From positions 124,001-188,000 of the forward strand of contig CANJCB010000003.1 in the NCBI GenBank assembly GCA_947473305.1: a stretch of 64,000 bases of DNA. Reading direction: 5' to 3'. The notes under the pieces were generated by a model. It ran no database searches. It saw only the letters and a list, made by a program, of their open reading frames with translations, and was not told the DNA's origin. Shown piece after piece: positions 1-64,000 of this stretch. A program made the translations under genes and the position numbers. The stretch comes from Rhodospirillales bacterium (GTDB taxonomy: Bacteria > Pseudomonadota > Alphaproteobacteria > ATCC43930 > CGMCC-115725). Position 1 is the stretch's first letter. Every line of letters starts with the position of its first letter.

Positions 1-1
1 G

Positions 2-484
2 ACCACGATCCATTCCTATACGGGCGACCAGAACACGGTCGATACGCTCCATTCCGATCTGCGCCGCGCGCGCGCGGCGGCTTTGTCGATGATCCCGACC
101 TCGACGGGAGCGGCCAAGGCCCTTGGCCTCGTGCTGCCGGAGCTTGTCGGCAAGCTCGACGGCACCTCGATCCGGGTCCCGACCGCCAATGTCTCGCTCA
201 TCGACTTCAAGTTCAACGCGTCGCGCGACACCAGCAAGGAAGAGATCAACGAACTGATGACCAAGGCGGCCAATTCCGACCGCTTCCGGGGCATCCTCGG
301 GGTCAACAGCGAGGAACTCGTCTCCTGCGACTTCAACCACAACTCGCATAGCTCGACCTTCGACCTGACGCAGACCGTGGTGCTGGGCAAGCGCTTCGGC
401 CGCGTCATGAGCTGGTACGATAACGAATGGGGCTTCTCGAACCGCATGGTCGAGGCGGCGGCCAAGGTCGGCAAGCTCGGCTGA
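2..484 (+). CDS. gap: Glyceraldehyde-3-phosphate dehydrogenase, C-terminal part (5' end outside window)
   Basis: The reading frame is open from the window edge and ends at TGA 482-484, giving 160 residues of the catalytic half. The first visible residues, [10 protein letters not shown], contain the histidine that pairs with the catalytic cysteine, which lies upstream outside the window. The conserved [25 protein letters not shown] and SWYDNEWG blocks follow in the family order. The enzyme oxidises glyceraldehyde-3-phosphate to 1,3-bisphosphoglycerate in the cytoplasm. It is followed within a base by a small gene and then by an aldolase, so the glycolytic genes are probably co-transcribed. The family assignment is firm; the NAD/NADP preference cannot be judged from this part. 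Confidence 0.96.
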
Positions 485-485
485 C

Positions 486-926
486 GTGCTGCCTCGGATC
501 GTCATCCATTCGCTCGATCAAGCGCGGGCGGCCCTCAGGGCCGCCCGTGAGCTTAAGGAGGACGTGATTCTCGAAAGCGCCGCCGGGGCCGCCTCCTATC
601 TCGGCCCCCTCTGGTTCAAGGCCCTGCTGGAAACGCTCGCCGAGGAAACCCCCGACGTCGAGATCGACGGTCTTCTCGATTGCGGCGACGCGCCGGGCCT
701 GGTGCTGGCCGCCTTCCGCGCCGGGATCGGGCGGGTCCGTTTCACCGGCCCGTCCGAAATGGGACAGCGGCTCCAGGAGATCGGTGAGAATTTCGAGGCT
801 TCCGTCGAATTGGCGCCACAGCCCGCCCTCGACCTCATGAATTCATCCGACGTGGCCTCCGCCTGCCACGCCTTTCTCGAAACCCGCCCTTCTGCTATAT
901 CCGGCTCCCATAAGAGCCGCCCCTAG
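486..926 (+). CDS. Conserved-looking hypothetical protein between gap and aldolase
   Basis: This is a 146-residue protein with a GTG start two bases after the gap stop codon. It has no signal peptide or membrane segment. The middle alternates predicted strands and helices (DVEIDGLLDCGDAPGLVLAA, then GIGRVRFTGP), which suggests a small cytoplasmic alpha/beta domain. I do not recognise a family or catalytic motif. Tight packing between gap and the fructose-bisphosphate aldolase suggests co-expression with glycolytic genes, but gives no function. The start is inferred from spacing; no strong ribosome site is visible because it would lie inside the end of gap. Confidence 0.75.
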   Translation: MLPRIVIHSLDQARAALRAARELKEDVILESAAGAASYLGPLWFKALLETLAEETPDVEIDGLLDCGDAPGLVLAAFRAGIGRVRFTGPSEMGQRLQEIGENFEASVELAPQPALDLMNSSDVASACHAFLETRPSAISGSHKSRP

Positions 927-940
927 GAGACTTCCCCGTC

Positions 941-1870
941 ATGGAACTGAGCGCCGCCGTCAAACGCATCCTCGCCAACTACGAGAGCGACAATCCCGGC
1001 ACCAAGGCCAATCTCGCCCGCATCCTGATGCAGGGGCGTCTCGGCGGCACCGGCAAGCTCGTGATCCTGCCGGTGGACCAGGGCTTCGAGCACGGCCCCG
1101 CCCGGAGCTTCGCGCCCAACCCGGCGGGCTATGATCCGCATTACCATTTCCAACTCGCCATCGACGCCGGGCTTTCGGCCTATGCCGCACCCCTGGGCAT
1201 GATCGAGGCGGGCGCCGCCACCTTCGCCGGAGCGATCCCGACGATCCTGAAGGTCAACAGCTCCAACAGCCTCGCCCGCGCCAAGGAGGACCCCTCGCAA
1301 GCCCTGACGGGCAGTGTGCAAGACGCCCTGCGGCTTGGCTGCTCGGCCATCGGCTTCACGATCTATCCCGGCTCCGATGTCGCCTTCGACATGATGGGCC
1401 AGATCTCCGCCATGGCCGAGGAAGCGAAGTCCGTGGGTCTGGCGGTCGTCGTCTGGTCCTATCCGCGCGGCGGCAATCTTTCCAAGGCCGGCGAGACGGC
1501 CATCGACATCTGCGCCTATGCCGCCCATATGGCGGCGCTGCTCGGCGCCCATATCATCAAGGTGAAACCGCCGACCGAGGCGCTGGAACTCGACGCCGCC
1601 AAGAAGGTCTACGAGAGCCAGAAGATCGACATCTCCACCCCGGCGGCCCGCATCAAGCATGTGGTGCAGTCCTGCTTCAACGGCCGCCGCATCGTCGTCT
1701 TCTCCGGCGGCGAGGCTAAGGACATGGAGGGCGTCTGCAACGAGGCCCGCGCCATCCGCGACGGCGGCGGCAACGGCTCGATCATCGGCCGCAACACCTT
1801 CCAGCGGCCAAGGGACGAGGCGCTGAAGCTCCTCGACACCATCGTCAAGATCTACCAGGGTCAGGCATAA
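941..1870 (+). CDS. fbaB: Class I fructose-bisphosphate aldolase (DhnA/FbaB type)
   Basis: A 309-residue TIM-barrel protein of the DhnA-type class I aldolases, which reversibly cleave fructose-1,6-bisphosphate through a lysine Schiff base without metal. [13 protein letters not shown] near residue 45 is the family's first-strand signature. HIIKVKPP near 210 carries the likely Schiff-base lysine. [11 protein letters not shown] and [11 protein letters not shown] near 255-285 form the phosphate-binding loops. AGGAGA precedes the ATG by about 10 bases. Its position after gap and before thiE, with only four bases to the next start, supports one transcript. Family assignment is firm; the exact sugar specificity is inferred from context. 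Confidence 0.93.
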
Positions 1871-1874
1871 GGGC

Positions 1875-2528
1875 TTGAGCGACAGCGAGACGCCCGCCCG
1901 CCTCTACCTGATCACTCCGCCGGCCCTGGAGCCGGCGGATTTCGCTCCTCGCCTCACCGCGGCGCTCGACGGGGGCGATGTCGCTTGCCTGCAACTGCGC
2001 CTCAAGGACGTAAGCGACGACGTGATCCGCCGGGCCTGCGAGGTCCTGCTGCCGATCGCCCAGAAGCGGGAGGTCGCCTTCATCCTCAACGACCGCCCGG
2101 ATCTGGCGAAGGAGATGGGCTGCGACGGGACCCATGTGGGCCAGAGCGACATGGGTTATGCCGAGGCGCGGCGCTTGCTGGGGCCTGACAAGATCGTCGG
2201 CGTGACCTGCCACGACAGCCGCCATCTCGCCATGGATGCGGCGGAAGCGGGGGCGGATTACGTCGCCTTCGGGGCTTTCTATGCGACCACCACCAAGCCG
2301 TCGAAATACCGACCGGAGCCTGAGCTGCTCTATTGGTGGAACGAGATCATGACCGTGCCGAGCGTCGCCATCGGCGGCATCACCGCCGAAAACTGCGCGC
2401 CTCTGGTCGAGGCCGGGGCCGATTTCCTGGCCGTGGTGACGGCCGTGTGGAACCACCCCAAGGGTCCGGGCGAAGCGGTCGCCGAGTTCAACCGGGCGAT
2501 TGCCGCGGCCACGCTGCCGGCGGTCTAG
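1875..2528 (+). CDS. thiE: Thiamine-phosphate synthase
   Basis: A 217-residue cytoplasmic TIM barrel that joins the thiazole and pyrimidine phosphates into thiamine phosphate. Visible family motifs are LQLRLK (39-44), NDRPDLA (72-78), GTHVGQSD (85-92) and, near the end, [11 protein letters not shown] followed by [12 protein letters not shown]. The start is TTG four bases after the aldolase stop; no better in-frame ATG exists near the N-terminus. ThiC, which makes the pyrimidine half, is 46 kb away under a TPP riboswitch; no riboswitch is seen here, so this gene is probably driven with the aldolase transcript. Confidence 0.92.
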
Positions 2529-2543
2529 GGACACACCCCTCGT

Positions 2544-2618
2544 CGTCATGCCCGGACTTGATCCGGGCATCTGCCAGCTACTTACGCAGAGATGGTCGGG
2601 TCAAACCCGGCCATGACG
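2544..2618. repeat. Dispersed palindromic repeat, double-hairpin form
   Basis: The 75-base element begins CGTCATG and ends CATGACG. The left half folds as ATGCCCGGA...TCCGGGCAT and the right half as ATGGTCGGGT...ACCCGGCCAT, separated by a short unpaired spacer, so two hairpins sit head to head inside an overall inverted repeat. The same architecture occurs at 12513-12618, with shorter relatives at 20887 and 42430. It lies just after thiE and may also act as a transcription end, though no T-run is seen. Confidence 0.75.
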
Positions 2619-2658
2619 ATCTGATAAAGAAAGCGGAGAGCCGCGAGGGACGTTTCTA

Positions 2659-3309
2659 TCACCGGCAGGCATTCATGATCCGGACATATTCCGCCTGGGT
2701 ATCCAGCCCCTGCTGCCGCCGGTTGCGTTCCGCGCCCAGCCGCGCGAAGGCCTGGCGGAGCGCCCGCTCCATCGCCTGGGAAAGCCGCCGCTCCGCGTCC
2801 GCCTTGCGGCCCAGCGGCACGGGATCCGTGCCGATCCGCGCCAGCGCCTGCCGCACCGCTTCGCGGAACACCGGGCCGTATTCCTTCAGGAGCCCGTCGT
2901 CGATCGCCTGATGCTGGCGCTCGTGGTCGAGCACCGCCTTGTATTCGCAACTGCCCGGAAGCCGGTCGTTCGTCACATAGATCTTGCGGGGCTCCACGGT
3001 GAGCGCCACCGACACTTCGGTCGTCCTGACGCAGAGCCCGTTGCCGCGCTGCTGGATCTCATAGGTCGGCAGGGCCGAGGCGTTGAAGTTTCCCACATAG
3101 AGCCCGATCAGCCGTCCCCCCTGGCGGAGCGCTGTTGCGAGCGCCCGGACCTGCTCCGACGGCTGGCTATTGTCCACCAGGGGCTCCGAAGCCGATGTAT
3201 GGAGGTGGATCACGGCCGGGGAGACCGGGCAGGTCTCCTGCGCCGAAGCCGCCCCGGCAACCATGCCGCAGAGGACCAGACCCAGTGACGCGGCGACGAG
3301 GGTTCTCAA
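2659..3309 (-). CDS. Exported protein with HExxH motif (putative zinc-peptidase-like, DUF922-like)
   Basis: A 216-residue protein with a signal peptide: MRTLVAAS, a hydrophobic stretch, then AGAASAQ before a likely cleavage near residue 24. The mature part carries LDHERQHQAID around residue 130, which fits the HExxH zinc-binding pattern within a helix. The C-terminal third is Arg/Ala/Glu-rich and helical. This arrangement resembles the DUF922 group of secreted putative metalloproteins, but I cannot confirm it. It is transcribed divergently from the DUF445 gene, with about 90 bases between the starts. Periplasmic location is inferred from the signal peptide; proteolytic activity is a hypothesis. 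Confidence 0.75.
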   Translation of the reverse strand: MRTLVAASLGLVLCGMVAGAASAQETCPVSPAVIHLHTSASEPLVDNSQPSEQVRALATALRQGGRLIGLYVGNFNASALPTYEIQQRGNGLCVRTTEVSVALTVEPRKIYVTNDRLPGSCEYKAVLDHERQHQAIDDGLLKEYGPVFREAVRQALARIGTDPVPLGRKADAERRLSQAMERALRQAFARLGAERNRRQQGLDTQAEYVRIMNACR

Positions 3310-3402
3310 GGGACCGGGAACTCCGATGCGGAACAGCCATATATACTCGTGCGGTCCTCACGCTTGCGCAAGGTGCCCTTCCGCGCCACATCCTTGGGAC
3401 CC

Positions 3403-4653
3403 ATGGCCGAAACTTCCCCGATAGAAGACCAGCAGCGCCGCGCCCTCGTCCGCAACCGGCGGCTGGCGACCGGCCTTCTGGTTTTCGTCGTCCTGGTCTT
3501 CCTTGGCACCCTCGTCGTGCCGGAACCCGGTTTCTGGACGCGGCTCCTGCGCGCCACGGCAGAGGCGGGCGTGGCCGGCGCGCTGGCGGACTGGTTCGCG
3601 GTGACGGCGGTCTTCCGCCGCCCCCTGGGGCTGCCGATCCCCCATACCGCCATCGTGCCGCGCAGCAAGGACCGGATCGGCGCGGGCCTCGGCCGTTTCG
3701 TCGAGACCCATTTCCTGACCCCCGACCTCCTGTCCCAGCGCCTGGGCGAGGCCAAGGTCGCAAAGCATATGGCGGAATGGCTGAGCCAGCCCACCAATGC
3801 CGAGGCGCTGGCCGACCGGGTCGTGGCGGGTCTCCCCTATGTGGTGCGATCCCTGGGCGACAAGGAAATCCGCGCCTTCGTCGGCCGCGCTCTGGGCGAG
3901 CAGTTGAAAGAGCTGGAACTCGCCCCGATCCTGGCGCGGCTTTTGTCGCTGCTCTCGGCCACGGGGCATGGCGAGGCCTTGCTCGACAACGCGCTCCTGG
4001 CGGCGCGGAACCTGATCGACAGCCGGCGGGACGACCTCGACCGGCTGGTGGCGGAGCGCACCGCCTGGTGGATCCCCAAGACCGTCGACCGCCGCATCGC
4101 CAAGTCCGTCGTGGAAGGCGTGCGCAATTTCATCGAGGAATTGCGCCTGCCCGGCAGCGAGTCCCGGCAGAAGCTCCTGGAGATGGTCGCGCATTTCTCC
4201 GCCGAGACGATCCATTCCAAGGCATGGCGGACCCGCATCGAAGGGGCAAAGCATAATTTCCTGCAGCAGGAAGCCGTCCAGGAATGGCTCGTCACGGTGG
4301 GCGACAGGCTCCGGGAATTCGTGCTGGCGGACCTGGAATCCCCCAAATCGAGGACCCGTGAGGCACTCGCCAAGGGCGCCCAGTCCCTGGGCTATGCGCT
4401 GGCCGCCGACGAGGCCATGCGGCAGCGCTTCGACCGGGCGGTGGAACGGATTGCCTTGCATCTCCTCTCACCCTGGCGCGGGGAGATCGGCCGCATCATC
4501 GAGGAAACGGTCAAGAGCTGGGACGCCGGCACCGTCACGGCCCGCATCGAACTCGCGGTGGGCGGCGACCTCCAGATCATCCGGATCAACGGCACGCTCG
4601 TGGGCAGCCTCGTCGGCTGCGCGCTCTACCTGATCTCGACGTTTTTCATCTGA
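3403..4653 (+). CDS. DUF445 family membrane protein
   Basis: About 416 residues from the ATG at 3403; an upstream in-frame GTG at 3349 would add 18 residues but falls in the likely promoter. A transmembrane segment (LATGLLVFVVLVFLGTLVVP) is followed by the DUF445 hallmark AGALADWFAVTAVFRRPLG, with PHTAIVP and the long helical region typical of the family. A second hydrophobic segment (GSLVGCALYLISTFF) ends the protein. DUF445 proteins are inner-membrane proteins of unknown biochemical role. It is convergent with epmA, with only six bases between the stop codons. Confidence 0.9.
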   Translation: MAETSPIEDQQRRALVRNRRLATGLLVFVVLVFLGTLVVPEPGFWTRLLRATAEAGVAGALADWFAVTAVFRRPLGLPIPHTAIVPRSKDRIGAGLGRFVETHFLTPDLLSQRLGEAKVAKHMAEWLSQPTNAEALADRVVAGLPYVVRSLGDKEIRAFVGRALGEQLKELELAPILARLLSLLSATGHGEALLDNALLAARNLIDSRRDDLDRLVAERTAWWIPKTVDRRIAKSVVEGVRNFIEELRLPGSESRQKLLEMVAHFSAETIHSKAWRTRIEGAKHNFLQQEAVQEWLVTVGDRLREFVLADLESPKSRTREALAKGAQSLGYALAADEAMRQRFDRAVERIALHLLSPWRGEIGRIIEETVKSWDAGTVTARIELAVGGDLQIIRINGTLVGSLVGCALYLISTFFI

Positions 4654-4659
4654 TTGGCT

Positions 4660-5697
4660 TCACCTGACGGGCGCCCAGAGCACGTCCTCGATATCCGCCG
4701 CGCCGGTCGCCACCATGACCAGCCGGTCGAGGCCCAGCGCGATGCCCGCGCTCTCGGGCATGCCATAGTCGAGCGCCGCCAGGAAATCCTCGTCGAGGGG
4801 ATAGGTCTCGCCGTAAATGAGCCGCTTCTTTTCCTGGTCCGCCAGGAAGCGCCCGCGCTGGATCTGGGGATCGGTCAGCTCCCCGAAGGCATTCGCGAGC
4901 TCTATCCCGGAGACATAAAGCTCGAACCGCTCGGCCACTCTGGGATCCTCGGGCTTGGGCCGGGAGAGCGCCGCCATGGACACGGGGTAATCGTAAAGAA
5001 AGGTCGGCCGCCCCATCCCGAGATCGGGCTCGATCCGGTCCAGGAGGATGCGGAAGAAGAGATCCTCCCATTCGTCGCCCGCGTGCGGCGCGATGCCGAG
5101 ATGCGCAGAGGCTTTCGCCAGAAGTGCCAGATCGGGCTTCGAGGGATCGGGCGCCGTGGCCAGCAGGTCGATGCCACAGCGGCTCCGGAAAGCCTCGGGC
5201 ACCGAGAGCCGCTCGAAAGGCGGGGCGGGGTCGCTGTCGCGCCCTTTCCCGTGAAACATCCCGCGCCCCGCCGCCTTGAGGCAGCGGCGCAGCAGGGTTT
5301 CGCAATCCGTCATGAGATCCTGGTAGCCCGCCCCCGCCCGATACCACTCCAGCATCGAGAATTCCGGGTGATGGGTGGCCGTGCGCTCGCCGTTGCGCCA
5401 GACATGGGCGATCTGGAAGATCCGGGGCTCGCCCGCCACCAGGAGCTTCTTCATGGCGAATTCCGGCGAGGTATGGAGATAGCGCCGCCGCGTCACCTCC
5501 CCCGGCTCGTCCATGTCGGTGCCGAAGGCCATGAGATGGGGCTCGATGCCGGGGCTCACCTGGAGGCCCGGTGTTTCGACCTCGATGAAATTCCGCTCGG
5601 CGAAGAAGGCTCTCACCTCGGCGACGATCCGCGCCCGCGCCATGAGGTAGGGGCGTCGCGCCGCCAATCGTTCCGGTCGCCACCACTCGCCAGCCAT
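4660..5697 (-). CDS. epmA: EF-P--lysine ligase EpmA (GenX/PoxA), LysRS-like
   Basis: The protein is 345 residues from the ATG at 5697, which has GAGGAA five bases upstream; the frame stays open to 5820, but that extension is arginine-rich and overlaps the efp leader. It is a class II lysyl-tRNA synthetase catalytic core without the anticodon-binding OB domain, the size and build of EpmA. Class II motif 2 is visible as HVWRNGE...HHPEFSMLEWY, and motif 3 as GIALGLDRLVM. EpmA attaches (R)-beta-lysine to a conserved lysine of elongation factor P. It is divergent from efp, its predicted substrate. No epmB (lysine 2,3-aminomutase) is in the window. Confidence 0.93.
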   Translation of the reverse strand: MAGEWWRPERLAARRPYLMARARIVAEVRAFFAERNFIEVETPGLQVSPGIEPHLMAFGTDMDEPGEVTRRRYLHTSPEFAMKKLLVAGEPRIFQIAHVWRNGERTATHHPEFSMLEWYRAGAGYQDLMTDCETLLRRCLKAAGRGMFHGKGRDSDPAPPFERLSVPEAFRSRCGIDLLATAPDPSKPDLALLAKASAHLGIAPHAGDEWEDLFFRILLDRIEPDLGMGRPTFLYDYPVSMAALSRPKPEDPRVAERFELYVSGIELANAFGELTDPQIQRGRFLADQEKKRLIYGETYPLDEDFLAALDYGMPESAGIALGLDRLVMVATGAADIEDVLWAPVR

Positions 5698-5834
5698 TGG
5701 ATTTCCTCGCATCAGACCCGCGCCGCCCAGGGCGGACGAGAACCGCATTTGGCTTCCTTTGGCAAGGGCAAGCTGGTACGAAGCTGCGCCAAACCTATAT
5801 TCCGTCCACCGACGCGCCAAAGAGGGCGAGCGCC

Positions 5835-6401
5835 ATGAAGATCAATGCCATCGATATCAAGCCGGGCAACGTGCTCGAACACCAGGGGAAGCTCTGGGTC
5901 GTCTTGAAGCGCGATTTCGTGCAGCCCGGCAAGGGTGGCATGTTCGCCCAGGTCGAAATGCGCGACCTGCGCAGCGGCACCAAGCTCAACGATCGCTTCC
6001 GCACCCAAGAGGCGGTAGAGCGGGTGAGCCTCGATGAAAAGGAAATGCAGTTCCTCTACTTCGAGGGCGAGCTGGCGACCTTCATGGACAACGAGACCTA
6101 TGAGCAGACCCAGGTGCCGCGAGAGCTGATCGGCGACCCGGCCGATTTCCTGATGGAAGGCATGATCTGCCAGGTGAAGCTTCATGAAGGCGTGGCGCTC
6201 TCGGTCGACCTGCCGCAGACCGTGACCATGCTGCTCGTGGAAGCCGACCCGGTGGTGAAGGGCCAGACGGCCTCCTCCTCCTACAAGCCCGGCAAGCTCG
6301 AAAACGGCCGGCGCGTGATGATCCCGCCCCATATCGACTCGAATATCCGGATCGTCGTGAATACCGCCGACGGCACCTACCTCGAACGCGCCAAGGACTG
6401 A
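5835..6401 (+). CDS. efp: Elongation factor P
   Basis: A 188-residue, three-barrel translation factor that relieves ribosome stalling at polyproline. The ATG at 5835 gives MKINAIDIKPGNVLEHQGK, the standard N-terminus. The modification loop is QPGKGG, with Lys33 in the position that EpmA modifies. The C-terminal barrel ends with RIVVNTADGTYLERAK, as usual. Regions upstream of 5835 in the same frame are not family-like. A TATATT box at 5796-5801 is a possible -10. The stop overlaps the next gene's ATG by one base. A proline-rich secreted protein encoded nearby (7938-9665) is the kind of substrate that needs EF-P. Confidence 0.97.
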   Translation: MKINAIDIKPGNVLEHQGKLWVVLKRDFVQPGKGGMFAQVEMRDLRSGTKLNDRFRTQEAVERVSLDEKEMQFLYFEGELATFMDNETYEQTQVPRELIGDPADFLMEGMICQVKLHEGVALSVDLPQTVTMLLVEADPVVKGQTASSSYKPGKLENGRRVMIPPHIDSNIRIVVNTADGTYLERAKD

Positions 6402-7201
6402 TGGCGGTTTTCTCCCCGACCATCAATGTGATGACGGCGGCCGCCCGCAAGGCGGCGCGCGGACTGCTCCGCGACTTCGGCGAGGTGGAGCAGCTCCAGG
6501 TTTCGGTCAAGGGTCCGGGGGACTTTGTCTCCCAGGCCGACCACAAGGCCGAGAAGATGCTGCGCGTGGAGCTTGGCAAGGCGCGGCCCGGTTTCGGCTT
6601 CCTCATGGAGGAAAGCGGCGAGACGACGGGCGACGGCAGGCACCGCTGGATCGTCGATCCCCTGGATGGAACCACGAACTTCCTGCACGGCTTCCCGCAT
6701 TTCGCGATCTCCATCGCCTTGGAGCGCGAGGGCGAATTGGTCGCCGCAGTGATCTACGAGCCCGTGCACGACGAGATGTTCTGGGCGGAAAAGGGCTCGG
6801 GCGCCTATGTCAACGACCGGCGGATGCGGGTCTCCGCGCGCAAGACCCTGCCCGACACGCTGATCGGCACCGGCATTCCCTTCCGGGAGCGCGGCGATCA
6901 TCCGGCCTATCTGAAGGGCCTGGCGGCCGTCATGGCCGCGACCTCCGGCGTGCGGCGCGCGGGCGCGGCTTCGCTGGATCTCGCCTATGTGGCGGCGGGG
7001 CGGCTCGACGGGTTCTGGGAATTCGGGCTGCAGCCCTGGGATATCGCGGCCGGGATCCTCCTGGTGCGGGAAGCCGGCGGGCGGGTCACCGACATCGCCG
7101 GCGGCCACGACATGCTGGCGACCGGCAATGTGCTGGCCGCCAACCCCCATCTTCACCTCCCGCTCGGCTCCCTGCTCAAGGAAGCCGGCCGGAAGGAGTA
7201 A
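6401..7201 (+). CDS. suhB: Inositol monophosphatase family protein (SuhB-like)
   Basis: A 266-residue enzyme of the Mg2+-dependent, Li+-sensitive phosphatase superfamily. The metal ligands are visible: MEESGE with Glu70-Glu71, DPLDGTTN at 86-93, and WDIAAG at 213-218. The length is normal. It hydrolyses myo-inositol phosphates in vitro; in enterobacteria SuhB also acts in rRNA transcription complexes, a role not assessable here. Its ATG shares one base with the efp stop (6401), so it is translationally coupled to efp. The gene symbol is by family; CysQ-type specificity is less likely from the motifs but not excluded. Confidence 0.88.
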   Translation: MAVFSPTINVMTAAARKAARGLLRDFGEVEQLQVSVKGPGDFVSQADHKAEKMLRVELGKARPGFGFLMEESGETTGDGRHRWIVDPLDGTTNFLHGFPHFAISIALEREGELVAAVIYEPVHDEMFWAEKGSGAYVNDRRMRVSARKTLPDTLIGTGIPFRERGDHPAYLKGLAAVMAATSGVRRAGAASLDLAYVAAGRLDGFWEFGLQPWDIAAGILLVREAGGRVTDIAGGHDMLATGNVLAANPHLHLPLGSLLKEAGRKE

Positions 7202-7204
7202 GCG

Positions 7205-7573
7205 TCAGGCGCCGCAGACCCGGTGGCGTTCGCCCGACAGGCGCCGCACGGTAGAGGTGCCGAGTTCCTTCACATCGGGATCGACGGCGTTGCTGCCCCG
7301 CTGGGCGATCAGCTCGAGCGCCACCTTTTCCTCGTCGGAGGAATTGAGCGCCCAGACATCGACCTCGCAGAGGCATTGCTTCAGGGCCTGATGACCGTCG
7401 AGGCCCTTGGCCCTGATCTTCTGCATCGAGCAATTGTCGATATGGCCCGCGAGCTTGGTCTTGAACTGCTGGGCGCGCGGCGTCAGCGGCTGTCCGTATT
7501 CCGCGCGCGGCGTCGTGGAACAGGCAGACAGCAGAATGGCCGCGACGGCCACCACACCCAACCGCTTGTTCAT
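7205..7573 (-). CDS. Small lipoprotein, unknown function
   Basis: 122 residues from the ATG at 7573, which has GGAGG spaced five bases upstream; in-frame codons further upstream lie in AT-rich leader DNA. The N-terminus MNKRLGVVAVAAILLSAC is a lipoprotein signal with cleavage before Cys18. The mature chain has further cysteines (NCSM, QCLCEVD, RVCGA), which could form disulfides in the periplasm. I do not recognise a family. It is convergent with the phosphatase gene; the two stop codons are about three bases apart. Confidence 0.8.
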   Translation of the reverse strand: MNKRLGVVAVAAILLSACSTTPRAEYGQPLTPRAQQFKTKLAGHIDNCSMQKIRAKGLDGHQALKQCLCEVDVWALNSSDEEKVALELIAQRGSNAVDPDVKELGTSTVRRLSGERHRVCGA

Positions 7574-7937
7574 CCATCCCTCCATCGCTAAAAATCCTCC
7601 AAAATTCTTCCTGCATTTCTCTATCGATCCAGAGTTACGCAGGTAACTGTCAAACTTACTGACAGTATGTAGGATCTTTTTTGAAGATCCCCTGTGATAC
7701 ATATCACTAGGCACAGTTAAATTATATATGAGTCGTTACTGAATATTAAACGTGCTCAAGAGTATTAAGCGGAGTGTAAGAAATCAGATAAAAATAAGCC
7801 AAATTACCTATCGATGATTTAGACGAATTAATGTTATGTCATTCTTGTGAGCAAGAGCTTGGCGGGCCAACCGACCAGCCCTCCGATTTGTTCCCGAGCC
7901 CCCCGCAAAAAACTCGCTGTGGCGGCGGAGAGGCCGG
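7574..7937. other. AT-rich divergent intergenic region with dyad symmetries
   Basis: This gap of about 360 bases is far richer in A+T than its surroundings and separates the lipoprotein (minus) from the repeat/OmpA cluster (plus). It contains a perfect inverted repeat ACTGTCA (7646-7652) / TGACAGT (7660-7666) and a hairpin GGATCTT (7672-7678) / AAGATCC (7684-7690). The position suggests operators or promoter elements for one or both genes. No credible gene was found in it. Confidence 0.55.
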
Positions 7938-9665
7938 TTGAGCTATTTTCACTGCGTGGCGTCTAAAAGAACGGACATCGACCAACAGGGAAAAGGCATC
8001 TCCGGCAAAAGCGGCCGGCGGCGGCGCATGGCCATGGCCTGCGCCTCGGCGGCCTTCGTCCTGGGCGGTCTTCTGCTCGCCCCCCAGATCCCCCGGGCGC
8101 AGACCGCGGTCACCGTCGACCCCGACGCCCTGGAAGGATTGGGAACGCCCACTGCGGCGTCCCGGGGCTCCGCGATCACCCTGCGCCCGCCCGGCAGTCC
8201 CCCGGCAAGCCCCGCTAACCAGGCAAGCCCTCCTGCCAGCCCCCCGGCCAATCCTTCCCCCACGCAACCCCGGGTCGTCGAGGCGCCTGCCAAGGAGCCG
8301 GCGCGGCCGGAGCCACCCCCGGTTCCCGCCACGGTCGCCATTCCATCGCCCACACCCGTTCCATCGCCCGCGCCCACACCCTCTTCCGTGATCGTCGATA
8401 ACGACGCGCTGAAGCAATTGCCCCAGAGCCCCCCGGCGCCGGCGCCCTCACCGGCCGTGACCCTGCGCCGCCCCGGCGAGGTCCGCCCGGACCCCGAACC
8501 CGCGCCAACGCCGCCCCCAGCCTTGGCCCTGCCCCCTCAACCGGCCACCGCCGTGACCGTCGATACGGATGCGCTGGGCGGGATCGGGGCTGATCGGTCC
8601 TCGACATCTGGGGCCACGGTCACGCTGCGGCGGCCGGGCGACCCGCGCCCCGAACCGGCGGCCCCGGTTCCCGCCGCTCCCCGGAACCGGGGGGAGAGCG
8701 TCGCGGTCGATGCCGCCGCGCTCGACGCCCTGGGGCCGGCCCCCCGAAGCGGCGGCATCGCCCTCCGCGCGCCGCGCGCCGCGCCGGTGGCCGACAGTTC
8801 CACGGTCGCGATCGATGCGGGCGCACTGGATTCCCTCGGCGGGCCGCCGCCTGTCGCTGCGGTCAGCCTGCGCCCGCCCCGGGCCGACAGCCTCTTCGAG
8901 ACACCGAAATCCTCGGGCGGCGCACGGGTCCCCGCGCCGAACCGGCAATCCACCGCGGCCCTGCGCCTCGCCTCGGTCAATTCCGCCGCCCGGACCGGCG
9001 TGACGGTCGATGCCAGCGCGCTCGAAAGACTGGACTCGGCCGACGGCGGCGGTGCGGCCCCGGTGACGCTCCGCCCACCGCCGGGGGCTGCCGCGCCGCA
9101 ACGGGCTCCCGCGGCCCAGGTCGCGGCCATCGTGCCGCCCCGACCCTCGCTGACGCCGATCCCGACGCCCGCTCCGCCGAGGCCCGCGCCGGAAGCCGCG
9201 CCGGTCCCGGCCCCCATCGCCGCGCCGGTCCTGCCGCCGCGCCCGACCATCACCCCGCCGCCCACGCCGCAGGCAGCCCCCGCCTCGCTCCCCCCGCAGC
9301 AGCCGGCGACCCGCCCGGCGATCACCTCACCCGAGCCGCCCGTTCCTCACGTGCCGGGCGCCAGCACCGTTCTCTTCGACAAGGGATCGAGCGAATTGCC
9401 TGGAGCCGCCCCGGCCGAACTCGACGTCCTCGTCGGCCGTGTCCGCTCCGGCAATGGTCGGCTGGAGATCCGGGGCTTCGCCAATGCCACCGACAACCAG
9501 GCGAGCGAGGCGCGGCGGTTGTCGCTCGCCCGCGCCGTGACGGTGAGGACCTATCTCGCGGCCCATGGCCTCGACCTCGGGCGGATGGATGTCCGCGCGC
9601 TGGGCGTTCAGGCCAATGATCCCTCCCCCGCCGACCGGGTGGAGATCGTGCTGCGCGACCGATGA
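7938..9665 (+). CDS. Proline-rich exported protein with six VD-AL-LG repeats and C-terminal OmpA domain
   Basis: 575 residues from a TTG start with GGAGAGG just upstream; an alternative ATG at 8028 would start directly at the signal peptide. RRRR precedes a hydrophobic segment ending APQIPRAQ, a likely signal peptide. Six copies of a unit follow, each a VxVDxxALxxLG block, a variable linker and a (V/I)xLRxP block, at about 57-86, 150-180, 205-234, 254-281, 288-315 and 354-382. Long Pro/Ala spacers separate them. Residues 475-575 are an OmpA-like peptidoglycan-binding domain (TVLFDKGSSELP, LEIRGFANATDN, RRLSLARAVTVRTYL). It lies 39 bases before a MotA/TolQ-like gene and probably forms an envelope complex with its products. 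I do not recognise the repeat. Confidence 0.82.
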   Translation: MSYFHCVASKRTDIDQQGKGISGKSGRRRRMAMACASAAFVLGGLLLAPQIPRAQTAVTVDPDALEGLGTPTAASRGSAITLRPPGSPPASPANQASPPASPPANPSPTQPRVVEAPAKEPARPEPPPVPATVAIPSPTPVPSPAPTPSSVIVDNDALKQLPQSPPAPAPSPAVTLRRPGEVRPDPEPAPTPPPALALPPQPATAVTVDTDALGGIGADRSSTSGATVTLRRPGDPRPEPAAPVPAAPRNRGESVAVDAAALDALGPAPRSGGIALRAPRAAPVADSSTVAIDAGALDSLGGPPPVAAVSLRPPRADSLFETPKSSGGARVPAPNRQSTAALRLASVNSAARTGVTVDASALERLDSADGGGAAPVTLRPPPGAAAPQRAPAAQVAAIVPPRPSLTPIPTPAPPRPAPEAAPVPAPIAAPVLPPRPTITPPPTPQAAPASLPPQQPATRPAITSPEPPVPHVPGASTVLFDKGSSELPGAAPAELDVLVGRVRSGNGRLEIRGFANATDNQASEARRLSLARAVTVRTYLAAHGLDLGRMDVRALGVQANDPSPADRVEIVLRDR

Positions 9666-9704
9666 CGCCTTCCCTTCCAGCTTTATAAAGAAAGCGGAGA
9701 TCCT

Positions 9705-10850
9705 GTGACCCGACCCCAAAAATTCCTCGTCCGGATGGTCGTGTTCCTCCTGGTGGTGGCCGTGGTGGCGGTGCTCCTGGGACGTTCGCTGGCCGGCTTC
9801 TTCATGGGCAATCCCGGCGTCAACGGCATGATCCTCGGCATCCTGGTCGCGGGCATCGTCTATATCTTCCGCCAGGTGATGCTCTTGAACCCGGAGGTTG
9901 CCTGGATCGAGGCCTTCCGGAAGAACCCGGCCAATATCACCACGCTGCCGCAGCCCCGGCTCGTCGGTCCCATGGCCACCATGCTGGTCGAACGCAGCGG
10001 GCGGAAGGTGAGCCTCTCGGCCGTCTCGCTCCGCACGCTGCTGGACGGGATCGGGACAAGGCTCGACGAGACGCGGGAGACCTCGCGCTACCTGATCGGG
10101 CTCCTCGTCTTCCTGGGCCTGCTGGGGACCTTCTATGGGCTTCTGGAAACCGTCCAATCGGTCGGCGGCGTCATCGGCGGCATGAGCGTCGTGGGCGGCG
10201 ACCTGACGCAGACCTTCAACAACCTGAAATCCGGGCTGGCGGCCCCCTTGGGCGGCATGAGCACGGCCTTCAGCGCCTCGCTCTTCGGGCTGGCGGGATC
10301 CCTGGTGTTGGGCTTCCTCGACCTCCAGGCGGGGCAGGCGCAGAACCGCTTCTACAACGACCTGGAAGAATGGCTTTCGGGATATACCCGGCTCTCAGGC
10401 GGCGGGCCGGCGGGCGACGGCGGCGACGGTTCCGTGCCGGCCTTTATCCAGGCCCTGCTGGAACAGACCGCCGACAGCCTCGAGAACCTCCAGCGCACCA
10501 TGGGCCGCGGCGAGGAAAGCCGCATCCAGGCGAATACCAACCTCCTCAACCTGACGGAACGCCTCGCCACCCTCGGCGACCAGATGAAGACCGAGCAGAA
10601 CCTGCTGCTGCGGCTGGCCGAAAACCAGATGGAGCTGAAGCCGGTGCTTCAGAAGCTGGTGGACGCGGCCACGGGCGGCGGGCAGGACGAGAGCCGGGGC
10701 CATCTCCGGAACATCGAGATCTATATGGCGCGCCTCACCGAGGACGTCTCCCAAGGCCGCACCCAGGCGATCCAGGAAATCCGCAACGAGATCCGGCTCC
10801 TGGCGCGCACCATCGCAGCGCTCGCCGAGGGCGGCGGCGAGCAGCGGTAG
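9705..10850 (+). CDS. MotA/TolQ/ExbB-like proton channel protein
   Basis: 381 residues from a GTG start with AAGCGGAGA upstream. Four membrane segments are visible at about 10-30, 40-60, 128-150 and 183-207. The last two carry the MotA/TolQ/ExbB pattern, GLLGTFYGLLETV and GLAAPLGGMSTAFSASLFGL. The C-terminal 170 residues are helical and probably coiled coil in the cytoplasm, longer than in ExbB. Such proteins form pentameric ion channels that drive a MotB/TolR-type partner, here the next gene (nine bases apart). It is not a flagellar MotA: no flagellar genes are near and the tail differs. The coupled process is unknown. Confidence 0.87.
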   Translation: MTRPQKFLVRMVVFLLVVAVVAVLLGRSLAGFFMGNPGVNGMILGILVAGIVYIFRQVMLLNPEVAWIEAFRKNPANITTLPQPRLVGPMATMLVERSGRKVSLSAVSLRTLLDGIGTRLDETRETSRYLIGLLVFLGLLGTFYGLLETVQSVGGVIGGMSVVGGDLTQTFNNLKSGLAAPLGGMSTAFSASLFGLAGSLVLGFLDLQAGQAQNRFYNDLEEWLSGYTRLSGGGPAGDGGDGSVPAFIQALLEQTADSLENLQRTMGRGEESRIQANTNLLNLTERLATLGDQMKTEQNLLLRLAENQMELKPVLQKLVDAATGGGQDESRGHLRNIEIYMARLTEDVSQGRTQAIQEIRNEIRLLARTIAALAEGGGEQR

Positions 10851-10859
10851 GAGGCGAGC

Positions 10860-12131
10860 ATGGCCCGCCGCACCCGCCGCCCCGGCATCGACGTCTGGCC
10901 GGGCTTTATCGATGCCCTGGCGCAGCTCGTCATGGTCATCGTGGTCCTGCTGCTGATCTTCACGGCGGGGCAGTTCTATCTGAACCAGGCGCTCTCCGGA
11001 CGCGACGAGGCCCTGCAGCGCCTGACCCAGCAATTGAACGAACTGACCGATCTGCTCTCGCTGGAAAAGCGGTCGAACCAGGACCTGCGGCTCAACCTCT
11101 CGCAGCTGTCGAGCCAATTGCAGCAGGCCAATGCCGAGCGCGACAGCCTGACGACCCGCGTGGCCGAACTCGCCGCCCGGGCCGACGAGGCGACGGCGCG
11201 GGCCAACCGCCTCGGCGGCGATCTTTCCGACGCGCAAAAGCTCGTGAGCGTGGACAAGGACAAGGTCGAGTTGCAACTGAAGCAGATCGCGAGCCTGCAG
11301 CAGGATATCGACGCCCTGACCAAGGTCCGGGCCGAGCTTGAGGCCAAGGTCACGAGTCTGGCGGGCCAGCTGCAAATCAACGAGAGGGACCTGACCGCCG
11401 CCCGCGACCGGTCGAAGGAGCTGGAAGCCCGGCTTTCGACCTCCGAGGAACGCACGGCGCTGGCGCAGAAGGAGATCAACCAACGCGACATTCGCCTCAA
11501 GGAAAGCACGGATCGGGTCGATATGCTGAACCAGCAGATCGCAGCCCTCCGCGAACAGCTCCAGAAGATCGCCGCCGCCCTCGACATCTCGGAGAAGGCG
11601 ACCAAGGACCAGCAGGTCCAGATCGCCGACCTCGGACGCCGGCTGAACTTGGCGCTCGCCGGGAAGGTGGAGGAGCTGGCGCGCTTCCGCTCGGAGTTTT
11701 TCGGGAGATTGCGGGAGGTTCTGGGAGACCGGCCGGATATCCGGATGGTGGGCGACCGCTTCGTCTTCCAGTCGGAAGTGCTTTTCACGCCGGGCAACGC
11801 CGACCTGGGCGACAACGCCAAGAAGCAGCTCGTGCCGCTGGCAAGCGCCTTGAAGGAGATCATGCCCAAGATCCCACAGGACCTGAACTGGGTGCTGCGC
11901 GTCGACGGCCATACCGACAGGCGGCCGATCAGCAATCCGCAGTTTCCCTCGAACTGGGAGCTTTCGGCCGCCCGCGCGATCTCGGTCGTGAAATTCCTGA
12001 TGGAGCAGGGCATCCCCGCCGCGAGACTCGCCGCCGCGGGCTTCGGCGAATACCAGCCCCTGGACAACCGCGACGACGAAATCGGCTACCGCCGCAACCG
12101 CCGGATCGAGTTGAAGGTGACGGATCGGTAG
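10860..12131 (+). CDS. MotB-like protein: TM segment, long coiled coil, OmpA domain
   Basis: 423 residues. The N-terminus is PGFIDALAQLVMVIVVLLLI: a single membrane span with Asp18 at its cytoplasmic edge, in the place of the proton-binding Asp of MotB. Residues about 46-265 are heptad-like Leu/Ala/Glu/Gln sequence, a very long periplasmic coiled coil. Residues about 290-420 are an OmpA peptidoglycan-binding domain (VLRVDGHTDRRPI, NWELSAARAISVVKFL, AAGFGEYQPL, RRNRRIEL). It pairs with the preceding channel gene. The organisation resembles MotAB and Zorya ZorAB, but no zorC/D/E neighbours exist. The role is inferred as force transmission to the cell wall. Confidence 0.87.
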   Translation: MARRTRRPGIDVWPGFIDALAQLVMVIVVLLLIFTAGQFYLNQALSGRDEALQRLTQQLNELTDLLSLEKRSNQDLRLNLSQLSSQLQQANAERDSLTTRVAELAARADEATARANRLGGDLSDAQKLVSVDKDKVELQLKQIASLQQDIDALTKVRAELEAKVTSLAGQLQINERDLTAARDRSKELEARLSTSEERTALAQKEINQRDIRLKESTDRVDMLNQQIAALREQLQKIAAALDISEKATKDQQVQIADLGRRLNLALAGKVEELARFRSEFFGRLREVLGDRPDIRMVGDRFVFQSEVLFTPGNADLGDNAKKQLVPLASALKEIMPKIPQDLNWVLRVDGHTDRRPISNPQFPSNWELSAARAISVVKFLMEQGIPAARLAAAGFGEYQPLDNRDDEIGYRRNRRIELKVTDR

Positions 12132-12147
12132 GGGTGCATCCCGCCTG

Positions 12148-12176
12148 TTGCATCCGGAGCGGCTCTCCGCTATAAC
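12148..12176 (+). promoter_or_regulatory. Sigma70-type promoter of rpmE
   Basis: TTGCAT (12148-12153) and TATAAC (12171-12176) are separated by 17 bases, a good housekeeping promoter, 27 bases before the rpmE start. A small dyad (GGAGcggctCTCC) lies in the spacer. Confidence 0.6.
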
Positions 12177-12203
12177 CCGCGCTCTTTTTTGCGGAGCGCG
12201 GCC

Positions 12204-12428
12204 ATGAAGGACGGGATTCACCCCGACTACCACGAGATCACGATCGTCATGACGGACGGGACCTCCTACAAGACACGCTCGACCTACGGGAAGGAGGGCG
12301 ACACGCTTCGCCTGGACATCGACCCGAAGTCCCATCCGGCCTGGACCGGCGGACAGGCCAAGCTGCTCGACCGCGGCGGCCAGCTCGCCCGCTTCAGCAA
12401 GCGCTTCGGGAATATCGGCAAGGTCTGA
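12204..12428 (+). CDS. rpmE: 50S ribosomal protein L31, zinc-independent (C-minus) type
   Basis: 74 residues from the ATG at 12204; the upstream in-frame ATG lacks a ribosome site and adds non-family residues. The sequence [25 protein letters not shown] and FSKRFG is characteristic of L31 of alphaproteobacteria. No CxxC zinc ribbon is present, so it is the cysteine-free form. It has its own promoter and a strong terminator, so it is a single-gene unit. Confidence 0.95.
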
Positions 12429-12450
12429 GCCTTTCCCGTATCTAGGTTTC

Positions 12451-12484
12451 AACTGCCCGGGCAAGTCCCGGGCAGTTTCGTTTT
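12451..12484 (+). terminator. Rho-independent terminator of rpmE
   Basis: A perfect 11-base stem, AACTGCCCGGG (12451-12461) with CCCGGGCAGTT (12467-12477), and a five-base loop is followed by TCGTTTT. It lies 22 bases after the rpmE stop. Confidence 0.9.
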
Positions 12485-12512
12485 GGGGGCGCGATGTGGC
12501 CGCCTCTTCAAT

Positions 12513-12618
12513 CGTCATCCTAGGGCTGTCCCTAGGATCCACGACTAAGTGGTGCTAAGGCACGCCTGATTGCTGGCAAACACCTTCGTGGATCTTCGGA
12601 CTAAATCCGAGGATGACG
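12513..12618. repeat. Dispersed palindromic repeat, double-hairpin form
   Basis: 106 bases bounded by CGTCATCC and GGATGACG. The left hairpin is ATCCTAGGG...CCCTAGGAT, the right one is ATCTTCGGA...TCCGAGGAT, and a roughly 50-base spacer carries CCACGA/TCGTGG complementarity. It has the same plan as the element at 2544-2618. It lies between the rpmE terminator and the heat-shock promoter. Confidence 0.8.
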
Positions 12619-12677
12619 GTAGTGAGGTGGTGACGGGTTGCGAACCTCGCAGCGCTCAAAAATCTTCAAAAAAACCT

Positions 12678-12705
12678 CTTGAACCCCTCTCCGCCTTTCC
12701 TATCT
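12678..12705 (+). promoter_or_regulatory. RpoH (sigma-32) promoter of the small heat-shock gene
   Basis: CTTG (12678-12681), a 17-base spacer and CCTATCT (12699-12705) match the alphaproteobacterial RpoH consensus CTTG-N17/18-CYTATNT at every fixed position named. The start of transcription would be near 12712, just before the folded leader. An rpoH gene is in the same window. Confidence 0.8.
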
Positions 12706-12710
12706 GGAAG

Positions 12711-12805
12711 TGTATCGGACGCCCAAGCGGGTCCGGTGAAGTCCCGAAGCCTGGCCCCCGGGCAGGCTTCCTAACCCATGTTGCTCTCGAGAGGATATGG
12801 TCATG
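12711..12805 (+). promoter_or_regulatory. ROSE-type RNA thermometer in the hsp20 leader
   Basis: Three consecutive hairpins fill the leader: GGAC/GTCC (12717-12734), a strong GAAGCCTG/CAGGCTTC stem (12746-12770), and a terminal hairpin. In the last, CCATGTTGCTC (12776-12786) faces GAGGATATGG (12791-12800). The TTGCT strand opposes the AGGA ribosome site with a mismatched G, which is the defining ROSE feature that melts at high temperature. ROSE elements are known in front of hsp20-type genes in rhizobia and other proteobacteria. The hairpin pairs are read by eye; covariation was not tested. Confidence 0.82.
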
Positions 12806-13261
12806 AGTGCATTCGATTTTTCGCCCCTTTTCCGCTCCACCATCGGCTTCGACCGCCTGATGCAGCTCGCGGATTCAGCGTCCAGCCCGGACAGCTCCAC
12901 CACCTACCCGCCCTATAACATCGAGGTTACCGGAACCGACAGCTATCGCCTGACCATGGCGGTGGCGGGATTCGCCCAGGAAGACCTCGACATCACCGTG
13001 AAGGAGAATTCCCTCCTCATCGCGGGCAAGGGCAAGAAGGAGGAGGAGGCCAACCGCTTCCTGCATCGCGGCCTCGCCCGGCGCGCTTTCGAGCGCCGCT
13101 TCCAGCTCGCCGACCATATCAAGGTCGTGGGCGCGGCCCTGGACAACGGGCTTCTCCACGTCGATCTCGTCCGCGAGGTCCCGGAAGAGAAGAAACCCCG
13201 CAAGATCGAGATCGGCACGGCCACCGCCCCGACGGTGATCGAGCAGCAGAAAGCCGCCTAA
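12803..13261 (+). CDS. Small heat-shock protein, Hsp20/IbpA family
   Basis: 152 residues from the ATG at 12803, which lies seven bases after AGGA; the ATG at 12797 overlaps the ribosome site. FDFSPLFRSTIGFDRL is the IbpA-type N-terminus. The alpha-crystallin domain spans about 38-130 (NIEVTGTDSYRLTMAVAGF, ARRAFERRFQLADH, GAALDNGLLHVDL), and a short Lys/Pro/Ala tail follows. The protein is an ATP-independent chaperone that holds unfolded proteins in the cytoplasm. Control is inferred at two levels: the RpoH promoter and the ROSE leader. The transcription end lies inside the convergent DUF2161 gene. Confidence 0.95.
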   Translation: MSAFDFSPLFRSTIGFDRLMQLADSASSPDSSTTYPPYNIEVTGTDSYRLTMAVAGFAQEDLDITVKENSLLIAGKGKKEEEANRFLHRGLARRAFERRFQLADHIKVVGAALDNGLLHVDLVREVPEEKKPRKIEIGTATAPTVIEQQKAA

Positions 13262-13272
13262 GGGCTTTCGCT

Positions 13273-14013
13273 TCAGACTTTGGAAAGGGCGGCTTCGGCC
13301 GCCCTTTTTGTTTCGAGATTTTCGAGCGCGGCAGCGAAAGTCACCAGCGCCTCCGCCCCGAGCGGCGTCAGCACGTAGGCCCCCCGCGCCACCCGCTCGA
13401 ACCAGCCATAGGCGTCGCGCTGCAGGATAGCGCTGGCATTGGGCGCATAGCCGGTCGCGCGAAGCTCGGCGATTTTCGCCATTCCCCCGTTCAAGAGCTG
13501 GGCGCAGCGCAGCGCCTCCTGACGATAGGCGGTCATGATCGGCCCGCGATGGGCGCTGCCGCCACGATTGGGATCGCCCTTTCGCCGCAGATGCTCGCCC
13601 ATCAGGAGCTTCGCCTTCCGCGCGTTCTTGCGCGGCTGGTAGGGGGCGGGATCGAGCAGCAGTTCGACCCTCGGCAGCCGGCCCGGATGGACGATCATCA
13701 GGCCGAGCCCCAGCCGCCGGCAAAGCTGCCGCAGAGGCCGCGCATAGGGCGAGGCGCGGGGATCGCTGCGGGGCTTGGGTTTCGGCACCGCCAGATAGAC
13801 CCTATCCGTCAGATTGAGCCGGTCCACGCCCTGGAGGATCAGCGGCAACCCCAGCCTGAGCTTCAGTTCCACGATCAGCGGCGGCTCATCGCCGCGGGTC
13901 GCGACCACGTCGCAGCCCCGGACCTCGCCCTTGACGTCATAGCCCCGCGCTTCGAGGAAGGCCTTTATCGGCTCGTAGAGATCGGCCTCCGCGAGCGGCT
14001 TTTCCGAGGTCAC
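13273..14013 (-). CDS. DUF2161 family protein (PD-(D/E)XK nuclease-like)
   Basis: About 246 residues from a GTG start at 14013 that overlaps the upstream stop as GTGA. The N-terminal half reads GYDVKGEVRGCDVVATRG followed by PLIVELKLRLGLPLILQGVDR. A GCDVV aspartate and the E-x-K of VELK match the core of the PD-(D/E)XK nuclease fold. The C-terminal half (TAYRQEALRCAQLLNGG, KIAELR, ILQRDAYGWFERV) looks like a winged-helix domain. DUF2161 proteins are common in alphaproteobacteria and uncharacterised to my knowledge. Third gene of a coupled operon with the coiled-coil and hotdog genes. DNA cleavage is only a fold-based inference. Confidence 0.85.
   Translation of the reverse strand: MTSEKPLAEADLYEPIKAFLEARGYDVKGEVRGCDVVATRGDEPPLIVELKLRLGLPLILQGVDRLNLTDRVYLAVPKPKPRSDPRASPYARPLRQLCRRLGLGLMIVHPGRLPRVELLLDPAPYQPRKNARKAKLLMGEHLRRKGDPNRGGSAHRGPIMTAYRQEALRCAQLLNGGMAKIAELRATGYAPNASAILQRDAYGWFERVARGAYVLTPLGAEALVTFAAALENLETKRAAEAALSKV
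13284..13309 (+). terminator. Rho-independent terminator of hsp20, inside the convergent gene
   Basis: AAAGGGCGGC (13284-13293), a TTCG tetraloop and GCCGCCCTTT (13298-13307) lead into a T-run ending at 13309. The bases also encode the last residues (KRAAEAAL) of the DUF2161 protein on the other strand. Confidence 0.88.
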
Positions 14014-15998
14014 GGCTTCAGCCGTCCCACCGCATTCGCCAGGATCAGGTAAAGCTTGCCCACATCCGCCGTGACGAAGGCGGCGCTCAGCACGTCCTGG
14101 TGGTCGCATTGCTTGGCTTGCGCCAGCAGTCCCTCGAACTCCCTGAGATAGCGCTGCACATAGTCGCGGAAGATGCCGTCCTCGTCGAACTTGCGGCGGA
14201 TCTGCGCCTCGGAGCCCTTGGGCTGGAGTTGCAGCAGATGCCGCGTGAAGACCGAGCGGTCGCCGCCGTGGAACTTCTTCCAGACCGCATCCGGGACCTG
14301 GGCATCCAGGATGCGCGCCAGATCCACCGCGATCGAATGCATGGTCTCGATGATGAAGGTCGCGGATTTGAGGAACCGCTCCTGCTGCACTTCCGTGGCG
14401 CTTTCGCGGGTCTTGGCGACGGTCTCGGAAAGCTCCGCCACCGCCCGGCGGAGCGCTGCCGCCCGCTCCCCGAAAAGCGCGCCGGCCTCGGCGGCGCTTG
14501 CCTCGGTCTCGCCGATGGAGGCGACGATCTCCGCCGCCCGGTCGCCGAGGTTGCGGATCTCGCCAAGCGCCCGGTCCGCCGCCTCGTTCAACCCTTCGAG
14601 ACCGAGACGCAGGGCGCGGCCCGCCTCCCGGCCGTCTTCCGTGGTGGCGGCCAGGGCGGCGATCTGCCCGGCCAGCGCTTCGGCCCCGTCCACGGTGGCA
14701 GCAAGCTGCCCCTCGATCTCGGCGAGCGTCTCCTGCGTGCGGCGCAGCGCGGGTTCGGCCGAGCGGGAAAACTCCCCGGCCTGGCGACCCAGGGTCTCGC
14801 CCAGCTGGCGCATCTCCGCGTCGAGGTCGCCGAAGGACGCTCCCGCCGCCTTCGCCGTTTCCAGGGCGGCGGCGCTCGCCCGGGTGCTGGCCTCGGCGGC
14901 ATCCGTCAGCGCGGCATGGCCGGCGGTCGCGGCGGCGATCCCCTCGGCAAGGGTCTCCCCGACCTGTCCCACCCGCCTCTCGATCTCCGAGGCCTGCTGG
15001 CGCATCTGCTCGCCCAGCTCCTCGATGCGAATTTCGGATTGCCGCACCGTGGTCCTGACGTGCTCCGCCTCGCGGTCGAGCCCCTCGCGCACCGTGGTCA
15101 GGGAAGCCACCGCCTCCTGGGTCACGTCCCGCGCGGCGGCGGCGCCCTCCCCCAGGGTCTCGCCGATGCCCTTGAGATCGGCGGCCAGTCCCCGCAGCCC
15201 CTCGACCGAGGGAGCGAGCAGCGAGCCCACGGTCTCGATCTTCTCCCGCGCCAGATCGGCGGTGGAGGTCAGGGCCTTGACCTCCCGGCCGAGAATGGCG
15301 GCGGCCTCCACCGAAGCCTCTTTCAGATGGATCGCCGCAATTTCTATCGGGGCCGTGAGAGTCTCCGCCTGCTTGCCCAGGGTTTCCCCGGCCGCTACCG
15401 CCGCTTCGGCGATCCGGGCGGAGGTCGCCTCCAGATCGGCGATCTTGTCCGTGAGGCTGATGCCATCGGCGGTGAGTTGCTCCGCCAGGGTGTCGAGACC
15501 GTCACGCGCCTCGCCCGCCCGCTTGGTCGCGGTCTCGGCGGCAAGCGCGCTGGCCTCCAAGGCGCGGGTCAGCCGTTCGGCCGCCTCGTCGATCCGCCTG
15601 GCCCCCGCCGTCGAGGCCTCGGTCAGCGCCTCCGCCTGTCGGCGCAACCCATGGCCCGCCGCCTGGGCGCGGGTCTCCGCCGCCTGAGAAGGATAGATGA
15701 AGGCGTCGAGCTGAAGGGAAAGCGCCCGCGCGGACTGGGCGAGCGCTCCCATCTCCCCGCGCAATTCCGCCATCAGCAGCAGCAAGGCGGGCGGCACCAG
15801 GGCCGCCGCCGCCAGCACGACCAGTTCGTCGGGCGACAACGCCAGGATATCGGGCCAGCCGAAACGGACCCAGATCCAGCCTCCCGCGAGGATCAGCCAA
15901 CTGACGCCCAGCACCGCTTCCGGCGAGACGCGCCAGCGCCGCCTCGGCGGAGGGACGACCTCTTCTTCCAGCAGTAGGGGAACGGGAAGCTGGCTCAT
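14010..15998 (-). CDS. Large coiled-coil membrane protein, unknown function
   Basis: 662 residues. Two membrane segments near 29-47 and 58-77 are followed by about 480 residues of Ala/Glu/Leu-rich helix with regular heptads, reminiscent of methyl-accepting or apolipoprotein-like coiled coils, but with no HAMP or signalling tip. The last 110 residues form a more complex conserved-looking domain, with TFIIETMHSIAVDLARILDA, WKKFHGGDRSVFTRHLL and RKFDEDGIFRDYVQRYL. It is coupled by four-base overlaps to both neighbours. I do not recognise a named family. A structural or polar scaffold role is possible. The strong codon bias for Ala/Glu leaves large false frames on the opposite strand. Confidence 0.85.
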   Translation of the reverse strand: MSQLPVPLLLEEEVVPPPRRRWRVSPEAVLGVSWLILAGGWIWVRFGWPDILALSPDELVVLAAAALVPPALLLLMAELRGEMGALAQSARALSLQLDAFIYPSQAAETRAQAAGHGLRRQAEALTEASTAGARRIDEAAERLTRALEASALAAETATKRAGEARDGLDTLAEQLTADGISLTDKIADLEATSARIAEAAVAAGETLGKQAETLTAPIEIAAIHLKEASVEAAAILGREVKALTSTADLAREKIETVGSLLAPSVEGLRGLAADLKGIGETLGEGAAAARDVTQEAVASLTTVREGLDREAEHVRTTVRQSEIRIEELGEQMRQQASEIERRVGQVGETLAEGIAAATAGHAALTDAAEASTRASAAALETAKAAGASFGDLDAEMRQLGETLGRQAGEFSRSAEPALRRTQETLAEIEGQLAATVDGAEALAGQIAALAATTEDGREAGRALRLGLEGLNEAADRALGEIRNLGDRAAEIVASIGETEASAAEAGALFGERAAALRRAVAELSETVAKTRESATEVQQERFLKSATFIIETMHSIAVDLARILDAQVPDAVWKKFHGGDRSVFTRHLLQLQPKGSEAQIRRKFDEDGIFRDYVQRYLREFEGLLAQAKQCDHQDVLSAAFVTADVGKLYLILANAVGRLKP

Positions 15999-16453
15999 GC
16001 CGGTTCGGACTTTTCGGGCGCGACGACCAGCGCCTGGAGCGCCGCCCGGAGGCGCGGCGGGATCGGGGTCGGCCGGCTGGCCGCGCGATCCACGAAGACA
16101 TGGACGAAATGGCCGGTCGCCAGCGGCGGCTCGTCGCCCTGGCGGAACAGCCCGATCTCATAGCGCACGCTGGAATTGCCGAGCTTCGTCACCCGGATGC
16201 AGGCGTCGATCACATCGGGAAAGGCCACGGGGCGATGGAAGCGACAGCCGGTCTCGACCGCGAAGCCGACGATCCCGCCGGCATGGATATCCATCCCGCC
16301 GACCTCGATCAGGTAGGTGTTAATGACCGTGTCGAAATAGGAGTAATAGACCACGTTGTTCACATGGCCATAGATGTCGTTGTCCATCCAACGGGTGGGG
16401 ATCGCCAGCCTATGCCGGTATCCCTCGCGCCGTTCGGTCTCGCCTTCCGCCAT
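15995..16453 (-). CDS. Hotdog-fold acyl-CoA thioesterase (4HBT/YbgC type)
   Basis: 152 residues with the 4HBT signature RWMDNDIYGHVNN at 21-33, including the catalytic aspartate, followed by VVYYSYFDTVINTYL. The C-terminal part keeps the family pattern of strands (VRYEIGLFRQ, TGHFVHVFVD). Such enzymes hydrolyse acyl-CoA thioesters in the cytoplasm; the substrate is unknown. It is the first gene of a three-gene operon; its TGA overlaps the ATG of the coiled-coil gene (ATGA). The co-translation with a coiled-coil membrane protein and a nuclease-like protein does not suggest an obvious pathway. Confidence 0.9.
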   Translation of the reverse strand: MAEGETERREGYRHRLAIPTRWMDNDIYGHVNNVVYYSYFDTVINTYLIEVGGMDIHAGGIVGFAVETGCRFHRPVAFPDVIDACIRVTKLGNSSVRYEIGLFRQGDEPPLATGHFVHVFVDRAASRPTPIPPRLRAALQALVVAPEKSEPA

Positions 16454-16775
16454 CTGCGCCCCTGCTGCCTCTTCCCTGGCTCCCAGAGTAAAGACAAGCG
16501 CCGCGAAAGGCGAGCGGGGCCGTCAACGAGTGACGACCCCTAAAAAGGTCGAAAGTTCGTGACTGAGAATGTTCGGAATGAGCCGGTTTACGGCGCAGGA
16601 GCGGACCCCCCCAACGCACCGAGGCCCAGGATAGAGCCCGCCCTGATGAACACAACGCCTCGCATCGTCCGAAATGACGATTGCCGGGGAGTGTGACATT
16701 CCTGCCCAGTGGTCGAAGGAAGCCGTCTATCCTATGTCAATGTCTCGACTCGCGGCCGCTTGAGGCCTATTCCCG
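16454..16775. other. Divergent intergenic region
   Basis: 322 bases between the thioesterase (minus) and the ClC channel (plus). A hairpin GGGGCCGTCA (16516-16525) / TGACGACCCC (16531-16540), with two mismatches, lies about 65 bases upstream of the thioesterase start. I see no gene, no clear promoter and no riboswitch. Confidence 0.5.
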
Positions 16776-18617
16776 ATGCGCAGCAGTGCCTTGCCCTTTT
16801 GGAGCGTGACGCTCCAGCTCCTCGAGCGCGTGAAGCTCGATGTGCGGATGCGCGCGCTGATCCGCACCTATGTCCGCAATACCGATATCGGTCATATCGT
16901 GGTGGCGGCCGGGGTCGGCGTGGCGGTGGGGCTGCTCGTTGTCCTGGTGCAGGAAATCCTGCGGCTGCTCCATTCGGCGCTTTTCGGAATCTCGGTCGAT
17001 GAGCGGCTGAGCGAGACGGCCGGGCTTTCCTGGAAGATCGTGCTGCTCGTCCCCTGCCTCGGTGGCCTCTGCTATGGGATCGTCGCCCATCTGCTCCGCC
17101 GCTGGCGGGCGCGGGAGACGGTCGACGCCATCGAAGCCAATGCGCTGCACGGCGGACAGATGTCGCTGACCGACAGTCTGAGGCTCACGACGCTCACGAT
17201 ACTTTCGGCCGGCGTCGGCGCTTCGGTAGGATTGGAGGCCGCCTATACACAATTAGGCTCCGGCTTCGCCTCCCGCATGGGGCGGCTTCTGAAACTCCGG
17301 CGGGGGGATCTCAGAACGCTCGTCGGCTGCGGCGCGGCGGCGGCCATCGCGGCGGCCTTCAACGCCCCGCTGGCGGGCGCCTTCTATGCCTTCGAGCTCA
17401 TCATTGGCAGTTATACGCTCGCCACGCTGGCGCCCATCGCCATCGCGGCGCTCGCAGCCACCATCGTCAGCCGCCAGGTCTTTGGCGCGGCCCCCATCTT
17501 CGTGGTCGCGGAGCCGATGCAGATCGTGGGGCTCGACTATCCGATCTTCGCGATATTGGGCGTCGCCTCGGCGGGCCTTGCGATCCTGGTGATGAAGGGC
17601 GTGTCCATGGTGGAGGCGCTCTTCCGCCGGCTGGCGCTGCCGGCCTGGCTCCGGCCGGGGATCGGCGGGCTGCTGCTGGGGGCGATCGCGCTCTTCTATC
17701 CCCAGGTGCTGGGCAGCGGGCATGGCGGGATCCTCGCGGCGGTGGGATCGGGCTTCCCGCTGCAACTCGCCCTGGGGCTGATCGTCGCCAAGACCCTAGC
17801 CTCGGCGATCTCCATCGGCAGCGGGTTCCGGGGCGGGATGTTCAGCTCGTCCCTGCTGATCGGCGCGCTCTTCGGGCAGGTCGTGGGAGCGCTGACGATC
17901 CTGGTGCTGCCCGGCATCCCGCCCAATCCCACGGTCTTCACCCTGGTCGGCATGGGGGCGGTCGCGGCGGGGGTGGTGGGCGCGCCGGTCACCATGATCC
18001 TCCTGGTGCTGGAGGCGACGGCGGATTTCTCCGCGACCACCGGGGTGATGGTGGCGGTGATCCTCTCCTCCTTCGTGGTGCGGACGCTCTTCGGCTATTC
18101 CTTCGCGACCTGGCGCTTCCACTTGAGGGGCATCCCGCTCAGGAGCGCCCATGACGTGGGCTGGATCCACGACATGACGGTGGCGAAGCTCATGCGGCGC
18201 GACCAGAACGTGGTGGCGCACGACCTCCCCTTGAGCGAAATCCGCCGGCTCTTTCCCCTGGGGGCAACGAAACGCCTCTTCGTGGCGGCGGAGGACGGGA
18301 CCTATCTCGGGATCATCGACCTGGCCGAAGCCCATGAGGCCGACCACGACGCCAAGCTCGCCGAATTGACGGCCGCGGACCTCGCCGAAGGGAAGGCGCA
18401 TTTCCTGTTGCCCGATTATGCGGTGCGGACGGCGCTCGATCTCTTCGTGACGGCCGAGGTCGAAGTCCTTCCCGTGCTCGCCGGCATCGGCGACCGCCAG
18501 CTCGTGGGATATCTCACCGAAGCCTATGCGCTGCGCCGCTACAACCGGGAACTGGAGCAGCGGCGCGGCGAGGAACTGGGCGAGACCAGCCTCTACGGAC
18601 CCGCGCCGCCGATCTAG
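16776..18617 (+). CDS. ClC-family chloride channel/transporter with C-terminal CBS region
   Basis: 613 residues. The membrane domain covers about 40-450 with the expected hydrophobic helices. The ClC filter regions are variants: GSGHGG for the GSGIP loop, GASVGLEAAYTQ with the gating glutamate in the GREGP position, and GSGFRGGMFSSSLLIGA for the GGxFxP region. The C-terminus (from about 460: MTVAKLMRRDQNVVAHDL and beyond) is a CBS pair that may sense nucleotides. Proton exchange versus channel behaviour cannot be decided. Its TAG stop coincides with the left edge of an IS element, so the original C-terminus may have been longer. Confidence 0.92.
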   Translation: MRSSALPFWSVTLQLLERVKLDVRMRALIRTYVRNTDIGHIVVAAGVGVAVGLLVVLVQEILRLLHSALFGISVDERLSETAGLSWKIVLLVPCLGGLCYGIVAHLLRRWRARETVDAIEANALHGGQMSLTDSLRLTTLTILSAGVGASVGLEAAYTQLGSGFASRMGRLLKLRRGDLRTLVGCGAAAAIAAAFNAPLAGAFYAFELIIGSYTLATLAPIAIAALAATIVSRQVFGAAPIFVVAEPMQIVGLDYPIFAILGVASAGLAILVMKGVSMVEALFRRLALPAWLRPGIGGLLLGAIALFYPQVLGSGHGGILAAVGSGFPLQLALGLIVAKTLASAISIGSGFRGGMFSSSLLIGALFGQVVGALTILVLPGIPPNPTVFTLVGMGAVAAGVVGAPVTMILLVLEATADFSATTGVMVAVILSSFVVRTLFGYSFATWRFHLRGIPLRSAHDVGWIHDMTVAKLMRRDQNVVAHDLPLSEIRRLFPLGATKRLFVAAEDGTYLGIIDLAEAHEADHDAKLAELTAADLAEGKAHFLLPDYAVRTALDLFVTAEVEVLPVLAGIGDRQLVGYLTEAYALRRYNRELEQRRGEELGETSLYGPAPPI

Positions 18618-18707
18618 AGCGGTTCATTGTTTGAGTGAATCTTTCGGGATTCCCTTATGTGGTGGTTTGTGATTCAGGATACTGGCTGGGCAGGAGGCCA
18701 GCCTCTG

Positions 18708-19635
18708 ATGACCCGACCTCTTTCCAATAATCTTCGTGAGCGTGTCGTTGCGGCGGTTGCGGCTGGAACGACGTGCCGATCTGTTGCGTTGCGGTTTCGT
18801 CTGTGGTGAAGTGGTGTCAGCGGCATCGAGCGACGGGTTCTGTCGCACCGGGCAAGGTGGGTGGTCACCGCAAGCGCCTGCTGGAGCCTTATCGTGATTT
18901 CATTGTGGCGCGTGTGAATGAGACCTCACACCTGACGCTGCATGGGCTGAAGGATGAGCTTGCAGCCCGCAGGGTGCATGTGTCGCACAACGCGGTGTGG
19001 ATGTTCATGCGGCGCGAAGGGCTGAGGTTCAAAAAAAACGCTGTTCGCGCTTGAGCAGGCCCGCGCAGATGTTGCTCGCAGGCGGCAACGCTGGCGTTCC
19101 TGGCAGAGGGGCCTCGATCCGCGCCGGTTGGTCTTTATCGACGAGACTTGGATCAAGACCAATATGGCCCCGTTGCGAGGCTGGGGGCCGAAGGGCAAGC
19201 GCCTGCGCGGCTACGCCCCGCATGGTCATTGGCGCACGCTGACCTTCCTCGGCGCGCTGCGCCACGACCAACTCAGCGCTCCTTGTGTCTTCGACGGACC
19301 GATCAACGGCCGGTGCTTCAGCGCCGGAGCCTGCCCCCGCGAAGGCGAGGGTCGAACAGCAACTCGTGCCGGTCTTGGTACCTGGCGACATCGTCATCAT
19401 GGACAATCTCGGCTCCCACAAGTCGCAGGCCATCCGCGACATGATCAGAGCAGCCGGCGCGAGGCTCTGGTACCTGCCGCCATACTCCCCGGACCTCAAT
19501 CCGATCGAACAGGCCTTTGCAAAGATCATACACTGGATGCGAAAGGCCCAGAAACGAACCGTCGAGGACACGTGGCAATACGTCGGCCACCTTGGCGAAC
19601 CTGCGAGGCGATCGCTCTCACTATATCGAACATGA
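18708..19635 (+). pseudogene. IS630-type transposase, broken by three frame changes and a lost C-terminus
   Basis: The gene starts MTRPLSNNLRERVVAAVAAG at 18708 (helix-turn-helix region). A small deletion near 18790 shifts the frame to the stretch containing SSVVKWCQRHRATG. A run of eight A (19031-19038) after LRF shifts it again; seven A would restore KKTLFALEQARADV. The third change is an insertion at 19325-19349. All three DDE motifs survive in separate frames: [24 protein letters not shown] and [11 protein letters not shown]. The C-terminus departs from the family after VEDTW. The A-tract change could be slippage-dependent in active relatives, but the other lesions make this copy dead. 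Confidence 0.88.
19325..19349. repeat. Foreign 25-base insertion in the transposase
   Basis: Where intact relatives read on directly from the CF(S/R)A region to VEQQL, this copy has an extra block containing CCTGCCCCCGCGAAGGCGAG. The core CCCCGCGAAGGCG resembles half of a hairpin repeat that is widespread between genes in alphaproteobacteria. It looks like a fragment of a repeat inserted into the element. Confidence 0.5.
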
Positions 19636-19640
19636 AGGTC

Positions 19641-20362
19641 GTTGCGGGCGTGAAGGCTCTCTTCTCCATTAGGCTTCATTTCCTCGGATCTCGTTTCAGG
19701 TCGATTCATTTTACCGACAGGCTAGGCGCCCTCACGACCGCGTTCCGAACCTCGTGTCGTCGAAACATCTGGCGCTTTCCAAGTCAACGGCTAAGAGCCC
19801 CAGGCCGCTGGAATGTGTCACTAGAAGCCATGATCGCCACAGATCGAGCCGTCCGGGCGATAGGCAATCCAGAAATTTCCGCCGTCGGTTGCTCTTCTAT
19901 ATTCTCAAAAATTTACCCTACGAGGCTTTTTCATTTAATCGCGAGAAAGATATTCTTTGAACCCGAGAAAGCAAAAGCCAAGTCCAGTGATCCTCAGTGG
20001 ATAATATTCCATAACCGCAAAGATTTTGCCGCTATTTCTGTTGGGACTGCCGCGACCGGTCCTTCCTCGCGTTGCTAGACACATTTAAGCGACGTATAAG
20101 TCCACTGATCGAACTAACTTAGCTGGGCTGCCTTAGCATCCCCGACTGCCGAAACCGAATGGCGGACACCGGCCTACCATAAGGTGATGCACCCTTTTAA
20201 TGGCAGGCAAACCAACATTTTCCTGTTTATGAGATATCCGGTTTCGGCGTTCCAAACACACTAGGTTCCGGTCCTCTTACGACCATTCTCGTCGAGCCGT
20301 TAGAGTCCACTTTTTATGAGCAGCCGCTCGAAACTGGACAATCTTATTCCCGCACATCTCGA
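19641..20362. other. Unexplained lower-GC segment without intact gene
   Basis: About 720 bases between the IS remnant and creA, close to half A+T and thus unlike the surroundings. Frames are open only by chance lengths and I recognise none of their products. No IS right end, tRNA or terminator was identified. It probably is debris of inserted DNA brought in with, or next to, the IS element. Confidence 0.5.
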
Positions 20363-20869
20363 TCACAATCGATTTATAGGTTCACGGACTAGCGCAGGCG
20401 TCCAGAGGGGCACGAGCGAGATGCTGTTGGCGGGGGAGCCTTCGATCACCCGCGTGCTGATCGCCACATAGACGATCACCTTGTTTTCCTTGTCGATCTT
20501 GCGGATGACGCGGGTGCGCTTGAAGAAGGCGGAGGTGCGCTCGCTATAGACATTCTCGCTGATCGGCAGCTTGAGCGCGGTCTCGGCGTCGATGGGACCG
20601 ATCTGGCGACAGGCGATGGAAAATTCCGAAGGGTCCTCGGTGAGGCCCAACAGGCTCTTGAACCCGCCTTTGCGCGCCTGGCTGATATAGCAGGCCGCGC
20701 CGGGCACCTTGGGGTCCTTGAAGCCGCTGACGCAGACCGCGTCGTTGGGGGCGCCGATCAGCGACTTCATGCTCCAGGTCGTGTCGTCGCAAGGCAGGTC
20801 CGTGGCGCGCGCGCCGGTGGAAAAGCCCAGACCGACGAGCAGGATCGCCAAAGCAACTATTGTCTTCAT
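20363..20869 (-). CDS. creA: CreA family exported protein
   Basis: 168 residues from the ATG at 20869 (AAGGAG eight bases upstream; a GTG one codon earlier is also possible). A signal peptide ends near ARA-TD. The mature protein carries the CreA pattern: VCVSGFKDPKVPGAACYISQ, GGFKSLLGLTEDPSEFSIAC, QIGPI, RTSAFFKRTRVIRKID and VIEGSPANSISLVPL. CreA is a conserved periplasmic protein of unknown activity. The expected paired cysteines are present. It borders the foreign segment at its 3' side. Confidence 0.92.
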   Translation of the reverse strand: MKTIVALAILLVGLGFSTGARATDLPCDDTTWSMKSLIGAPNDAVCVSGFKDPKVPGAACYISQARKGGFKSLLGLTEDPSEFSIACRQIGPIDAETALKLPISENVYSERTSAFFKRTRVIRKIDKENKVIVYVAISTRVIEGSPANSISLVPLWTPALVREPINRL

Positions 20870-20886
20870 CACTCTCTCTCCTTCGC

Positions 20887-20915
20887 CGTCATGCCCGGAC
20901 GTGATCCGGGCATCT
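20887..20915. repeat. Half-length dispersed palindrome
   Basis: CGTCATGCCCGGA...TCCGGGCATC forms a single hairpin that matches the left half of the element at 2544-2618, differing in one loop base. It lies within the creA leader just upstream of the ribosome site. Confidence 0.75.
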
Positions 20916-21070
20916 GGGTGTGAGCCCGCGAACTTTCCAGAGACAAGGAACCCGCAGGTGCCCCAATCAAGTCCCGGCGTGCCGAATTCTCAAAACTCTG
21001 GCTAAAAAACGCTCCGGACAGCGTAACCCGACGCGCGACAGCCGGTATTTTCCCCGTCATAGTCCGATCA

Positions 21071-21979
21071 ATGAGCATCGCTGTCGAAACGAAGAAGACG
21101 GTGCCGACGGGGGAATATGGGCTTCTGCTCCTCCTGTCGACATTCTGGGGAGCTTCCTTCACCTTCATCCACATCGGGGTCGAGACGATCCCGCCCTTGA
21201 CCTTCATCACGGTCCGGACCCTGCTCGCGGGATTCATCCTGCTCGCCGTGATGAAGCTCAAGGGCGTCCGCTTTCCGAAAGACCTTCTCACCTGGCGCAA
21301 TTACGCGGTCCAGGCGGTGCTGAACAGCGTGCTGCCGGTGGCGCTCATCGCCTGGGCGGAGCAGACGGTGGAGGCGGGGCTCGCGACGATCCTCAACGCC
21401 TCCTCGCCGATCTTCGCCTTTCTCATCGACTGGATCTGGACCAAGCGCGAGACCACCAGCGCCAAGAAGATGCTAGGCGTTATGCTCGGCATGCTGGGCG
21501 TTCTGCTGATCGTCGGGTTCCAGGCCTTGAACGGGATCGGCAAGGAGTTGATCGCCCAACTCGCCGTGGTGCTAGCCGCTCTCTGCTTTGCCGGGGCCGT
21601 GCTCTGGGGGCGCAATTTCTCGGGCACCAATCCCATGGCGCCGGCGACCGGGTCCCTGCTGACGGGCGCCGTGATGACCCTGCCCTTTGCCCTCGTGGTG
21701 GACCGGCCCTGGACGATCGAGCCTTCGCTGGCCTCCTGCCTGGCGCTCGTTTATCTCGCGATCTTTTCGACAGCCATCGCCTTCACCCTCTATTTCCGGC
21801 TGATCCGCACCATGGGAGCGGTCAGCACCTCGGCCCAGGCCTATCTGCGCGTGCCCATCGGGGTCGGCATCGGCGCGCTCTTCCTGGGCGAGAGCCTGTC
21901 GCCCACCGCCTGGATCGGCTGCCTCTGCGTGATGGCCGGCGTGGTGGCCATGACCCTCCCTTCGTGGAGGAAGGCATGA
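21071..21979 (+). CDS. EamA-family (DMT superfamily) transporter 1
   Basis: 302 residues with ten predicted membrane helices in two EamA halves. LLLLLSTFWGASFTFIHIGV and the PPLTFITVRTLLAG motif begin the first half; TGSLLTGAVMTLPFALV and the YLRVPIGVGIGALFLGE region are in the second. Such proteins usually export amino acids or small metabolites, or take up nucleotide sugars; the substrate is unknown. Its stop overlaps the start of a second EamA gene (ATGA), so the two are translated together and may work as a pair. Confidence 0.93.
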   Translation: MSIAVETKKTVPTGEYGLLLLLSTFWGASFTFIHIGVETIPPLTFITVRTLLAGFILLAVMKLKGVRFPKDLLTWRNYAVQAVLNSVLPVALIAWAEQTVEAGLATILNASSPIFAFLIDWIWTKRETTSAKKMLGVMLGMLGVLLIVGFQALNGIGKELIAQLAVVLAALCFAGAVLWGRNFSGTNPMAPATGSLLTGAVMTLPFALVVDRPWTIEPSLASCLALVYLAIFSTAIAFTLYFRLIRTMGAVSTSAQAYLRVPIGVGIGALFLGESLSPTAWIGCLCVMAGVVAMTLPSWRKA

Positions 21980-22959
21980 GCGCCACAACCGAAGGCGTTT
22001 CCCAGCCCACGGCCAAGCCGATCGACTATGCGTTGCTGCTCCTGCTCGCGGCGCTCTGGGGCTCGACCTATACGCTGATCCGGATCGCGGTGGAGACGAT
22101 CCCGCCGACCACCCTCATCGCCGCCCGGACCGTCATCGCGGCCTTGCTGCTCCATGCGATCATGCGGGCCAAGGGGATCAGGATGCCAACCGACCGGGCG
22201 CTTTGGGGCAAATTCGCCTTCCAGGCGCTCTTCAACGCGGCCTTGCCCTTCATCATGATCGCCTATGCCGAGAAGACGGTGACCGCGGGGCTTGCGACCA
22301 TCCTCAATTCGACCGCGCCGATTTTCACCTTTCTCATCAATTGGGCCATCGTGCGGCGCGAACCCGCGAGCCTGCGCAAGCTCGGCGGCGTGGTGGCGGG
22401 CATGAGCGGGGTCACGCTCATCGTCGGCTGGGAGGCCCTGAGCGGGATGGGGCAAGGAACGCTGGCGCAGGTGGCGCTGGTCGTCTCCGCGATTTTCTAC
22501 GCCTGGGCCGCGATCTTCGGGCGGACCTTCGCCGGGCTGCACCCGCTCGTCCCGGCGCAGGGTTCGCTGATCGCGGGAGCGATCTGGCTGACGCCCCTGG
22601 CACTGGCGGTCGATCAACCCTGGACGCTGCACCCCTCCACAGAGGCCTTGGTCTGCACGCTGATCATGGGGATCTTCACCACCGGTTTCGGCTTCATCCT
22701 CTATTTCCGGCTCCTCCAGAGCATGGGCGCGGTGGCCGTGACCTCGCAGGGCTACCTCCGGGTGCCGGTGGGCGTGCTGATCGGCGTCTTCTGGCTGGGC
22801 GAGGCGCTGCCCTCCACCGCCTGGATCGGGCTCATCTGCGTGGTCGTCGGGGTCGCGGCCATGACGATCCCGGAGAAGCCGCGCGCGACCCAGGCCTTGC
22901 GGGACCCTGCCATCCGGGAGGACACTTCCGGCAAGACCGCTCCTCGGGGGAAGCCATGA
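21976..22959 (+). CDS. EamA-family (DMT superfamily) transporter 2
   Basis: 327 residues from the ATG at 21976. It is a close paralogue of the preceding protein: ALWGSTYTLIRIAVETIPP, AEKTVTAGLATILNSTAPIF and YLRVPVGVLIGVFWLGE align throughout. The C-terminus has an extra hydrophilic tail of about 25 residues. The stop again overlaps the next ATG (ATGA at 22956). The tandem copies could form a heterodimer, as is known for some small multidrug-type carriers; this is inference. Confidence 0.93.
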   Translation: MSATTEGVSQPTAKPIDYALLLLLAALWGSTYTLIRIAVETIPPTTLIAARTVIAALLLHAIMRAKGIRMPTDRALWGKFAFQALFNAALPFIMIAYAEKTVTAGLATILNSTAPIFTFLINWAIVRREPASLRKLGGVVAGMSGVTLIVGWEALSGMGQGTLAQVALVVSAIFYAWAAIFGRTFAGLHPLVPAQGSLIAGAIWLTPLALAVDQPWTLHPSTEALVCTLIMGIFTTGFGFILYFRLLQSMGAVAVTSQGYLRVPVGVLIGVFWLGEALPSTAWIGLICVVVGVAAMTIPEKPRATQALRDPAIREDTSGKTAPRGKP

Positions 22960-23744
22960 AATCTGTCGTCGCCGCTCTGCTCGGGCTCGCCGCCCTTGCC
23001 GCACCCGTTCAGGCCCAGGAGCCGAACCCCGTCGCGGCCGGCGGCGCTCTCAGGGTCGTCTTTCTGGGCGGCAATCCCGCCCAGGCGGTTCGCACGCCCG
23101 CCGGCGAGACCCTGGGTCCTGCCGCCGATCTCGCCCGGGAATTGGGCCGCCGTCTCGGGCTCCCGGTCGAGATCAAGCCCATTCCCGGCCCGCCCCAGGT
23201 GATCGAGGAGGTCGCCGGCGGAAGGGCGGACATCGGCTTCGTCGCCTATGAGCCCTCGCGCACCGGGACCGTGGAGTTCTCCCAGACCTATATCCTGGTG
23301 CATCAGACCTTCATCGTACGCGAGGATTCAAAGATCCGGACGGTGGCCGATATCGACCGGGCCGGCCAGAAGATCGCCGGGACGACGAACGATTCGATCA
23401 CGCTCTATCTGGCGCGCACCTTGAAGAACGCGACGCCTCTCGCTGTGGAGAACGACCAGGACGCCAACAAGAAGAAGCTGATGGCCGGAGAATTCGACGC
23501 CTTCAGCGGCAACCGCCACCGCATGACCACCTGGATGCGGGAAATGCCGGGGACGCGGGTGCTGCCCGACAATCTCTTCTCGGTGCCTCAGACCATCGTC
23601 GTGCCCAAGGGCAAGCCCGAGGCGCTGGCGGCGGTCAACAAGCTGATCGACGACGCCAGGGCTTCGGGCCTCATCCAGAAGTCGATCGAGGCGAACGGGC
23701 TGATCGGGGTCGAGGTGGCCCCGCCGGGCGTGCCGCGCAACTGA
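22956..23744 (+). CDS. Periplasmic solute-binding protein, family 3 type
   Basis: 262 residues with a signal peptide ending PVQAQ. The body is a type II periplasmic binding domain: GPAADLARELGRRLGLPVEI, VAGGRADIGFVAYEPSRTG and EFSQTYILVHQTFIVRED are typical of the amino-acid binding family 3. Normally such a protein feeds an ABC permease, but here it is translationally coupled to two EamA permeases and no ABC genes are near. It could load a distant ABC transporter or work with the EamA pair; neither is shown by sequence. Confidence 0.9.
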   Translation: MKSVVAALLGLAALAAPVQAQEPNPVAAGGALRVVFLGGNPAQAVRTPAGETLGPAADLARELGRRLGLPVEIKPIPGPPQVIEEVAGGRADIGFVAYEPSRTGTVEFSQTYILVHQTFIVREDSKIRTVADIDRAGQKIAGTTNDSITLYLARTLKNATPLAVENDQDANKKKLMAGEFDAFSGNRHRMTTWMREMPGTRVLPDNLFSVPQTIVVPKGKPEALAAVNKLIDDARASGLIQKSIEANGLIGVEVAPPGVPRN

Positions 23745-23765
23745 CCCTTTCGCGGCCGGAAGGGT

Positions 23766-24974
23766 TCAGCCCGCGGCGTCTTCCGCCAGCAGGACCTCCC
23801 CCAGGCTTTCGAAATTGGCGAAGGCCGCCTGGCCCTGCTGGGTCAGGGTCTGCAGGTCGCGGAAGCGCCGCTCGAAGGGGCTGCCCTTGAAGATCGCCGT
23901 GGTGCCGGCCGCGTGATGGACGAAGTTCACGACCTCGCGCGCCTGATGCATGGCATAGCAGGTCGCGGAGCGCTGCGCGGCGCGCAGTTCCGGCCTGGGT
24001 CCCTCGCCCTCGCCCTCAGCCGCGGCGCGGTAGAAAGTCTGGAACGTCTCGATCACATGGGCGCGCGACGACTTCAGCTTCAGGTCCGCGAGCCCGACCT
24101 CCGATTGGATGACGTTGTTCTCGGCAAGCCGCTGGGTCCGGCCGAAGGGCGTCTTCACGCGGGCGAGCTTGATGAACTCGCTCAACGAGCGCCGCGCGAT
24201 GCCCAGGGCCACGGCGGAAAATCCCAGGCCGAAGAGATTGTAGATGGAGAAGTTATAAAGTGGCCCCCACTCCCGCCGGTCCCGATAGGCGTCGCGGGTA
24301 TAGCAAAAGTCCGCCGGCACGAAGAGATCCTTGACCGCGTAATCGTCGCTGGCGGTGCCCTGTAGCCCCATGACGTCCCAGACGTCGGTGACCACCGCGG
24401 CGGACTTCGGGAAGACCGCGGTGACGGGTTCGAGCGGCTGACCGCCGGGTCCGAGCCGCGGCTGGCCATCGGGCTCGCAAATCCGGCTGACGCCGCAGAG
24501 CCAGGCCGAGTGTTTGGACCCGCTGGCGAAGGACCAGGCGCCGGTGACGCGATACCCGCCCTCGCAGATCACCGCCTTGGCCTTGGGGGTGAAGGGGCCG
24601 GAGGCGGCGACCGCCCGGGGATCGTTGAAGACGGTCCGGGCAACCTCCGGCTTCAGATAGGCGGCGGCGATCGACACGCCGCAGCCCTGGTTGACGCACC
24701 AGGCGGCGCTGGCGTCGCCCTCCGCCAGGACTTCCAGCACCTTGAAGAAGGTGACGGGATCGACCTCCTCCCCGCCGCAGGACCGTGGAATCAGGAGCCG
24801 GAAGAGGCGCGCTTCGTGGAGCGCGTCGAGAACCCCGTCCGGGAGATACCTCGCCTCTTCGATGCTGTCGCCCGCCCGGTCGAGCAGCGGCACCAGCTCA
24901 CGCGCCCGGCTGACCAGCTCGGCCGCTCTTTTCTCGCGCTCGGGGGGACTGGGTTCGCTCGACAGGGTGCTCAA
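23766..24974 (-). CDS. Acyl-CoA dehydrogenase-fold flavin monooxygenase-like protein
   Basis: 402 residues from a TTG start with GGAG seven bases upstream. It has the acyl-CoA dehydrogenase fold: helical N-terminus (LPDGVLDALHEARLFRLLIP), a middle domain with GPFTPKAKAVICEGGYRVTG and WSFASGS, and a C-terminal helical bundle with HHAAGTTAIFKGSPFERRFR. The sequence is closer to HsaA/DszC-type FMNH2-dependent monooxygenases than to true dehydrogenases, since the usual catalytic Glu region is not obvious. It is divergent from an amidohydrolase gene, and the two may act in one degradation pathway. The substrate is unknown. Confidence 0.85.
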   Translation of the reverse strand: MSTLSSEPSPPEREKRAAELVSRARELVPLLDRAGDSIEEARYLPDGVLDALHEARLFRLLIPRSCGGEEVDPVTFFKVLEVLAEGDASAAWCVNQGCGVSIAAAYLKPEVARTVFNDPRAVAASGPFTPKAKAVICEGGYRVTGAWSFASGSKHSAWLCGVSRICEPDGQPRLGPGGQPLEPVTAVFPKSAAVVTDVWDVMGLQGTASDDYAVKDLFVPADFCYTRDAYRDRREWGPLYNFSIYNLFGLGFSAVALGIARRSLSEFIKLARVKTPFGRTQRLAENNVIQSEVGLADLKLKSSRAHVIETFQTFYRAAAEGEGEGPRPELRAAQRSATCYAMHQAREVVNFVHHAAGTTAIFKGSPFERRFRDLQTLTQQGQAAFANFESLGEVLLAEDAAG

Positions 24975-25049
24975 TGAAGATCTCCGGTGCCTGGGAACTC
25001 GCGGCCTTGACGTATCGCCGCGCCTGGCGCGGTCGTGTTATTCTGCCGC

Positions 25050-25076
25050 TCGAAGAAAACGCGTTCGAAGAAAACG
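25050..25076. repeat. Tandem direct repeat in a divergent promoter region
   Basis: TCGAAGAAAACG occurs at 25050-25061 and again at 25065-25076, a period of 15 bases, midway between the divergent monooxygenase and amidohydrolase genes. It could be an operator for a regulator shared by both; no local regulator gene is present. Confidence 0.4.
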
Positions 25077-25162
25077 GCTAGGGGGAAAAGGTAGCACTAT
25101 CTTTCCCCGTCGAAGTAGCCCGATCTCGACGGCCGCAGAGCGCTCCAGGAAGGGACGAAGGC

Positions 25163-26281
25163 ATGAATCTGGAACAGTCTTCCGGGGCGACACCCGCAGC
25201 ACCGCTGACCTTCGTCGGTTGCGGCGCGGGGCCGGTGCATCCCCATGCGGAGCACGGGTCCGGCGGCCATGCCACGGCGCCCGGTCCGGCGCCCGGTCCG
25301 GCGGCCGGCGCGCGGCGGAAGGTCATGGTGGGCGGCCGGCGCATCAGGACCGTGGATATCCATGCCCATTGCTCGATCCCGGAAGCGCTCGCCCTGGTCC
25401 AGGCTCCCGTCCCCGGTCCCCAGACGCTGCTTTTCAGCAAGCTCGAAGATCGCCTCCAAGCGATGGACGAGCAGGGCATCGACATCGCGGCGCTCAGCAT
25501 CAATCCCTTCTGGTACGGCTTCGACCGCGATCTCGCGGCCCGCGTCATCGAGCTTCAGAACGAGAAGCTCGCGGACTTCTGCGCGACCCATGCCGAGCGC
25601 TTCGTCGGCTTCGCCACGGTGGCGCTCCAGCATCCCGATCTCGCGGTGGAGCAGCTTGTGCACGGCGTCCGCAAGCTCGGCCTGCGCGGCATCGCGGTGG
25701 GCGGCAGCGTCGAGGGCGAGGAACTGGCGGCGGAGAAGTTTCATCCCATCTGGGCGAAGGCCGAGGAACTGGGCGTGCTGGTCTTCATCCATCCGCAGGG
25801 AACGCCGGAACTCGCCTCCCGGCTCGGGGGCAACGGCGCGCTCGACAATACCATCGGCAACCCCCTGGAGACGACGATCGCGCTTTCGCATCTGATCTTC
25901 GAGGGCACCCTCGACCGTTTTCCCGGCCTCAAGATCCTGGCGGCGCATGGCGGCGGCTACCTGCCCTCCTATGCGGCGCGGTCGGACGCGGTCTGCGACA
26001 CCTTCCCGAACCGCGTCACCCGGCTGCAAAAGCGGCCGACCGAATATCTGAAGCAGCTCTACTACGACACCCTGGTCTTCACGCCCGAGGCCTTGCGGCA
26101 CCTGGTGGCCGAGACCGGCCCGGACCGCATCGCGATGGGAACGGACTACCCCTATCCCTGGACCAGCACGACGGTCGACCACATCCTCGCCACCCCCGGC
26201 CTCACCGACGAGGATCGCGTGGCCATGCTCGGCGGCACCGCCGCGAAGCTGCTGGGGATCGGGGAAGAGGCGAACCCTTAA
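25163..26281 (+). CDS. Amidohydrolase family 2 metal-dependent hydrolase/decarboxylase
   Basis: 372 residues; the ATG is preceded by AGGAAGGGA. The core is an ACMSD-type TIM barrel: TVDIHAHC with metal-binding His67/His69, VFIHPQG, ILAAHGGGYLPSYAAR and MGTDYPYPW in order. Such enzymes hydrolyse or decarboxylate ring-cleavage products. An N-terminal extension of about 60 residues (CGAGPVHPHAEHGSGGH then AP/GP-rich) is unusual for the family and has no obvious role. With the divergent monooxygenase it suggests catabolism of an aromatic compound; this is an inference. Its TAA overlaps the convergent DUF1192 stop codon. Confidence 0.88.
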   Translation: MNLEQSSGATPAAPLTFVGCGAGPVHPHAEHGSGGHATAPGPAPGPAAGARRKVMVGGRRIRTVDIHAHCSIPEALALVQAPVPGPQTLLFSKLEDRLQAMDEQGIDIAALSINPFWYGFDRDLAARVIELQNEKLADFCATHAERFVGFATVALQHPDLAVEQLVHGVRKLGLRGIAVGGSVEGEELAAEKFHPIWAKAEELGVLVFIHPQGTPELASRLGGNGALDNTIGNPLETTIALSHLIFEGTLDRFPGLKILAAHGGGYLPSYAARSDAVCDTFPNRVTRLQKRPTEYLKQLYYDTLVFTPEALRHLVAETGPDRIAMGTDYPYPWTSTTVDHILATPGLTDEDRVAMLGGTAAKLLGIGEEANP

Positions 26282-26460
26282 CGCTTGAACAGGCCCTCCG
26301 CCCCGCCGCGCTGGGCTTTCTTGGCGACGATAGCGGCCTTGGCGCGGGCGATCTCGGCCTCAAGATCCGCGATATAGCCTTCCAGTTCCGCTATCGCCAT
26401 GGGAGTGAGGTCCTTGGGCTGGGGCTTCTGCTTCAGGGGCCTCAGGTCTTCTTCATCCAT
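26278..26460 (-). CDS. DUF1192 family small protein
   Basis: 60 residues from the ATG at 26460, which lies immediately after GGAGGTGGAG; an ATG four codons earlier lies within that ribosome site. The acidic MDEEDL start, the KPQPKDLTPMAIAELEGYI segment and a short helix EAEIARAKAAIVAKKAQR are typical of DUF1192, a family restricted largely to alphaproteobacteria with no known activity. Stop codons of this gene and the amidohydrolase overlap at TTAA (26278-26281). Confidence 0.88.
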   Translation of the reverse strand: MDEEDLRPLKQKPQPKDLTPMAIAELEGYIADLEAEIARAKAAIVAKKAQRGGAEGLFKR

Positions 26461-26536
26461 CTCCACCTCCATCGCGCGGGTTGCCAGTCTGGCGCGACAG
26501 GGCTAGAGGTGCAATCGTCCGCAAACGGAGAAAATC

Positions 26537-27535
26537 ATGCCCTTGCCCGCCACGATGACCGTCGTCGAGATCACGAGCTACGGCGCGCCGGATGTGCTGA
26601 AAGCCACGACCCGGCCGATGCCCAAGCCCGGTCAGGGCGAGGTGCTGATCCAGGTGGCCGCCGCCGGGGTCAACCGCCCCGATCTTTCCCAGCGCGAGGG
26701 GAATTATCCGCCGCCTCCGGGGGCGTCGGACATCCCGGGCCTGGAAGTCGCCGGCAAGGTGGTGGCGGTGGGCCTCGGCGTCCACGGCGTGGCGGTCGGC
26801 GACGAGGTCTGCGCCCTGGTGGCGGGGGGCGGCTATGCGGATTATTGCATCGCGCCCGCCCCCCAGGTGCTGCCCGTGCCCAAGGGCTTCAGCATGGTCG
26901 AGGCGGCGGCGCTGCCCGAGACCTTCTTCACGGTCTGGACCAATCTCTTCGACCGGGTCGGCCTCAAGTCCGGCGAGAGCGTCCTCATCCACGGCGGGTC
27001 GAGCGGCATCGGCACCACGGCGATCATGCTCGCCCGGGAATTCGGCGCGACCAGGATCTTCGTGACCGCCGGCAGTCCCGAGAAATGCGCGGCCTGCGAG
27101 AAGCTCGGCGCCACCCGGGCCATCGACTACAAGCGCGAGGATTTCGCCCAGGTCATCAAGGACGAGATGAAGGGCAAGGGCGTCGACGTGATCCTCGACA
27201 TGGTCGGCGGCGACTATGTGCAGAAGAATTTGAACAGCCTCGCCATGGAGGGTCGCCTCGTCCATGTGGCGCTGCAGAAGGGCGCCAAGATCGAGGTCAA
27301 TATCCGCCCGATCATGATGAACCGGCTGACCGTCACGGGCTCGACCCTGCGCCCGCGCTCGGTGGAGCAGAAGGCGGTTATCGCCAGGTCGCTGAAGGAA
27401 AAGGTCTGGCCGCTGCTCGACGCGGGCAAGATCAGGCCGCAGATCTTCAAGACCTTCCCTCTGGCGGAAGCGGCCGAGGCCCATCGTCTCCTGGACAGTT
27501 CCACCCATATCGGCAAGGTCGTGCTGACAGTCTGA
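26537..27535 (+). CDS. NAD(P)H-quinone oxidoreductase, PIG3-like MDR family
   Basis: 332 residues with GGAG seven bases before the ATG. It is a medium-chain dehydrogenase/reductase without zinc ligands: N-terminal GroES-like domain (VLIQVAAAGVNRPDLSQREG, YPPPPGASDIPGLEVAG), and a nucleotide-binding domain with VLIHGGSSGIGTTAIMLARE. ATRAIDYKREDF and DVILDMVGGDYVQKNL match the PIG3 subgroup. It reduces quinones with NADPH in the cytoplasm. It stands alone, between DUF1192 and trcR. Confidence 0.92.
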   Translation: MPLPATMTVVEITSYGAPDVLKATTRPMPKPGQGEVLIQVAAAGVNRPDLSQREGNYPPPPGASDIPGLEVAGKVVAVGLGVHGVAVGDEVCALVAGGGYADYCIAPAPQVLPVPKGFSMVEAAALPETFFTVWTNLFDRVGLKSGESVLIHGGSSGIGTTAIMLAREFGATRIFVTAGSPEKCAACEKLGATRAIDYKREDFAQVIKDEMKGKGVDVILDMVGGDYVQKNLNSLAMEGRLVHVALQKGAKIEVNIRPIMMNRLTVTGSTLRPRSVEQKAVIARSLKEKVWPLLDAGKIRPQIFKTFPLAEAAEAHRLLDSSTHIGKVVLTV

Positions 27536-27684
27536 GCCGAGGTCCCCCTTCCCTCGCGCCCTGCGACGGATTATATAGCGAGGATCCATATATCAGCCGT
27601 CGCCGTCCCAGCGCCGCGCAGCGCCTGGAAAGCGTTGTTATGAAAGCGTTGGTCTGACGGGGGCGCCGGCTCCCAGGAGGAATG

Positions 27685-28263
27685 ATGTCCCTGCCCCTTA
27701 TGCCCAAGGCCACTGCCGTCTGGCTGGTCGAGAACACGACCCTCACCTTCGACCAGATCGCCGAATTCTGCGGGCTGCATCCCCTGGAAGTGCAGGCCAT
27801 CGCCGATGGCGAGGTCGCAGTGCAGATGATGGGCCTCGACCCGATCGCCAACGGCCAGACGACCCTGGCGGAGATCGAGCGCTGCCAGAAGGACGGCGAC
27901 GCGCGCCTCAAGCTTTCGGCCCATGCGGTGCCGGTCTCGGTGGTGAAGCACAAGGGACCGCGCTACACCCCCATCGCCAAGCGCCAGGACAAGCCCGACG
28001 CGATCTCCTGGATCCTGAAGGCGCATCCGGAACTGAGCGACAGCCAGATCTCCAAGCTCATCGGCACCACCAAGCCGACCATCGCCGCCGTGCGCGACCG
28101 GAGCCATTGGAACTCGCCCAACATCAAGCCGCGCCACCCGGTGGGCCTCGGGCTCTGCACCCTGCCGGAACTCGACCAGGCCGTGCAGCGCGCCACCAAG
28201 GGCAAGAAGGGCGCCGACCCGACCGCCGCGATCATGGAACACGAGGACGCGCCGGCGGATTGA
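27685..28263 (+). CDS. trcR: DUF1013 family cell-cycle transcriptional regulator TrcR
   Basis: 192 residues from the ATG at 27685, four bases after AGGAGG; the ATG at 27682 is too close to that site. The N-terminal ATAVWLVENTTLTFDQIAEF and the C-terminal SDSQISKLIGTTKPTIAAVR are helix-turn-helix-like. KRQDKPDAISWILKAHPEL links them, as in DUF1013. The family is conserved in alphaproteobacteria and has been described in Caulobacter as a transcription regulator linked to the cell cycle. The name is by family similarity. Confidence 0.88.
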   Translation: MSLPLMPKATAVWLVENTTLTFDQIAEFCGLHPLEVQAIADGEVAVQMMGLDPIANGQTTLAEIERCQKDGDARLKLSAHAVPVSVVKHKGPRYTPIAKRQDKPDAISWILKAHPELSDSQISKLIGTTKPTIAAVRDRSHWNSPNIKPRHPVGLGLCTLPELDQAVQRATKGKKGADPTAAIMEHEDAPAD

Positions 28264-28288
28264 TTTTTCCGCCGAGCATTTTTTAAAG

Positions 28289-28496
28289 TCCTTCTCAGCC
28301 CAAAGCGAAGCTTTGCTTCGCGCGCCGTCAGCACAAGCTTGCTTGTGCGAAAGGCTTGGGGGAGAAGGATTTAGGATGAGGTGGGGCGAGGGCGCTGAGG
28401 CGCCGGAGCATCTCGCAAGTGGCGCGACCTACCTCACCCTTCCCACTTCGTGGGCCCCTTCCCTCTCCCTCCGCAAGCGGCCGGAGAGGGAGTCAA
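28289..28496. repeat. Composite intergenic repeat with several hairpins
   Basis: TCCTTCTC (28289-28296) and GAGAAGGA (28362-28369) bracket two smaller hairpins, GCGAAGC/GCTTCGC and GCACAAG/CTTGTGC. A run of GAGGTGGGGCGAGGGC and ACCTCACCCTTCCC follows, ending with CCCTCTCC...GGAGAGGG next to the prpE stop. This is a mosaic of short palindromes, probably noncoding, related to the CCCTCTCCCA-type repeats at 44704 and 48049. Confidence 0.65.
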
Positions 28497-28500
28497 GAAG

Positions 28501-30405
28501 CTACCCCACCTTCCGGCAGAACCCCGCCGCCTTCAGGTGATCCGCGATTTCGTCCAGGATCGCCGGATCGTCGATGGTCGCGGGCATGCGGTATTCCAGC
28601 CCATCGGCGATCTGCCGCATGGTGCCGCGCAGGATCTTGCCGGACCTCGTTTTCGGCAGCCGCTCGACCACGATGGCCGTGCGGAAGCTCGCCACCGGGC
28701 CGATCTTGTCGCGGACGAGTTGGATCACTTCCCGGGAGATGGTCTCGTTCGACCGCGCGACACCCGCCTTCAACACGATGAAGCCCACCGGGACCTGGCC
28801 CTTCAATTCGTCGGCCGCGCCGATCACCGCGCATTCGGCCACATCGGGATGCCCGGCCAGCACTTCCTCCATCCCGCCGGTCGAGAGGCGGTGGCCTGCC
28901 GTATTGATGATGTCGTCGGTGCGGGCCATGACGAAGACATAGCCGTCCTCGTCGATATAGCCGGCGTCGGCGGTCTGATAATAGCCAGGGAATTCCGCCA
29001 TATAAGAGCTGACGTAACGCTCCTCCTGCTGCCATAGCGTCGGGAAGGAGCCGGGCGGCAGGGGAAGTTTCACCGCCAGCGCGCCGATGGTGCCGGGGGG
29101 CACCTCGTGGCCATCCGTGCCCAGCACGCGCAGGTCATAGCCCGGCGCCGCTTTGGTCGGGGAGCCATACTTCACCGGCAGCATGCCGAGCCCCACGCAG
29201 TTGCCCGCGATGGTCCAGCCGGTCTCGGTCTGCCACCAATGGTCGATCACCGGGATCTTCAGATGCTCTTCCGCCCATTGGACGGTCGGCGGGTCGCCCC
29301 GCTCGCCCGCCAGGAACAGCGTGCGGAACTTCGAGAGGTCGTAATTGCCGATGAGCTTGCCGTCCGGATCCTCACGCTTGATCGCGCGGAAGGCGGTGGG
29401 CGCGGTGAAGCAGGCGCTGACCCCGTGCTGGGAAATGAGCCGCCAATAGGCGCCCGCGTCGGGGGTGCCCACGGGCTTTCCCTCGTAGAGGATCGCCGTG
29501 CAGCCATAAAGCAGCGGCGCATAGACGATATAGGAATGGCCGACGACCCAGCCGATGTCGGAGCCCGCGAAGAAAGTCTCCCCCGGCTTCATCCCATAGA
29601 CGCCATGCATGGACCAATAGAGCCCCACCGCATGGCCGCCGTTGTCGCGCACCACGCCCTTGGGGATTCCCGTGGTGCCGGAGGTATAGAGAATATAGAG
29701 CGGGTCCGTCGCTTCCAGCGAGACGCAGTCCGCGGGCTCGGCCTTGGCGATCCATTCCTGCCAGTCGTGGTCGCGGCCGGGGATCATCTCGGCCTCGAGC
29801 TGCGGACGCTGGAGGATCACGCAGGCTTCGGGCTTGAAGCTCGAGAGCTCGATGCCCCCGTCGAGCAGCGGCTTATAGGGCACGATCCGATGGCCCTCGA
29901 TCCCGCAGGAGGCCGAGAGGATCACCTTGGGCTTGCAATCGTCGATGCGGGTCGCGAGTTCGCGCGAGGCAAACCCGCCGAAGACCACCGAATGGATCGC
30001 CCCGATCCGGGCGCAGGCGAGCATGGCCATGACCGCTTCAGGGACCATGGGCATATAGAGGATGACCCGGTCGCCTTTGCCGACGCCGAGCGCCTTCAAC
30101 CCGCCCGCGATCAGCGCCGTGGCGTCGCGCATCTCGCGGAAGGAGAAGCTGCGGACCTGGCCCGTCACCGGGCTGTCGTAGATGATCGCCGCCTGCTCGC
30201 CCCGCCCCTTGGCCACATGCCGGTCCAAAGCGTTGTGGCAGGTGTTGAGGCGGCCGCCCGGATACCAGCGGTAGAACGGCGGATTGCTGTCGTCGAGGAC
30301 CTTGTCCCAGCGGCGATCCCAGTCGATCGCCTCCGCCGCCTCGGCCCAGAATCCCTCCGGATCGGCGAGCGACCGGCGGTAGGTTTCCTCGTAGCGGCTC
30401 TGCAT
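28501..30405 (-). CDS. prpE: Propionyl-CoA synthetase
   Basis: 634 residues from the ATG at 30405; the longer frame adds 15 residues that do not fit the family. AMP-forming acyl-CoA synthetase motifs: YILYTSGTTGIPKGVVRDN (A3, phosphate loop), WWQTETGWTIAG (A5), GYYQTADAGYIDEDGY (A7) and KTRSGKILRGTMRQIA, with the acetylation-regulated lysine. GGHAVGLYWSMHGVYG and SYIVYAPLLYGCTAILYEG fit PrpE better than acetyl-CoA synthetase. It activates propionate for the methylcitrate or methylmalonyl route. No other prp genes are near, so it is a solitary gene. Confidence 0.92.
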   Translation of the reverse strand: MQSRYEETYRRSLADPEGFWAEAAEAIDWDRRWDKVLDDSNPPFYRWYPGGRLNTCHNALDRHVAKGRGEQAAIIYDSPVTGQVRSFSFREMRDATALIAGGLKALGVGKGDRVILYMPMVPEAVMAMLACARIGAIHSVVFGGFASRELATRIDDCKPKVILSASCGIEGHRIVPYKPLLDGGIELSSFKPEACVILQRPQLEAEMIPGRDHDWQEWIAKAEPADCVSLEATDPLYILYTSGTTGIPKGVVRDNGGHAVGLYWSMHGVYGMKPGETFFAGSDIGWVVGHSYIVYAPLLYGCTAILYEGKPVGTPDAGAYWRLISQHGVSACFTAPTAFRAIKREDPDGKLIGNYDLSKFRTLFLAGERGDPPTVQWAEEHLKIPVIDHWWQTETGWTIAGNCVGLGMLPVKYGSPTKAAPGYDLRVLGTDGHEVPPGTIGALAVKLPLPPGSFPTLWQQEERYVSSYMAEFPGYYQTADAGYIDEDGYVFVMARTDDIINTAGHRLSTGGMEEVLAGHPDVAECAVIGAADELKGQVPVGFIVLKAGVARSNETISREVIQLVRDKIGPVASFRTAIVVERLPKTRSGKILRGTMRQIADGLEYRMPATIDDPAILDEIADHLKAAGFCRKVG

Positions 30406-30547
30406 CCCCGTCACCCGTTTCCTCCCACTTTCCGAAAGATAGTGGGACAAAGCGGGAGACTTGCCAAGTTGGTTGGCGGCAGGGCGGTGCGGGATGGAAC
30501 GCCGTCCGCAAGCCCCTTGGGAGCCGCGGCGGCGGGATGAGGCTCGC

Positions 30548-30718
30548 TTAGCCTATTTGCTCGAGCTGGACGATTTCGTCTTTTATTCGGAGCTTTTGCC
30601 GCTTCAAGTCGGTGACGGCATCTACGTTCGGGAGCGGACGGTGTGTTTCCTGGTCTAGCGCAACTTCAAGGCTGTGGTGCCGGGTGCGTAGCGTGTGGAT
30701 ACGGTCCTGAACTGACAT
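30548..30718 (-). CDS. YdcH/DUF465 small helical protein, copy 1
   Basis: 56 residues from the ATG at 30718, five bases after GGAGGAG. The sequence VQDRIHTLRTRHHSLEVALD, then TDLKRQKLRIKDEIVQLEQ, is the DUF465/YdcH helical hairpin. The role of the family is unknown. It is divergent from a second DUF465 gene 326 bases away. Confidence 0.9.
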   Translation of the reverse strand: MSVQDRIHTLRTRHHSLEVALDQETHRPLPNVDAVTDLKRQKLRIKDEIVQLEQIG

Positions 30719-31044
30719 AGAAACTCCTCCAATCAATGACGACGCGAGGATGACTTTGGGATGGTAACGCTGTTGTAACGTTTCCACCAAGCGGGAATTC
30801 ACCTTTCCCCCCCACCGTTATATTGGCACTCCCCTAAGGGATCGCAGGGCAAAATCGGGCCAAAATACAGGCTTCTATTGGCTTTGCGCTCAATGAGCGG
30901 CCCTGATGGGAAAGGACCATTGACCTTCTTTTTTTCCCGCGCCTTTATCCTGCGATCTCTTCTGCGGCATCAGCGAAGATGACTCCTCGCGCCCGGCTTT
31001 TGCTATAGTCCCCTCGTTCCAGCATAAGGGGCTGTCGGTTTCTC
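30719..31044. other. Intergenic region between divergent ydcH-like genes
   Basis: 326 bases that hold the promoters of both DUF465 genes. A TATAGT box near 31003 is a possible -10 for the plus-strand gene, without a convincing -35. A pyrimidine run CTTTCCCCCCC and a T-run at about 30925 stand out. I see no gene or structured RNA. Confidence 0.45.
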
Positions 31045-31248
31045 ATGGATCTCGATATGGAAGGCATGCGGGCGCGGCTGACCGCTCTCAAGAGCGAGCA
31101 CGCCGACCTCGACGAGGCGATTGCCCGGATCTCCGAAAAAGCGCCCTTCAACCAGCTTCAGATCCAGCGCCTCAAAAAGCGCAAGCTCATGCTCAAGGAT
31201 CTGGTGGCGAGGATGGAGAGCCAATTGCTCCCGAACATCATCGCTTAA
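31045..31248 (+). CDS. YdcH/DUF465 small helical protein, copy 2
   Basis: 67 residues. MRARLTALKSEHADLDEAI and LQIQRLKKRKLMLKDLVARM form the paired helices of DUF465. The start at 31045 has only a weak upstream site; an ATG at 31057 is an alternative. It is a distant paralogue of the divergent gene, with the second helix ending in LKDLV rather than IKDEIVQLE. Confidence 0.88.
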   Translation: MDLDMEGMRARLTALKSEHADLDEAIARISEKAPFNQLQIQRLKKRKLMLKDLVARMESQLLPNIIA

Positions 31249-31275
31249 GCGGAAGCTTCACTTCACCGCGAGGCC

Positions 31276-31312
31276 AAAGAAAAAGGCCCGGAAGCCGAAG
31301 CCTCCGGGCCTT
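31276..31312 (-). terminator. Rho-independent terminator of rpoH
   Basis: Read on the minus strand, AAGGCCCGGA and TCCGGGCCTT (31303-31312 and 31283-31292) form the stem, and TTTTTCTTT follows. It lies about 22 bases past the rpoH stop. On the plus strand only two T follow, so it mainly ends rpoH transcripts. Confidence 0.87.
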
Positions 31313-31334
31313 GATCCATTCGATCCCGCCAGCG

Positions 31335-32216
31335 TTACGCGGCGACCAGCATGTGACGCGAGGACGCGTCCTGCGCGACCTTGGCGAGCATGGCGCGTTG
31401 CAGCTTCTCGAAGGCGCGAACCTCGATCTGGCGGATGCGCTCGCGGGAGACCGAGTATTCGTGGCTCAGCTCTTCCAGCGTCACCGGATCTTCCTTCAGG
31501 CGGCGCTCGAAGAGGATATGGCGCTCGCGCTCGTTCAGACCCGTCATCGCTTCCTGGAGCAGGGTATGGCGACGGCCGAGTTCATCGGCCTCCGCGACCA
31601 CCGTCTCCTGGTTGGGACGGTCATCGACCAGAAGCTCCATCCATTCGGACTCGCCTTCCGCCCCGACCGTCCGGTTGAGCGAAGCGTCGCCCGCCGAGAG
31701 ACGGCGGTTCATCTCGATCACTTCGTTCTCGGGCACGGAAAGCTCGGTTGCGATCTTGGTCACCGTTGCCGGCGACAGATCTCCCCGCTCCAATTCCTCC
31801 ATGCGGCCCTTGAGCTTGCGCAGGTTGAAGAAGAGCTTCTTCTGCGCCGCCGTCGTGCCCATCTTCACCAGCGACCAGGAATGCAGGATGTATTCCTGGA
31901 TCGAGGCGCGGATCCACCACATGGCATAGGTCGCGAAACGAAAGCCGCGCTCCGGGTCGAACTTGTCGGCGGCCTGCATCAGCCCCACATTGCCCTCGGA
32001 CACGAGGTCGGGCATCGACAGGCCGTAGCCGCGATAGCCACGGGCGATCTTGATGACGAAGCGAAGATGACTGCCGACGAGCTCCTTGAGCGCGACCTGA
32101 TCGCGCCGATCGCGCCAAGCCACCGCGAGCTCGCGCTCGCGATCCGGCGTCAGCATCGGAAAGCGCTTGGTCTCTTCCATGTAATGGGACAGGGAAGCGT
32201 CCTTGAATTGCACCAT
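31335..32216 (-). CDS. rpoH: RNA polymerase heat-shock sigma factor RpoH (sigma-32)
   Basis: 293 residues. Region 2 reads RFVIKIARGYRGYGLSMPD, LVSEGNVGLMQAADKFDPER and RFATYAMWWIRASIQEYIL. The RpoH box QKKLFFNLR is at 125-133. Region 4 ends with VTLEELSHEYSVSRERIRQI. The protein directs RNA polymerase to heat-shock promoters in the cytoplasm. A promoter of its own class lies about 120 bases upstream, and the hsp20 gene in this window has another. GGAG is ten bases before the ATG. Many alphaproteobacteria have two rpoH genes; which one this is cannot be told from the window. Confidence 0.95.
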   Translation of the reverse strand: MVQFKDASLSHYMEETKRFPMLTPDRERELAVAWRDRRDQVALKELVGSHLRFVIKIARGYRGYGLSMPDLVSEGNVGLMQAADKFDPERGFRFATYAMWWIRASIQEYILHSWSLVKMGTTAAQKKLFFNLRKLKGRMEELERGDLSPATVTKIATELSVPENEVIEMNRRLSAGDASLNRTVGAEGESEWMELLVDDRPNQETVVAEADELGRRHTLLQEAMTGLNERERHILFERRLKEDPVTLEELSHEYSVSRERIRQIEVRAFEKLQRAMLAKVAQDASSRHMLVAA

Positions 32217-32542
32217 CTGTCTTTATCTCCTACGGCCCTTGAGTAGCGGCGCCGCCCGCGCGATCAGCCAGCAACGCGCCGACAAAGCTCGGCCCGCCCC
32301 AAATCGCAAAGAGAAGAGTCACTGAGGGTTATCGTTTAAATAGGGTTGCGGCGGTCCTGATTCAAGACCTTGGGGTGATTAATCTCGCCCCTAGGGATGA
32401 GGTGGCTTTAAAGCTTTTGAATTCGTTCTTTTCCGCCATTTCACGGCATTTGTCGGCTGAAACCCTGGAGTCTCACTTACTTGCCCGCACCGTCGCGATC
32501 TCTGTGCGAACATTAATTATTATTTAGATTGGGCGCTGCTTG
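32217..32542. other. Leader and promoter region of rpoH
   Basis: 326 bases between rpoH and the end of the chromate-transporter gene. The rpoH 5' leader (about 115 bases from the predicted start) is in the first third. The rest is relatively A+T-rich, without a recognised gene. Confidence 0.5.
32338..32366 (-). promoter_or_regulatory. RpoH-type promoter upstream of rpoH
   Basis: On the minus strand CTTG (32366-32363), an 18-base spacer and CCTATTT (32344-32338) match CTTG-N17/18-CYTATNT. Transcription would start near 32330 and leave a leader of about 115 bases. This predicts that rpoH feeds back on itself, as described for Caulobacter and Agrobacterium. Confidence 0.7.
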
Positions 32543-33067
32543 TCAGAGAAGGCCCAAGACGCCGAGAACGCCCGACACCGCCATGACCCAGAGCGGGTGA
32601 ATGCGTGTCCGCAAGGCGACGAAGAGGGTGATTCCGGTCACCACATAGGCCTGCCAGTCCTCCACCGCGCCGCGCGTCACGATATAGCCGCTGGCCAGCA
32701 CCAGCCCGGCCGTGACCGGCGCCAGCCCCCGCTGCACGATGCGCCGCCAGGGCGCGTCCTTGAAGCGGTCCCAGAGCCCATGGACGAAATAGGTCAGGAG
32801 GCAGCTCGGCGCGCAGCAGGCGGCGGTCGCGACGAAGGCGCCGGCCAGACCGCCAACATGCCAGCCGATCAGGGTCACGACCATCATATTGGGGCCGGGC
32901 GAGGCCTGGGCGATGGCATAGAGATCGGCGAAGGTGCCCGAGCTCATCCAGCCCTGGACCTCGACCACCTCGCGGTGCATCTCGGGGATGACCGAGGCGA
33001 GCCCGCCCACCGCCAGCAACGACAGCGTCAGGAAGAGCGTGGTGAGATCGAAGAGCGGGCTTTTCAC
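32543..33067 (-). CDS. chrA: Chromate transporter, second half (short-chain CHR family)
   Basis: 174 residues from a GTG start at 33067, overlapping the first half's TGA as GTGA. It has the CHR pattern LTLSLLAVGGLASVIPEM, QASPGPNMMVVTLIGWHVGG and about six membrane helices. In short-chain ChrA systems two such proteins with opposite topology pair to make the carrier. The longer open frame upstream is only a shadow of the first gene. Chromate efflux is the named function; sulfate or other oxyanions are possible. Confidence 0.88.
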   Translation of the reverse strand: MKSPLFDLTTLFLTLSLLAVGGLASVIPEMHREVVEVQGWMSSGTFADLYAIAQASPGPNMMVVTLIGWHVGGLAGAFVATAACCAPSCLLTYFVHGLWDRFKDAPWRRIVQRGLAPVTAGLVLASGYIVTRGAVEDWQAYVVTGITLFVALRTRIHPLWVMAVSGVLGVLGLL

Positions 33068-33648
33068 CAGCGGATCAACCAGGAAGCCAGCACGCCGGCC
33101 GTGGCGAAGACCGCCAGCACCGGCAGCAGGGGCCAATGGAAAATGCCCACCGCGATGAAGACCAAAACGACGATGACGCTCATCCAAAGCTCGCGCATCA
33201 CCGGCAGCGCCATCTTGAAGCCGATCGACAGGATGAGCCCCGCCGCCGAGGCGGATATCCCGACGAGAGCGCCGCGCACCATCTCCAACTGGCCGTAGCG
33301 CGCATAGACCAGCGCCAGGAGCAACACGATGGTGAAGGGCGCGGAGAGAAGGCTCAGTACCGCCACCACCGACCCCAGGGGACCGCGAAAGCGGGAGCCG
33401 AGACAGATCGCCATATTGACGATATTGGGGCCGGGCAGGAACTGGCAGAGCCCCATGAGATCGGTGAATTCCGCCGGCGTCAGCCAATGGCGCTGCTCGA
33501 CGATCATGCGCCGCGCCCAGGGCAGCACCCCGCCGAAGCCGATGGCGGAAACCGTGAAGAAGCCCAGGAAAATTTCCGCGAGGGTGACGTCCTGGACGGT
33601 CACGTCAGCAGGAGGCACAGGGGAGGAAGGTTGCGCGCCGGTCGCCAT
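33064..33648 (-). CDS. chrA: Chromate transporter, first half (short-chain CHR family)
   Basis: 194 residues. FFTVSAIGFGGVLPWARRMI, WLTPAEFTDLMGLCQFLPGP and NIVNMAICLGSRFRGPLG are the CHR-domain motifs, followed by a hydrophobic C-terminal half. It is the upstream partner of the gene at 32543-33067. No chromate regulator gene (chrB) is visible beside it. Confidence 0.88.
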   Translation of the reverse strand: MATGAQPSSPVPPADVTVQDVTLAEIFLGFFTVSAIGFGGVLPWARRMIVEQRHWLTPAEFTDLMGLCQFLPGPNIVNMAICLGSRFRGPLGSVVAVLSLLSAPFTIVLLLALVYARYGQLEMVRGALVGISASAAGLILSIGFKMALPVMRELWMSVIVVLVFIAVGIFHWPLLPVLAVFATAGVLASWLIRW

Positions 33649-33803
33649 CGGCTTCCTTGATAGACCCGAGGGAAAGCGCCCCGCAAACGCTATTCGCGCG
33701 GGGCAGAGGTGCCGGAACGGGAAAGCGGAACCGCCGCCCGCTTGCCGGGGTTCTCATTCCAGTCCGGGGGCGCGACGACGCATCCCCTTGAGGAGATATC
33801 GCG

Positions 33804-34034
33804 ATGACGAAGCCGACCCTTGCCGCCGCCTTCCTGACCCTCGGCGTGGCGCTTTCGGGATGCGCTTATAACGACCAAAGCCCCGCCGCCTATTCCGCCG
33901 CGGCCCAGCGCCCGTCGCTGGAACCCGGCTCGGGCATGCCGGCGCTGCCGCCGGGCTGCCTGGAAGGCCGGTTGAAGGGCTATCAGGTGACGCGGCCGGA
34001 CCCCGATGCCGGCGTGCCCGGCATAACCTGCTAA
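33804..34034 (+). CDS. Small lipoprotein, unknown function
   Basis: 76 residues with a signal sequence ending LGVALSGC, so lipidation at Cys20 is expected. GAGGAG is about nine bases before the ATG. The mature part is Pro/Gly-rich, with two further cysteines (PPGC, ITC). No family is recognised. The TAA overlaps the convergent ligase TAG (34031-34034). Confidence 0.75.
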   Translation: MTKPTLAAAFLTLGVALSGCAYNDQSPAAYSAAAQRPSLEPGSGMPALPPGCLEGRLKGYQVTRPDPDAGVPGITC

Positions 34035-35602
34035 GTCACGAGCTTCGACAGGGTCTCCAGGGTATCCGCTTCCGGATGGGGCTTGTCCCAACGGATGCGG
34101 TGGATGCGGGGAAAGCGCATGGCGACGCCGGACTTATGCCGGGTCGAACGATGAACGCTGTCGAAAGCCACCTCCAGCACGAGACCGGGGCTGACCTCCC
34201 GCACGGGGCCGTAGCGGTTGGTCGTGTTGTTCCGAACCCATTTGTCGAGCAGCAAGAGTTCCTCGTCGGTGAAACCGAAATAGGCCTTGCCCACCGGGAC
34301 CAGCTCGCCGTCGCGCCAGACCCCGAAGGTATAATCCGAATAGAAGGACGACCGCTTGCCATGGCCGCGCTGGGCATACATCAGCACGGTGTCGAGGGTG
34401 AGCGCGCCCCGCTTCCATTTGAACCAGGGACCTTTCGGCCGGCCTGAGACATAGGCCCAGTCCTTCCGCTTCAGCATCAGCCCTTCGATCCCCCGCTCCC
34501 GCGCGCCGTCCCGCAATTCGCCCAGTTCCTCCCAAGAGGAAAAGGCGATGAGCGGCGAGAGATCGAGACGCGGGCGCGTCCCCGCGCGATACCAGTTCTC
34601 TAGCCTCACGCGGCGTTCGGACAGGGGCAGTGGCCGAAGATCCTCGCCCTCCGCCTCCAGCATGTCGTAGAGCCGCACCCAGGCGGGAAAATCGCTGAGC
34701 ATCTTGGCCGAGGCAAGCTTGCGGTTGAGCCTCTGCTGGAGATCGTTGAAGGGTGCGACTTCCCCTTCGCGCAGGACCAGCAACTCGCCATCCAGCACCA
34801 CGCCGTCCGGCACGGACTCCAGGATATCGGGAAAGGCGCGGCCCACATCGTCGCCGGTGCGGGAATAAAGCCGCTTCTCCGCCCCTCGAGAGACCAGTTG
34901 CACCCGGATCCCGTCCCACTTCCATTCGGCGAAATAGGCAGCGGGATCCAGCGCCACCAACTCCTCCGCCTCGATGGGATTGGCCAGCATCAGCGGCGAG
35001 AAGGTCGGCCGATCCCCGACCTCGGGCTTGGGCGCCCGCCCGTCGAGCCAGGCGAAGAGCGCTTCGTAGGGCGCCTCCAGCCCATGCCAGACCTCCTCGA
35101 TCCGGTCGAGATCGACCTTGCCGAGTTCGGCGAGCGCGGTCTTGGCGAGCCGCGCCGAGACCCCGACCCGCAAGCCGCCCGTGACAAGCTTCAGGAGCGC
35201 CCAGCGCCCCGAGGCGTCGAGCGCGTCGAGCCAGCCCGCCATCAGAACGCCGACATCCCCGCGCCGGGTCGAGCGCAATTTCTCGACGATTTCGGCGAGG
35301 CCAGGCGTCGGCAGGACATCGACCTTCTCCGGCGTCGGCCAGATCAGCGAAACGGTTTCCGCCAGATCGCCCACGAAATCGTAGGACCAGCCGAACAGCT
35401 CCGGATCGACCCGGGCGAGCACCAGTTCCCGGATCTGCCCGGCCTTGGCCTCGCGGAAGTTCAGATCGCCGGTCAAGGCCGCCAAGGCCCAGCCCCGCTC
35501 GGGGTCGGGCGTCGTCGCGAAGTAATCGGTCATCAGCCGGAGCTTGCCGTTTCGCGAGGGCGTGAAGACAAGCCCGTCGAGCAGAGCCGCGAAACGGTTC
35601 AT
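34031..35602 (-). CDS. ATP-dependent DNA ligase of the ligase-associated repair set
   Basis: 523 residues. The adenylation lysine is Lys228 in AEWKWDGIRVQLV, and nucleotidyltransferase motifs follow (LYSRTGDDVGRAFPDI, VVLDGELLV, EGLMLKR, WFKWKRG). The N-terminal helical DNA-binding domain covers about 1-200. It ends with an OB-fold part. This is the cisplatin-response/LigC-like ATP ligase of alphaproteobacteria that accompanies an MBL exonuclease, an Lhr-type helicase and PdeM; all four are in this window. It is four bases downstream of the exonuclease gene, so the two are co-transcribed. It acts on nicked DNA. Confidence 0.93.
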   Translation of the reverse strand: MNRFAALLDGLVFTPSRNGKLRLMTDYFATTPDPERGWALAALTGDLNFREAKAGQIRELVLARVDPELFGWSYDFVGDLAETVSLIWPTPEKVDVLPTPGLAEIVEKLRSTRRGDVGVLMAGWLDALDASGRWALLKLVTGGLRVGVSARLAKTALAELGKVDLDRIEEVWHGLEAPYEALFAWLDGRAPKPEVGDRPTFSPLMLANPIEAEELVALDPAAYFAEWKWDGIRVQLVSRGAEKRLYSRTGDDVGRAFPDILESVPDGVVLDGELLVLREGEVAPFNDLQQRLNRKLASAKMLSDFPAWVRLYDMLEAEGEDLRPLPLSERRVRLENWYRAGTRPRLDLSPLIAFSSWEELGELRDGARERGIEGLMLKRKDWAYVSGRPKGPWFKWKRGALTLDTVLMYAQRGHGKRSSFYSDYTFGVWRDGELVPVGKAYFGFTDEELLLLDKWVRNNTTNRYGPVREVSPGLVLEVAFDSVHRSTRHKSGVAMRFPRIHRIRWDKPHPEADTLETLSKLVT

Positions 35603-35606
35603 GGGC

Positions 35607-36620
35607 CTATTGCCCTTCCTCGTCGAAACCGATCAGGGAGAGCGCGCGGGCCTTGTAGCCCTTCAGCGTGGCATGGCGGATCAGCGCCTCTTCCCGCCCG
35701 TGGGTCACCCAGATTTCCGAGGGCTTCACCTCGTCGATGGTTTGCGTCAACTCGTCCCAATCCGCATGGTCGGAGATGACGAGGGGCAGTTCGACACCGC
35801 CCTGCTTGGCGCGCTGGCGCACCCGCATCCAGCCCGAGGCCATGGCCACCACCGGCTCCGGCAATCGACGCGACCAGCGGTCGGTGTTGGCCGAGGGCGG
35901 GGCCAGCACGATCTTGCCCTTGAGGGCCTCCTTGGAGACACCCAGGACCGGCTTCAAAGGGCCGAGGGCGACGCCCTCCTTCTCATAGAGATCGCAGAGC
36001 GCCTCCAGCGCGCCATGGATATAGACCGGCTCCTCATAGCCCTGGCGGCGCAAAAGGCTCAACACCCGCTGGCATTTGCCCAGGGCATAGACACCTACCA
36101 CATGGCTGCGCTCCGGGAAGAGCCGCACCGAATGGAGGAGCTTGTCGATCTCCGCCGTATCCTCCGGATGGCGGAAGACCGGCAGCGCGAAGGTCGCCTC
36201 GGTCACGAAGATATCGCAGGGCTGCGGCTCGAAGGGTGGGCAGGTCGCGTCGGGACGGCGCTTGTAGTCGCCGGAGACGACGACCCGGCAGCCCTGGTAT
36301 TCCATCACCACCTGGGCGCTGCCCAGGATATGGCCGGCGGGCACAAGGGTGACCGAAACCCCGCCCAGCCGGATCGTCTCGCCATAGGGCAGCGCCTGGA
36401 GCGAGCGGCCGGCGTTCTCGCCGAAACGGCTACGCATGATCGCCAGCGTGCCGGGCGTCGCCAGGACCGCGTGGTGATTGGGCCGGGCGTGGTCGCCATG
36501 GCCATGGGTGATGACCGCGCGGGACGAGCCCGAGGTCGGGTCAATGAAGAAATCGCCGGGCTCGCAGAAGAGCCCCTTGGAGGTGACGCGCAGCCAGCTT
36601 TCGGCTTTCTTGGGATCCAT
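35607..36620 (-). CDS. Ligase-associated MBL-fold DNA exonuclease
   Basis: 337 residues from the ATG at 36620. Metallo-beta-lactamase fold with H39-x-H41-x-D43-H44 in THGHGDHARPNH, then VSGDYK and LVISDHADWDELTQTI; the C-terminal ending matches the SNM1/beta-CASP-like nuclease group. It is the upstream partner of the ATP ligase. The longer upstream open frame would add residues without family similarity and run into the MFS gene. Function, end trimming in repair, follows from the family name. Confidence 0.92.
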   Translation of the reverse strand: MDPKKAESWLRVTSKGLFCEPGDFFIDPTSGSSRAVITHGHGDHARPNHHAVLATPGTLAIMRSRFGENAGRSLQALPYGETIRLGGVSVTLVPAGHILGSAQVVMEYQGCRVVVSGDYKRRPDATCPPFEPQPCDIFVTEATFALPVFRHPEDTAEIDKLLHSVRLFPERSHVVGVYALGKCQRVLSLLRRQGYEEPVYIHGALEALCDLYEKEGVALGPLKPVLGVSKEALKGKIVLAPPSANTDRWSRRLPEPVVAMASGWMRVRQRAKQGGVELPLVISDHADWDELTQTIDEVKPSEIWVTHGREEALIRHATLKGYKARALSLIGFDEEGQ

Positions 36621-36651
36621 GGGCGAAATGTCGGCTTCGAGGGGCGGGGAA

Positions 36652-38076
36652 TCAATGGCTCGATAGGGGCTTGGCGATGCTTTCGAGCGGCTGGCGCTCC
36701 GCCTTGACGCCGATCGCGAGTTCCACCAGCGCAGCACCGATCATCAGCCCCGCGCCCAGAAGATAGCCCCAGAGGATATCCGTCCGGGAGCCGGAAGCGA
36801 TGAGATGCCCGAAGAGCCAAGGGCCGCCCACCCCGCCGATCAGGGTGCCGAAGGCATAGAAGAGCGCAATCGCCAGCGCCCGGATTTCCAACGGAAAGCT
36901 CTCGCCCACGGTGAGATAGGCGGCGCTGGCGGCGGCCGAGGCGAAGAAGAAGACCACCGACCAGGCCACGGTCTGGCTGGTGGCGTCCAGGATGTCATGG
37001 GCGAAGAGATCCCCGGTGACCGCCAGCAGCACGCCGGAGATCGCATAGGTCGCGACGATCATGGGCTTGCGGCCCCAGGTGTCGAAGAGCCTGCCGAGCA
37101 GCAACGGCCCCAGGAAATTCCCCGCCGCGAAAGGCAGAATATAGAGCCCGACCTTGGTCGAGGGGACGTCGTAGAACTTGGTCAGGATCAGCGCGTAGGT
37201 GAAGAAGATCGCGTTGTAGAAGAAGGCCTGGGCCGCCATGAGCGAGAGCCCCAGCACGGTCCGCCAGGGATAGTCCCGCAGCAGGCTCCGTCCTACCGCG
37301 ACGAGGGAAGTAGGCCCGCTGCGCTTTAGCAGGAGGATGCCTTCGTGCGGCGGCAGGGGTCCGGCAATCGTGGCGGCGATCCGGGCCTCGATGCCTAGGA
37401 CCGCCTCCTCCGCTTCCGCGTGGCGGCCGTGGATCATCAGCCAGCGCGGGCTTTCCGGCAGCCAGCGACGCAGAAAGAGAATGACGAGCCCCAACGCCGC
37501 GCCGATCCCGAAGGCGAAACGCCAGCCGAGATCCGGCGGCAGGATCCCGGTGTCGATGAGTGCCAGCGAGCCCCCCGCGCCCAGGGCCGCGCCGACCCAG
37601 AAGCTGCCGTTGATGGCAAGATCGGTCCAGCCGCGATAGCGCGCCGGGATCAGTTCCTGGATCGCCGAATTGATCGCCGTATATTCGCCGCCGATGCCGG
37701 CGCCGGTGAGAAAACGAAAGACGGCGAAGCTGGTGAAATCCCAGCTCAGCGCCGTGCAGGCCGTTGCCGCGAGATAAAGCCCCAGCGTCACCGAGAAGAG
37801 TTTCTTCCGTCCCAACCGATCCGTCAGCCATCCGAAGAAAAGCGCGCCCAGGACCGCGCCGATCAGATAGACGCTGCCTGAAAGCCCGACCTCGGTATCG
37901 GTGAAATGGAGGGTGGGGCTGTCCTTCAACACGGCGGCGAGCGAGCCCGCCAGCGTCACCTCCAGCCCATCGAGGATCCAGGTCACCCCGAGGGCGACGA
38001 TCACCAGTCTATGAAAGGGGCTCCAGGGAAGCCGGTCGAGCCGCGCCGGTATCGTCGATTCAACCGTGGGGTCCAA
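36652..38076 (-). CDS. MFS transporter (sugar/aromatic-acid porter type)
   Basis: 474 residues from a TTG start at 38076 with GGGAG upstream. Twelve membrane helices are visible, with MFS signature LFFGWLTDRLGRKKLFSVTL after helix 2, AGIGGEYTAINSAIQELIP in helix 4, RRWLPESPRWLMIHGRH in the central loop and LLLGRLFDTWGRKPMIVA. This fits the SP/AAHS proton-symporter families. The substrate is unknown. It stands between the repair exonuclease and the small genes and is not clearly related to repair. Confidence 0.92.
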   Translation of the reverse strand: MDPTVESTIPARLDRLPWSPFHRLVIVALGVTWILDGLEVTLAGSLAAVLKDSPTLHFTDTEVGLSGSVYLIGAVLGALFFGWLTDRLGRKKLFSVTLGLYLAATACTALSWDFTSFAVFRFLTGAGIGGEYTAINSAIQELIPARYRGWTDLAINGSFWVGAALGAGGSLALIDTGILPPDLGWRFAFGIGAALGLVILFLRRWLPESPRWLMIHGRHAEAEEAVLGIEARIAATIAGPLPPHEGILLLKRSGPTSLVAVGRSLLRDYPWRTVLGLSLMAAQAFFYNAIFFTYALILTKFYDVPSTKVGLYILPFAAGNFLGPLLLGRLFDTWGRKPMIVATYAISGVLLAVTGDLFAHDILDATSQTVAWSVVFFFASAAASAAYLTVGESFPLEIRALAIALFYAFGTLIGGVGGPWLFGHLIASGSRTDILWGYLLGAGLMIGAALVELAIGVKAERQPLESIAKPLSSH

Positions 38077-38150
38077 GGCGCCGCTCCCGCTCTTTCCTCA
38101 ATAGCGGGAAACACCGGGAGCGACGTATTGGTTCTATGGCGAAAGTGGGA

Positions 38151-38270
38151 CTAGACCGCGCCCATGAAGTAAAGGGTCGGCATGCCGGCGATGACCGCGC
38201 CCATGAGAAGCGCCGCGATGAGCCGCTCGGTGGGGCTCCATCTTTTCCAATCCGCCACAAGGTCACGCAT
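38151..38270 (-). CDS. 39-residue single-span membrane protein
   Basis: A short open frame, MRDLVADWKRWSPTERLIAA followed by LLMGAVIAGMPTLYFMGAV, ends at TAG 38153-38151. It has a charged N-terminus and one hydrophobic helix, the usual look of a small inner-membrane protein. The ribosome site is weak (AGGTTGGA). It lies between the MFS gene and a secreted protein. Similar short W-rich proteins occur in alphaproteobacteria, but I cannot name a family. The clean composition supports a true gene. Confidence 0.55.
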   Translation of the reverse strand: MRDLVADWKRWSPTERLIAALLMGAVIAGMPTLYFMGAV

Positions 38271-38408
38271 GGTAAATCCAACCTGTCGACTATCACCGTG
38301 CCTGGGTCGCACGTTTCGATTAAGACCGCTGTAACATTAGTCACAGGGTCCTCATCGACAACGGGGCTGGTTGCGTTTTCTTCCCGGATTTTTACAGGCG
38401 GGACATGC

Positions 38409-38759
38409 TTATTTTTTTCGTTCGGCGGAAACCTGGAAGCGGCAATTGCTGCCGTTCATGAATTGCCCTTCGAAAGTGCCGCCCTTGAATTTGCCCTCGA
38501 AGTCCTGGGTGCCCGCCTTGCCGGTGAAGGCGCCCGCGTCAGAGACGGTGCCTCGAACAGTCGGATTCCCCTGCGGGAATTTGACGGAACCGGAAACGGT
38601 CTCGCCCTCCACGCGCAAGGTAACCACGCCTTGAATGGCGCAAGTCCTGCCGGCGGAGCTTGCGGAGCCTTCCCAGTTGCCGTCGAAACCGCCGGCCGCA
38701 ATCGCCGGCATCGGAGCGCAAAGGCCGGCCAATAAAATACCGATTCGAATTTGCTTCAT
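38409..38759 (-). CDS. Small exported protein, unknown function
   Basis: 116 residues from the ATG at 38759 (GGGGGG five bases upstream). A signal peptide ends APMPAIAAG near residue 22. The mature part is glycine-rich with short beta strands (GNWEGSASSAGRTCAIQGVV, GETVSGSVKFPQGNP, GTFEGQFMNGSNCRFQV) and one pair of cysteines. A small beta-barrel of the periplasm is likely. No family is recognised. Confidence 0.8.
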   Translation of the reverse strand: MKQIRIGILLAGLCAPMPAIAAGGFDGNWEGSASSAGRTCAIQGVVTLRVEGETVSGSVKFPQGNPTVRGTVSDAGAFTGKAGTQDFEGKFKGGTFEGQFMNGSNCRFQVSAERKK

Positions 38760-38901
38760 GAATTCCCCCCGTTCGGTTTTTTCTCCTATTCGCGCAAAGA
38801 CTATCGCGCAGAAGAGGAGAAATACCAAGGTATGCGGCGTTCGGAGGGCTTTGGCGAAGATCGCCGGACGTGATTATTCTATCGGCTGGAGGAACTGGCC
38901 C

Positions 38902-39543
38902 GTGTCCAAACTCACCATCGACCCCGACCGCGATGTCCTGCTGGTCATCGACATCCAGAACGATTTCTGCCCCGGCGGCGCGCTGGCCGTGCCGGAGGGC
39001 GATGCGGTCCTTCCCGTGGCGAACCGGCTCGGCGCGCGTTTCCCCCATGTGGTCCTGACCCAGGACTGGCATCCCAGGGGCCACCACTCCTTCGCTTCGG
39101 CACATGAGGGGCGGCAGCCTTTCGAGACCATCGAGGCGCATTACGGCGCGCAGACGCTCTGGGCCGATCACTGCGTCCAGGGAACCACGGGCGCGGAATT
39201 CCATCCCGATCTTCATCTGCCCCAGGCGGAACTCGTCCTGCGCAAGGGCTTCCGGCGGGAGATCGATTCCTATTCGGCCTTCTTCGAGAATGACCGGACG
39301 ACCGCCACGGGACTGGCGGGATATCTCAGGGAGCGGGGATTGCGGCGCGTCTTCGCCCTGGGGCTGGCGCTCGATTACTGCGTCGCCTATTCGGCGCTTG
39401 ATGGAAGGCGGGAGGGCTTCGAGGTCTTCCTGGTGGAAGACGGCTGCCGGGGCATCGATCTCGACGGATCGGTGGCTGAGGCGCTAAAATGGATGGCCGA
39501 GGCTGGCGTCAAGCTCGTCACCAGCGAAGAAATAAACCAGTAA
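38902..39543 (+). CDS. pncA: Nicotinamidase
   Basis: 213 residues from a GTG start at 38902, with GGAGGAA about eight bases upstream; the longer frame adds non-family residues. Catalytic Asp17 is in VIDIQNDFCPGG, Lys115 in VLRKGF and Cys160 in LALDYCVAYSA. The metal site is Asp55, His57 and His61 in TQDWHPRGHHSF. It hydrolyses nicotinamide to nicotinic acid in NAD salvage. It stands alone between small genes. Confidence 0.94.
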   Translation: MSKLTIDPDRDVLLVIDIQNDFCPGGALAVPEGDAVLPVANRLGARFPHVVLTQDWHPRGHHSFASAHEGRQPFETIEAHYGAQTLWADHCVQGTTGAEFHPDLHLPQAELVLRKGFRREIDSYSAFFENDRTTATGLAGYLRERGLRRVFALGLALDYCVAYSALDGRREGFEVFLVEDGCRGIDLDGSVAEALKWMAEAGVKLVTSEEINQ

Positions 39544-39553
39544 AATGAATCGC

Positions 39554-39718
39554 TTAGTGAAGTGCTGGCTCCAAGAGAAGAAACAGACCCGAACCCACCG
39601 CGAGCAAAGAACCGACAGCAATTAAGCCAATTGCCTGGTTATGATGACCGCGCGCGCCCCATGAAGGGCTGATCGCGCAGAGTAACGTCCCGAAAATTCC
39701 GATCACGGGGATTGCCAT
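39554..39718 (-). CDS. 54-residue two-span membrane protein
   Basis: The frame starts ATG at 39718 (another ATG directly before it at 39721) with GGAG three to six bases upstream, and ends TAA at 39554. The product is MAIPVIGIFGTLLCAISPSW, a short loop GARGHHNQ, then AIGLIAVGSLLAVGSGLFLL and a short tail: two hydrophobic helices joined by a basic/His loop. It is convergent with pncA, ten bases from its stop. No family is recognised. Hydrophobic pattern and ribosome site support a real gene. Confidence 0.6.
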   Translation of the reverse strand: MAIPVIGIFGTLLCAISPSWGARGHHNQAIGLIAVGSLLAVGSGLFLLLEPALH

Positions 39719-39953
39719 CATTTACTCCAGCGAAGAAAAAAACCAGACTCAGAACCGAACTTAACATTTCGGCGCCTTGAAACACTTGCGACGTCGAGTC
39801 GCACCTGAAGCAAAAATCCAGCATCGGCATGACAAAGTGAGAACCGCGCGAGGGCAGCTTGGTTCCGCCCTATCGCCCTCAGTGAAGAAGGGGCTGCGCA
39901 ATTCCAACCTGATGCCCATTTTCTTCCCCGAAAGCGGCTAATCTAAGGCGATC

Positions 39954-42389
39954 ATGGACGGTGCCCCCGAGGTCCTGCCGGCGCGTTTCGCGGAATGGTT
40001 CGCGGCGCGCGGCTGGCGGCCTCATCCCCATCAGCTGACCCTGCTGCGCGCGGCGCGCGACGGCCGCTCGGCACTGCTGACCGCGCCGACCGGCGGCGGC
40101 AAGACCTTGGCGGGGTTCCTGCCGAGCCTCATCGACCTTGCAGAGAACCCGCGCGAGGGGCTGCATACGCTTTACATCTCGCCCTTGAAGGCGCTGGCCG
40201 TCGATATCCACCGCAACCTCCAGATCCCGATCGAGGAGATGGCGCTGCCGATCCGACTCGAAACCCGCACCGGGGACACGCCGGCGTCGAAGCGCCAGCG
40301 CCAGCGCCTGGATCCGCCGCAGATGCTGATGACGACGCCGGAATCGCTCGCACTGATGCTGTCCTATCCCGACGCGCGGAAAATCTTCCAGGGCTTGAAG
40401 GCCGTGATCGTTGACGAGCTTCACGCGCTCGCCGGAACCAAGCGCGGCGACATGCTGGCCTTGGGGCTCGCGCGGTTGATGAAGCTTGCCCCGGAAAGCC
40501 GCCGCATCGGGCTCTCGGCCACCGTCGCCTGGCCCGACGAGTTGGCCGCCTTCATCGCCCCCGGCGGAGCGCCCCTGCTGCGGATCACCGGCGCGCCGGG
40601 TCCCCTGCCCGAGGTCTCGATCCTCGCAACGCAAGAAGACCTGCCCTGGGCCGGGCATATGGCGGTCCATGCGATCCGCGAGGTCCTGGAGCAGATCCGC
40701 AAGCACCGCACCACCATCGTCTTCGTCAATACCCGCGCCCAGGCGGAGCTGTGCTTCCAGGAACTCTGGCGGCTCAACGACGAGACCCTGCCCATCGCCC
40801 TCCATCACGGCAGCCTGGCGGTGGAACAGCGGCGCAAGGTCGAGGCCGCCATGGGGGCCGGCAAGCTGCGCGCGGTGGTGGCGACCTCCTCGCTCGATCT
40901 CGGGATCGACTGGGGGTCCGTCGACCTCGTGGTCCAGGTCGGCGCGCCCAAGGGGGTCTCGCGCCTCGTCCAGCGGGTAGGGCGCGCCAACCATCGCCTC
41001 GACGAGCCGAGCCGGGCGATCCTGGTGCCGGCCAACCGTTTCGAGGTGTTGGAATGTCGGGCGGCGGTGGCGGCCTTGAAGGCGGGTTCGCTCGACGGCG
41101 ATAGGCCCCGGCCCGGCGAGCTCGATGTCCTCTGCCAGCATATCCTCGGCATGGCCTGTTCGGAGCCCTTCACCGCCGACGAGCTTTACCTCGAAGTCAG
41201 CGGCACCGCGCCCTATGCGGATCTCGCCCGCAAGGATTTCGACGACGCGCTGCGCTTCGTCGAGAACGGCGGCTATGCGCTGGGGACCTATGAACGCTGG
41301 CAGAGGCTCTTCCAAGACAGCCTCGGGCGCTATCAGGTGCGCTCCGACCGGGTCGCGCAGCGCTACCGCATGAACATCGGCACCATCGTCGAAGCCTCCA
41401 TGCTCAAGGTCCGCATCCGCCGTGGCCCGTCGCTCGGCGAGGTCGAGGAATATTTCGCCCAAGGCCTGCTGCCGGGCGACACCTTCATCTTCTCGGGCCA
41501 GTTGCTGACTTTCGTCGGCATCCGCGACATGGCGGTGGAGGCCGTGCGCGCCAGCGGGGGCCTGCCGAAGATCCCGTCCTATGAAGGCGGCAGGCTGCCG
41601 CTCACCACCCATCTCGCCGACCGGGTCAGGGGCATCCTCGCCGATCCCAAATCCTGGCGCGGCATGCCGGAGCCGGTCCACGAATGGCTCAGGCTCCAGC
41701 AATGGCGCTCGGTCCTGCCGGAGAAGGACGGATTGCTGGTCGAGAGCTTTCCCCGGGGCGACCACCAATACATGGTCGCCTATTGCTTCGAGGGCCGGAA
41801 CGCGCATCAGACCCTCGGCATGCTGCTGACGAAACGCATGGAGCGCATGGGCTTCAAACCCCTGGGCTTCGTTGCGACCGATTACGTGCTGGCGGTCTGG
41901 AGCCTCGATCCCGTGGAGGATGTGGATACCCTCTTCGACGAGGACATGCTGGGCGACGATCTCGAAACCTGGATGGCGGAATCCTCGCTCCTGCGCCGCA
42001 CCTTCCGCAATGTGGCGGTGATCGCGGGGCTCATCGACCGGAAGCTGCCGGGCCAGGAGAAGAACAAACGCCAGGTGACGTTCAGCTCCGACCTCATCTA
42101 CGACGTGCTGCGCCGCCACGAGCCCGACCACGTGCTGCTGCGGGCGACGAGAGCCGATGCCGCGTCCGGTTTGACGGACGTAAGCCGGCTCGCCGGGATG
42201 CTGGCCCGCGTCCAGGGCAAGATTTCGCTGCGCCGTCTCGACCGCGTCTCCCCACTGGCGGTGCCGGTGTTGCTGGAGATCGGGAGGGAGCAGGTCTATG
42301 GCAGCGCGCTTGATACGTTGCTGGACGAAGCAGCGGAGGATCTCATCCAGGAGGCCATAACCGGTCCGATGCAGAAGGGGTTGCTGTAG
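39954..42389 (+). CDS. Ligase-associated DEXH-box DNA helicase (Lhr-type)
   Basis: 811 residues. Helicase motifs: APTGGGKT (44-51), ISPLKALAVD, TTPESLALML, DELH (154-157), GLSATV, VFVNTRAQAE, TSSLDLGIDWG and QRVGRANHR. A winged-helix region and the Lhr core C-terminal domain follow. It belongs to the Lhr-core proteins that accompany the MBL exonuclease, ATP ligase and PdeM in a DNA-damage response set. PdeM is the next gene in the same direction, while exonuclease and ligase lie 3.3 kb upstream on the other strand. Confidence 0.95.
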   Translation: MDGAPEVLPARFAEWFAARGWRPHPHQLTLLRAARDGRSALLTAPTGGGKTLAGFLPSLIDLAENPREGLHTLYISPLKALAVDIHRNLQIPIEEMALPIRLETRTGDTPASKRQRQRLDPPQMLMTTPESLALMLSYPDARKIFQGLKAVIVDELHALAGTKRGDMLALGLARLMKLAPESRRIGLSATVAWPDELAAFIAPGGAPLLRITGAPGPLPEVSILATQEDLPWAGHMAVHAIREVLEQIRKHRTTIVFVNTRAQAELCFQELWRLNDETLPIALHHGSLAVEQRRKVEAAMGAGKLRAVVATSSLDLGIDWGSVDLVVQVGAPKGVSRLVQRVGRANHRLDEPSRAILVPANRFEVLECRAAVAALKAGSLDGDRPRPGELDVLCQHILGMACSEPFTADELYLEVSGTAPYADLARKDFDDALRFVENGGYALGTYERWQRLFQDSLGRYQVRSDRVAQRYRMNIGTIVEASMLKVRIRRGPSLGEVEEYFAQGLLPGDTFIFSGQLLTFVGIRDMAVEAVRASGGLPKIPSYEGGRLPLTTHLADRVRGILADPKSWRGMPEPVHEWLRLQQWRSVLPEKDGLLVESFPRGDHQYMVAYCFEGRNAHQTLGMLLTKRMERMGFKPLGFVATDYVLAVWSLDPVEDVDTLFDEDMLGDDLETWMAESSLLRRTFRNVAVIAGLIDRKLPGQEKNKRQVTFSSDLIYDVLRRHEPDHVLLRATRADAASGLTDVSRLAGMLARVQGKISLRRLDRVSPLAVPVLLEIGREQVYGSALDTLLDEAAEDLIQEAITGPMQKGLL

Positions 42390-42429
42390 GGCGCCTTACG
42401 GACAGGGCCAAGGATTCTCACCCTCTCCG

Positions 42430-42467
42430 CGTCATCCTCGGGCTCGGTGTTTAGCCCGAGGATGACG
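42430..42467. repeat. Dispersed palindrome, single-hairpin form
   Basis: CGTCATCCTCGGGCT and AGCCCGAGGATGACG form a perfect 15-base inverted repeat around an eight-base loop. Ends match the other elements (CGTCAT...ATGACG). It lies between the helicase and PdeM genes. Confidence 0.85.
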
Positions 42468-42563
42468 AGCGGGAAGCCGGGACTTTCCGGCGCCATTCCA
42501 TTCCGCCCCGTTGACGCCCCCGCACCGTTCTCTTATTGTTCCGGGCCTTTCCCGAGTGCCCAG

Positions 42564-43274
42564 ATGTTGCCGCCGCCGAAACTCCGCTCCTCCCAGGTCA
42601 CGCTCAGCTTGAGCGGCATAGAACTGCTCCTCGACGCCAGCGGTGCGCTGATCTGGCCCGAGCAACGCATGGCCATCATTGCCGACCTCCATCTGGAAAA
42701 AGCCTCGGCCTATGCGGAACGGGGCGTCCCTCTCCCGCCTTACGACACCCTGACGACGCTCGAACGGCTGGAGGCGGTGATCGCGGCCCATGACATCGCG
42801 CAAGTGGTCTGTCTCGGCGACAGTTTCCATGACGGGGGTGCCGGCGCGCGGATCGCGCCTTGCGATGCCGACAGGCTGCGCCGGCTCACCGCCGCCCACG
42901 ACTGGATCTGGATCGCCGGGAACCACGACCCGGAACCTGTGGAAGGTCTCGGCGGGCGGGTGGTCGAGGAGGAATGGGCGCTGGGTCCCCTCACCTTCCG
43001 CCATATCGCGGCGCGCGAGACCGGCGAGGGCGAGATCAGCGGCCATTTCCATCCCAAGGCCAGCCTCGTCGTCCGGGGCCGCCGCCTGAGCGGCCGCTGC
43101 TTCCTTCATGACCGGCGGCGGCTGGTGCTGCCCGCCTTCGGGGCTTTCGCGGGCGGGCTCGACGCGCGGGCGGGGGCTTTCACCTCGCTCTTCCCCTCAG
43201 GCTTCGACACCCATCTCATCGCCCGGGAGAGGCTGACCACCCTGCCGCGCGGCTGGCACCGGCCCCGGGCGTGA
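42564..43274 (+). CDS. pdeM: Ligase-associated endonuclease PdeM (calcineurin-like phosphoesterase)
   Basis: 236 residues from the ATG at 42564; the frame is open further upstream, but that part runs into a repeat. Metallophosphoesterase motifs: ADLHLEK (Asp41, His43), GDSFHD (Asp86), GNHD (120-122) and the GHFHPK pair. The family works with the Lhr-type helicase, ligase and exonuclease in repair. The last codons overlap the photolyase start as GTGA, coupling the two genes. Confidence 0.93.
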   Translation: MLPPPKLRSSQVTLSLSGIELLLDASGALIWPEQRMAIIADLHLEKASAYAERGVPLPPYDTLTTLERLEAVIAAHDIAQVVCLGDSFHDGGAGARIAPCDADRLRRLTAAHDWIWIAGNHDPEPVEGLGGRVVEEEWALGPLTFRHIAARETGEGEISGHFHPKASLVVRGRRLSGRCFLHDRRRLVLPAFGAFAGGLDARAGAFTSLFPSGFDTHLIARERLTTLPRGWHRPRA

Positions 43275-44689
43275 GCGGACCGGCGCTGCTCTGGCTCGGC
43301 CGGGACCTGCGGCTCGCCGACAATCCGGCGCTGATCCGGGCAACGGCCGGAAGACGACCCGTGCTGGCGCTCTATGTGCTCGACGAAACGATCCGGCCGC
43401 CCGGACGCGGCCAGCGCTGGTGGCTGAGGCAAAGCCTCGCCGCTCTCGAAAAATCCCTCAGCGCGCACGGCATCCCGCTCGTCTTGGACAAGGGCGATCC
43501 CGCCCGCGTCCTGCCGAAAATCGCGGAAGAGATCGGGGCGGAGATCGTCGCCTGGAACCGCCGTCCGGAAGCGCCCGAGAGCGATGCCCGCGTCGAAAAG
43601 GCGCTCCAAGGCCGCGAGGTCTTCATCGGAAGCGGCGCTCTGCTGACCGAGCCCGGCCAGATCAGGACGGGGACCGGCGGCGCCTATCAGGTCTTCGGCC
43701 CCTTCTGGCGGGCCTGCCGGGCCTCGGATCCCGCCCGGCCGCAACGCATCCCGGACGATCTCGCCGGGGTCAGGCAAGCGCCGCGCGGCACAGCCCTGGA
43801 CGCGCTCTTCCCGAAGGACTTCGAACCCGCGGGCGATTGGCGGCCCGGCGAAGAGCACGCCCGGGAGCAACTCTCCAATTTCCTCGACGAAGGCATGAGC
43901 GACTATCCGACCGCGCGAGACATTCCGTCGGTTGCGGGAACCTCCCTGGCCTCACCCCGGCTCGCCTCGGGAGAGGTGAGCCCCCGCCAGATCTGGCAGG
44001 CCACCCTGGCGCGGATGGCTCATGGCAAGCAGGGCTCCGAGGCCGGGGAAGTCTTCCTGCGAGAATTGGGCTGGCGGGAATTTTCCTACGGCATCCTCGC
44101 CGATCATCCCGATATGGCGACGCGCCCCCTGCGCGAGGCCTTCGAGCGCTTTCCCTGGCGGAAATCCAAGGCCGAATTCGACGCCTGGCGCGCGGGGCAG
44201 ACGGGCTATCCCCTGATCGACGCCAGCATGCGGGCCCTGAAGACCGAGGGCTGGCTGCACAACCGGATGCGGATGGTGGTGGCGAGCTTCCTGGTAAAGC
44301 ACCTGCTGCTGCCCTGGCAGGACGGCGAGCAATGGTTCTGGGATGTGCTGGTCGATGCGGACCCGGCGAACAATCCCGCCAATTGGCAATGGGTCGCGGG
44401 CTGCGGCATGGACGCCGCACCCTATTTCCGGATCTTCAACCCGATGCTCCAGGGCAAGCGCTTCGATCCCGGCGGCGACTATGTACGGGCCTGGGTCCCG
44501 GAACTGGCCCAACTGCCCGAAAAGCATATCCACGCTCCCTGGGAAGCGCCCGCGGATGTGCTGCGGCGGGCCGGCGTAGAGCTGGGGAAGACGTACCCCA
44601 TGCCCATCGTCGAGCATGCGGGAGCAAGGCAACGGGCGCTGGCGGCTTTGGCCACGATCCGGCAACAACCCTCACCCTCCCATAGCTGA
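43271..44689 (+). CDS. phr: Cryptochrome/DNA photolyase family protein (class I CPD photolyase)
   Basis: 472 residues from a GTG start. N-terminal antenna domain: LLWLGRDLRLADNPAL. FAD domain: RELGWREFSYGIL, KTEGWLHNRMRMVVASFLVK and DADPANNPANWQWVAGCGMD, as in bacterial CPD photolyases. It repairs UV dimers with light. It is translationally coupled to PdeM, which places light repair and the ligase-associated set in one transcript. The length is normal. Confidence 0.94.
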   Translation: MSGPALLWLGRDLRLADNPALIRATAGRRPVLALYVLDETIRPPGRGQRWWLRQSLAALEKSLSAHGIPLVLDKGDPARVLPKIAEEIGAEIVAWNRRPEAPESDARVEKALQGREVFIGSGALLTEPGQIRTGTGGAYQVFGPFWRACRASDPARPQRIPDDLAGVRQAPRGTALDALFPKDFEPAGDWRPGEEHAREQLSNFLDEGMSDYPTARDIPSVAGTSLASPRLASGEVSPRQIWQATLARMAHGKQGSEAGEVFLRELGWREFSYGILADHPDMATRPLREAFERFPWRKSKAEFDAWRAGQTGYPLIDASMRALKTEGWLHNRMRMVVASFLVKHLLLPWQDGEQWFWDVLVDADPANNPANWQWVAGCGMDAAPYFRIFNPMLQGKRFDPGGDYVRAWVPELAQLPEKHIHAPWEAPADVLRRAGVELGKTYPMPIVEHAGARQRALAALATIRQQPSPSHS

Positions 44690-44703
44690 CGCGACGAGTC
44701 CCG

Positions 44704-44773
44704 CCCTCTCCCAAGCTTGGGAGAGAGGTTCAAGGGGGATCGTCGTACTCCCTCTCCCAGGCCTGGGAGAGGG
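44704..44773. repeat. Two CCCTCTCCCA-type palindromes
   Basis: A 25-base palindrome centred on CCCAAGCTTGGG (44704-44728) and a perfect 24-base palindrome centred on CCCAGGCCTGGG (44750-44773) lie between the photolyase and the panC stop codon. They may end transcription from both sides. Another copy is at 48049. Confidence 0.75.
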
Positions 44774-44779
44774 TCGGCG

Positions 44780-45643
44780 TTAGGGTTCGACCGGAATATT
44801 GTCGATGAGCCGGGTCCGGCCGAGCTTCGCCGCCGCGAGGATACGGCCCGGCCGATCCAGCTTCAGGAGCGGCTCCAGGGTCGCGACATCCACCGCTTCC
44901 AGATAATCGATGGGGTCGAAGCCCGCCTGACGCACATGGGCTCTGCCCTTGGCCGAGGCTTCCGCGCCCGAAGCGCCGTCTCGCAGGGCATCAGCCGCGA
45001 TCACCAAGCCCCGATTGAGCGCGGGCGCCACGGCCCGCTCCTCCGCCGAGAGGTAGAGATTGCGCGACGACAGCGCCAAGCCGTCCGGCTCCCGCACCGT
45101 CGGCAGGCCCTCGATCCGCACCGGGATGTCGAGATCGCGGGCCACCCGGCGGATCACCTGGAGCTGCTGGTAATCCTTCTCGCCGAAGATGGCCACGTCG
45201 CATTGGCATTGCAGCAGCAGTTTCGAGACGACCGTCGCCACCCCCTGGAAATGGCCGGGGCGGAACTTGCCTTCCAGGCGCTCGGAAATCGGCCCGGGGC
45301 TCACCGAACTTGCGAAGTCTTGGGGGTACATTTCCTCCACCGTCGGCGCGAAGAGAAGATCGCAGCCCGCCCCGGCCAGCTTCGCCGCATCGCCCGCCTC
45401 GTCGCGGGGATAGCGCGAGAAATCCTCGCTGGGGCCGAATTGCGTCGGATTGACGAAGAGGCTCGCCACCACCTTGGGTGCCAACTCCTTGGCGCGGCCG
45501 ACCAGGGCCAGATGGCCGACATGCAGCGCCCCCATGGTGGGAACGAGGCCGACGCCCTGCCCCGCCTTGTGCCAGGCGGTCACTTGCGCGCGAAGCTCGG
45601 CGACGGTGCGGACGATGGCGAGGGATTGCTGCGGTTTGCCCAT
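44780..45643 (-). CDS. panC: Pantothenate synthetase
   Basis: 287 residues. VGLVPTMGALHVGHLALV has the HIGH-like ATP site; SLFVNPTQFGPSEDFSRYPR, AIFGEKDYQQLQVI and LALSSRNLYLSAEER are the classic PanC motifs. It joins pantoate and beta-alanine using ATP. No panB neighbour is seen. It is twelve bases downstream of the glutamate synthase-like gene, so the two may be co-transcribed. Confidence 0.96.
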   Translation of the reverse strand: MGKPQQSLAIVRTVAELRAQVTAWHKAGQGVGLVPTMGALHVGHLALVGRAKELAPKVVASLFVNPTQFGPSEDFSRYPRDEAGDAAKLAGAGCDLLFAPTVEEMYPQDFASSVSPGPISERLEGKFRPGHFQGVATVVSKLLLQCQCDVAIFGEKDYQQLQVIRRVARDLDIPVRIEGLPTVREPDGLALSSRNLYLSAEERAVAPALNRGLVIAADALRDGASGAEASAKGRAHVRQAGFDPIDYLEAVDVATLEPLLKLDRPGRILAAAKLGRTRLIDNIPVEP

Positions 45644-45655
45644 GAGGGCCGCGAT

Positions 45656-47317
45656 CTAGACCCGCACCCCCGAGACCGCAAGCGGAAACTTCACGCCCAC
45701 ATCCAAGGGCCGGAAACTGTCCGGATCGGCCATGACCCAGGCGGCGCGGAAACGGGGATCGTCGGTGCCGCCCAGAAGCTCGCCCGGCGCCAGCGACGGA
45801 TAGAGGTCCGCGAAGGTCGCCACCTCGCGCTGCGAGATCCGCCGCGAGATATGGGAACGTGAAAACTGCGAGGGATGGTCGAGCCCCGCCGCCGCCGTAA
45901 GCTCGGCCAGGGCATGGACCGTCTCGCGATGAAAATTGGCGACCCGCGCCGCCTTATCGGGCACCACCAGCGCCCGCTGCCGGCTAGGGTCCTGGGTCGC
46001 CACACCGGTGGGACAGCGATCCGTATGGCAGGATTGGGACTGAAGGCAGCCCAAAGCGAACATGAACCCCCGCGCCGAATTGCACCAATCCGCCCCCAAA
46101 GCGATGGCGCGGGCCATGTCAAAGGCGGTGACGATCTTGCCGCTCGCGCCGATCTTCACCTTATCCCGCGCGCCGATTCCGATGAGGGCGTTATGGACGA
46201 AGGTCAGTCCCTCGCGCAGCGGCTTCCCCAGATGGTCGGTGAACTCAAGGGGAGCGGCGCCCGTCCCGCCCTCCTTTCCGTCGACCACGATGAAGTCGGG
46301 ATAGATGCCGGTCTTCAGCATCGCCTTGCAGATCGCCAGGAATTCCCACTCGTGGCCGATGCACAGCTTGAAGCCCGCCGGCTTGCCCCCTGAGAGCCGC
46401 CGCATCTGGGCGATGAAATTCATCATCTCCACCGGCGTCGAAAAAGCGGAATGGGCCGAAGGCGAGATGCAGTCCTGGCCCATGGGCACGTCGCGGGTCA
46501 GGGAAATCTCCCGGCTGACCTTGGCGGCCGGCAACACGCCGCCATGGCCGGGCTTGGCGCCCTGGCTCAGCTTCAGCTCGACCATCTTGATCTGGTCGTT
46601 GGCGGCCGCATCGGCGAATCGCGCGGGCGAGAAGGTGCCATCCGGGTTGCGCGCCCCGAAATAGCCGGAACCCAGCTCCCAGACGATGTCGCCGCCGAAT
46701 TCCCGGTGATGGGGGCTGTAGCCGCCCTCGCCCGTGTCGTGGAAGAAGCCGCCCATCCGGGCTCCCTGGTTCAACGCCCTTATCGCGTTGGGGCTGAGGG
46801 AGCCGAAGCTCATGGCCGAGATGTTGAAGATCGAGGCGGAATAGGGCTTCTCGCAATCCGATCCGCCGACCTGGATCCGCACCACATCCCGCGACACCGG
46901 CCGGGGGCTCAGCGAATGGCTCAGCCATTCGAAGCCCGACGCATAGACATCGTATTCCGTGCCGAAGGGCCGCTTGTCGAGCTGGAGCTTGGCGCGCTGA
47001 TAGACGATGGCGCGCTTGTCCCGGCTGAAGGGCATGCCGTTCTTCTCGTCCTCGAAGAAATACTGCCGCATTTCCGGGCGGATCGCTTCGAGGAGGTAGC
47101 GGAAATGGGCCGAGAGCGGATAGTTCCGCAGGACCGCGTGGCGGGTCTGGAAAAGGTCGTGGACGCCGAGCAGCGTCAGCGCCCCGGCAACAGCCGATCC
47201 GAGAAGCCAGTACGGCCATCCAGAAACGAAATACGCCAGGGAGAAGCCCAGGAGCCCGACCGCGACGGCGGTCAGGACGATGAAACGGAGCCTCAACGGA
47301 AGAAGAAGATTCGACAT
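45656..47317 (-). CDS. FMN-binding glutamate synthase-family protein
   Basis: 553 residues. Two or so hydrophobic spans near residues 8-50 are followed by the GltB-type TIM barrel: SFGSLSPNAIRALNQGAR, DTGEGGYSPHH, GAKPGHGGVLPAAKV, DGKEGGTGAAPLEF and SGKIVTAFDMARAIALGAD. CLQSQSCHTDRCPTGVATQD holds cysteines of the FMN/Fe-S region. The amidotransferase domain of full GltB is absent and it is membrane-anchored, so its role differs from normal glutamate synthesis. Confidence 0.92.
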   Translation of the reverse strand: MSNLLLPLRLRFIVLTAVAVGLLGFSLAYFVSGWPYWLLGSAVAGALTLLGVHDLFQTRHAVLRNYPLSAHFRYLLEAIRPEMRQYFFEDEKNGMPFSRDKRAIVYQRAKLQLDKRPFGTEYDVYASGFEWLSHSLSPRPVSRDVVRIQVGGSDCEKPYSASIFNISAMSFGSLSPNAIRALNQGARMGGFFHDTGEGGYSPHHREFGGDIVWELGSGYFGARNPDGTFSPARFADAAANDQIKMVELKLSQGAKPGHGGVLPAAKVSREISLTRDVPMGQDCISPSAHSAFSTPVEMMNFIAQMRRLSGGKPAGFKLCIGHEWEFLAICKAMLKTGIYPDFIVVDGKEGGTGAAPLEFTDHLGKPLREGLTFVHNALIGIGARDKVKIGASGKIVTAFDMARAIALGADWCNSARGFMFALGCLQSQSCHTDRCPTGVATQDPSRQRALVVPDKAARVANFHRETVHALAELTAAAGLDHPSQFSRSHISRRISQREVATFADLYPSLAPGELLGGTDDPRFRAAWVMADPDSFRPLDVGVKFPLAVSGVRV

Positions 47318-47538
47318 AGGGCCTCCCTAACGAAATGCCATCGAATGGGAGGTGCGGGCCGCCGGGACCTCGCGCGAGATCCTTGGCTTCCGCCGTCCTT
47401 CTTCCCCCCGGGGAGCCGGTTCCGACTGCTCATTGTTTAAGCAGGGACCAGATCCTTTCGGATCGGTTTTAGCACAGATCCGCGACAATAGGATGATGCC
47501 GCTGGTCCGTAGCGGGAGGAAAAGGCTAAAATCGGGAA

Positions 47539-48039
47539 ATGGCTCCCCCTCCGCCCCCTCTATCTCCCGCTTTCCACGGCGACGGCCACGATCACGAGAG
47601 CTGCGTCGAAACCGCGCTCGACCGGGCCGTTCGGCTTTGCGGCGAGCGGGGAACGCGGCTCACCGACATGCGGCGCGACGTGCTGGAACTCGTCTGGCGC
47701 GGGCATGAGCCCATCGGCGCTTATGACCTGCTGGACGCGCTCAGGACCAAGCATCCGGGGGCGGCGCCGCCCACCGTTTACCGGGCGCTCGACTTCCTGA
47801 TCGGCCAGGGGCTGGTGCATCGGATCGAATCGCTCAACGCCTATGTGGGCTGCAACCGACCGGAGCACTCGCATGCGAGCCAGTTCCTGATCTGCGAGAG
47901 CTGCGGCGCGACGGCGGAATTGAACGACCCCGCCATCGAGGCGGCGGTCCAGCGGCGCGCGGCGGCGTTGGGCTTCGAGGTCGGGCGGCAGACGATCGAG
48001 GCGCGGGGTTTGTGCCCAAGGTGTCGGGAGGCGGGGTAA
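47539..48039 (+). CDS. zur: Fur-family regulator, Zur-like
   Basis: 166 residues. The Fur winged-helix region is LTDMRRDVLELVWRGHEPIG then PPTVYRALDFLIGQGLVHRI. Metal-binding segments are NRPEHSHASQFLICESCGAT and the C-terminal CPRC, four cysteines typical of the structural zinc site. The HDHESC N-terminal stretch suits Zur. It should repress zinc-uptake genes when zinc is present. No znu genes are near, and I cannot identify an operator site. Confidence 0.85.
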   Translation: MAPPPPPLSPAFHGDGHDHESCVETALDRAVRLCGERGTRLTDMRRDVLELVWRGHEPIGAYDLLDALRTKHPGAAPPTVYRALDFLIGQGLVHRIESLNAYVGCNRPEHSHASQFLICESCGATAELNDPAIEAAVQRRAAALGFEVGRQTIEARGLCPRCREAG

Positions 48040-48048
48040 GACCCTCAA

Positions 48049-48091
48049 CCCTCCCAGGCTTGGGAGAGGGTGCCCGTCAGGGCGGGTGAGG
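48049..48091. repeat. CCCTCTCCCA-type palindrome
   Basis: CCCTCCCAGGCTTGGGAGAGGG (two halves meeting at AGGCTT) with the adjoining CCCGTCAGGGCGGG hairpin lies between the convergent zur and Nudix genes. It is the same family as at 44704-44773. Confidence 0.7.
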
Positions 48092-48092
48092 G

Positions 48093-50422
<2,330 letters not shown>

Positions 50423-50433
50423 TTATCGAGCCG

Positions 50434-50524
50434 TTCCCTCCCTACGCCGGCATGACCCGGATCAGGTTCTAAGGGTTCCCGCGTCGGCAGCGGTATCTCA
50501 GCCCCTTAACGAGGCTCCCCTTGG
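50434..50524 (-). promoter_or_regulatory. TPP riboswitch (THI element) of thiC
   Basis: On the minus strand the segment reads through the conserved blocks GGGGAGCC, GGGGCTGAGATACC, ACCCTTAGAACCTGATC and GCCGGCGTAGGGA in the correct order. The usual TAATGCC block is TCATGCC here. It ends about 87 bases before the thiC ATG. When thiamine pyrophosphate binds, the ribosome site or transcription of thiC would be shut off. Confidence 0.95.
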
Positions 50525-50584
50525 AAACGCCGCTAGCATCCGACCCCGGAAGGCCCGCGTCAAGGAAGTTGCGGTCAGCCGCTA

Positions 50585-50962
50585 TTAGCCTCGCCCGGCG
50601 ATCCGCTTCAGGAACTCGATATTGAGCGGCAGCTTCTCGCCCAGCCAGAGGGCGTAATGGGCGTGATCGCTCACCGCGTCGCCGGTATTGGGATGGATCA
50701 GCACATGCAGGCGGCCATGGTTCACCATGAGCCAGGGCACCAGGCGCGGGAATTCCGCCACCTCGAAGGCCACCTGATACATCGAGATCGGATGAGGCCC
50801 CACCGGCTCGTCGTGCCAGCGGCCCATGGTCACCGTGAAACCCGCCTCGATCGCCTCGCGCAGGGCCTCCGCCTGGGGCTTGGTGACCCCGTCGTAATAG
50901 ACGTGGGCGTGATAGCCGGTGATCCCGGCGGGATCGGCGTAATCGGGAACGCTATGCGACAT
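50585..50962 (-). CDS. DOPA 4,5-dioxygenase family protein
   Basis: 125 residues from the ATG at 50962. ITGYHAHVYYDGVTKPQAEA begins the family, and PHPISMYQVAF, LMVNHGRLHVLIHPNTG and DHAHYALWLG continue it, with the conserved histidines. Fungal relatives cleave the aromatic ring of DOPA; bacterial substrates are mostly unknown. It lies upstream of the thiC leader on the same strand. Confidence 0.9.
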   Translation of the reverse strand: MSHSVPDYADPAGITGYHAHVYYDGVTKPQAEALREAIEAGFTVTMGRWHDEPVGPHPISMYQVAFEVAEFPRLVPWLMVNHGRLHVLIHPNTGDAVSDHAHYALWLGEKLPLNIEFLKRIAGRG

Positions 50963-51037
50963 GACGGACCTCGCGAGCCTTGATGCTCCGGAGACCCAGG
51001 ATAGACCATCCGGTTCAGCCAGTCCGCCAAAAGGAAC

Positions 51038-51068
51038 AGCCCTCGGAGAGGTCACCCTCCGAGGGCTG
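51038..51068 (-). terminator. Terminator-like hairpin downstream of the lysine-rich gene
   Basis: CAGCCCTCGGAG (51038-51049) and CTCCGAGGGCTG (51057-51068) are a perfect 12-base pair. On the minus strand TTCCTTTT follows. It lies about 30 bases after the stop of the gene at 51099-51287. Confidence 0.7.
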
Positions 51069-51098
51069 CGAACCTAAAGCCTCAAGTCGAGAGAAAGA

Positions 51099-51287
51099 CT
51101 ACATCGACTTCTTGGCAGCGACCTTCTTGGTGGTCTTCTTCTTCGTGGCAGAAGCCTTCTTGACCGCCTTCTTCTTGGCGGGAGCCTTCATGGTCTGCGT
51201 GGTCGAAGACTGGGCGTAAGCGGAGACGGGAATCGCGGAGACCGCGACAAAGGAGAGGAGGGCAAACGCGGTGACAAGCGCCTTCAT
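51099..51287 (-). CDS. Exported lysine-rich small protein
   Basis: 62 residues, AGGAG eight bases upstream. A signal peptide ends PVSAYA, leaving a mature chain of about 37 residues with 13 lysines in Ala/Thr-separated clusters (KAPAKKKAVKKASATKKKTT and more). The tail resembles histone H1-like proteins, which stay in the cytoplasm, so the signal peptide is notable. It could bind the cell wall or outside DNA; neither is shown. It forms a single-gene unit with a terminator. Confidence 0.8.
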   Translation of the reverse strand: MKALVTAFALLSFVAVSAIPVSAYAQSSTTQTMKAPAKKKAVKKASATKKKTTKKVAAKKSM

Positions 51288-51591
51288 GGGAGGAACTCCT
51301 GGGAGTCGAAATGTTTACTACGACGGTGGATCGCCTATTGACCGATTCGGCTCGAACATTCTGGCCGTAAAGGTTACGGAAGCCATATTAACATGCCCGA
51401 ACACTTTTGCGACAAGATTTCATCACTCTCGATGCATAATTTTTGAAGGACTCAAGTCCCCGAATTTTTGATGATCTTTCAACGCCTACTTGCAGCAAAG
51501 ACACGCGCAAGAGAAAAAATGCTTGAGCAACACAACTGGGACGAGTCGGAATCTGCGGCACGTTGCCGCAGAATCGCCATGAACCGAAGAG
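51288..51591. other. Intergenic region without recognised gene
   Basis: About 300 bases, A+T-rich, upstream of the lysine-rich gene and downstream of the TadE genes. TCTGCGGCA (51552-51560) / TGCCGCAGA (51564-51572) is a hairpin near the end of the TadE unit that may end its transcription, though no T-run follows. Nothing else is visible. Confidence 0.45.
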
Positions 51592-51990
51592 TTACGAGGG
51601 GAAGCAGGACTGCGCGGTCAAAGTAATCGTATAGGGCATGAAGCCCGAAACCGCGAAGGGGAAGACATAGCTCGCGGCGACCTTGTGGCCGCAGGCGACC
51701 GTGGTCGGCGTAAAGACGCTGGTCGCCACCCCGATGGTCGAGGCGCGCGCCGCCGCATAGGCCTTGATCTGGGTGCTCGTCCCGCAGGTCGTCGTATTGA
51801 TCGAGGCGCAGCGGGCCGCCTCTTCCACCGCGTAATGCAAGGTGCTGAGCGTCCAGAGCACCCGCCCGAATTCGATCACCCCATAGATAAGCGCCAGGAA
51901 CACGGGCAGCACGAGCGCCATTTCCACCGCGGGATTGCCCCCGGTGGATCCCAGCAGCCCCTTTGGTAAGAGGTGCCGCGCCCGCATCAC
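51592..51990 (-). CDS. TadE-like minor pilin, copy 1
   Basis: 132 residues. PAVEMALVLPVFLALIYGVI is the TadE pseudopilin N-terminal pattern (Glu in the hydrophobic segment), followed by EFGRVLWTLSTLHYAVEEAA. The C-terminal part has disulfide-capable cysteines (RCASIN, TTCGT, CGH, SCFPS). Start is ATG 51987 or the GTG directly before it. It is four bases from copy 2 upstream. Processed by a prepilin peptidase, it should be a minor part of the Flp pilus encoded nearby. Confidence 0.88.
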   Translation of the reverse strand: MMRARHLLPKGLLGSTGGNPAVEMALVLPVFLALIYGVIEFGRVLWTLSTLHYAVEEAARCASINTTTCGTSTQIKAYAAARASTIGVATSVFTPTTVACGHKVAASYVFPFAVSGFMPYTITLTAQSCFPS

Positions 51991-51994
51991 CCGC

Positions 51995-52450
51995 TCACTT
52001 GATCCGCACGACGGAGGTCGCGCTGAGCGTCATCGGGCTGGTGACGCCGGGATAGGCGATGAGCGTCGAATAGCTCGATTGGGCGCTGACCGTCACATAG
52101 GTGCCGGCCGTGCCGCCCGCCGCGCAGGTGCTGTTGCAGGTCGCCGCCGTGATCGCGGTGCCCGTGGGGCAGCCGCAGCTCTGCACCGGGGCCGGGTTGG
52201 CGGCGAGGCCGGTCAGGCCCGTGGCCCCGGTGACAGCGCCCGATATGGCGGCGCTGTTCCAACCCTTGATCACGGCATATTCGGCGCCCGCCTGGGCGGC
52301 GTTCCGGACTTCCATCTGCTGGTAGGCCGCCATGCCGAAATCCGCCACCACGATCATCATGGCGGCCAGGACCGGAGCCGTAAGCGCGAATTCCACGGCG
52401 GCGATGCCGCTGCGGGAAGCCGCCAGCGCAGCAATAAGTGAAGGTCGCAT
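51995..52450 (-). CDS. TadE-like minor pilin, copy 2
   Basis: 151 residues. SGIAAVEFALTAPVLAAMMI is the TadE-type signal and helix; YQQMEVRNAAQAGAEYAVIK follows. The C-terminal domain is Gly/Thr/Ala-rich with paired cysteines (QSCGCPTG, ATCNSTC). It is the first gene of the minus-strand pilin pair. Together with copy 1 it replaces the tadEF genes usually placed after tadC. Confidence 0.87.
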   Translation of the reverse strand: MRPSLIAALAASRSGIAAVEFALTAPVLAAMMIVVADFGMAAYQQMEVRNAAQAGAEYAVIKGWNSAAISGAVTGATGLTGLAANPAPVQSCGCPTGTAITAATCNSTCAAGGTAGTYVTVSAQSSYSTLIAYPGVTSPMTLSATSVVRIK

Positions 52451-52677
52451 GGGCGCCTCATCTGATGGTTTGACTGACTTCTAGCAACGACCGCCGGCCT
52501 CCGCCAGAACTCAAGCAAAGAAAAAGCCCTTATATTTAGGCAAGGACTCGATTGTTCGGCTTTTTAAATGAAATAGGGGACGATTCTGGACTTATTACTT
52601 TCGAATGAGAGTCGATTGCCGTTGCCGGATCGCCCCTGGAAGCGAAGACTGTGGGAGGTCCGAAATGGGAGCGCGCC

Positions 52678-53676
52678 ATGGCGATCGCAGAAACGGCACT
52701 TGCGGCGGGCTGGCTCAAAGCCCGCAGCTTCGACCTGCGCTTCATCCTGGGCACGGCCGGCCTGGCGCTGGGCAGCGCCGCCGCGGTGGCCAGCGCACCG
52801 AGACTCTTTCCCATCGTCCTCCTCGCCGACCTCTGGCTCCTGAGCTATCCCCATGTGGCGGCCACCTTCACCCGCCTCTGCTTCGACCGGCAGGGCTTCG
52901 AGCGCCATCACCTCCTGGTGACGGTGCTGCCCTCCTTCGTGCTGATCGGGACGGCGGGCCTCTCCTTCGCCGGCGGCGTCTGGCTCTCCATGAGCGTCTA
53001 TTTCTATTGGCAATGGTTCCATTACACGCGGCAGAGCTGGGGCATCGCCAAGGCCTACCGGCGGCTTGTCCTCAGGCCGCAGGAGGAATGGGCGGAGCGG
53101 CTCGCCTTCGCGCTGGTCCCGCTCTGGGGCGTGCTGCAACGCTCGGCGCGGGGGCCGGAGACATTGCTCGGCTTCGAGATCCGGCTCCTGCCCGTGCCGC
53201 AGGTCCTGGCGGATATCGTCGGCATCGCGGCAGCGCTGGCGCTCGCCTGGTGGATCCTCGACCGGCTGATCGCCTGGCGCGAGGGGCGGCTCTCTCCTAT
53301 GCACACGCTTTATGTGGCGAGCCATCACGTGATGTTCGCACTGGGCTATGGGATCGTCGTCTCGATTGACCTCGGCTGGCTCACGCTCAACATCTGGCAC
53401 AATCTTCAATATCTGGGCTTCGTCTGGCTCGCCAATCACCGGCGCTTCGGGGACCGACCCAGCGCCGAGGCGCCCTTCCTCGCGACCCTCAGCCGGAGCG
53501 GCAGCGGCGCGCGCTATGCGCTGGTCTGCATCGGCTTCGCGGGCACCGCTTACCTGGCGATCCAGAATCTCGTCTGGCTTCTGCCGGCGGCGGCGATCCT
53601 CTACCAGACGATCAATTTCCACCATTACATCGTCGACGCGATCATCTGGCGGCGAGGGCGGCGAGCCGCCGCATGA
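52678..53676 (+). CDS. Polytopic membrane protein with histidine clusters
   Basis: 332 residues from the ATG at 52678 (GGGAG six bases upstream). Eight or so membrane helices. Clusters of histidine sit at helix ends: SYPHV (56-60), WFHYTRQSWG (113-122), ASHHVMF (214-220), NIWHNLQYLGFVW (238-250) and NFHHYIVDAIIW (313-324). This spacing recalls membrane di-metal enzymes such as desaturases or hydroxylases, but I do not recognise a family. The stop overlaps the acyltransferase start (ATGA), so a joint lipid- or sugar-modifying job is plausible. Confidence 0.8.
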   Translation: MAIAETALAAGWLKARSFDLRFILGTAGLALGSAAAVASAPRLFPIVLLADLWLLSYPHVAATFTRLCFDRQGFERHHLLVTVLPSFVLIGTAGLSFAGGVWLSMSVYFYWQWFHYTRQSWGIAKAYRRLVLRPQEEWAERLAFALVPLWGVLQRSARGPETLLGFEIRLLPVPQVLADIVGIAAALALAWWILDRLIAWREGRLSPMHTLYVASHHVMFALGYGIVVSIDLGWLTLNIWHNLQYLGFVWLANHRRFGDRPSAEAPFLATLSRSGSGARYALVCIGFAGTAYLAIQNLVWLLPAAAILYQTINFHHYIVDAIIWRRGRRAAA

Positions 53677-54818
53677 CAGCTCCCGCCGACCGCCGCATCC
53701 CCGCGCTCGACGGCTTGCGGGCTTTGGCGATCCTCCTCGTCATGGCCCGCCACGGGGTCAGGCCCTTCTGGTCGGCGGAAGGCCTGATGCCGCTCGGTCC
53801 CTGGGACGCGGCCATCCCGCTCCTCAACGGCTGGATCGGGGTCGATCTCTTCTTCGGATTGAGCGGCTTCCTGATCGCGCGCCATATCCTCGACCGGATC
53901 GAGGGCGGCGGCTTCCGGCCCGGCGACTATCTCAAGCGGCGCGCGCTCAGGATCGGCCCCGCCTACGTCGGGGCGCTGCTGGTGGCGGTCTCGGGCATCG
54001 TGCCGTTCTACGGGGTGGCGCAGGACCAGCTCAGCCTGCGGGTCATCTATCACCTCCTCTTCCTGCAGGATTATCTGCCCTCCGACATCGTCGTGGCGTT
54101 CTGGTCGCTGGGGGTCGAGGAGAAATTCTATCTCCTCGCTCCGGTCCTGGTCCTGACGGCGCTGCGGCTCGACGGCGGATGGCGCTGGACGGCCCTGGCG
54201 GCGCTCGCCGCGATGCCGGGCCTGATGCGGCTCACGACCCATCTCGCCAGCCCGGGCATCGCAGGCTACGAAGCCTATTTCGAAACCTTCCGCAGCCCCT
54301 TCCACATGACCTTCGACGGCATGGTCGCGGGCACGATCTGCGCCTTCATTGCCAGGAAGGACGCCGTCTCGCGCCCTCTCGCGCATGGCCTCTTCTGGCT
54401 CGGGGCGCTGCCGATCCTCGGTCTCGTCGCCGCGACGCCCCTGCTGGAAGCGCCGGGACCTTTCGCCAAGATCCTGCTGCCGGCGCTACTCGCGGCCGGC
54501 ACGGGGGCGATGATCCTGGGTCTCGTCTCCTCGGGCGGGCCGGCGTTCTTCCGGGCAGCGATCTTCACGCAAGTCGCGCGGCTCTCCTACAGCCTCTATC
54601 TCGTCCATATGATGACGATCCCCCTGGCCTATCTGACGGCGGAGCGGCTGGCGGGGCCGGGGCTCGCGGGCTTCCTCGTCTTCCTGCCGATCTACGGGAC
54701 GCTGTCGGCTGGGGCCGCGGCGCTTCTGCACGGCCTGGTCGAGCGGCCCTTCCTATCGGGCGGCGCGCAGGCCCGATGGATCTCGCGGCCGCTTGCAACA
54801 ATAAAACCCACAGTTTGA
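53673..54818 (+). CDS. Acyltransferase 3 family membrane protein (OafA/YrhL type)
   Basis: 381 residues with about ten membrane helices. IPALDGLRALAILLVMARHG (catalytic His in the RxxxxxxxxxxxxH pattern), GVDLFFGLSGFLIARHIL, and RRALRIGPAYVGALL mark the family. It transfers acyl groups to sugars or peptidoglycan from the membrane. It is coupled by a four-base overlap to the histidine-rich membrane protein. The location between two pilus operons suggests acylation of a surface structure, which is an inference. Confidence 0.92.
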   Translation: MTAPADRRIPALDGLRALAILLVMARHGVRPFWSAEGLMPLGPWDAAIPLLNGWIGVDLFFGLSGFLIARHILDRIEGGGFRPGDYLKRRALRIGPAYVGALLVAVSGIVPFYGVAQDQLSLRVIYHLLFLQDYLPSDIVVAFWSLGVEEKFYLLAPVLVLTALRLDGGWRWTALAALAAMPGLMRLTTHLASPGIAGYEAYFETFRSPFHMTFDGMVAGTICAFIARKDAVSRPLAHGLFWLGALPILGLVAATPLLEAPGPFAKILLPALLAAGTGAMILGLVSSGGPAFFRAAIFTQVARLSYSLYLVHMMTIPLAYLTAERLAGPGLAGFLVFLPIYGTLSAGAAALLHGLVERPFLSGGAQARWISRPLATIKPTV

Positions 54819-54844
54819 GAGAAAGACTATTTCTCTCAATATTT
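54815..54844 (+). terminator. Probable terminator overlapping the acyltransferase stop
   Basis: TTGAGAGAAA (54815-54824) and TTTCTCTCAA (54830-54839) form a perfect ten-base stem, followed by TATTT. The stop codon TGA is inside the left arm. Confidence 0.6.
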
Positions 54845-54950
54845 AGAAACAAGTAATCCGCATCGGAACTGAAACAAATTGCCAATCCCGCGCAGTCGGG
54901 CACATTGGTAAATACAAGGTTATCGGGCTTTGAAGCCCCGGAGGAACGCC

Positions 54951-55130
54951 ATGCGTCGATATCTGTCACAGCTTGCACGCGACCGGAGCGGCGTCACGGC
55001 CATCGAATACGGCTTGCTGGGCGCCCTGATCGCCATGGTCATCATCGTCGGGGTCACCACCGCCGGGACCTCGCTCAACAGCAAATACACGACCTTCTCC
55101 ACGACACTCAACTCTGCCGGCGGACCCTAG
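54951..55130 (+). CDS. flp: Flp-type pilin, copy 1
   Basis: 59 residues from the ATG at 54951 (GGAGG seven bases upstream). The leader RRYLSQLARDRSG is followed by VTAIEYGLLGALIAMVIIVG: cleavage after Gly with Glu at +5, the Flp prepilin signature. It ends NSAGGP. It has its own strong terminator and is thus made separately from the assembly genes. Confidence 0.95.
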   Translation: MRRYLSQLARDRSGVTAIEYGLLGALIAMVIIVGVTTAGTSLNSKYTTFSTTLNSAGGP

Positions 55131-55165
55131 GTCCAGCGACCGCTCACCCCCACGAGCGGCTTAGC

Positions 55166-55210
55166 GCCGCCGCCGTCGCCCAATCCCCGGGCGATGGCGG
55201 CGGCTTTTTT
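55166..55210 (+). terminator. Rho-independent terminator of flp copy 1
   Basis: GCCGCCGCCGTCGCCC (55166-55181) pairs with GGGCGATGGCGGCGGC (55189-55204), with one mismatch/G-U, and six T follow. Confidence 0.93.
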
Positions 55211-55403
55211 ATTTAACTAAAGAAATAAAAATTAAAATTATCCCTGGATACGGGTAAATTTTATATTCGATTTTTCCCCATATATACTTTCAAATCACCA
55301 ACGATAACTTGATCTATTCCTGTCCAATACTGAACAATTAAGGTTCTGTTAGGAAATTGGACACAAGATTGCCCCGTCAACGACTTGGCGTGGAGACCAC
55401 AAA

Positions 55404-55583
55404 ATGCAGAATTTCATCAAGAAGCTCCTGGGTTGCCAGAGCGGCGTCACGGCCATCGAATACGGCCTCATCGCGGCGCTGATCGCGGTGGTCACGATCA
55501 CCGGCGTGACGGTGGTCGGCACTTCACTCAACACGAAGTACGACACGATCTCGACCAAGGTCACCGCCGCCGGCGGCCCGTAA
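55404..55583 (+). CDS. flp: Flp-type pilin, copy 2
   Basis: 59 residues from the ATG at 55404 (GGAGA upstream) to TAA 55581-55583. QNFIKKLLGCQSG then VTAIEYGLIAALIAVVTITG: same cleavage site and Glu +5 as copy 1, with the same ending AAGGP. The two proteins align without gaps and differ mostly in the leader and surface residues. It is preceded by an A+T-rich promoter region and followed by a large hairpin. Confidence 0.94.
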   Translation: MQNFIKKLLGCQSGVTAIEYGLIAALIAVVTITGVTVVGTSLNTKYDTISTKVTAAGGP

Positions 55584-55593
55584 TCCAAAGGAT

Positions 55594-55645
55594 GGGCCGG
55601 GCAACGAGGGCGGCGTTCTGTCGACCGCCCTCGCTCCCCGGCCCC
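55594..55645 (+). terminator. Large stem-loop between flp copy 2 and cpaA
   Basis: GGGCCGGG...CGAGGGCGG pairs with CCGCCCTCG...CCCGGCCC across an 11-base loop. Only a short T-rich stretch follows (TTCTT). It probably is a leaky terminator or mRNA stabiliser that makes pilin more abundant than the assembly proteins. Confidence 0.7.
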
Positions 55646-55693
55646 CTTCTTCGGGTCTCATGACTTAAAGCAAAGATTTGGTGGGGGGTCGTC

Positions 55694-56206
55694 ATGTCGC
55701 TTACTGCTGAGATCGTCGGAACGATCGCGGTGGCGGTACTGACCGGATCCCTCCTCTGCGCGGCGGCGAGCGACCTCCAGCGCTATCTCATCCCGAATCG
55801 CTATCCGGCGGCGATCCTGCTGGCCTTCCTGGCCCAGGCGCCGCTCACCCCCTATTTCCAGAGCCTGGGCGGCCTCGCCGTGGGCGCCGCGGTGCTGGCG
55901 GCCGGCGCGCTGCTCTTCGCCCGGGGCCTCCTGGGCGGCGGCGACGTCAAACTCCTGGCGGCCGTCGCCTTCTGGGCCGGCCCCTCGATGATCGCGACCT
56001 TCCTTTTCGTCACCTCCCTCACCGGCGCGGTCTTGGCGCTCACCCTATTGAGCCCCGCGCGGCGGCTCTTCCCCGCCCATCCCAACGCGCTCGCCGTCCC
56101 CGGCGATTTTCGCGGCAGGCTTCGCCAGCCCATGCCCTTCGCCGTGGCGATCGCGGCAGGCGGGCTTTTCGTCGCCGCCGCGCGCGTCCCCTACCTGATG
56201 CCCTGA
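55694..56206 (+). CDS. cpaA: Prepilin peptidase CpaA/TadV
   Basis: 170 residues with four to five membrane helices. The two catalytic aspartates of the A24A family are visible in AAASDLQRYLIPN and LGGGDVKLLAAV. It cleaves Flp and TadE-type prepilins at the membrane. The length is normal for TadV. It begins the main assembly operon. Confidence 0.93.
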   Translation: MSLTAEIVGTIAVAVLTGSLLCAAASDLQRYLIPNRYPAAILLAFLAQAPLTPYFQSLGGLAVGAAVLAAGALLFARGLLGGGDVKLLAAVAFWAGPSMIATFLFVTSLTGAVLALTLLSPARRLFPAHPNALAVPGDFRGRLRQPMPFAVAIAAGGLFVAAARVPYLMP

Positions 56207-56219
56207 GCCGGAGTTCCCC

Positions 56220-57071
56220 ATGCTTGCCCATCGCGTCGTCCTGGTCCTGAGCGCGCTTACCGTCGCCGGCGTCACCGCCCTGGTGGGCCGCGCCTGGCTT
56301 CAGGAACGCGGCAGCATGGTGGTTCAGCAGCAACCTGTTCAGACGGCCCCCGGCGTGCAGGTCCTGGTCGCCCGGGGCGAACTTCCCGCCGGGCAGTTCG
56401 TGCGGCCCGAAAACCTGCGCTGGCAGGCCTGGCCCAAGGAAGGCCTGGCCACAACCTATCTCACCCCCGACAAGCAGAAGCTCGAAGACCTCGTGGGCGC
56501 CGTCGTGCGCAGCGGCATCGGCGACGGCGAGCCCATTACGGAAAACCGCATGGTGCGTCCGGGCGACCGGGGCTTCATGGCGGCGGTCCTGACCCCCGGC
56601 ATGCGGGCGGTCGCCGTCTCCGTGACCGCGATCTCGGGCGTCTCGGGCTTCGTCTTTCCGGGCGACCGGGTCGATCTTCTCCTCACCATGCAGGTCGCGC
56701 GGGAGGAGAAGGTCAATTTCCTCCATCACGCCAGCGAGACCGTGCTGCGCAATCTCCGGGTCCTGGCGGTCGATCAGCGCGCCGACGACCAGAAGAAGGA
56801 CGTGCTCGTCGCCAAGACCGCCACCCTGGAAGTCACCGGCAAGCAGGCGGAAACCATCGCCGTCATCGCCGAATTGGGCCGGCTTTCCCTGAGCCTGCGC
56901 AGCCTTGCCCACGATGGCGAAAACGACGAGCAGCGCCTCAGCCACACCTGGGACAGCGAGGCGACCCATCTCCTGCCGCCGCCGGTCTCCCCCACCGAGA
57001 TCCCGCTGAAGGTCAGCGTCGTGCGCGGCGGCGACGCCAAGGATGTCGAGTTCCAAAGGCCCCGTCGCTGA
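56220..57071 (+). CDS. cpaB: Flp pilus assembly protein CpaB
   Basis: 283 residues with an N-terminal membrane anchor and an SAF domain (QVLVARGELPAGQFVRPENL). VVRSGIGDGEPITENRMV and RAVAVSVTAISGVSGFVFPG are the CpaB motifs. It lies in the periplasm and is thought to steady the secretin channel. It follows cpaA after 13 bases. Confidence 0.93.
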   Translation: MLAHRVVLVLSALTVAGVTALVGRAWLQERGSMVVQQQPVQTAPGVQVLVARGELPAGQFVRPENLRWQAWPKEGLATTYLTPDKQKLEDLVGAVVRSGIGDGEPITENRMVRPGDRGFMAAVLTPGMRAVAVSVTAISGVSGFVFPGDRVDLLLTMQVAREEKVNFLHHASETVLRNLRVLAVDQRADDQKKDVLVAKTATLEVTGKQAETIAVIAELGRLSLSLRSLAHDGENDEQRLSHTWDSEATHLLPPPVSPTEIPLKVSVVRGGDAKDVEFQRPRR

Positions 57072-57102
57072 CGGCGGTTTTTTGCGTAGAAGGGATTATG
57101 AA

Positions 57103-58515
57103 ATGTCACGCCTGCCCCGCCTTCTGACCCCGCTCCTGCTCTGGGCCGCGCTTCTCGGCCTGCCCCAGGAAGCGAAGGCCGCGCAGGTCGTGTCGCCAAC
57201 CGGCGCGCCGCTCAACCTCGAAGTCAGCAAGGGCCGCCTCCTCCACCTCGACCATCCTGCGGCGAGCGTCTTCGTGGCCGATCCGGACATCGCGGACATC
57301 CAGGTGAAGTCGCCTTCCCTCGTCTATGTCTTCGGCAAGTCGGCCGGCGAGACGACGCTTTACGCGGTGGGCGAAAACGACCAGCCGCTGCTCTCCTCCA
57401 CCGTGGTGGTGCGCCACAATCTCGCGAAGCTTCAGCAGGCGCTGAAGGCCCTGGTGCCTGGCACCGCCGTCAACGTCAGCACGGTGGACGACCAACTCGT
57501 CTTGGAAGGAACCGTCTATTCAGCGGCCGATGGCGAGGACATCCGCCGCATCGCCGCCCGCTTCGTGCCGGCGGAGGCGCAGCTCATCAACAAGATGAAG
57601 GTCTCCGCGCCCAACCAGGTGAACATCCGGGTCCGCATCGCCGAAATGTCGCGCGAGACGATCAAGGAATTCGGCTTCAACTGGGACGCCCTCTTCCAGC
57701 CCGGCAACTTCAAGTTCGGGCTGGCCCAGGGCATCTCGACCCTGACCGGCACCGGCGCTTTCAACACGCGGACGAGCGTCACCTCCAACACCACGCTCAA
57801 CAACCTCTTCGGTGGTTTCTCCAAGGGCAAGGCCGACTTGAACGTGCTGATCGACGCGCTCGACAATCACGGGCTCGTCACCATTCTCGCCGAGCCCAAT
57901 CTCAGCGCCCTCTCCGGGGAGCCCGCGAGCTTCCTGGCGGGCGGCGAGTTTCCCGTGCCGGTGCCCCAGAGCAACAATTCGATCACCATCGAATTCAAGA
58001 AATTCGGCGTCGGGCTGAATTTCGTCGCGACCATCCTGGGCGACCGGGTCAGCCTGCGCGTCCAGCCCGAGGTGAGCCAGCTTTCCACCGCCGGCTCGAT
58101 CATCGTCTCCAGCATCCAGGTGCCTTCGCTGACGACCCGCCGCGCCGACACGACCGTGGAACTCGCCAGCGGCCAGAGCATGGCCATCGCCGGGCTCCTC
58201 CAGAACAACGTCACCCAGGACATCAACAAGTTCCCCTGGCTCGGCGACGTGCCGGTCGTGGGGCAGCTCTTCCGCTCCGACCGCTTCCGCCGGGACGAAT
58301 CGGAACTCGTCATCATCGTGACGCCCTATATCGTCCGCCCCGTCACCACGGCGAACCGGCTCCAGACCCCGCTCGACGGCTTCAACGTCGCCAGCGACCG
58401 GGACGCGATCATCTACGGCAATAGCTACAAGCCCCAGGCCCTGAAGCAGCGCAACGCGCCGCTCGGCCGCGACGGCACCGCGTTAGTCGGCCCCGCCGGC
58501 TTCGATCTCGACTAG
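57103..58515 (+). CDS. cpaC: Flp pilus outer-membrane secretin CpaC/RcpA
   Basis: 470 residues from the ATG at 57103 (AGAAGGGA upstream) with a signal peptide ending EAKAAQ. N-terminal domain with VFVADPDIADIQVKSPSLV and YVFGKSAGETTLYAVGEN, then BON-like NVSTVDDQLVLEGTVYSA. The C-terminal secretin domain includes ILAEPNLSALSGEPASFLAG, VELASGQSMAIAGLLQN and VPVVGQLFRSDRFRRDESEL. It forms the pore for the pilus. Confidence 0.96.
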   Translation: MSRLPRLLTPLLLWAALLGLPQEAKAAQVVSPTGAPLNLEVSKGRLLHLDHPAASVFVADPDIADIQVKSPSLVYVFGKSAGETTLYAVGENDQPLLSSTVVVRHNLAKLQQALKALVPGTAVNVSTVDDQLVLEGTVYSAADGEDIRRIAARFVPAEAQLINKMKVSAPNQVNIRVRIAEMSRETIKEFGFNWDALFQPGNFKFGLAQGISTLTGTGAFNTRTSVTSNTTLNNLFGGFSKGKADLNVLIDALDNHGLVTILAEPNLSALSGEPASFLAGGEFPVPVPQSNNSITIEFKKFGVGLNFVATILGDRVSLRVQPEVSQLSTAGSIIVSSIQVPSLTTRRADTTVELASGQSMAIAGLLQNNVTQDINKFPWLGDVPVVGQLFRSDRFRRDESELVIIVTPYIVRPVTTANRLQTPLDGFNVASDRDAIIYGNSYKPQALKQRNAPLGRDGTALVGPAGFDLD

Positions 58516-58539
58516 CCCCGTCGTTCCGGGAGATTTCCG

Positions 58540-59226
58540 ATGCAATCCTTCAGACAACCCCTCGCCTTCAGCCTCTTAGCGTTCCTCGCTGCCTGCACGC
58601 CCCCAGCCGCGGAATATTCCGCGGCCGAGGCGCCCAAGGCCCTGCGGGTCGATTACCTGACTTTCCGGCACGAGGCGGGCTTCCTGCCGGGGGCCGCGGC
58701 CCTGACGCCCCAGGAGATCCGGCGGCTCGACGCCTTTCTCGACGACGCCCAGGTCGCGGGCGGTTCCAAGGTCTATCTGCAGGCCCCGCTGGGCGACCGT
58801 CTCGCGGCCCAGCGGTCGGGCGCGCTGGTCAAGGCACTGACGGCGCGCGGGGTTGGGGCGGTCAACCTGCCGGACCGGCCCGGCGCGCAAGCCGACCGGC
58901 TTACCGTGATGGTCGAACGCTATGTGGTGACACCGCCGGACTGCCCGGACTGGACCCGGCAAGCCGTGGAGAACCACGCCAATGCGATGCCCAGCAACTA
59001 TGGCTGCGCGAGCCTCACCAACCTCGCCCTGATGGTGGCCGATCCCCGCGATCTCGCCACCGGCCGCCCGCTGGGACCGGCCGACGCCGATCCGGCGCTC
59101 CTGGCGGTGCAGCGCTATCGGGCGGGGAAGGTCCTGCCGCTCCGCCCCGGTGGCGGCACCGAACCCTTTGCCCCCCCGGCCCCCGCGGCGGCGGCTCCGC
59201 CCGCGACACCACCCGGGCAGAACTGA
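58540..59226 (+). CDS. cpaD: Flp pilus assembly lipoprotein CpaD
   Basis: 228 residues with lipobox LLAFLAACTP (Cys19). CpaD features are RRLDAFLDDAQVAGGSKVYL, VERYVVTPPDCPDWT and NYGCASLTNLALMVADPRDL. The C-terminus is Pro/Ala-rich. It probably helps the secretin to insert in the outer membrane. It is between cpaC and cpaE as in other alphaproteobacteria. Confidence 0.92.
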   Translation: MQSFRQPLAFSLLAFLAACTPPAAEYSAAEAPKALRVDYLTFRHEAGFLPGAAALTPQEIRRLDAFLDDAQVAGGSKVYLQAPLGDRLAAQRSGALVKALTARGVGAVNLPDRPGAQADRLTVMVERYVVTPPDCPDWTRQAVENHANAMPSNYGCASLTNLALMVADPRDLATGRPLGPADADPALLAVQRYRAGKVLPLRPGGGTEPFAPPAPAAAAPPATPPGQN

Positions 59227-59229
59227 ACC

Positions 59230-60435
59230 ATGGCTGACCTCGCCTATGCGGAAACCCGGGAGAGAGGCGAGCTTTCGCTGCTCGCCTGCGTCGCCGACGA
59301 TGTGACGAAGGAGGCGGTGAGCCGGGCCGCCGGGCTGCTCGACTGGCCCGCGGTCAAGGTGCGGACCGGCGGGCTTGCGACCGCCCATCGCTTCCTCGAG
59401 GCAGGCCACCGGGCGAAGGTCATCCTGGTGGATCTTTCGGAGAGCGACGATCCGATCCAGGCGCTCGACGAATTCCTCCAGCTCCTGCCCACCGGCACGC
59501 GCTGCCTGGCGATCGGGAAGCTCAACGACCTCGGCCTCTACCGTGCCGCCAAGTCCATGGGCGCGGCGGATTATCTCGCCAAGCCCGTGTCGGGCGAGAC
59601 CCTGAAGGAAGCTCTCGCCTCAGCCCTTAAGACCGAGATCCGCGAGAAGACCGCCAAGGACGGCAAGACCGTCGCCTTTCTGGGGTCGCGCGGCGGAGCG
59701 GGATCGAGCACCCTGGCCGCCGCCACCGCCTGGTGCCTCGCCAACGACCACCGGCAGAGCGTGGCGCTTCTCGACCTCGACCTTCATTTCGGAACGCTGG
59801 CCCTGAGCCTCGACCTGGAACCCGGCCGGGGCTTGCGCGATGCCCTGGAACATCCGGAACGCATCGACGGGCTTCTCGTCGCCTCCGCCATGGCGCGGCA
59901 GGGAGAGCGCCTCAAGGTGCTGGCCGCCGAGGAGCATCTCGACGAGCCACTGCATTTCGACCGGGCCGCCGCCGCCCCTCTGTTGGGCGCCCTGCGCAGC
60001 GATTTCGACAGCCTGGTGATCGACCTGCCCCGCAGCCTCGACGCGGTGAGCCGCCAGGTACTGGCCATCGCCGACACGCCCGTCCTCGTCACCGATCTGT
60101 CGCTCGCCGGCTTGCGCGACACCGTGCGCCTCGTCGAACTGCTGAAGGTCCTGGGCGCGCGGGGGGCGCCGCTCATCGTCGCCAACCAGGTGGGCGCGGT
60201 CCATCGGGGCGAGATCGGCCAGGGTGAATTCGAAAAGGGCCTGAAGGCCAAGCTCGACTACCTCATCCCCTTCGACGCCAAGGCGGCACTCGCCATGGCC
60301 CGGCAGGGAAAGGCGCTGCCCGCCGCCGCCGCGGGCAGCAAGGCGACCCTTGAGCTGCGCCGTTTCGTGCAGCGCATCGGCGGGGGCGGGACCCGCAAGC
60401 CGCGATCGTTCCTGAAAAAAATCTGGGGGAGTTAA
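59230..60435 (+). CDS. cpaE: Pilus localisation ATPase-like protein CpaE/TadZ
   Basis: 401 residues. The N-terminal receiver-like domain (VILVDLSESDDPIQALDEFL, AADYLAKPVSGETLKEAL) is followed by a MinD/ParA-like domain: VAFLGSRGGAGSSTLAAATA, LLDLDLHFGTLALSLDLEPG, LVTDLSLAGLRDTVRLVELL. The Walker A lysines are replaced (SRGGAGSST), as in other atypical TadZ proteins, so ATP hydrolysis is doubtful. It places the pilus machine at the pole. Confidence 0.92.
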   Translation: MADLAYAETRERGELSLLACVADDVTKEAVSRAAGLLDWPAVKVRTGGLATAHRFLEAGHRAKVILVDLSESDDPIQALDEFLQLLPTGTRCLAIGKLNDLGLYRAAKSMGAADYLAKPVSGETLKEALASALKTEIREKTAKDGKTVAFLGSRGGAGSSTLAAATAWCLANDHRQSVALLDLDLHFGTLALSLDLEPGRGLRDALEHPERIDGLLVASAMARQGERLKVLAAEEHLDEPLHFDRAAAAPLLGALRSDFDSLVIDLPRSLDAVSRQVLAIADTPVLVTDLSLAGLRDTVRLVELLKVLGARGAPLIVANQVGAVHRGEIGQGEFEKGLKAKLDYLIPFDAKAALAMARQGKALPAAAAGSKATLELRRFVQRIGGGGTRKPRSFLKKIWGS

Positions 60436-60439
60436 GCTC

Positions 60440-62077
60440 GTGTTCCTGCGCCGCGACAAAGAACAACCGACCGAAGCCCGCGTCCTGGCGCTGCACGCCC
60501 GCCAGAGCCGGCCCGCCCGGTCGACGATCCCGTCCCATCCGCTCCATGGCAGCGCCACGCTGGATATGGCGACCAAGGCCCTGAAATCCGAGGTCACGGC
60601 TCTCATTGACGCGACCATGGTGCGCGACAAGACCCGCGGCGAACTCGCCCATATGATCGACGACCTGGCGAAATCCCGGCTCGCGGAAAACCAGCTTTCG
60701 CTCAATACCCATCTCCAGCGCGACCTTGTGACCGTGCTGCTCAACGACGTGCTGGAGGCCGCCCGCCGTTCGGGCGCCGCGCCGCGCCCGTCCCAGGTCA
60801 ATGTCGCCGTCGCCAGCCGCGCCAGCATCGACGAGGCGATCCCGCGCATCTATCCGACCGTCATGGAGCGAATCGACCCGGAAATCGCTTCCCGCCTCAC
60901 ACGAGAGGAACTGGCCCGGCAATTGACCGGCGTCGTCGCCGAGGTGCTCACCGAGCACAAGATCCAGCTCAATCAGCTGGAACAGCGCGACCTCGTCACC
61001 GTGCTGCTCAACGACATGCTGGGATTGGGTCCGCTGGAGCCGTTTCTCGCCGACGAGACCGTCAACGACATCATGGTCAACGGCGCCAAGCAGATCTATG
61101 TGGAGCGCAAGGGCAAGCTCGAACTCACCGACGCCAAGTTCCGCGACAACCAGCATGTGATGAGCGTCGCAACCCGGATCGTGACGCAGGTCGGCCGCCG
61201 CATCGACGAGACGACGCCGCTGGTCGACGCCCGCCTCGCCGACGGCAGCCGCGTCAATATCATCGCCCCGCCCTTGGCCATCGACGGCCCCTCGATCTCC
61301 ATCCGGAAATTCTCCAAGAAGGGCATCACCCTTGATGTGATGGCCCAGCAGATGAACATCTCGCCCGAGATGGCGACAGTGCTGAAGGTGGCCTCGCGCG
61401 CCCGGCTCAATATCCTGATTTCGGGCGGCACGGGCTCCGGCAAGACCACGCTCTTGAACGCCATGTCCCAGATGATCGATCCCGGCGAGCGCATCGTCAC
61501 CATCGAGGACGCGGCCGAACTGCAGCTTCAGCAGCCTCATGTGGTGCGGCTCGAAACCCGGGTCTCCAACCTCGAAGGCAAGGGGGAGATCAGCATGCGC
61601 GATCTCGTGAAGAACGCCCTTCGGATGCGGCCCGACCGGATCATCCTCGGCGAGATCCGCAGCGCCGAGGCGCTCGACATGCTCCAGGCGATGAACACGG
61701 GCCATGACGGCTCGCTCTCCACCATCCATGCGAACCGCCCGCGCGAGGCCTTGACCCGGCTCGAGAACATGGTCGGCATGGCCGGCGTCAACCTGCCGAG
61801 CAAGGCGGTGCGCCAGCAGATCGCGGCGGCGGTCAACCTCATCGTCCAGATCAGCCGCATGCGCGACGGCATCCGCCGCGTCACCGCCATCACCGAGGTC
61901 GTGGGCATGGAAGGCGAGATCATCACCACCCAGGACCTCTTCCTCTACAAATACGAAGGCGAGACGCCGGACGGCAAGCTGCGGGGGAATTTCCAGACCT
62001 CGGGCCTCCGCCCGCATTTCATGCCCCGCGCCGAATATTTCGGCCTCGACCGGGCCCTGCTCGAGGCGGTCGCATGA
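60440..62077 (+). CDS. cpaF: Pilus assembly ATPase CpaF/TadA with duplicated N-terminal unit
   Basis: 545 residues from a GTG start. Walker A is GGTGSGKTTL (329-338), and the Asp box (RIVTIEDAAELQLQQPHVV), Walker B (RMRPDRIILGEIRSAEALDM) and His box (TGHDGSLSTIHANRPREAL) follow. The protein energises Flp pilus assembly as a hexamer. The N-terminal helical unit occurs twice: about 54-105 and 141-194, both ending with QRDLVTVLLND. A single unit followed by GLGPLEPFL is the norm. The DNA copies are nearly identical over 40 bases, so the duplication seems recent or kept by conversion. Confidence 0.95.
   Translation: MFLRRDKEQPTEARVLALHARQSRPARSTIPSHPLHGSATLDMATKALKSEVTALIDATMVRDKTRGELAHMIDDLAKSRLAENQLSLNTHLQRDLVTVLLNDVLEAARRSGAAPRPSQVNVAVASRASIDEAIPRIYPTVMERIDPEIASRLTREELARQLTGVVAEVLTEHKIQLNQLEQRDLVTVLLNDMLGLGPLEPFLADETVNDIMVNGAKQIYVERKGKLELTDAKFRDNQHVMSVATRIVTQVGRRIDETTPLVDARLADGSRVNIIAPPLAIDGPSISIRKFSKKGITLDVMAQQMNISPEMATVLKVASRARLNILISGGTGSGKTTLLNAMSQMIDPGERIVTIEDAAELQLQQPHVVRLETRVSNLEGKGEISMRDLVKNALRMRPDRIILGEIRSAEALDMLQAMNTGHDGSLSTIHANRPREALTRLENMVGMAGVNLPSKAVRQQIAAAVNLIVQISRMRDGIRRVTAITEVVGMEGEIITTQDLFLYKYEGETPDGKLRGNFQTSGLRPHFMPRAEYFGLDRALLEAVA
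60716..61022 (+). repeat. Internal direct repeat in cpaF
   Basis: Bases 60716-60755 and 60983-61022 agree at 37 of 40 positions (both begin CAGCGCGACCT and end TGCTGG), 267 bases or 89 codons apart in the same frame. The flanking helices are alike at protein level only. Confidence 0.85.
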
Positions 62078-63066
62078 GCGATGTGCTGGCCGCCGCGCTC
62101 GACTTCGATCCCATCGTCCTGCTTCTGGCTCTGGGCGGCGCGGCGCTGGTGGTCTGTCTCTCGCTGGCGATGGGCGGGGGCGACGACAAGCGCCGCTCGC
62201 AGCGGATCGACAAGGCGCTGATCCGCGCCCGCAAGGCCGATGGGCCGAGCGGCGCGCCGAGCCTGCGGCTCAACACCGAAGGCGGCGGGCTCGACGACAT
62301 CATGCGCCGGCTGCTCCCCCGGCCGGAGCTTCTGCGCCAGCGGCTTTCCCGGACGGGGCGGCCGATTTCCATCGGGACCTATGGTCTCATCTGTCTCGCG
62401 GCCGGGCTTGTGGTGACGGGCGGCCTGCTGCTCCTCGACCTCTCGCTGGTCATCGCGATCCCGGCCGGGGTGATCCTGGGGCTTTGGCTGCCCCACTTCG
62501 GCGTGGGCTGGGCCGCCGGGCGGCGCGAGCGGAAATTCCTCGCCTATTTCCCCGATGCGATCGGCCTCATGGTGCGCGGGCTGAAATCGGGCCTGCCGAT
62601 CACCGAATCCTTCCAGATCGTGGCGCAGGAGGTCCCCGGCCCCGTGGGCGAGGAATTCCGCCGGATCACCGACCAGATGCGTCTGGGCCAGCAGCTCGAA
62701 GCGGCGATGTGGGATGCGGTGAAGCGCATCGGCCTGCCGGAAATCAAGTTCCTGGTCGTCACCCTCTCGGTCCAGCGCGAGACCGGCGGCAATCTCGCCG
62801 AAACCCTAGAGAACCTCGACAACATCCTGCGCCGCCGCCGCCAGATGAAGCTGAAGGTACGCGCCATGTCGTCCGAAGCGCGCGCCAGCGCCGCGATCAT
62901 CGGCTCCCTACCCTTCATCATGACGGCAGTGCTGATGGTGATGAACGGGCCTTACATCATGACCCTCTTCACCACGAGCACCGGCCACATCCTGCTGACG
63001 GCGGGTTGCAGCAGCATGGCCATCGGCATCGCCATCATCACGAAACTTGCAAAATTCGAGATCTGA
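62074..63066 (+). CDS. tadB: Pilus assembly inner-membrane protein TadB
   Basis: 330 residues overlapping cpaF by ATGA. It has T2SF/GspF architecture: membrane helices near 12-30 and 105-150, then the cytoplasmic GspF domain (FPDAIGLMVRGLKSGLPITE, LGQQLEAAMWDAVKRIGLPE, SVQRETGGNLAETLENLDNI, RRRRQMKLKVRAMSSEARAS) and a C-terminal pair of helices. It forms the inner-membrane platform with TadC. Confidence 0.94.
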   Translation: MSDVLAAALDFDPIVLLLALGGAALVVCLSLAMGGGDDKRRSQRIDKALIRARKADGPSGAPSLRLNTEGGGLDDIMRRLLPRPELLRQRLSRTGRPISIGTYGLICLAAGLVVTGGLLLLDLSLVIAIPAGVILGLWLPHFGVGWAAGRRERKFLAYFPDAIGLMVRGLKSGLPITESFQIVAQEVPGPVGEEFRRITDQMRLGQQLEAAMWDAVKRIGLPEIKFLVVTLSVQRETGGNLAETLENLDNILRRRRQMKLKVRAMSSEARASAAIIGSLPFIMTAVLMVMNGPYIMTLFTTSTGHILLTAGCSSMAIGIAIITKLAKFEI

Positions 63067-63080
63067 CGGGGAGGAAAACC

Positions 63081-63266
63081 ATGGGCCTCATGAAGCCGCT
63101 GCAGGACGATCTCGAAACCCTAGACCTCGCAAGCCGGACGGTAAGGCGCTGGGTCGTCGTCGCCGACGAGGTGGGTCCCCTCGCCCATCCGATCCCGCTT
63201 CCGGCGGATAATCGCCGGGGCGAAGTCTGCTGGTGGGTCGAGACCGGTGAGGCCTTGTTCCCGTGA
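63081..63266 (+). CDS. 61-residue protein between tadB and tadC, unknown
   Basis: An ATG at 63081 follows GGGGAGGAAAACC, one of the best ribosome sites in the window, and the TGA at 63264-63266 overlaps the tadC GTG (GTGA). The product MGLMKPLQDDLETLDLASRT, then RRWVVVADEVGPLAHPIPLP and a WWVETGEALFP ending, is soluble and Trp-rich with no signal. I do not recognise it, and standard tad loci run directly from tadB to tadC. Coupling suggests a role in pilus assembly or control. Confidence 0.72.
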   Translation: MGLMKPLQDDLETLDLASRTVRRWVVVADEVGPLAHPIPLPADNRRGEVCWWVETGEALFP

Positions 63267-64000
63267 ACGATCTTCTGCCGATCCGCTATCTGGCCGCCGC
63301 CGGTCTCCTCGACGAGACCGGCATCGCCATCCTGGGCGGGGTCGGCGTCTTCCTCACGATCCTGCTTTTGGGCCGCGCCTTCGTGCTGCGCGATCCCATG
63401 GAGGCGCGGCTCAAGAACCACTCGAAGCGGCGGGCGCTGCTGGTCGCCCAGGCGCTCTCCACCCAGAACAGCGGGCGGGCGCGGGGAAAATCGGTCGGCC
63501 TCCTGCGCGGCATCCTCGAAAAACTGAAACTCCTGCGCGGCGAGGAAGCCAGCAAGATGACCGAAAACCTCGCCCGGGCGGGTTGGCGGTCGCGGGACAT
63601 GCTGGTGATCTTCCTGGGCGCGCGCCTCCTGCTGCCGGTGGTGGGGGCGGTGGCCGCCTGGCTCGCCTCGGCCGCGCTCTTTCCGGGACTGATCCCGCTT
63701 CATCGCATGATCATCGTCGCCGTGGGCATCGCCATCGGCGGCTACGGGCCGGTGCTGTTCCTGCGCAATGTGGTCAACCGGCGGCAGCAGAAGCTGAAGA
63801 AGCAGCTCCCCGATGCGCTCGACCTGCTGGTGATCTGCGCCGAGGCGGGCTTGAGCCTCGATTCCGCGCTCACCCGCGTCGCGCGGGAATTCGGCCCGAC
63901 CGCTCCCGAACTCGCCGATGAATTGGGACTGACGGCCATCGAATTGGGATTTCTTCCGAACCGGCGACAGGCGCTCGCCAATCTCATCAAGCGCGCGGAC
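63263..64000 (+). CDS. tadC: Pilus assembly inner-membrane protein TadC, 3' end outside window
   Basis: The frame from GTG 63263 is open to the window edge (246 residues visible). Membrane segments near 13-35 and at about 110-170 (MLVIFLGARLLLPVVGAVAA, RMIIVAVGIAIGGYGPVLFL) precede the GspF-type cytoplasmic part: KKQLPDALDLLVICAEAGLS, LDSALTRVAREFGPTAPELA, and the last visible residues RRQALANLIKRAD. It pairs with TadB. The overlap with the small gene implies coupled translation. Confidence 0.93.
   Translation, partial: MNDLLPIRYLAAAGLLDETGIAILGGVGVFLTILLLGRAFVLRDPMEARLKNHSKRRALLVAQALSTQNSGRARGKSVGLLRGILEKLKLLRGEEASKMTENLARAGWRSRDMLVIFLGARLLLPVVGAVAAWLASAALFPGLIPLHRMIIVAVGIAIGGYGPVLFLRNVVNRRQQKLKKQLPDALDLLVICAEAGLSLDSALTRVAREFGPTAPELADELGLTAIELGFLPNRRQALANLIKRAD

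Follow-up and report, generated by a model that had tools for sequence, protein, structure and literature searches.

Three adjacent genes, here called A, B, and C, lie on the forward strand of the window (the whole stretch of 64,000 nucleotides that was analyzed), and the products of B and C look like a motor pair akin to the motors of the flagellar, Tol, Ton, and Zorya systems but separate from all four. Our preferred reading, to which a probability of about 0.5 is given, is that B and C form a wall-anchored, proton-driven motor, with A as its periplasmic or outer-membrane-side partner. Motor pairs with this type of fold drive flagella, gliding, nutrient import, constriction of the outer membrane, and defense against phages.

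All three open frames sit, by a reading-frame check, where an earlier note on this DNA had placed three adjacent genes for an exported protein with a six-unit repeat and an OmpA domain, a four-span channel protein, and a MotB-like protein (Table 1). The neighbors of the trio are efp, the phosphatase gene, a frame that we take to encode bL31 (rpmE), and Hsp20. The commonest gene order is efp, inositol monophosphatase, A, B, and C, found in 66 of 128 fetched loci, with contig ends cutting several others, and a bL31-like frame follows C in 61/163 loci, 60 of them on the same strand. The gene-order figure is no census, since the top-scoring B matches supplied L108-L166 and the 18 loci with A and without B were all fetched because B was unlisted there; L184, a fetched locus lacking B, comes from a genome that does have a B match. 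Also, the loci are not independent lineages, as some contigs were fetched twice (for example, L052/L187, L073/L199, and L153/L181) and L210 and L211 are one contig. The hairpin after rpmE is weak, with two sites found versus an average of 3.6 in shuffles.

Table 1. Features of the locus, in coordinates of the window.
Feature	Position	Strand	Evidence or remark
efp, elongation factor P, conserved upstream neighbor	5835..6401	+	Pfam EFP domains, scanned from 5838
imp, inositol monophosphatase family gene, conserved upstream neighbor	6401..7201	+	PF00459 E 1.5e-66; synteny
Gene A, exported Pro-rich protein, OmpA-like C-terminal domain	7938..9665	+	alternative start ATG 8028
A unit 1, directly behind the signal peptide, where relatives carry their single copy	8109..8192	+	
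A unit 2	8388..8474	+	
A unit 3	8553..8636	+	
A unit 4	8700..8774	+	
A unit 5	8805..8879	+	
A unit 6	9000..9080	+	
A OmpA-like domain whose peptidoglycan-binding site has degenerated (without its Asp and Asn, still with Arg)	9363..9662	+	175 A loci; model pLDDT 86
Gene B, channel subunit of MotA/TolQ/ZorA type with four spans and a helical cytoplasmic tail	9705..10850	+	
B GLLGTF motif, third span, invariant Thr142	10116..10133	+	invariant 35/35
Gene C, MotB-like, NCBIfam PRK09039 'peptidoglycan -binding protein'	10860..12131	+	NF006543 455 bits versus cut-off 305
C Asp18, expected proton-binding residue of the sole membrane span	10911..10913	+	invariant 26/26
C periplasmic coiled coil	10992..11684	+	coiled-coil Pfam matches; hydrophobic period
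C OmpA peptidoglycan-binding domain with GHTD, N365, R372	11766..12119	+	
rpmE, ribosomal protein bL31 (presumed), downstream neighbor	12204..12428	+	named from translated sequence
Terminator-like hairpin 3' of rpmE	12451..12477	+	11-pair stem

B has 381 residues, and its hydrophobic segments (7-25, 34-62, 129-147, and 187-205) make the proposed four-span arrangement plausible. A Foldseek search with the structural model of B (pLDDT 78, pTM 0.56) gave only TolQ, ExbB, or ZorA chains among its 50 best rows (probability 0.75-1.00, E 0.0013-0.09). Structural alignment with VIA-align gives Z scores of up to 12.0 for TolQ/ExbB/ZorA (3.6 Å, 189 residues) and of 7.5-9.8 for MotA/PomA, with unrelated helical proteins reaching 10.1 among the motor rows. 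Judged by this model, B has the TolQ/ExbB/ZorA fold, the channel-subunit fold of the 5:2 ion-driven motor superfamily. Moreover, the pattern G[LM][LFM]GTF.GL is present in 190/190 B loci. By profile, B is easily missed, its match to Pfam MotA_ExbB (PF01618; E 0.22) scoring 11.7 bits, below the cut-off of 22.9. Some relatives exceed this cut-off, and a match above it falls at the B gene in at most 7 of the 26 B-bearing genomes (41 searched; tables compared by eye, five checked by place). The only NCBIfam match of B is to ZorA_4 (E 0.75), with none to a MotA or TolQ equivalog, and a sequence search of the PDB gave two chance matches only. The score under the PF01618 cut-off may explain why the word 'alphaproteobacteria' occurs nowhere in the main text, as available, of two surveys of such motors (PMC12505986, PMC12204202).

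The putative axle subunit, C, has 423 residues and a single hydrophobic segment (16-34), which contains Asp18; the pattern W.[GAS][FYLMW].D is found in 183/185 C loci. As expected for the 5:2 superfamily, the axle helix thus carries an Asp and the channel span of B a Thr (Thr142). The coiled coil, whose best hydrophobic period is 3.51 over residues 45-275, is followed by an OmpA domain (PF00691, E 8e-17). Asp18, the GHTD motif, Asn365, and Arg372 are nearly or fully invariant; in the OmpA domain, Asp and Asn are kept in 178 of 181 loci, and Asp and Arg in 178/181 each. All three traits earlier ascribed to this MotB-like protein, the membrane Asp18, the coiled coil, and the OmpA domain, are borne out. 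By score, C is a member of PRK09039, a family model that covers C alone and assigns no function.

MotAB is modeled as a rotating machine. Likewise, the membrane helices of two C subunits would be encircled by a ring of B, giving a 5:2 rotary motor in the inner membrane, with protons passing by Asp18 of C and Thr142 of B. The OmpA domain, at the end of the long coiled-coil stalk, would hold C to the peptidoglycan, and with C so anchored to the wall, rotation would fall to the B ring and its helical tail on the cytoplasmic side, in the manner of MotAB and ZorAB.

Among the known systems, ZorAB gives the nearest profile match. ZorA is the best match of B (97.6%, E 3e-12, 73 columns), and a core tree of 58 rows and 131 columns places B beside ZorA and away from TolQ/ExbB and MotA, with moderate support (93/82) from a bootstrap that is unsettled and with the MotA rows visibly misaligned. 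MotA_L328 was dropped from this tree, having no core match, and two diverged B rows (L093 and L182) fall beside ZorA, so B is not a single clade. The profiles used 35/45 rows for B, 26/42 for C, 23/25 for the A domains, 15/31 for TolQ, 11/12 for MotA, and four for ExbB, where L330 and L331 matched TolQ better, weakly. Being apart from MotA and TolQ in the tree and closest to ZorA by profile, the channel subunit does not cluster with flagellar MotAB or Tol-Pal; the earlier note had held that such clustering would refute its proton-driven envelope machine.

One rival reading takes B-C for a relative of the anti-phage motor of Zorya that is encoded on the chromosome and acts in defense. With ZorAB (PADLOC ZorA3 and ZorB3; structures 8qyd and 8vvn) the pair shares a GLLGT-type span, a helical cytoplasmic tail on the channel, and an OmpA-ended axle. 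In PADLOC, C matches ZorB3 with 81 bits (E 1.5e-23) and B matches ZorA3 with 39.6 bits over 73 aligned columns, five clear ZorA proteins scoring 468-912 bits. However, the PADLOC scan of 10 neighbors in the window revealed no ZorC, ZorD, ZorE, ZorF, ZorG, or other defense family, with one coiled-coil match to the ZorA tail. Also, B has a shorter tail than ZorA (381 residues in the whole protein versus 675-801), the neighbors are housekeeping genes, B is mostly present in a single copy per genome, and A has no known counterpart in ZorAB. A defense function is considered very improbable. The nearness of B to ZorA would provide a housekeeping relative for Zorya.

The same note had reported no flagellar, Tol-Pal, or Zorya partner genes, which holds for the surroundings of the trio but, as regards the flagellar and Tol-Pal genes, not for the genome. 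A tolQ-tolR-tolB-pal cluster lies about 19 kb upstream of A, and the genome also encodes a separate flagellar MotA, whose MotB-like neighbor is just below the family cut-off (269.9 versus 277 bits), and an ExbB. Because separate Tol, Ton, and flagellar motors are present, B-C would be a fourth motor. The flagellar MotAB pair resembles B-C in its four spans and its wall-anchored axle with an OmpA domain, although MotA is the weakest profile match to B, and B-C would also occur in a non-flagellated host (see below). In the case of TolQR-TolA-TolB-Pal, a proton-driven motor fold and an OmpA-fold partner are shared with the trio, whereas the channels are apart in the core tree, tol-pal is at a separate locus, and the sequence of A is that of neither TolA nor Pal. 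A broader proposal, which we hold doubtful, is that the trio represents an undescribed envelope machine of alphaproteobacteria at large, a fourth housekeeping motor beside Mot, Tol, and Ton that would deliver power to a soluble periplasmic adaptor, A, its OmpA fold turned to protein binding, and would be the stock of the Zorya motor.

Protein A has 575 residues from a TTG start, and the ATG at residue 31, before the signal peptide, is an equally plausible start. Its six units (V.[VI]D..AL..[LI] followed by L[RK].P, at residues 58, 151, 206, 255, 290, and 355) compare with 20,000 shuffles that averaged 0.0003 strict matches and never gave more than one. The six-unit repeat described before is therefore real, but the system as a whole is not marked by repetition. 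Among 153 full A proteins (those with the start inside the locus), 80 have no strict copy, 71 have one, one has two, and six copies occur only in this genome; for the 149 distinct proteins, the corresponding numbers are 80, 67, 1, and 1. A looser first pattern gave no copy in 59 proteins, one in 84, two in eight, three in one, and six in one, several of the additional matches being plainly chance. With these counts, the repeat was dismissed as a defining trait of the system. Also rejected was the idea that the conserved N-terminal peptide docks on C alone: of the 18 A proteins fetched from loci where no B is adjacent, 6 still carry the peptide, which so would not serve only for docking to B-C.

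In A, the hydrophobic stretch resembles a signal peptide that is cleaved off, with A.A[QAEDSGT] between it and the motif in 53 of 69 distinct motif-bearing proteins, a count without shuffle control. A looser signal-peptidase pattern is uninformative, being matched by 65/69 A proteins but also by 87% in shuffles, and lipoprotein-like A proteins are only 4/73. At the C-terminal end, an OmpA match is found (PF00691, E 9e-9), and the model of this domain keeps an OmpA-like fold (Z 16.1, 1.8 Å over 102 residues to 3td5). According to the available part of one report, in OmpA of A. baumannii, diaminopimelate is bound by a conserved Asp and Arg, D271 and R286 (PMC6572160). In A, the Arg is kept in 172/175 loci, whereas the Asp is found in only 8/175 and the Asn position is Ala in 143/175, and A was therefore rejected as a canonical second peptidoglycan binder. 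Of the two peptidoglycan-binding proteins proposed before, C stands as canonical and A is doubtful; devoid of the standard binding site, the A domain more likely binds protein than peptidoglycan. In the preferred reading, A would be exported, its Pro-rich strand flexible, with a conserved short peptide beside the mature N-terminus and the OmpA-like domain at the other end, and the motor would act on the envelope through A, probably at the poles or division sites.

By profile search, B is present in 189 of 289 alphaproteobacterial genomes. A is directly upstream of B on the same strand in 111 of the 113 genomes with both among the matches listed (150 rows per table), and the three genes are together in 67/80 named loci, the best 80 of 583 confirmed. 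The repeat gene is thus linked to the channel pair in its relatives; its being unlinked in all of them was the other outcome held to refute the envelope machine. Among the A matches listed, 36 genomes are without a listed B; eight of these have a B match in the per-genome table, leaving 28/149 without a B match (tables compared by eye), which argues that A also has a motor-independent role. Conversely, 36 genomes are listed with B and not with A, five of which (G092, G119, G233, G271, and G325) have a weaker A match, leaving 31/149 without an A match at E 1e-12 among the B matches listed. In 11 of 11 searched genomes with A and without B, no C scored above the family cut-off, the best reaching 70 bits versus 305. 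These genomes weaken the idea of A as a wall-bound partner of the motor, while the adjacency to B speaks for a partnership. A few loci without A (L059, L061, L062, and L065) have short Pro-rich frames between the phosphatase gene and B, in which the A-unit motif was not seen.

An appreciable, if lesser, probability is given to the alternative that B-C works as a separate motor and that A is an envelope protein independent of it that only shares the old efp-imp operon, the adjacency being inherited order. The genes for efp and the phosphatase, hardly motor parts, are also kept beside A, and A stays with efp-imp in lineages without B-C; moreover, the lengths of A and C are uncorrelated (rho -0.15, n=131), the length comparison of A, B, and C being uninformative. 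Nonetheless, the near-constant adjacency of A and B, for which other neighbor pairs of like age were not compared, speaks against such independence, as do the envelope character of all three products by sequence and the OmpA fold common to C and A.

A more specific form of the preferred reading, and not exclusive of it, assigns to B-C work akin to that of Tol-Pal (constricting the outer membrane or keeping lipid homeostasis), A being similar to TolA, TonB, or Pal. TonB consists of a hydrophobic N-terminus, a Pro-rich strand, and a C-terminal domain, and A recalls this layout. Also, of the 10 genomes in which one contig carries both the trio and TolQ, 8 have them 14-30 kb apart as read by eye (G000, G044, G047, G049, G067, G069, G075, and G079; 93 kb in G054, 563 kb in G062, and G066 unplaced), and the cell shapes and polar location reported for Komagataeibacter would fit such a task. 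However, the apparently cleaved signal peptide of A speaks against an inner-membrane anchor as in TolA or TonB, few A proteins are lipoprotein-like, unlike Pal, and the genome already has Tol-Pal. This specific assignment is tentative and rather unlikely.

In the non-flagellated Komagataeibacter hansenii, the available parts of two accounts describe elongated or chained cells on overexpression of 'motA/motB' and polar GFP fusions (PMC6570709, PMC6315621). Overexpression phenotypes may be artefacts. The two genes are presented there as MotA/MotB homologues, with a third gene unmentioned in those parts. They are probably orthologues of B and C, as suggested by topology, lengths, and the pattern of identities rather than by a comparison of the sequences: the pair has the B-C topology, its lengths of 348 and 321 residues are within the range of B and C here, and the MotB is 46% identical to a Magnetospirillum protein over 99%, compared with 45% over 99% between C of Asaia and C of Magnetospirillum. 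In the text available, the authors state that the partner receiving the 'motA/motB' energy is still to be found (PMC6570709); gene A would be a concrete candidate for it and makes that question testable. E. coli overexpressing the Komagataeibacter pair looked normal in the same account (PMC6570709).

The three open frames have the positions and descriptions that the earlier note gave them, and encode an exported Pro-rich OmpA-like protein (A), a four-span channel of the MotA/TolQ/ZorA type (B) and a MotB-like protein (C). A-B-C is a conserved, uncharacterised envelope operon, being a variant on a known kind of motor, with a consistent third gene. A domain scan places an elongation factor P gene (efp) and an inositol monophosphatase family gene (imp) upstream of A, and the gene downstream of C is read from its sequence as ribosomal bL31. 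Also, a 169-aa frame with a lipobox-like sequence, for which neither Pfam nor PADLOC gives a match at E 0.001, lies between imp and A in this genome. A very long coiled coil and hydrophobic stretches at the N-terminus mark a 662-aa protein in the window, whose family matches are the ZorA1 tail (E 3.6e-7) and a weak DUF16.

Open frames of the locus and of the window around it
Feature	Position	Strand	Description
gene A	7938-9665	+	open frame
gene B	9705-10850	+	open frame
gene C	10860-12131	+	open frame
169-aa frame	7205-7714	-	between imp and A
662-aa protein	14010-15998	-	coiled coil

B is found in 189/289 alphaproteobacterial genomes and the A domain, at E 1e-12, in 164/289. In a sample of the phylum at E 1e-15, 64/299 genomes carry B, 59 inside Alphaproteobacteria and 5 outside; the B-like channels outside the class belong to genomes G384, G446 and G480 (f184), G461 (f196) and G584 (f213), and two of the three f184 genomes have a short frame, of 252 and 268 aa. 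Among the matches listed (150 rows each for A and B), both genes occur in 113 genomes, and in 111 of these A immediately precedes B on the same strand, with 7 to 352 bases between matches and 1475 in one; in one (G151) of the two exceptions A sits at the end of a contig. The proposal that the trio stays adjacent therefore holds, and a repeat gene unlinked to the channel pair in all relatives is clearly not what is observed. Comparison of the same listed matches by eye gives A without a B match in 28 of the 149 genomes with A, and B without an A match in 31 of the 149 with B. In 128 fetched loci, a chosen and not random sample, the orders are efp-imp-A-B-C (66), A-B-C (16) and imp-A-B-C (5), with one further locus that has overlapping frames and one cut off ahead of C; A is absent in 21 and present without B in 18. 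The best 80 of 583 confirmed loci contain A+B+C in 67 cases, B+C in 12 and A+B in one. Upstream of B in locus L092, from a small genome (G048), the place of A is taken by a charged protein, rich in Lys, that matches the A domain only weakly (E 1e-9).

B probably spans the membrane four times and has an extended helical tail; the GLLGTF motif of its third span is invariant in 35/35 sequences, and the pattern of this motif is present in 190/190 loci. The predicted model (pLDDT 78, pTM 0.56) retrieves only TolQ, ExbB or ZorA chains in its best 50 Foldseek rows, at E 0.0013 to 0.09 and none <0.001, and VIA-align gives Z up to 12.0 for TolQ/ExbB/ZorA and 7.5-9.8 for MotA/PomA. Because an unrelated helical protein reaches Z 10.1 against the same model, the conserved motifs weigh more than the fold scores. 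C, a member of NCBIfam PRK09039 (455 bits, cut-off 305), combines a single span, which contains Asp18, with a coiled coil that clearly repeats every 3.5 residues and an OmpA domain (Pfam E 8e-17); Asp18, Gly350, Thr352, Asp353, Asn365 and Arg372 are invariant in 26/26 sequences and His351 nearly so. The fold and residues of B and C uphold the motor reading of the channel pair and strongly suggest that it is proton-driven, and the residues of C support its putative anchoring to the wall. Lengths across loci are 295-690 aa for B (median 384), and the part after GLLGT measures 237-249 residues in the central 80% of 131 loci; for C the median is about 434, related loci (L253 and L089 among them) spanning about 300 to 995 residues.

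Profile comparison of B gives ZorA at 97.6% (E 3e-12), TolQ at 55% (1e-4), ExbB at 34% (4e-4) and MotA at 15% (0.002). The core tree also groups B with ZorA, apart from TolQ/ExbB and MotA, with support of 93/82, which is not strong, and two B rows are closer to ZorA than to other B. Judged by its neighbourhood, B-C is not Zorya. Elsewhere in the window genome TolQ, TolR, TolB, Pal, flagellar MotA and ExbB score over NCBIfam cut-offs, and a MotB-like gene (269.9 bits vs 277) adjoins flagellar MotA; the frame between tolR and tolB, at the place of tolA, is without a match in the profile search. The genome thus has separate Tol, flagellar Mot and ExbB motors, to which B-C adds a fourth with the same fold, distinct from the other three. 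NCBIfam model NF007722 (PRK10414) hits ExbB and TolQ proteins at scores under its cut-off, and its description, 'tol-pal system-associated acyl-CoA thioesterase', is apparently wrong. Of 10 genomes that have TolQ and the A-B-C (or A) locus on one contig, 8 have the two 14-30 kb apart (G000:C3:109121-113273, L317, and seven others), a possible conserved envelope neighbourhood.

Part of this system is already known, C being annotated by NCBIfam and the pair probably having been studied, in two papers, in the non-flagellated alphaproteobacterium Komagataeibacter hansenii (PMC6570709, PMC6315621). There, overexpression of 'motA' and 'motB' gave elongated or chained cells, faster-spreading colonies and looser cellulose, and the later paper describes polar GFP fusions. 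E. coli overexpressing the pair had a normal appearance, and the authors consider the energy-receiving partner still to be elucidated (PMC6570709). Because the published topology (four spans in one protein, a single span and OmpA in the other), lengths (348 and 321 aa) and 46% identity over 99% of a Magnetospirillum homologue (PMC6570709) fit, these proteins are probably B-C orthologues; Asaia and Magnetospirillum C share 45% identity over 99%. In a literature search that covered few subscription papers, neither A nor the trio was found described.

A combines a hydrophobic stretch that resembles a signal peptide, a body rich in Pro that holds six units (V.[VI]D..AL..[LI], then L[RK].P) and a C-terminal OmpA-like domain. 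The six strict matches are far beyond chance (mean 0.0003, maximum 1 in 20,000 shuffles). Nevertheless, the repeat as a hallmark of the system is not borne out, the strict peptide occurring once in 71 of 153 full A proteins, twice in one and six times only in the window (73 in all), and being absent from the remaining 80. In relatives it is usually single and near the mature N-terminus, a median of 17 residues past the hydrophobic stretch, and 32/73 carry the unit's second half no more than 90 residues further on (7% in shuffles). A.A[QAEDSGT] precedes the motif after the hydrophobic stretch in 53/69 distinct proteins with the motif, and lipoprotein-like forms are rare (4/73); from such signals A looks exported, with its signal peptide cleaved, and rarely lipidated. 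By eye, many of 25 A rows show, after the signal peptide and ahead of the conserved peptide, a short stretch resembling V-V-I-G-G.

For the C-terminal domain of A (Pfam E 9e-9) the predicted fold is OmpA-like (pLDDT 86; Z 16.1 to 3td5). In A. baumannii OmpA, PMC6572160 assigns diaminopimelate binding to Asp271 and Arg286. An alignment of 175 A with 181 C domains shows the binding Asp in 8 A vs 178 C domains, and the reading of A as a second wall anchor does not hold; the Asn position is Ala in 143 A domains and Asn in at most 5, vs Asn in 178 C domains, and a conserved Arg (167/175) replaces the Trp that follows this Asn in C. The binding Arg is kept in 172 A and 178 C domains. As the loss of binding-site residues is family-wide, the domain has most likely changed ligand.

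The support for A as a candidate partner of B-C is its adjacency, and this role is weakened by lineages with A but without B-C and by those with B but without A. A would have its own envelope binding partner in all lineages and be recruited by the motor where one exists, an arrangement that fits all observations. In the 18 fetched loci with A but without B, the N-terminal peptide is kept in 6 A proteins.
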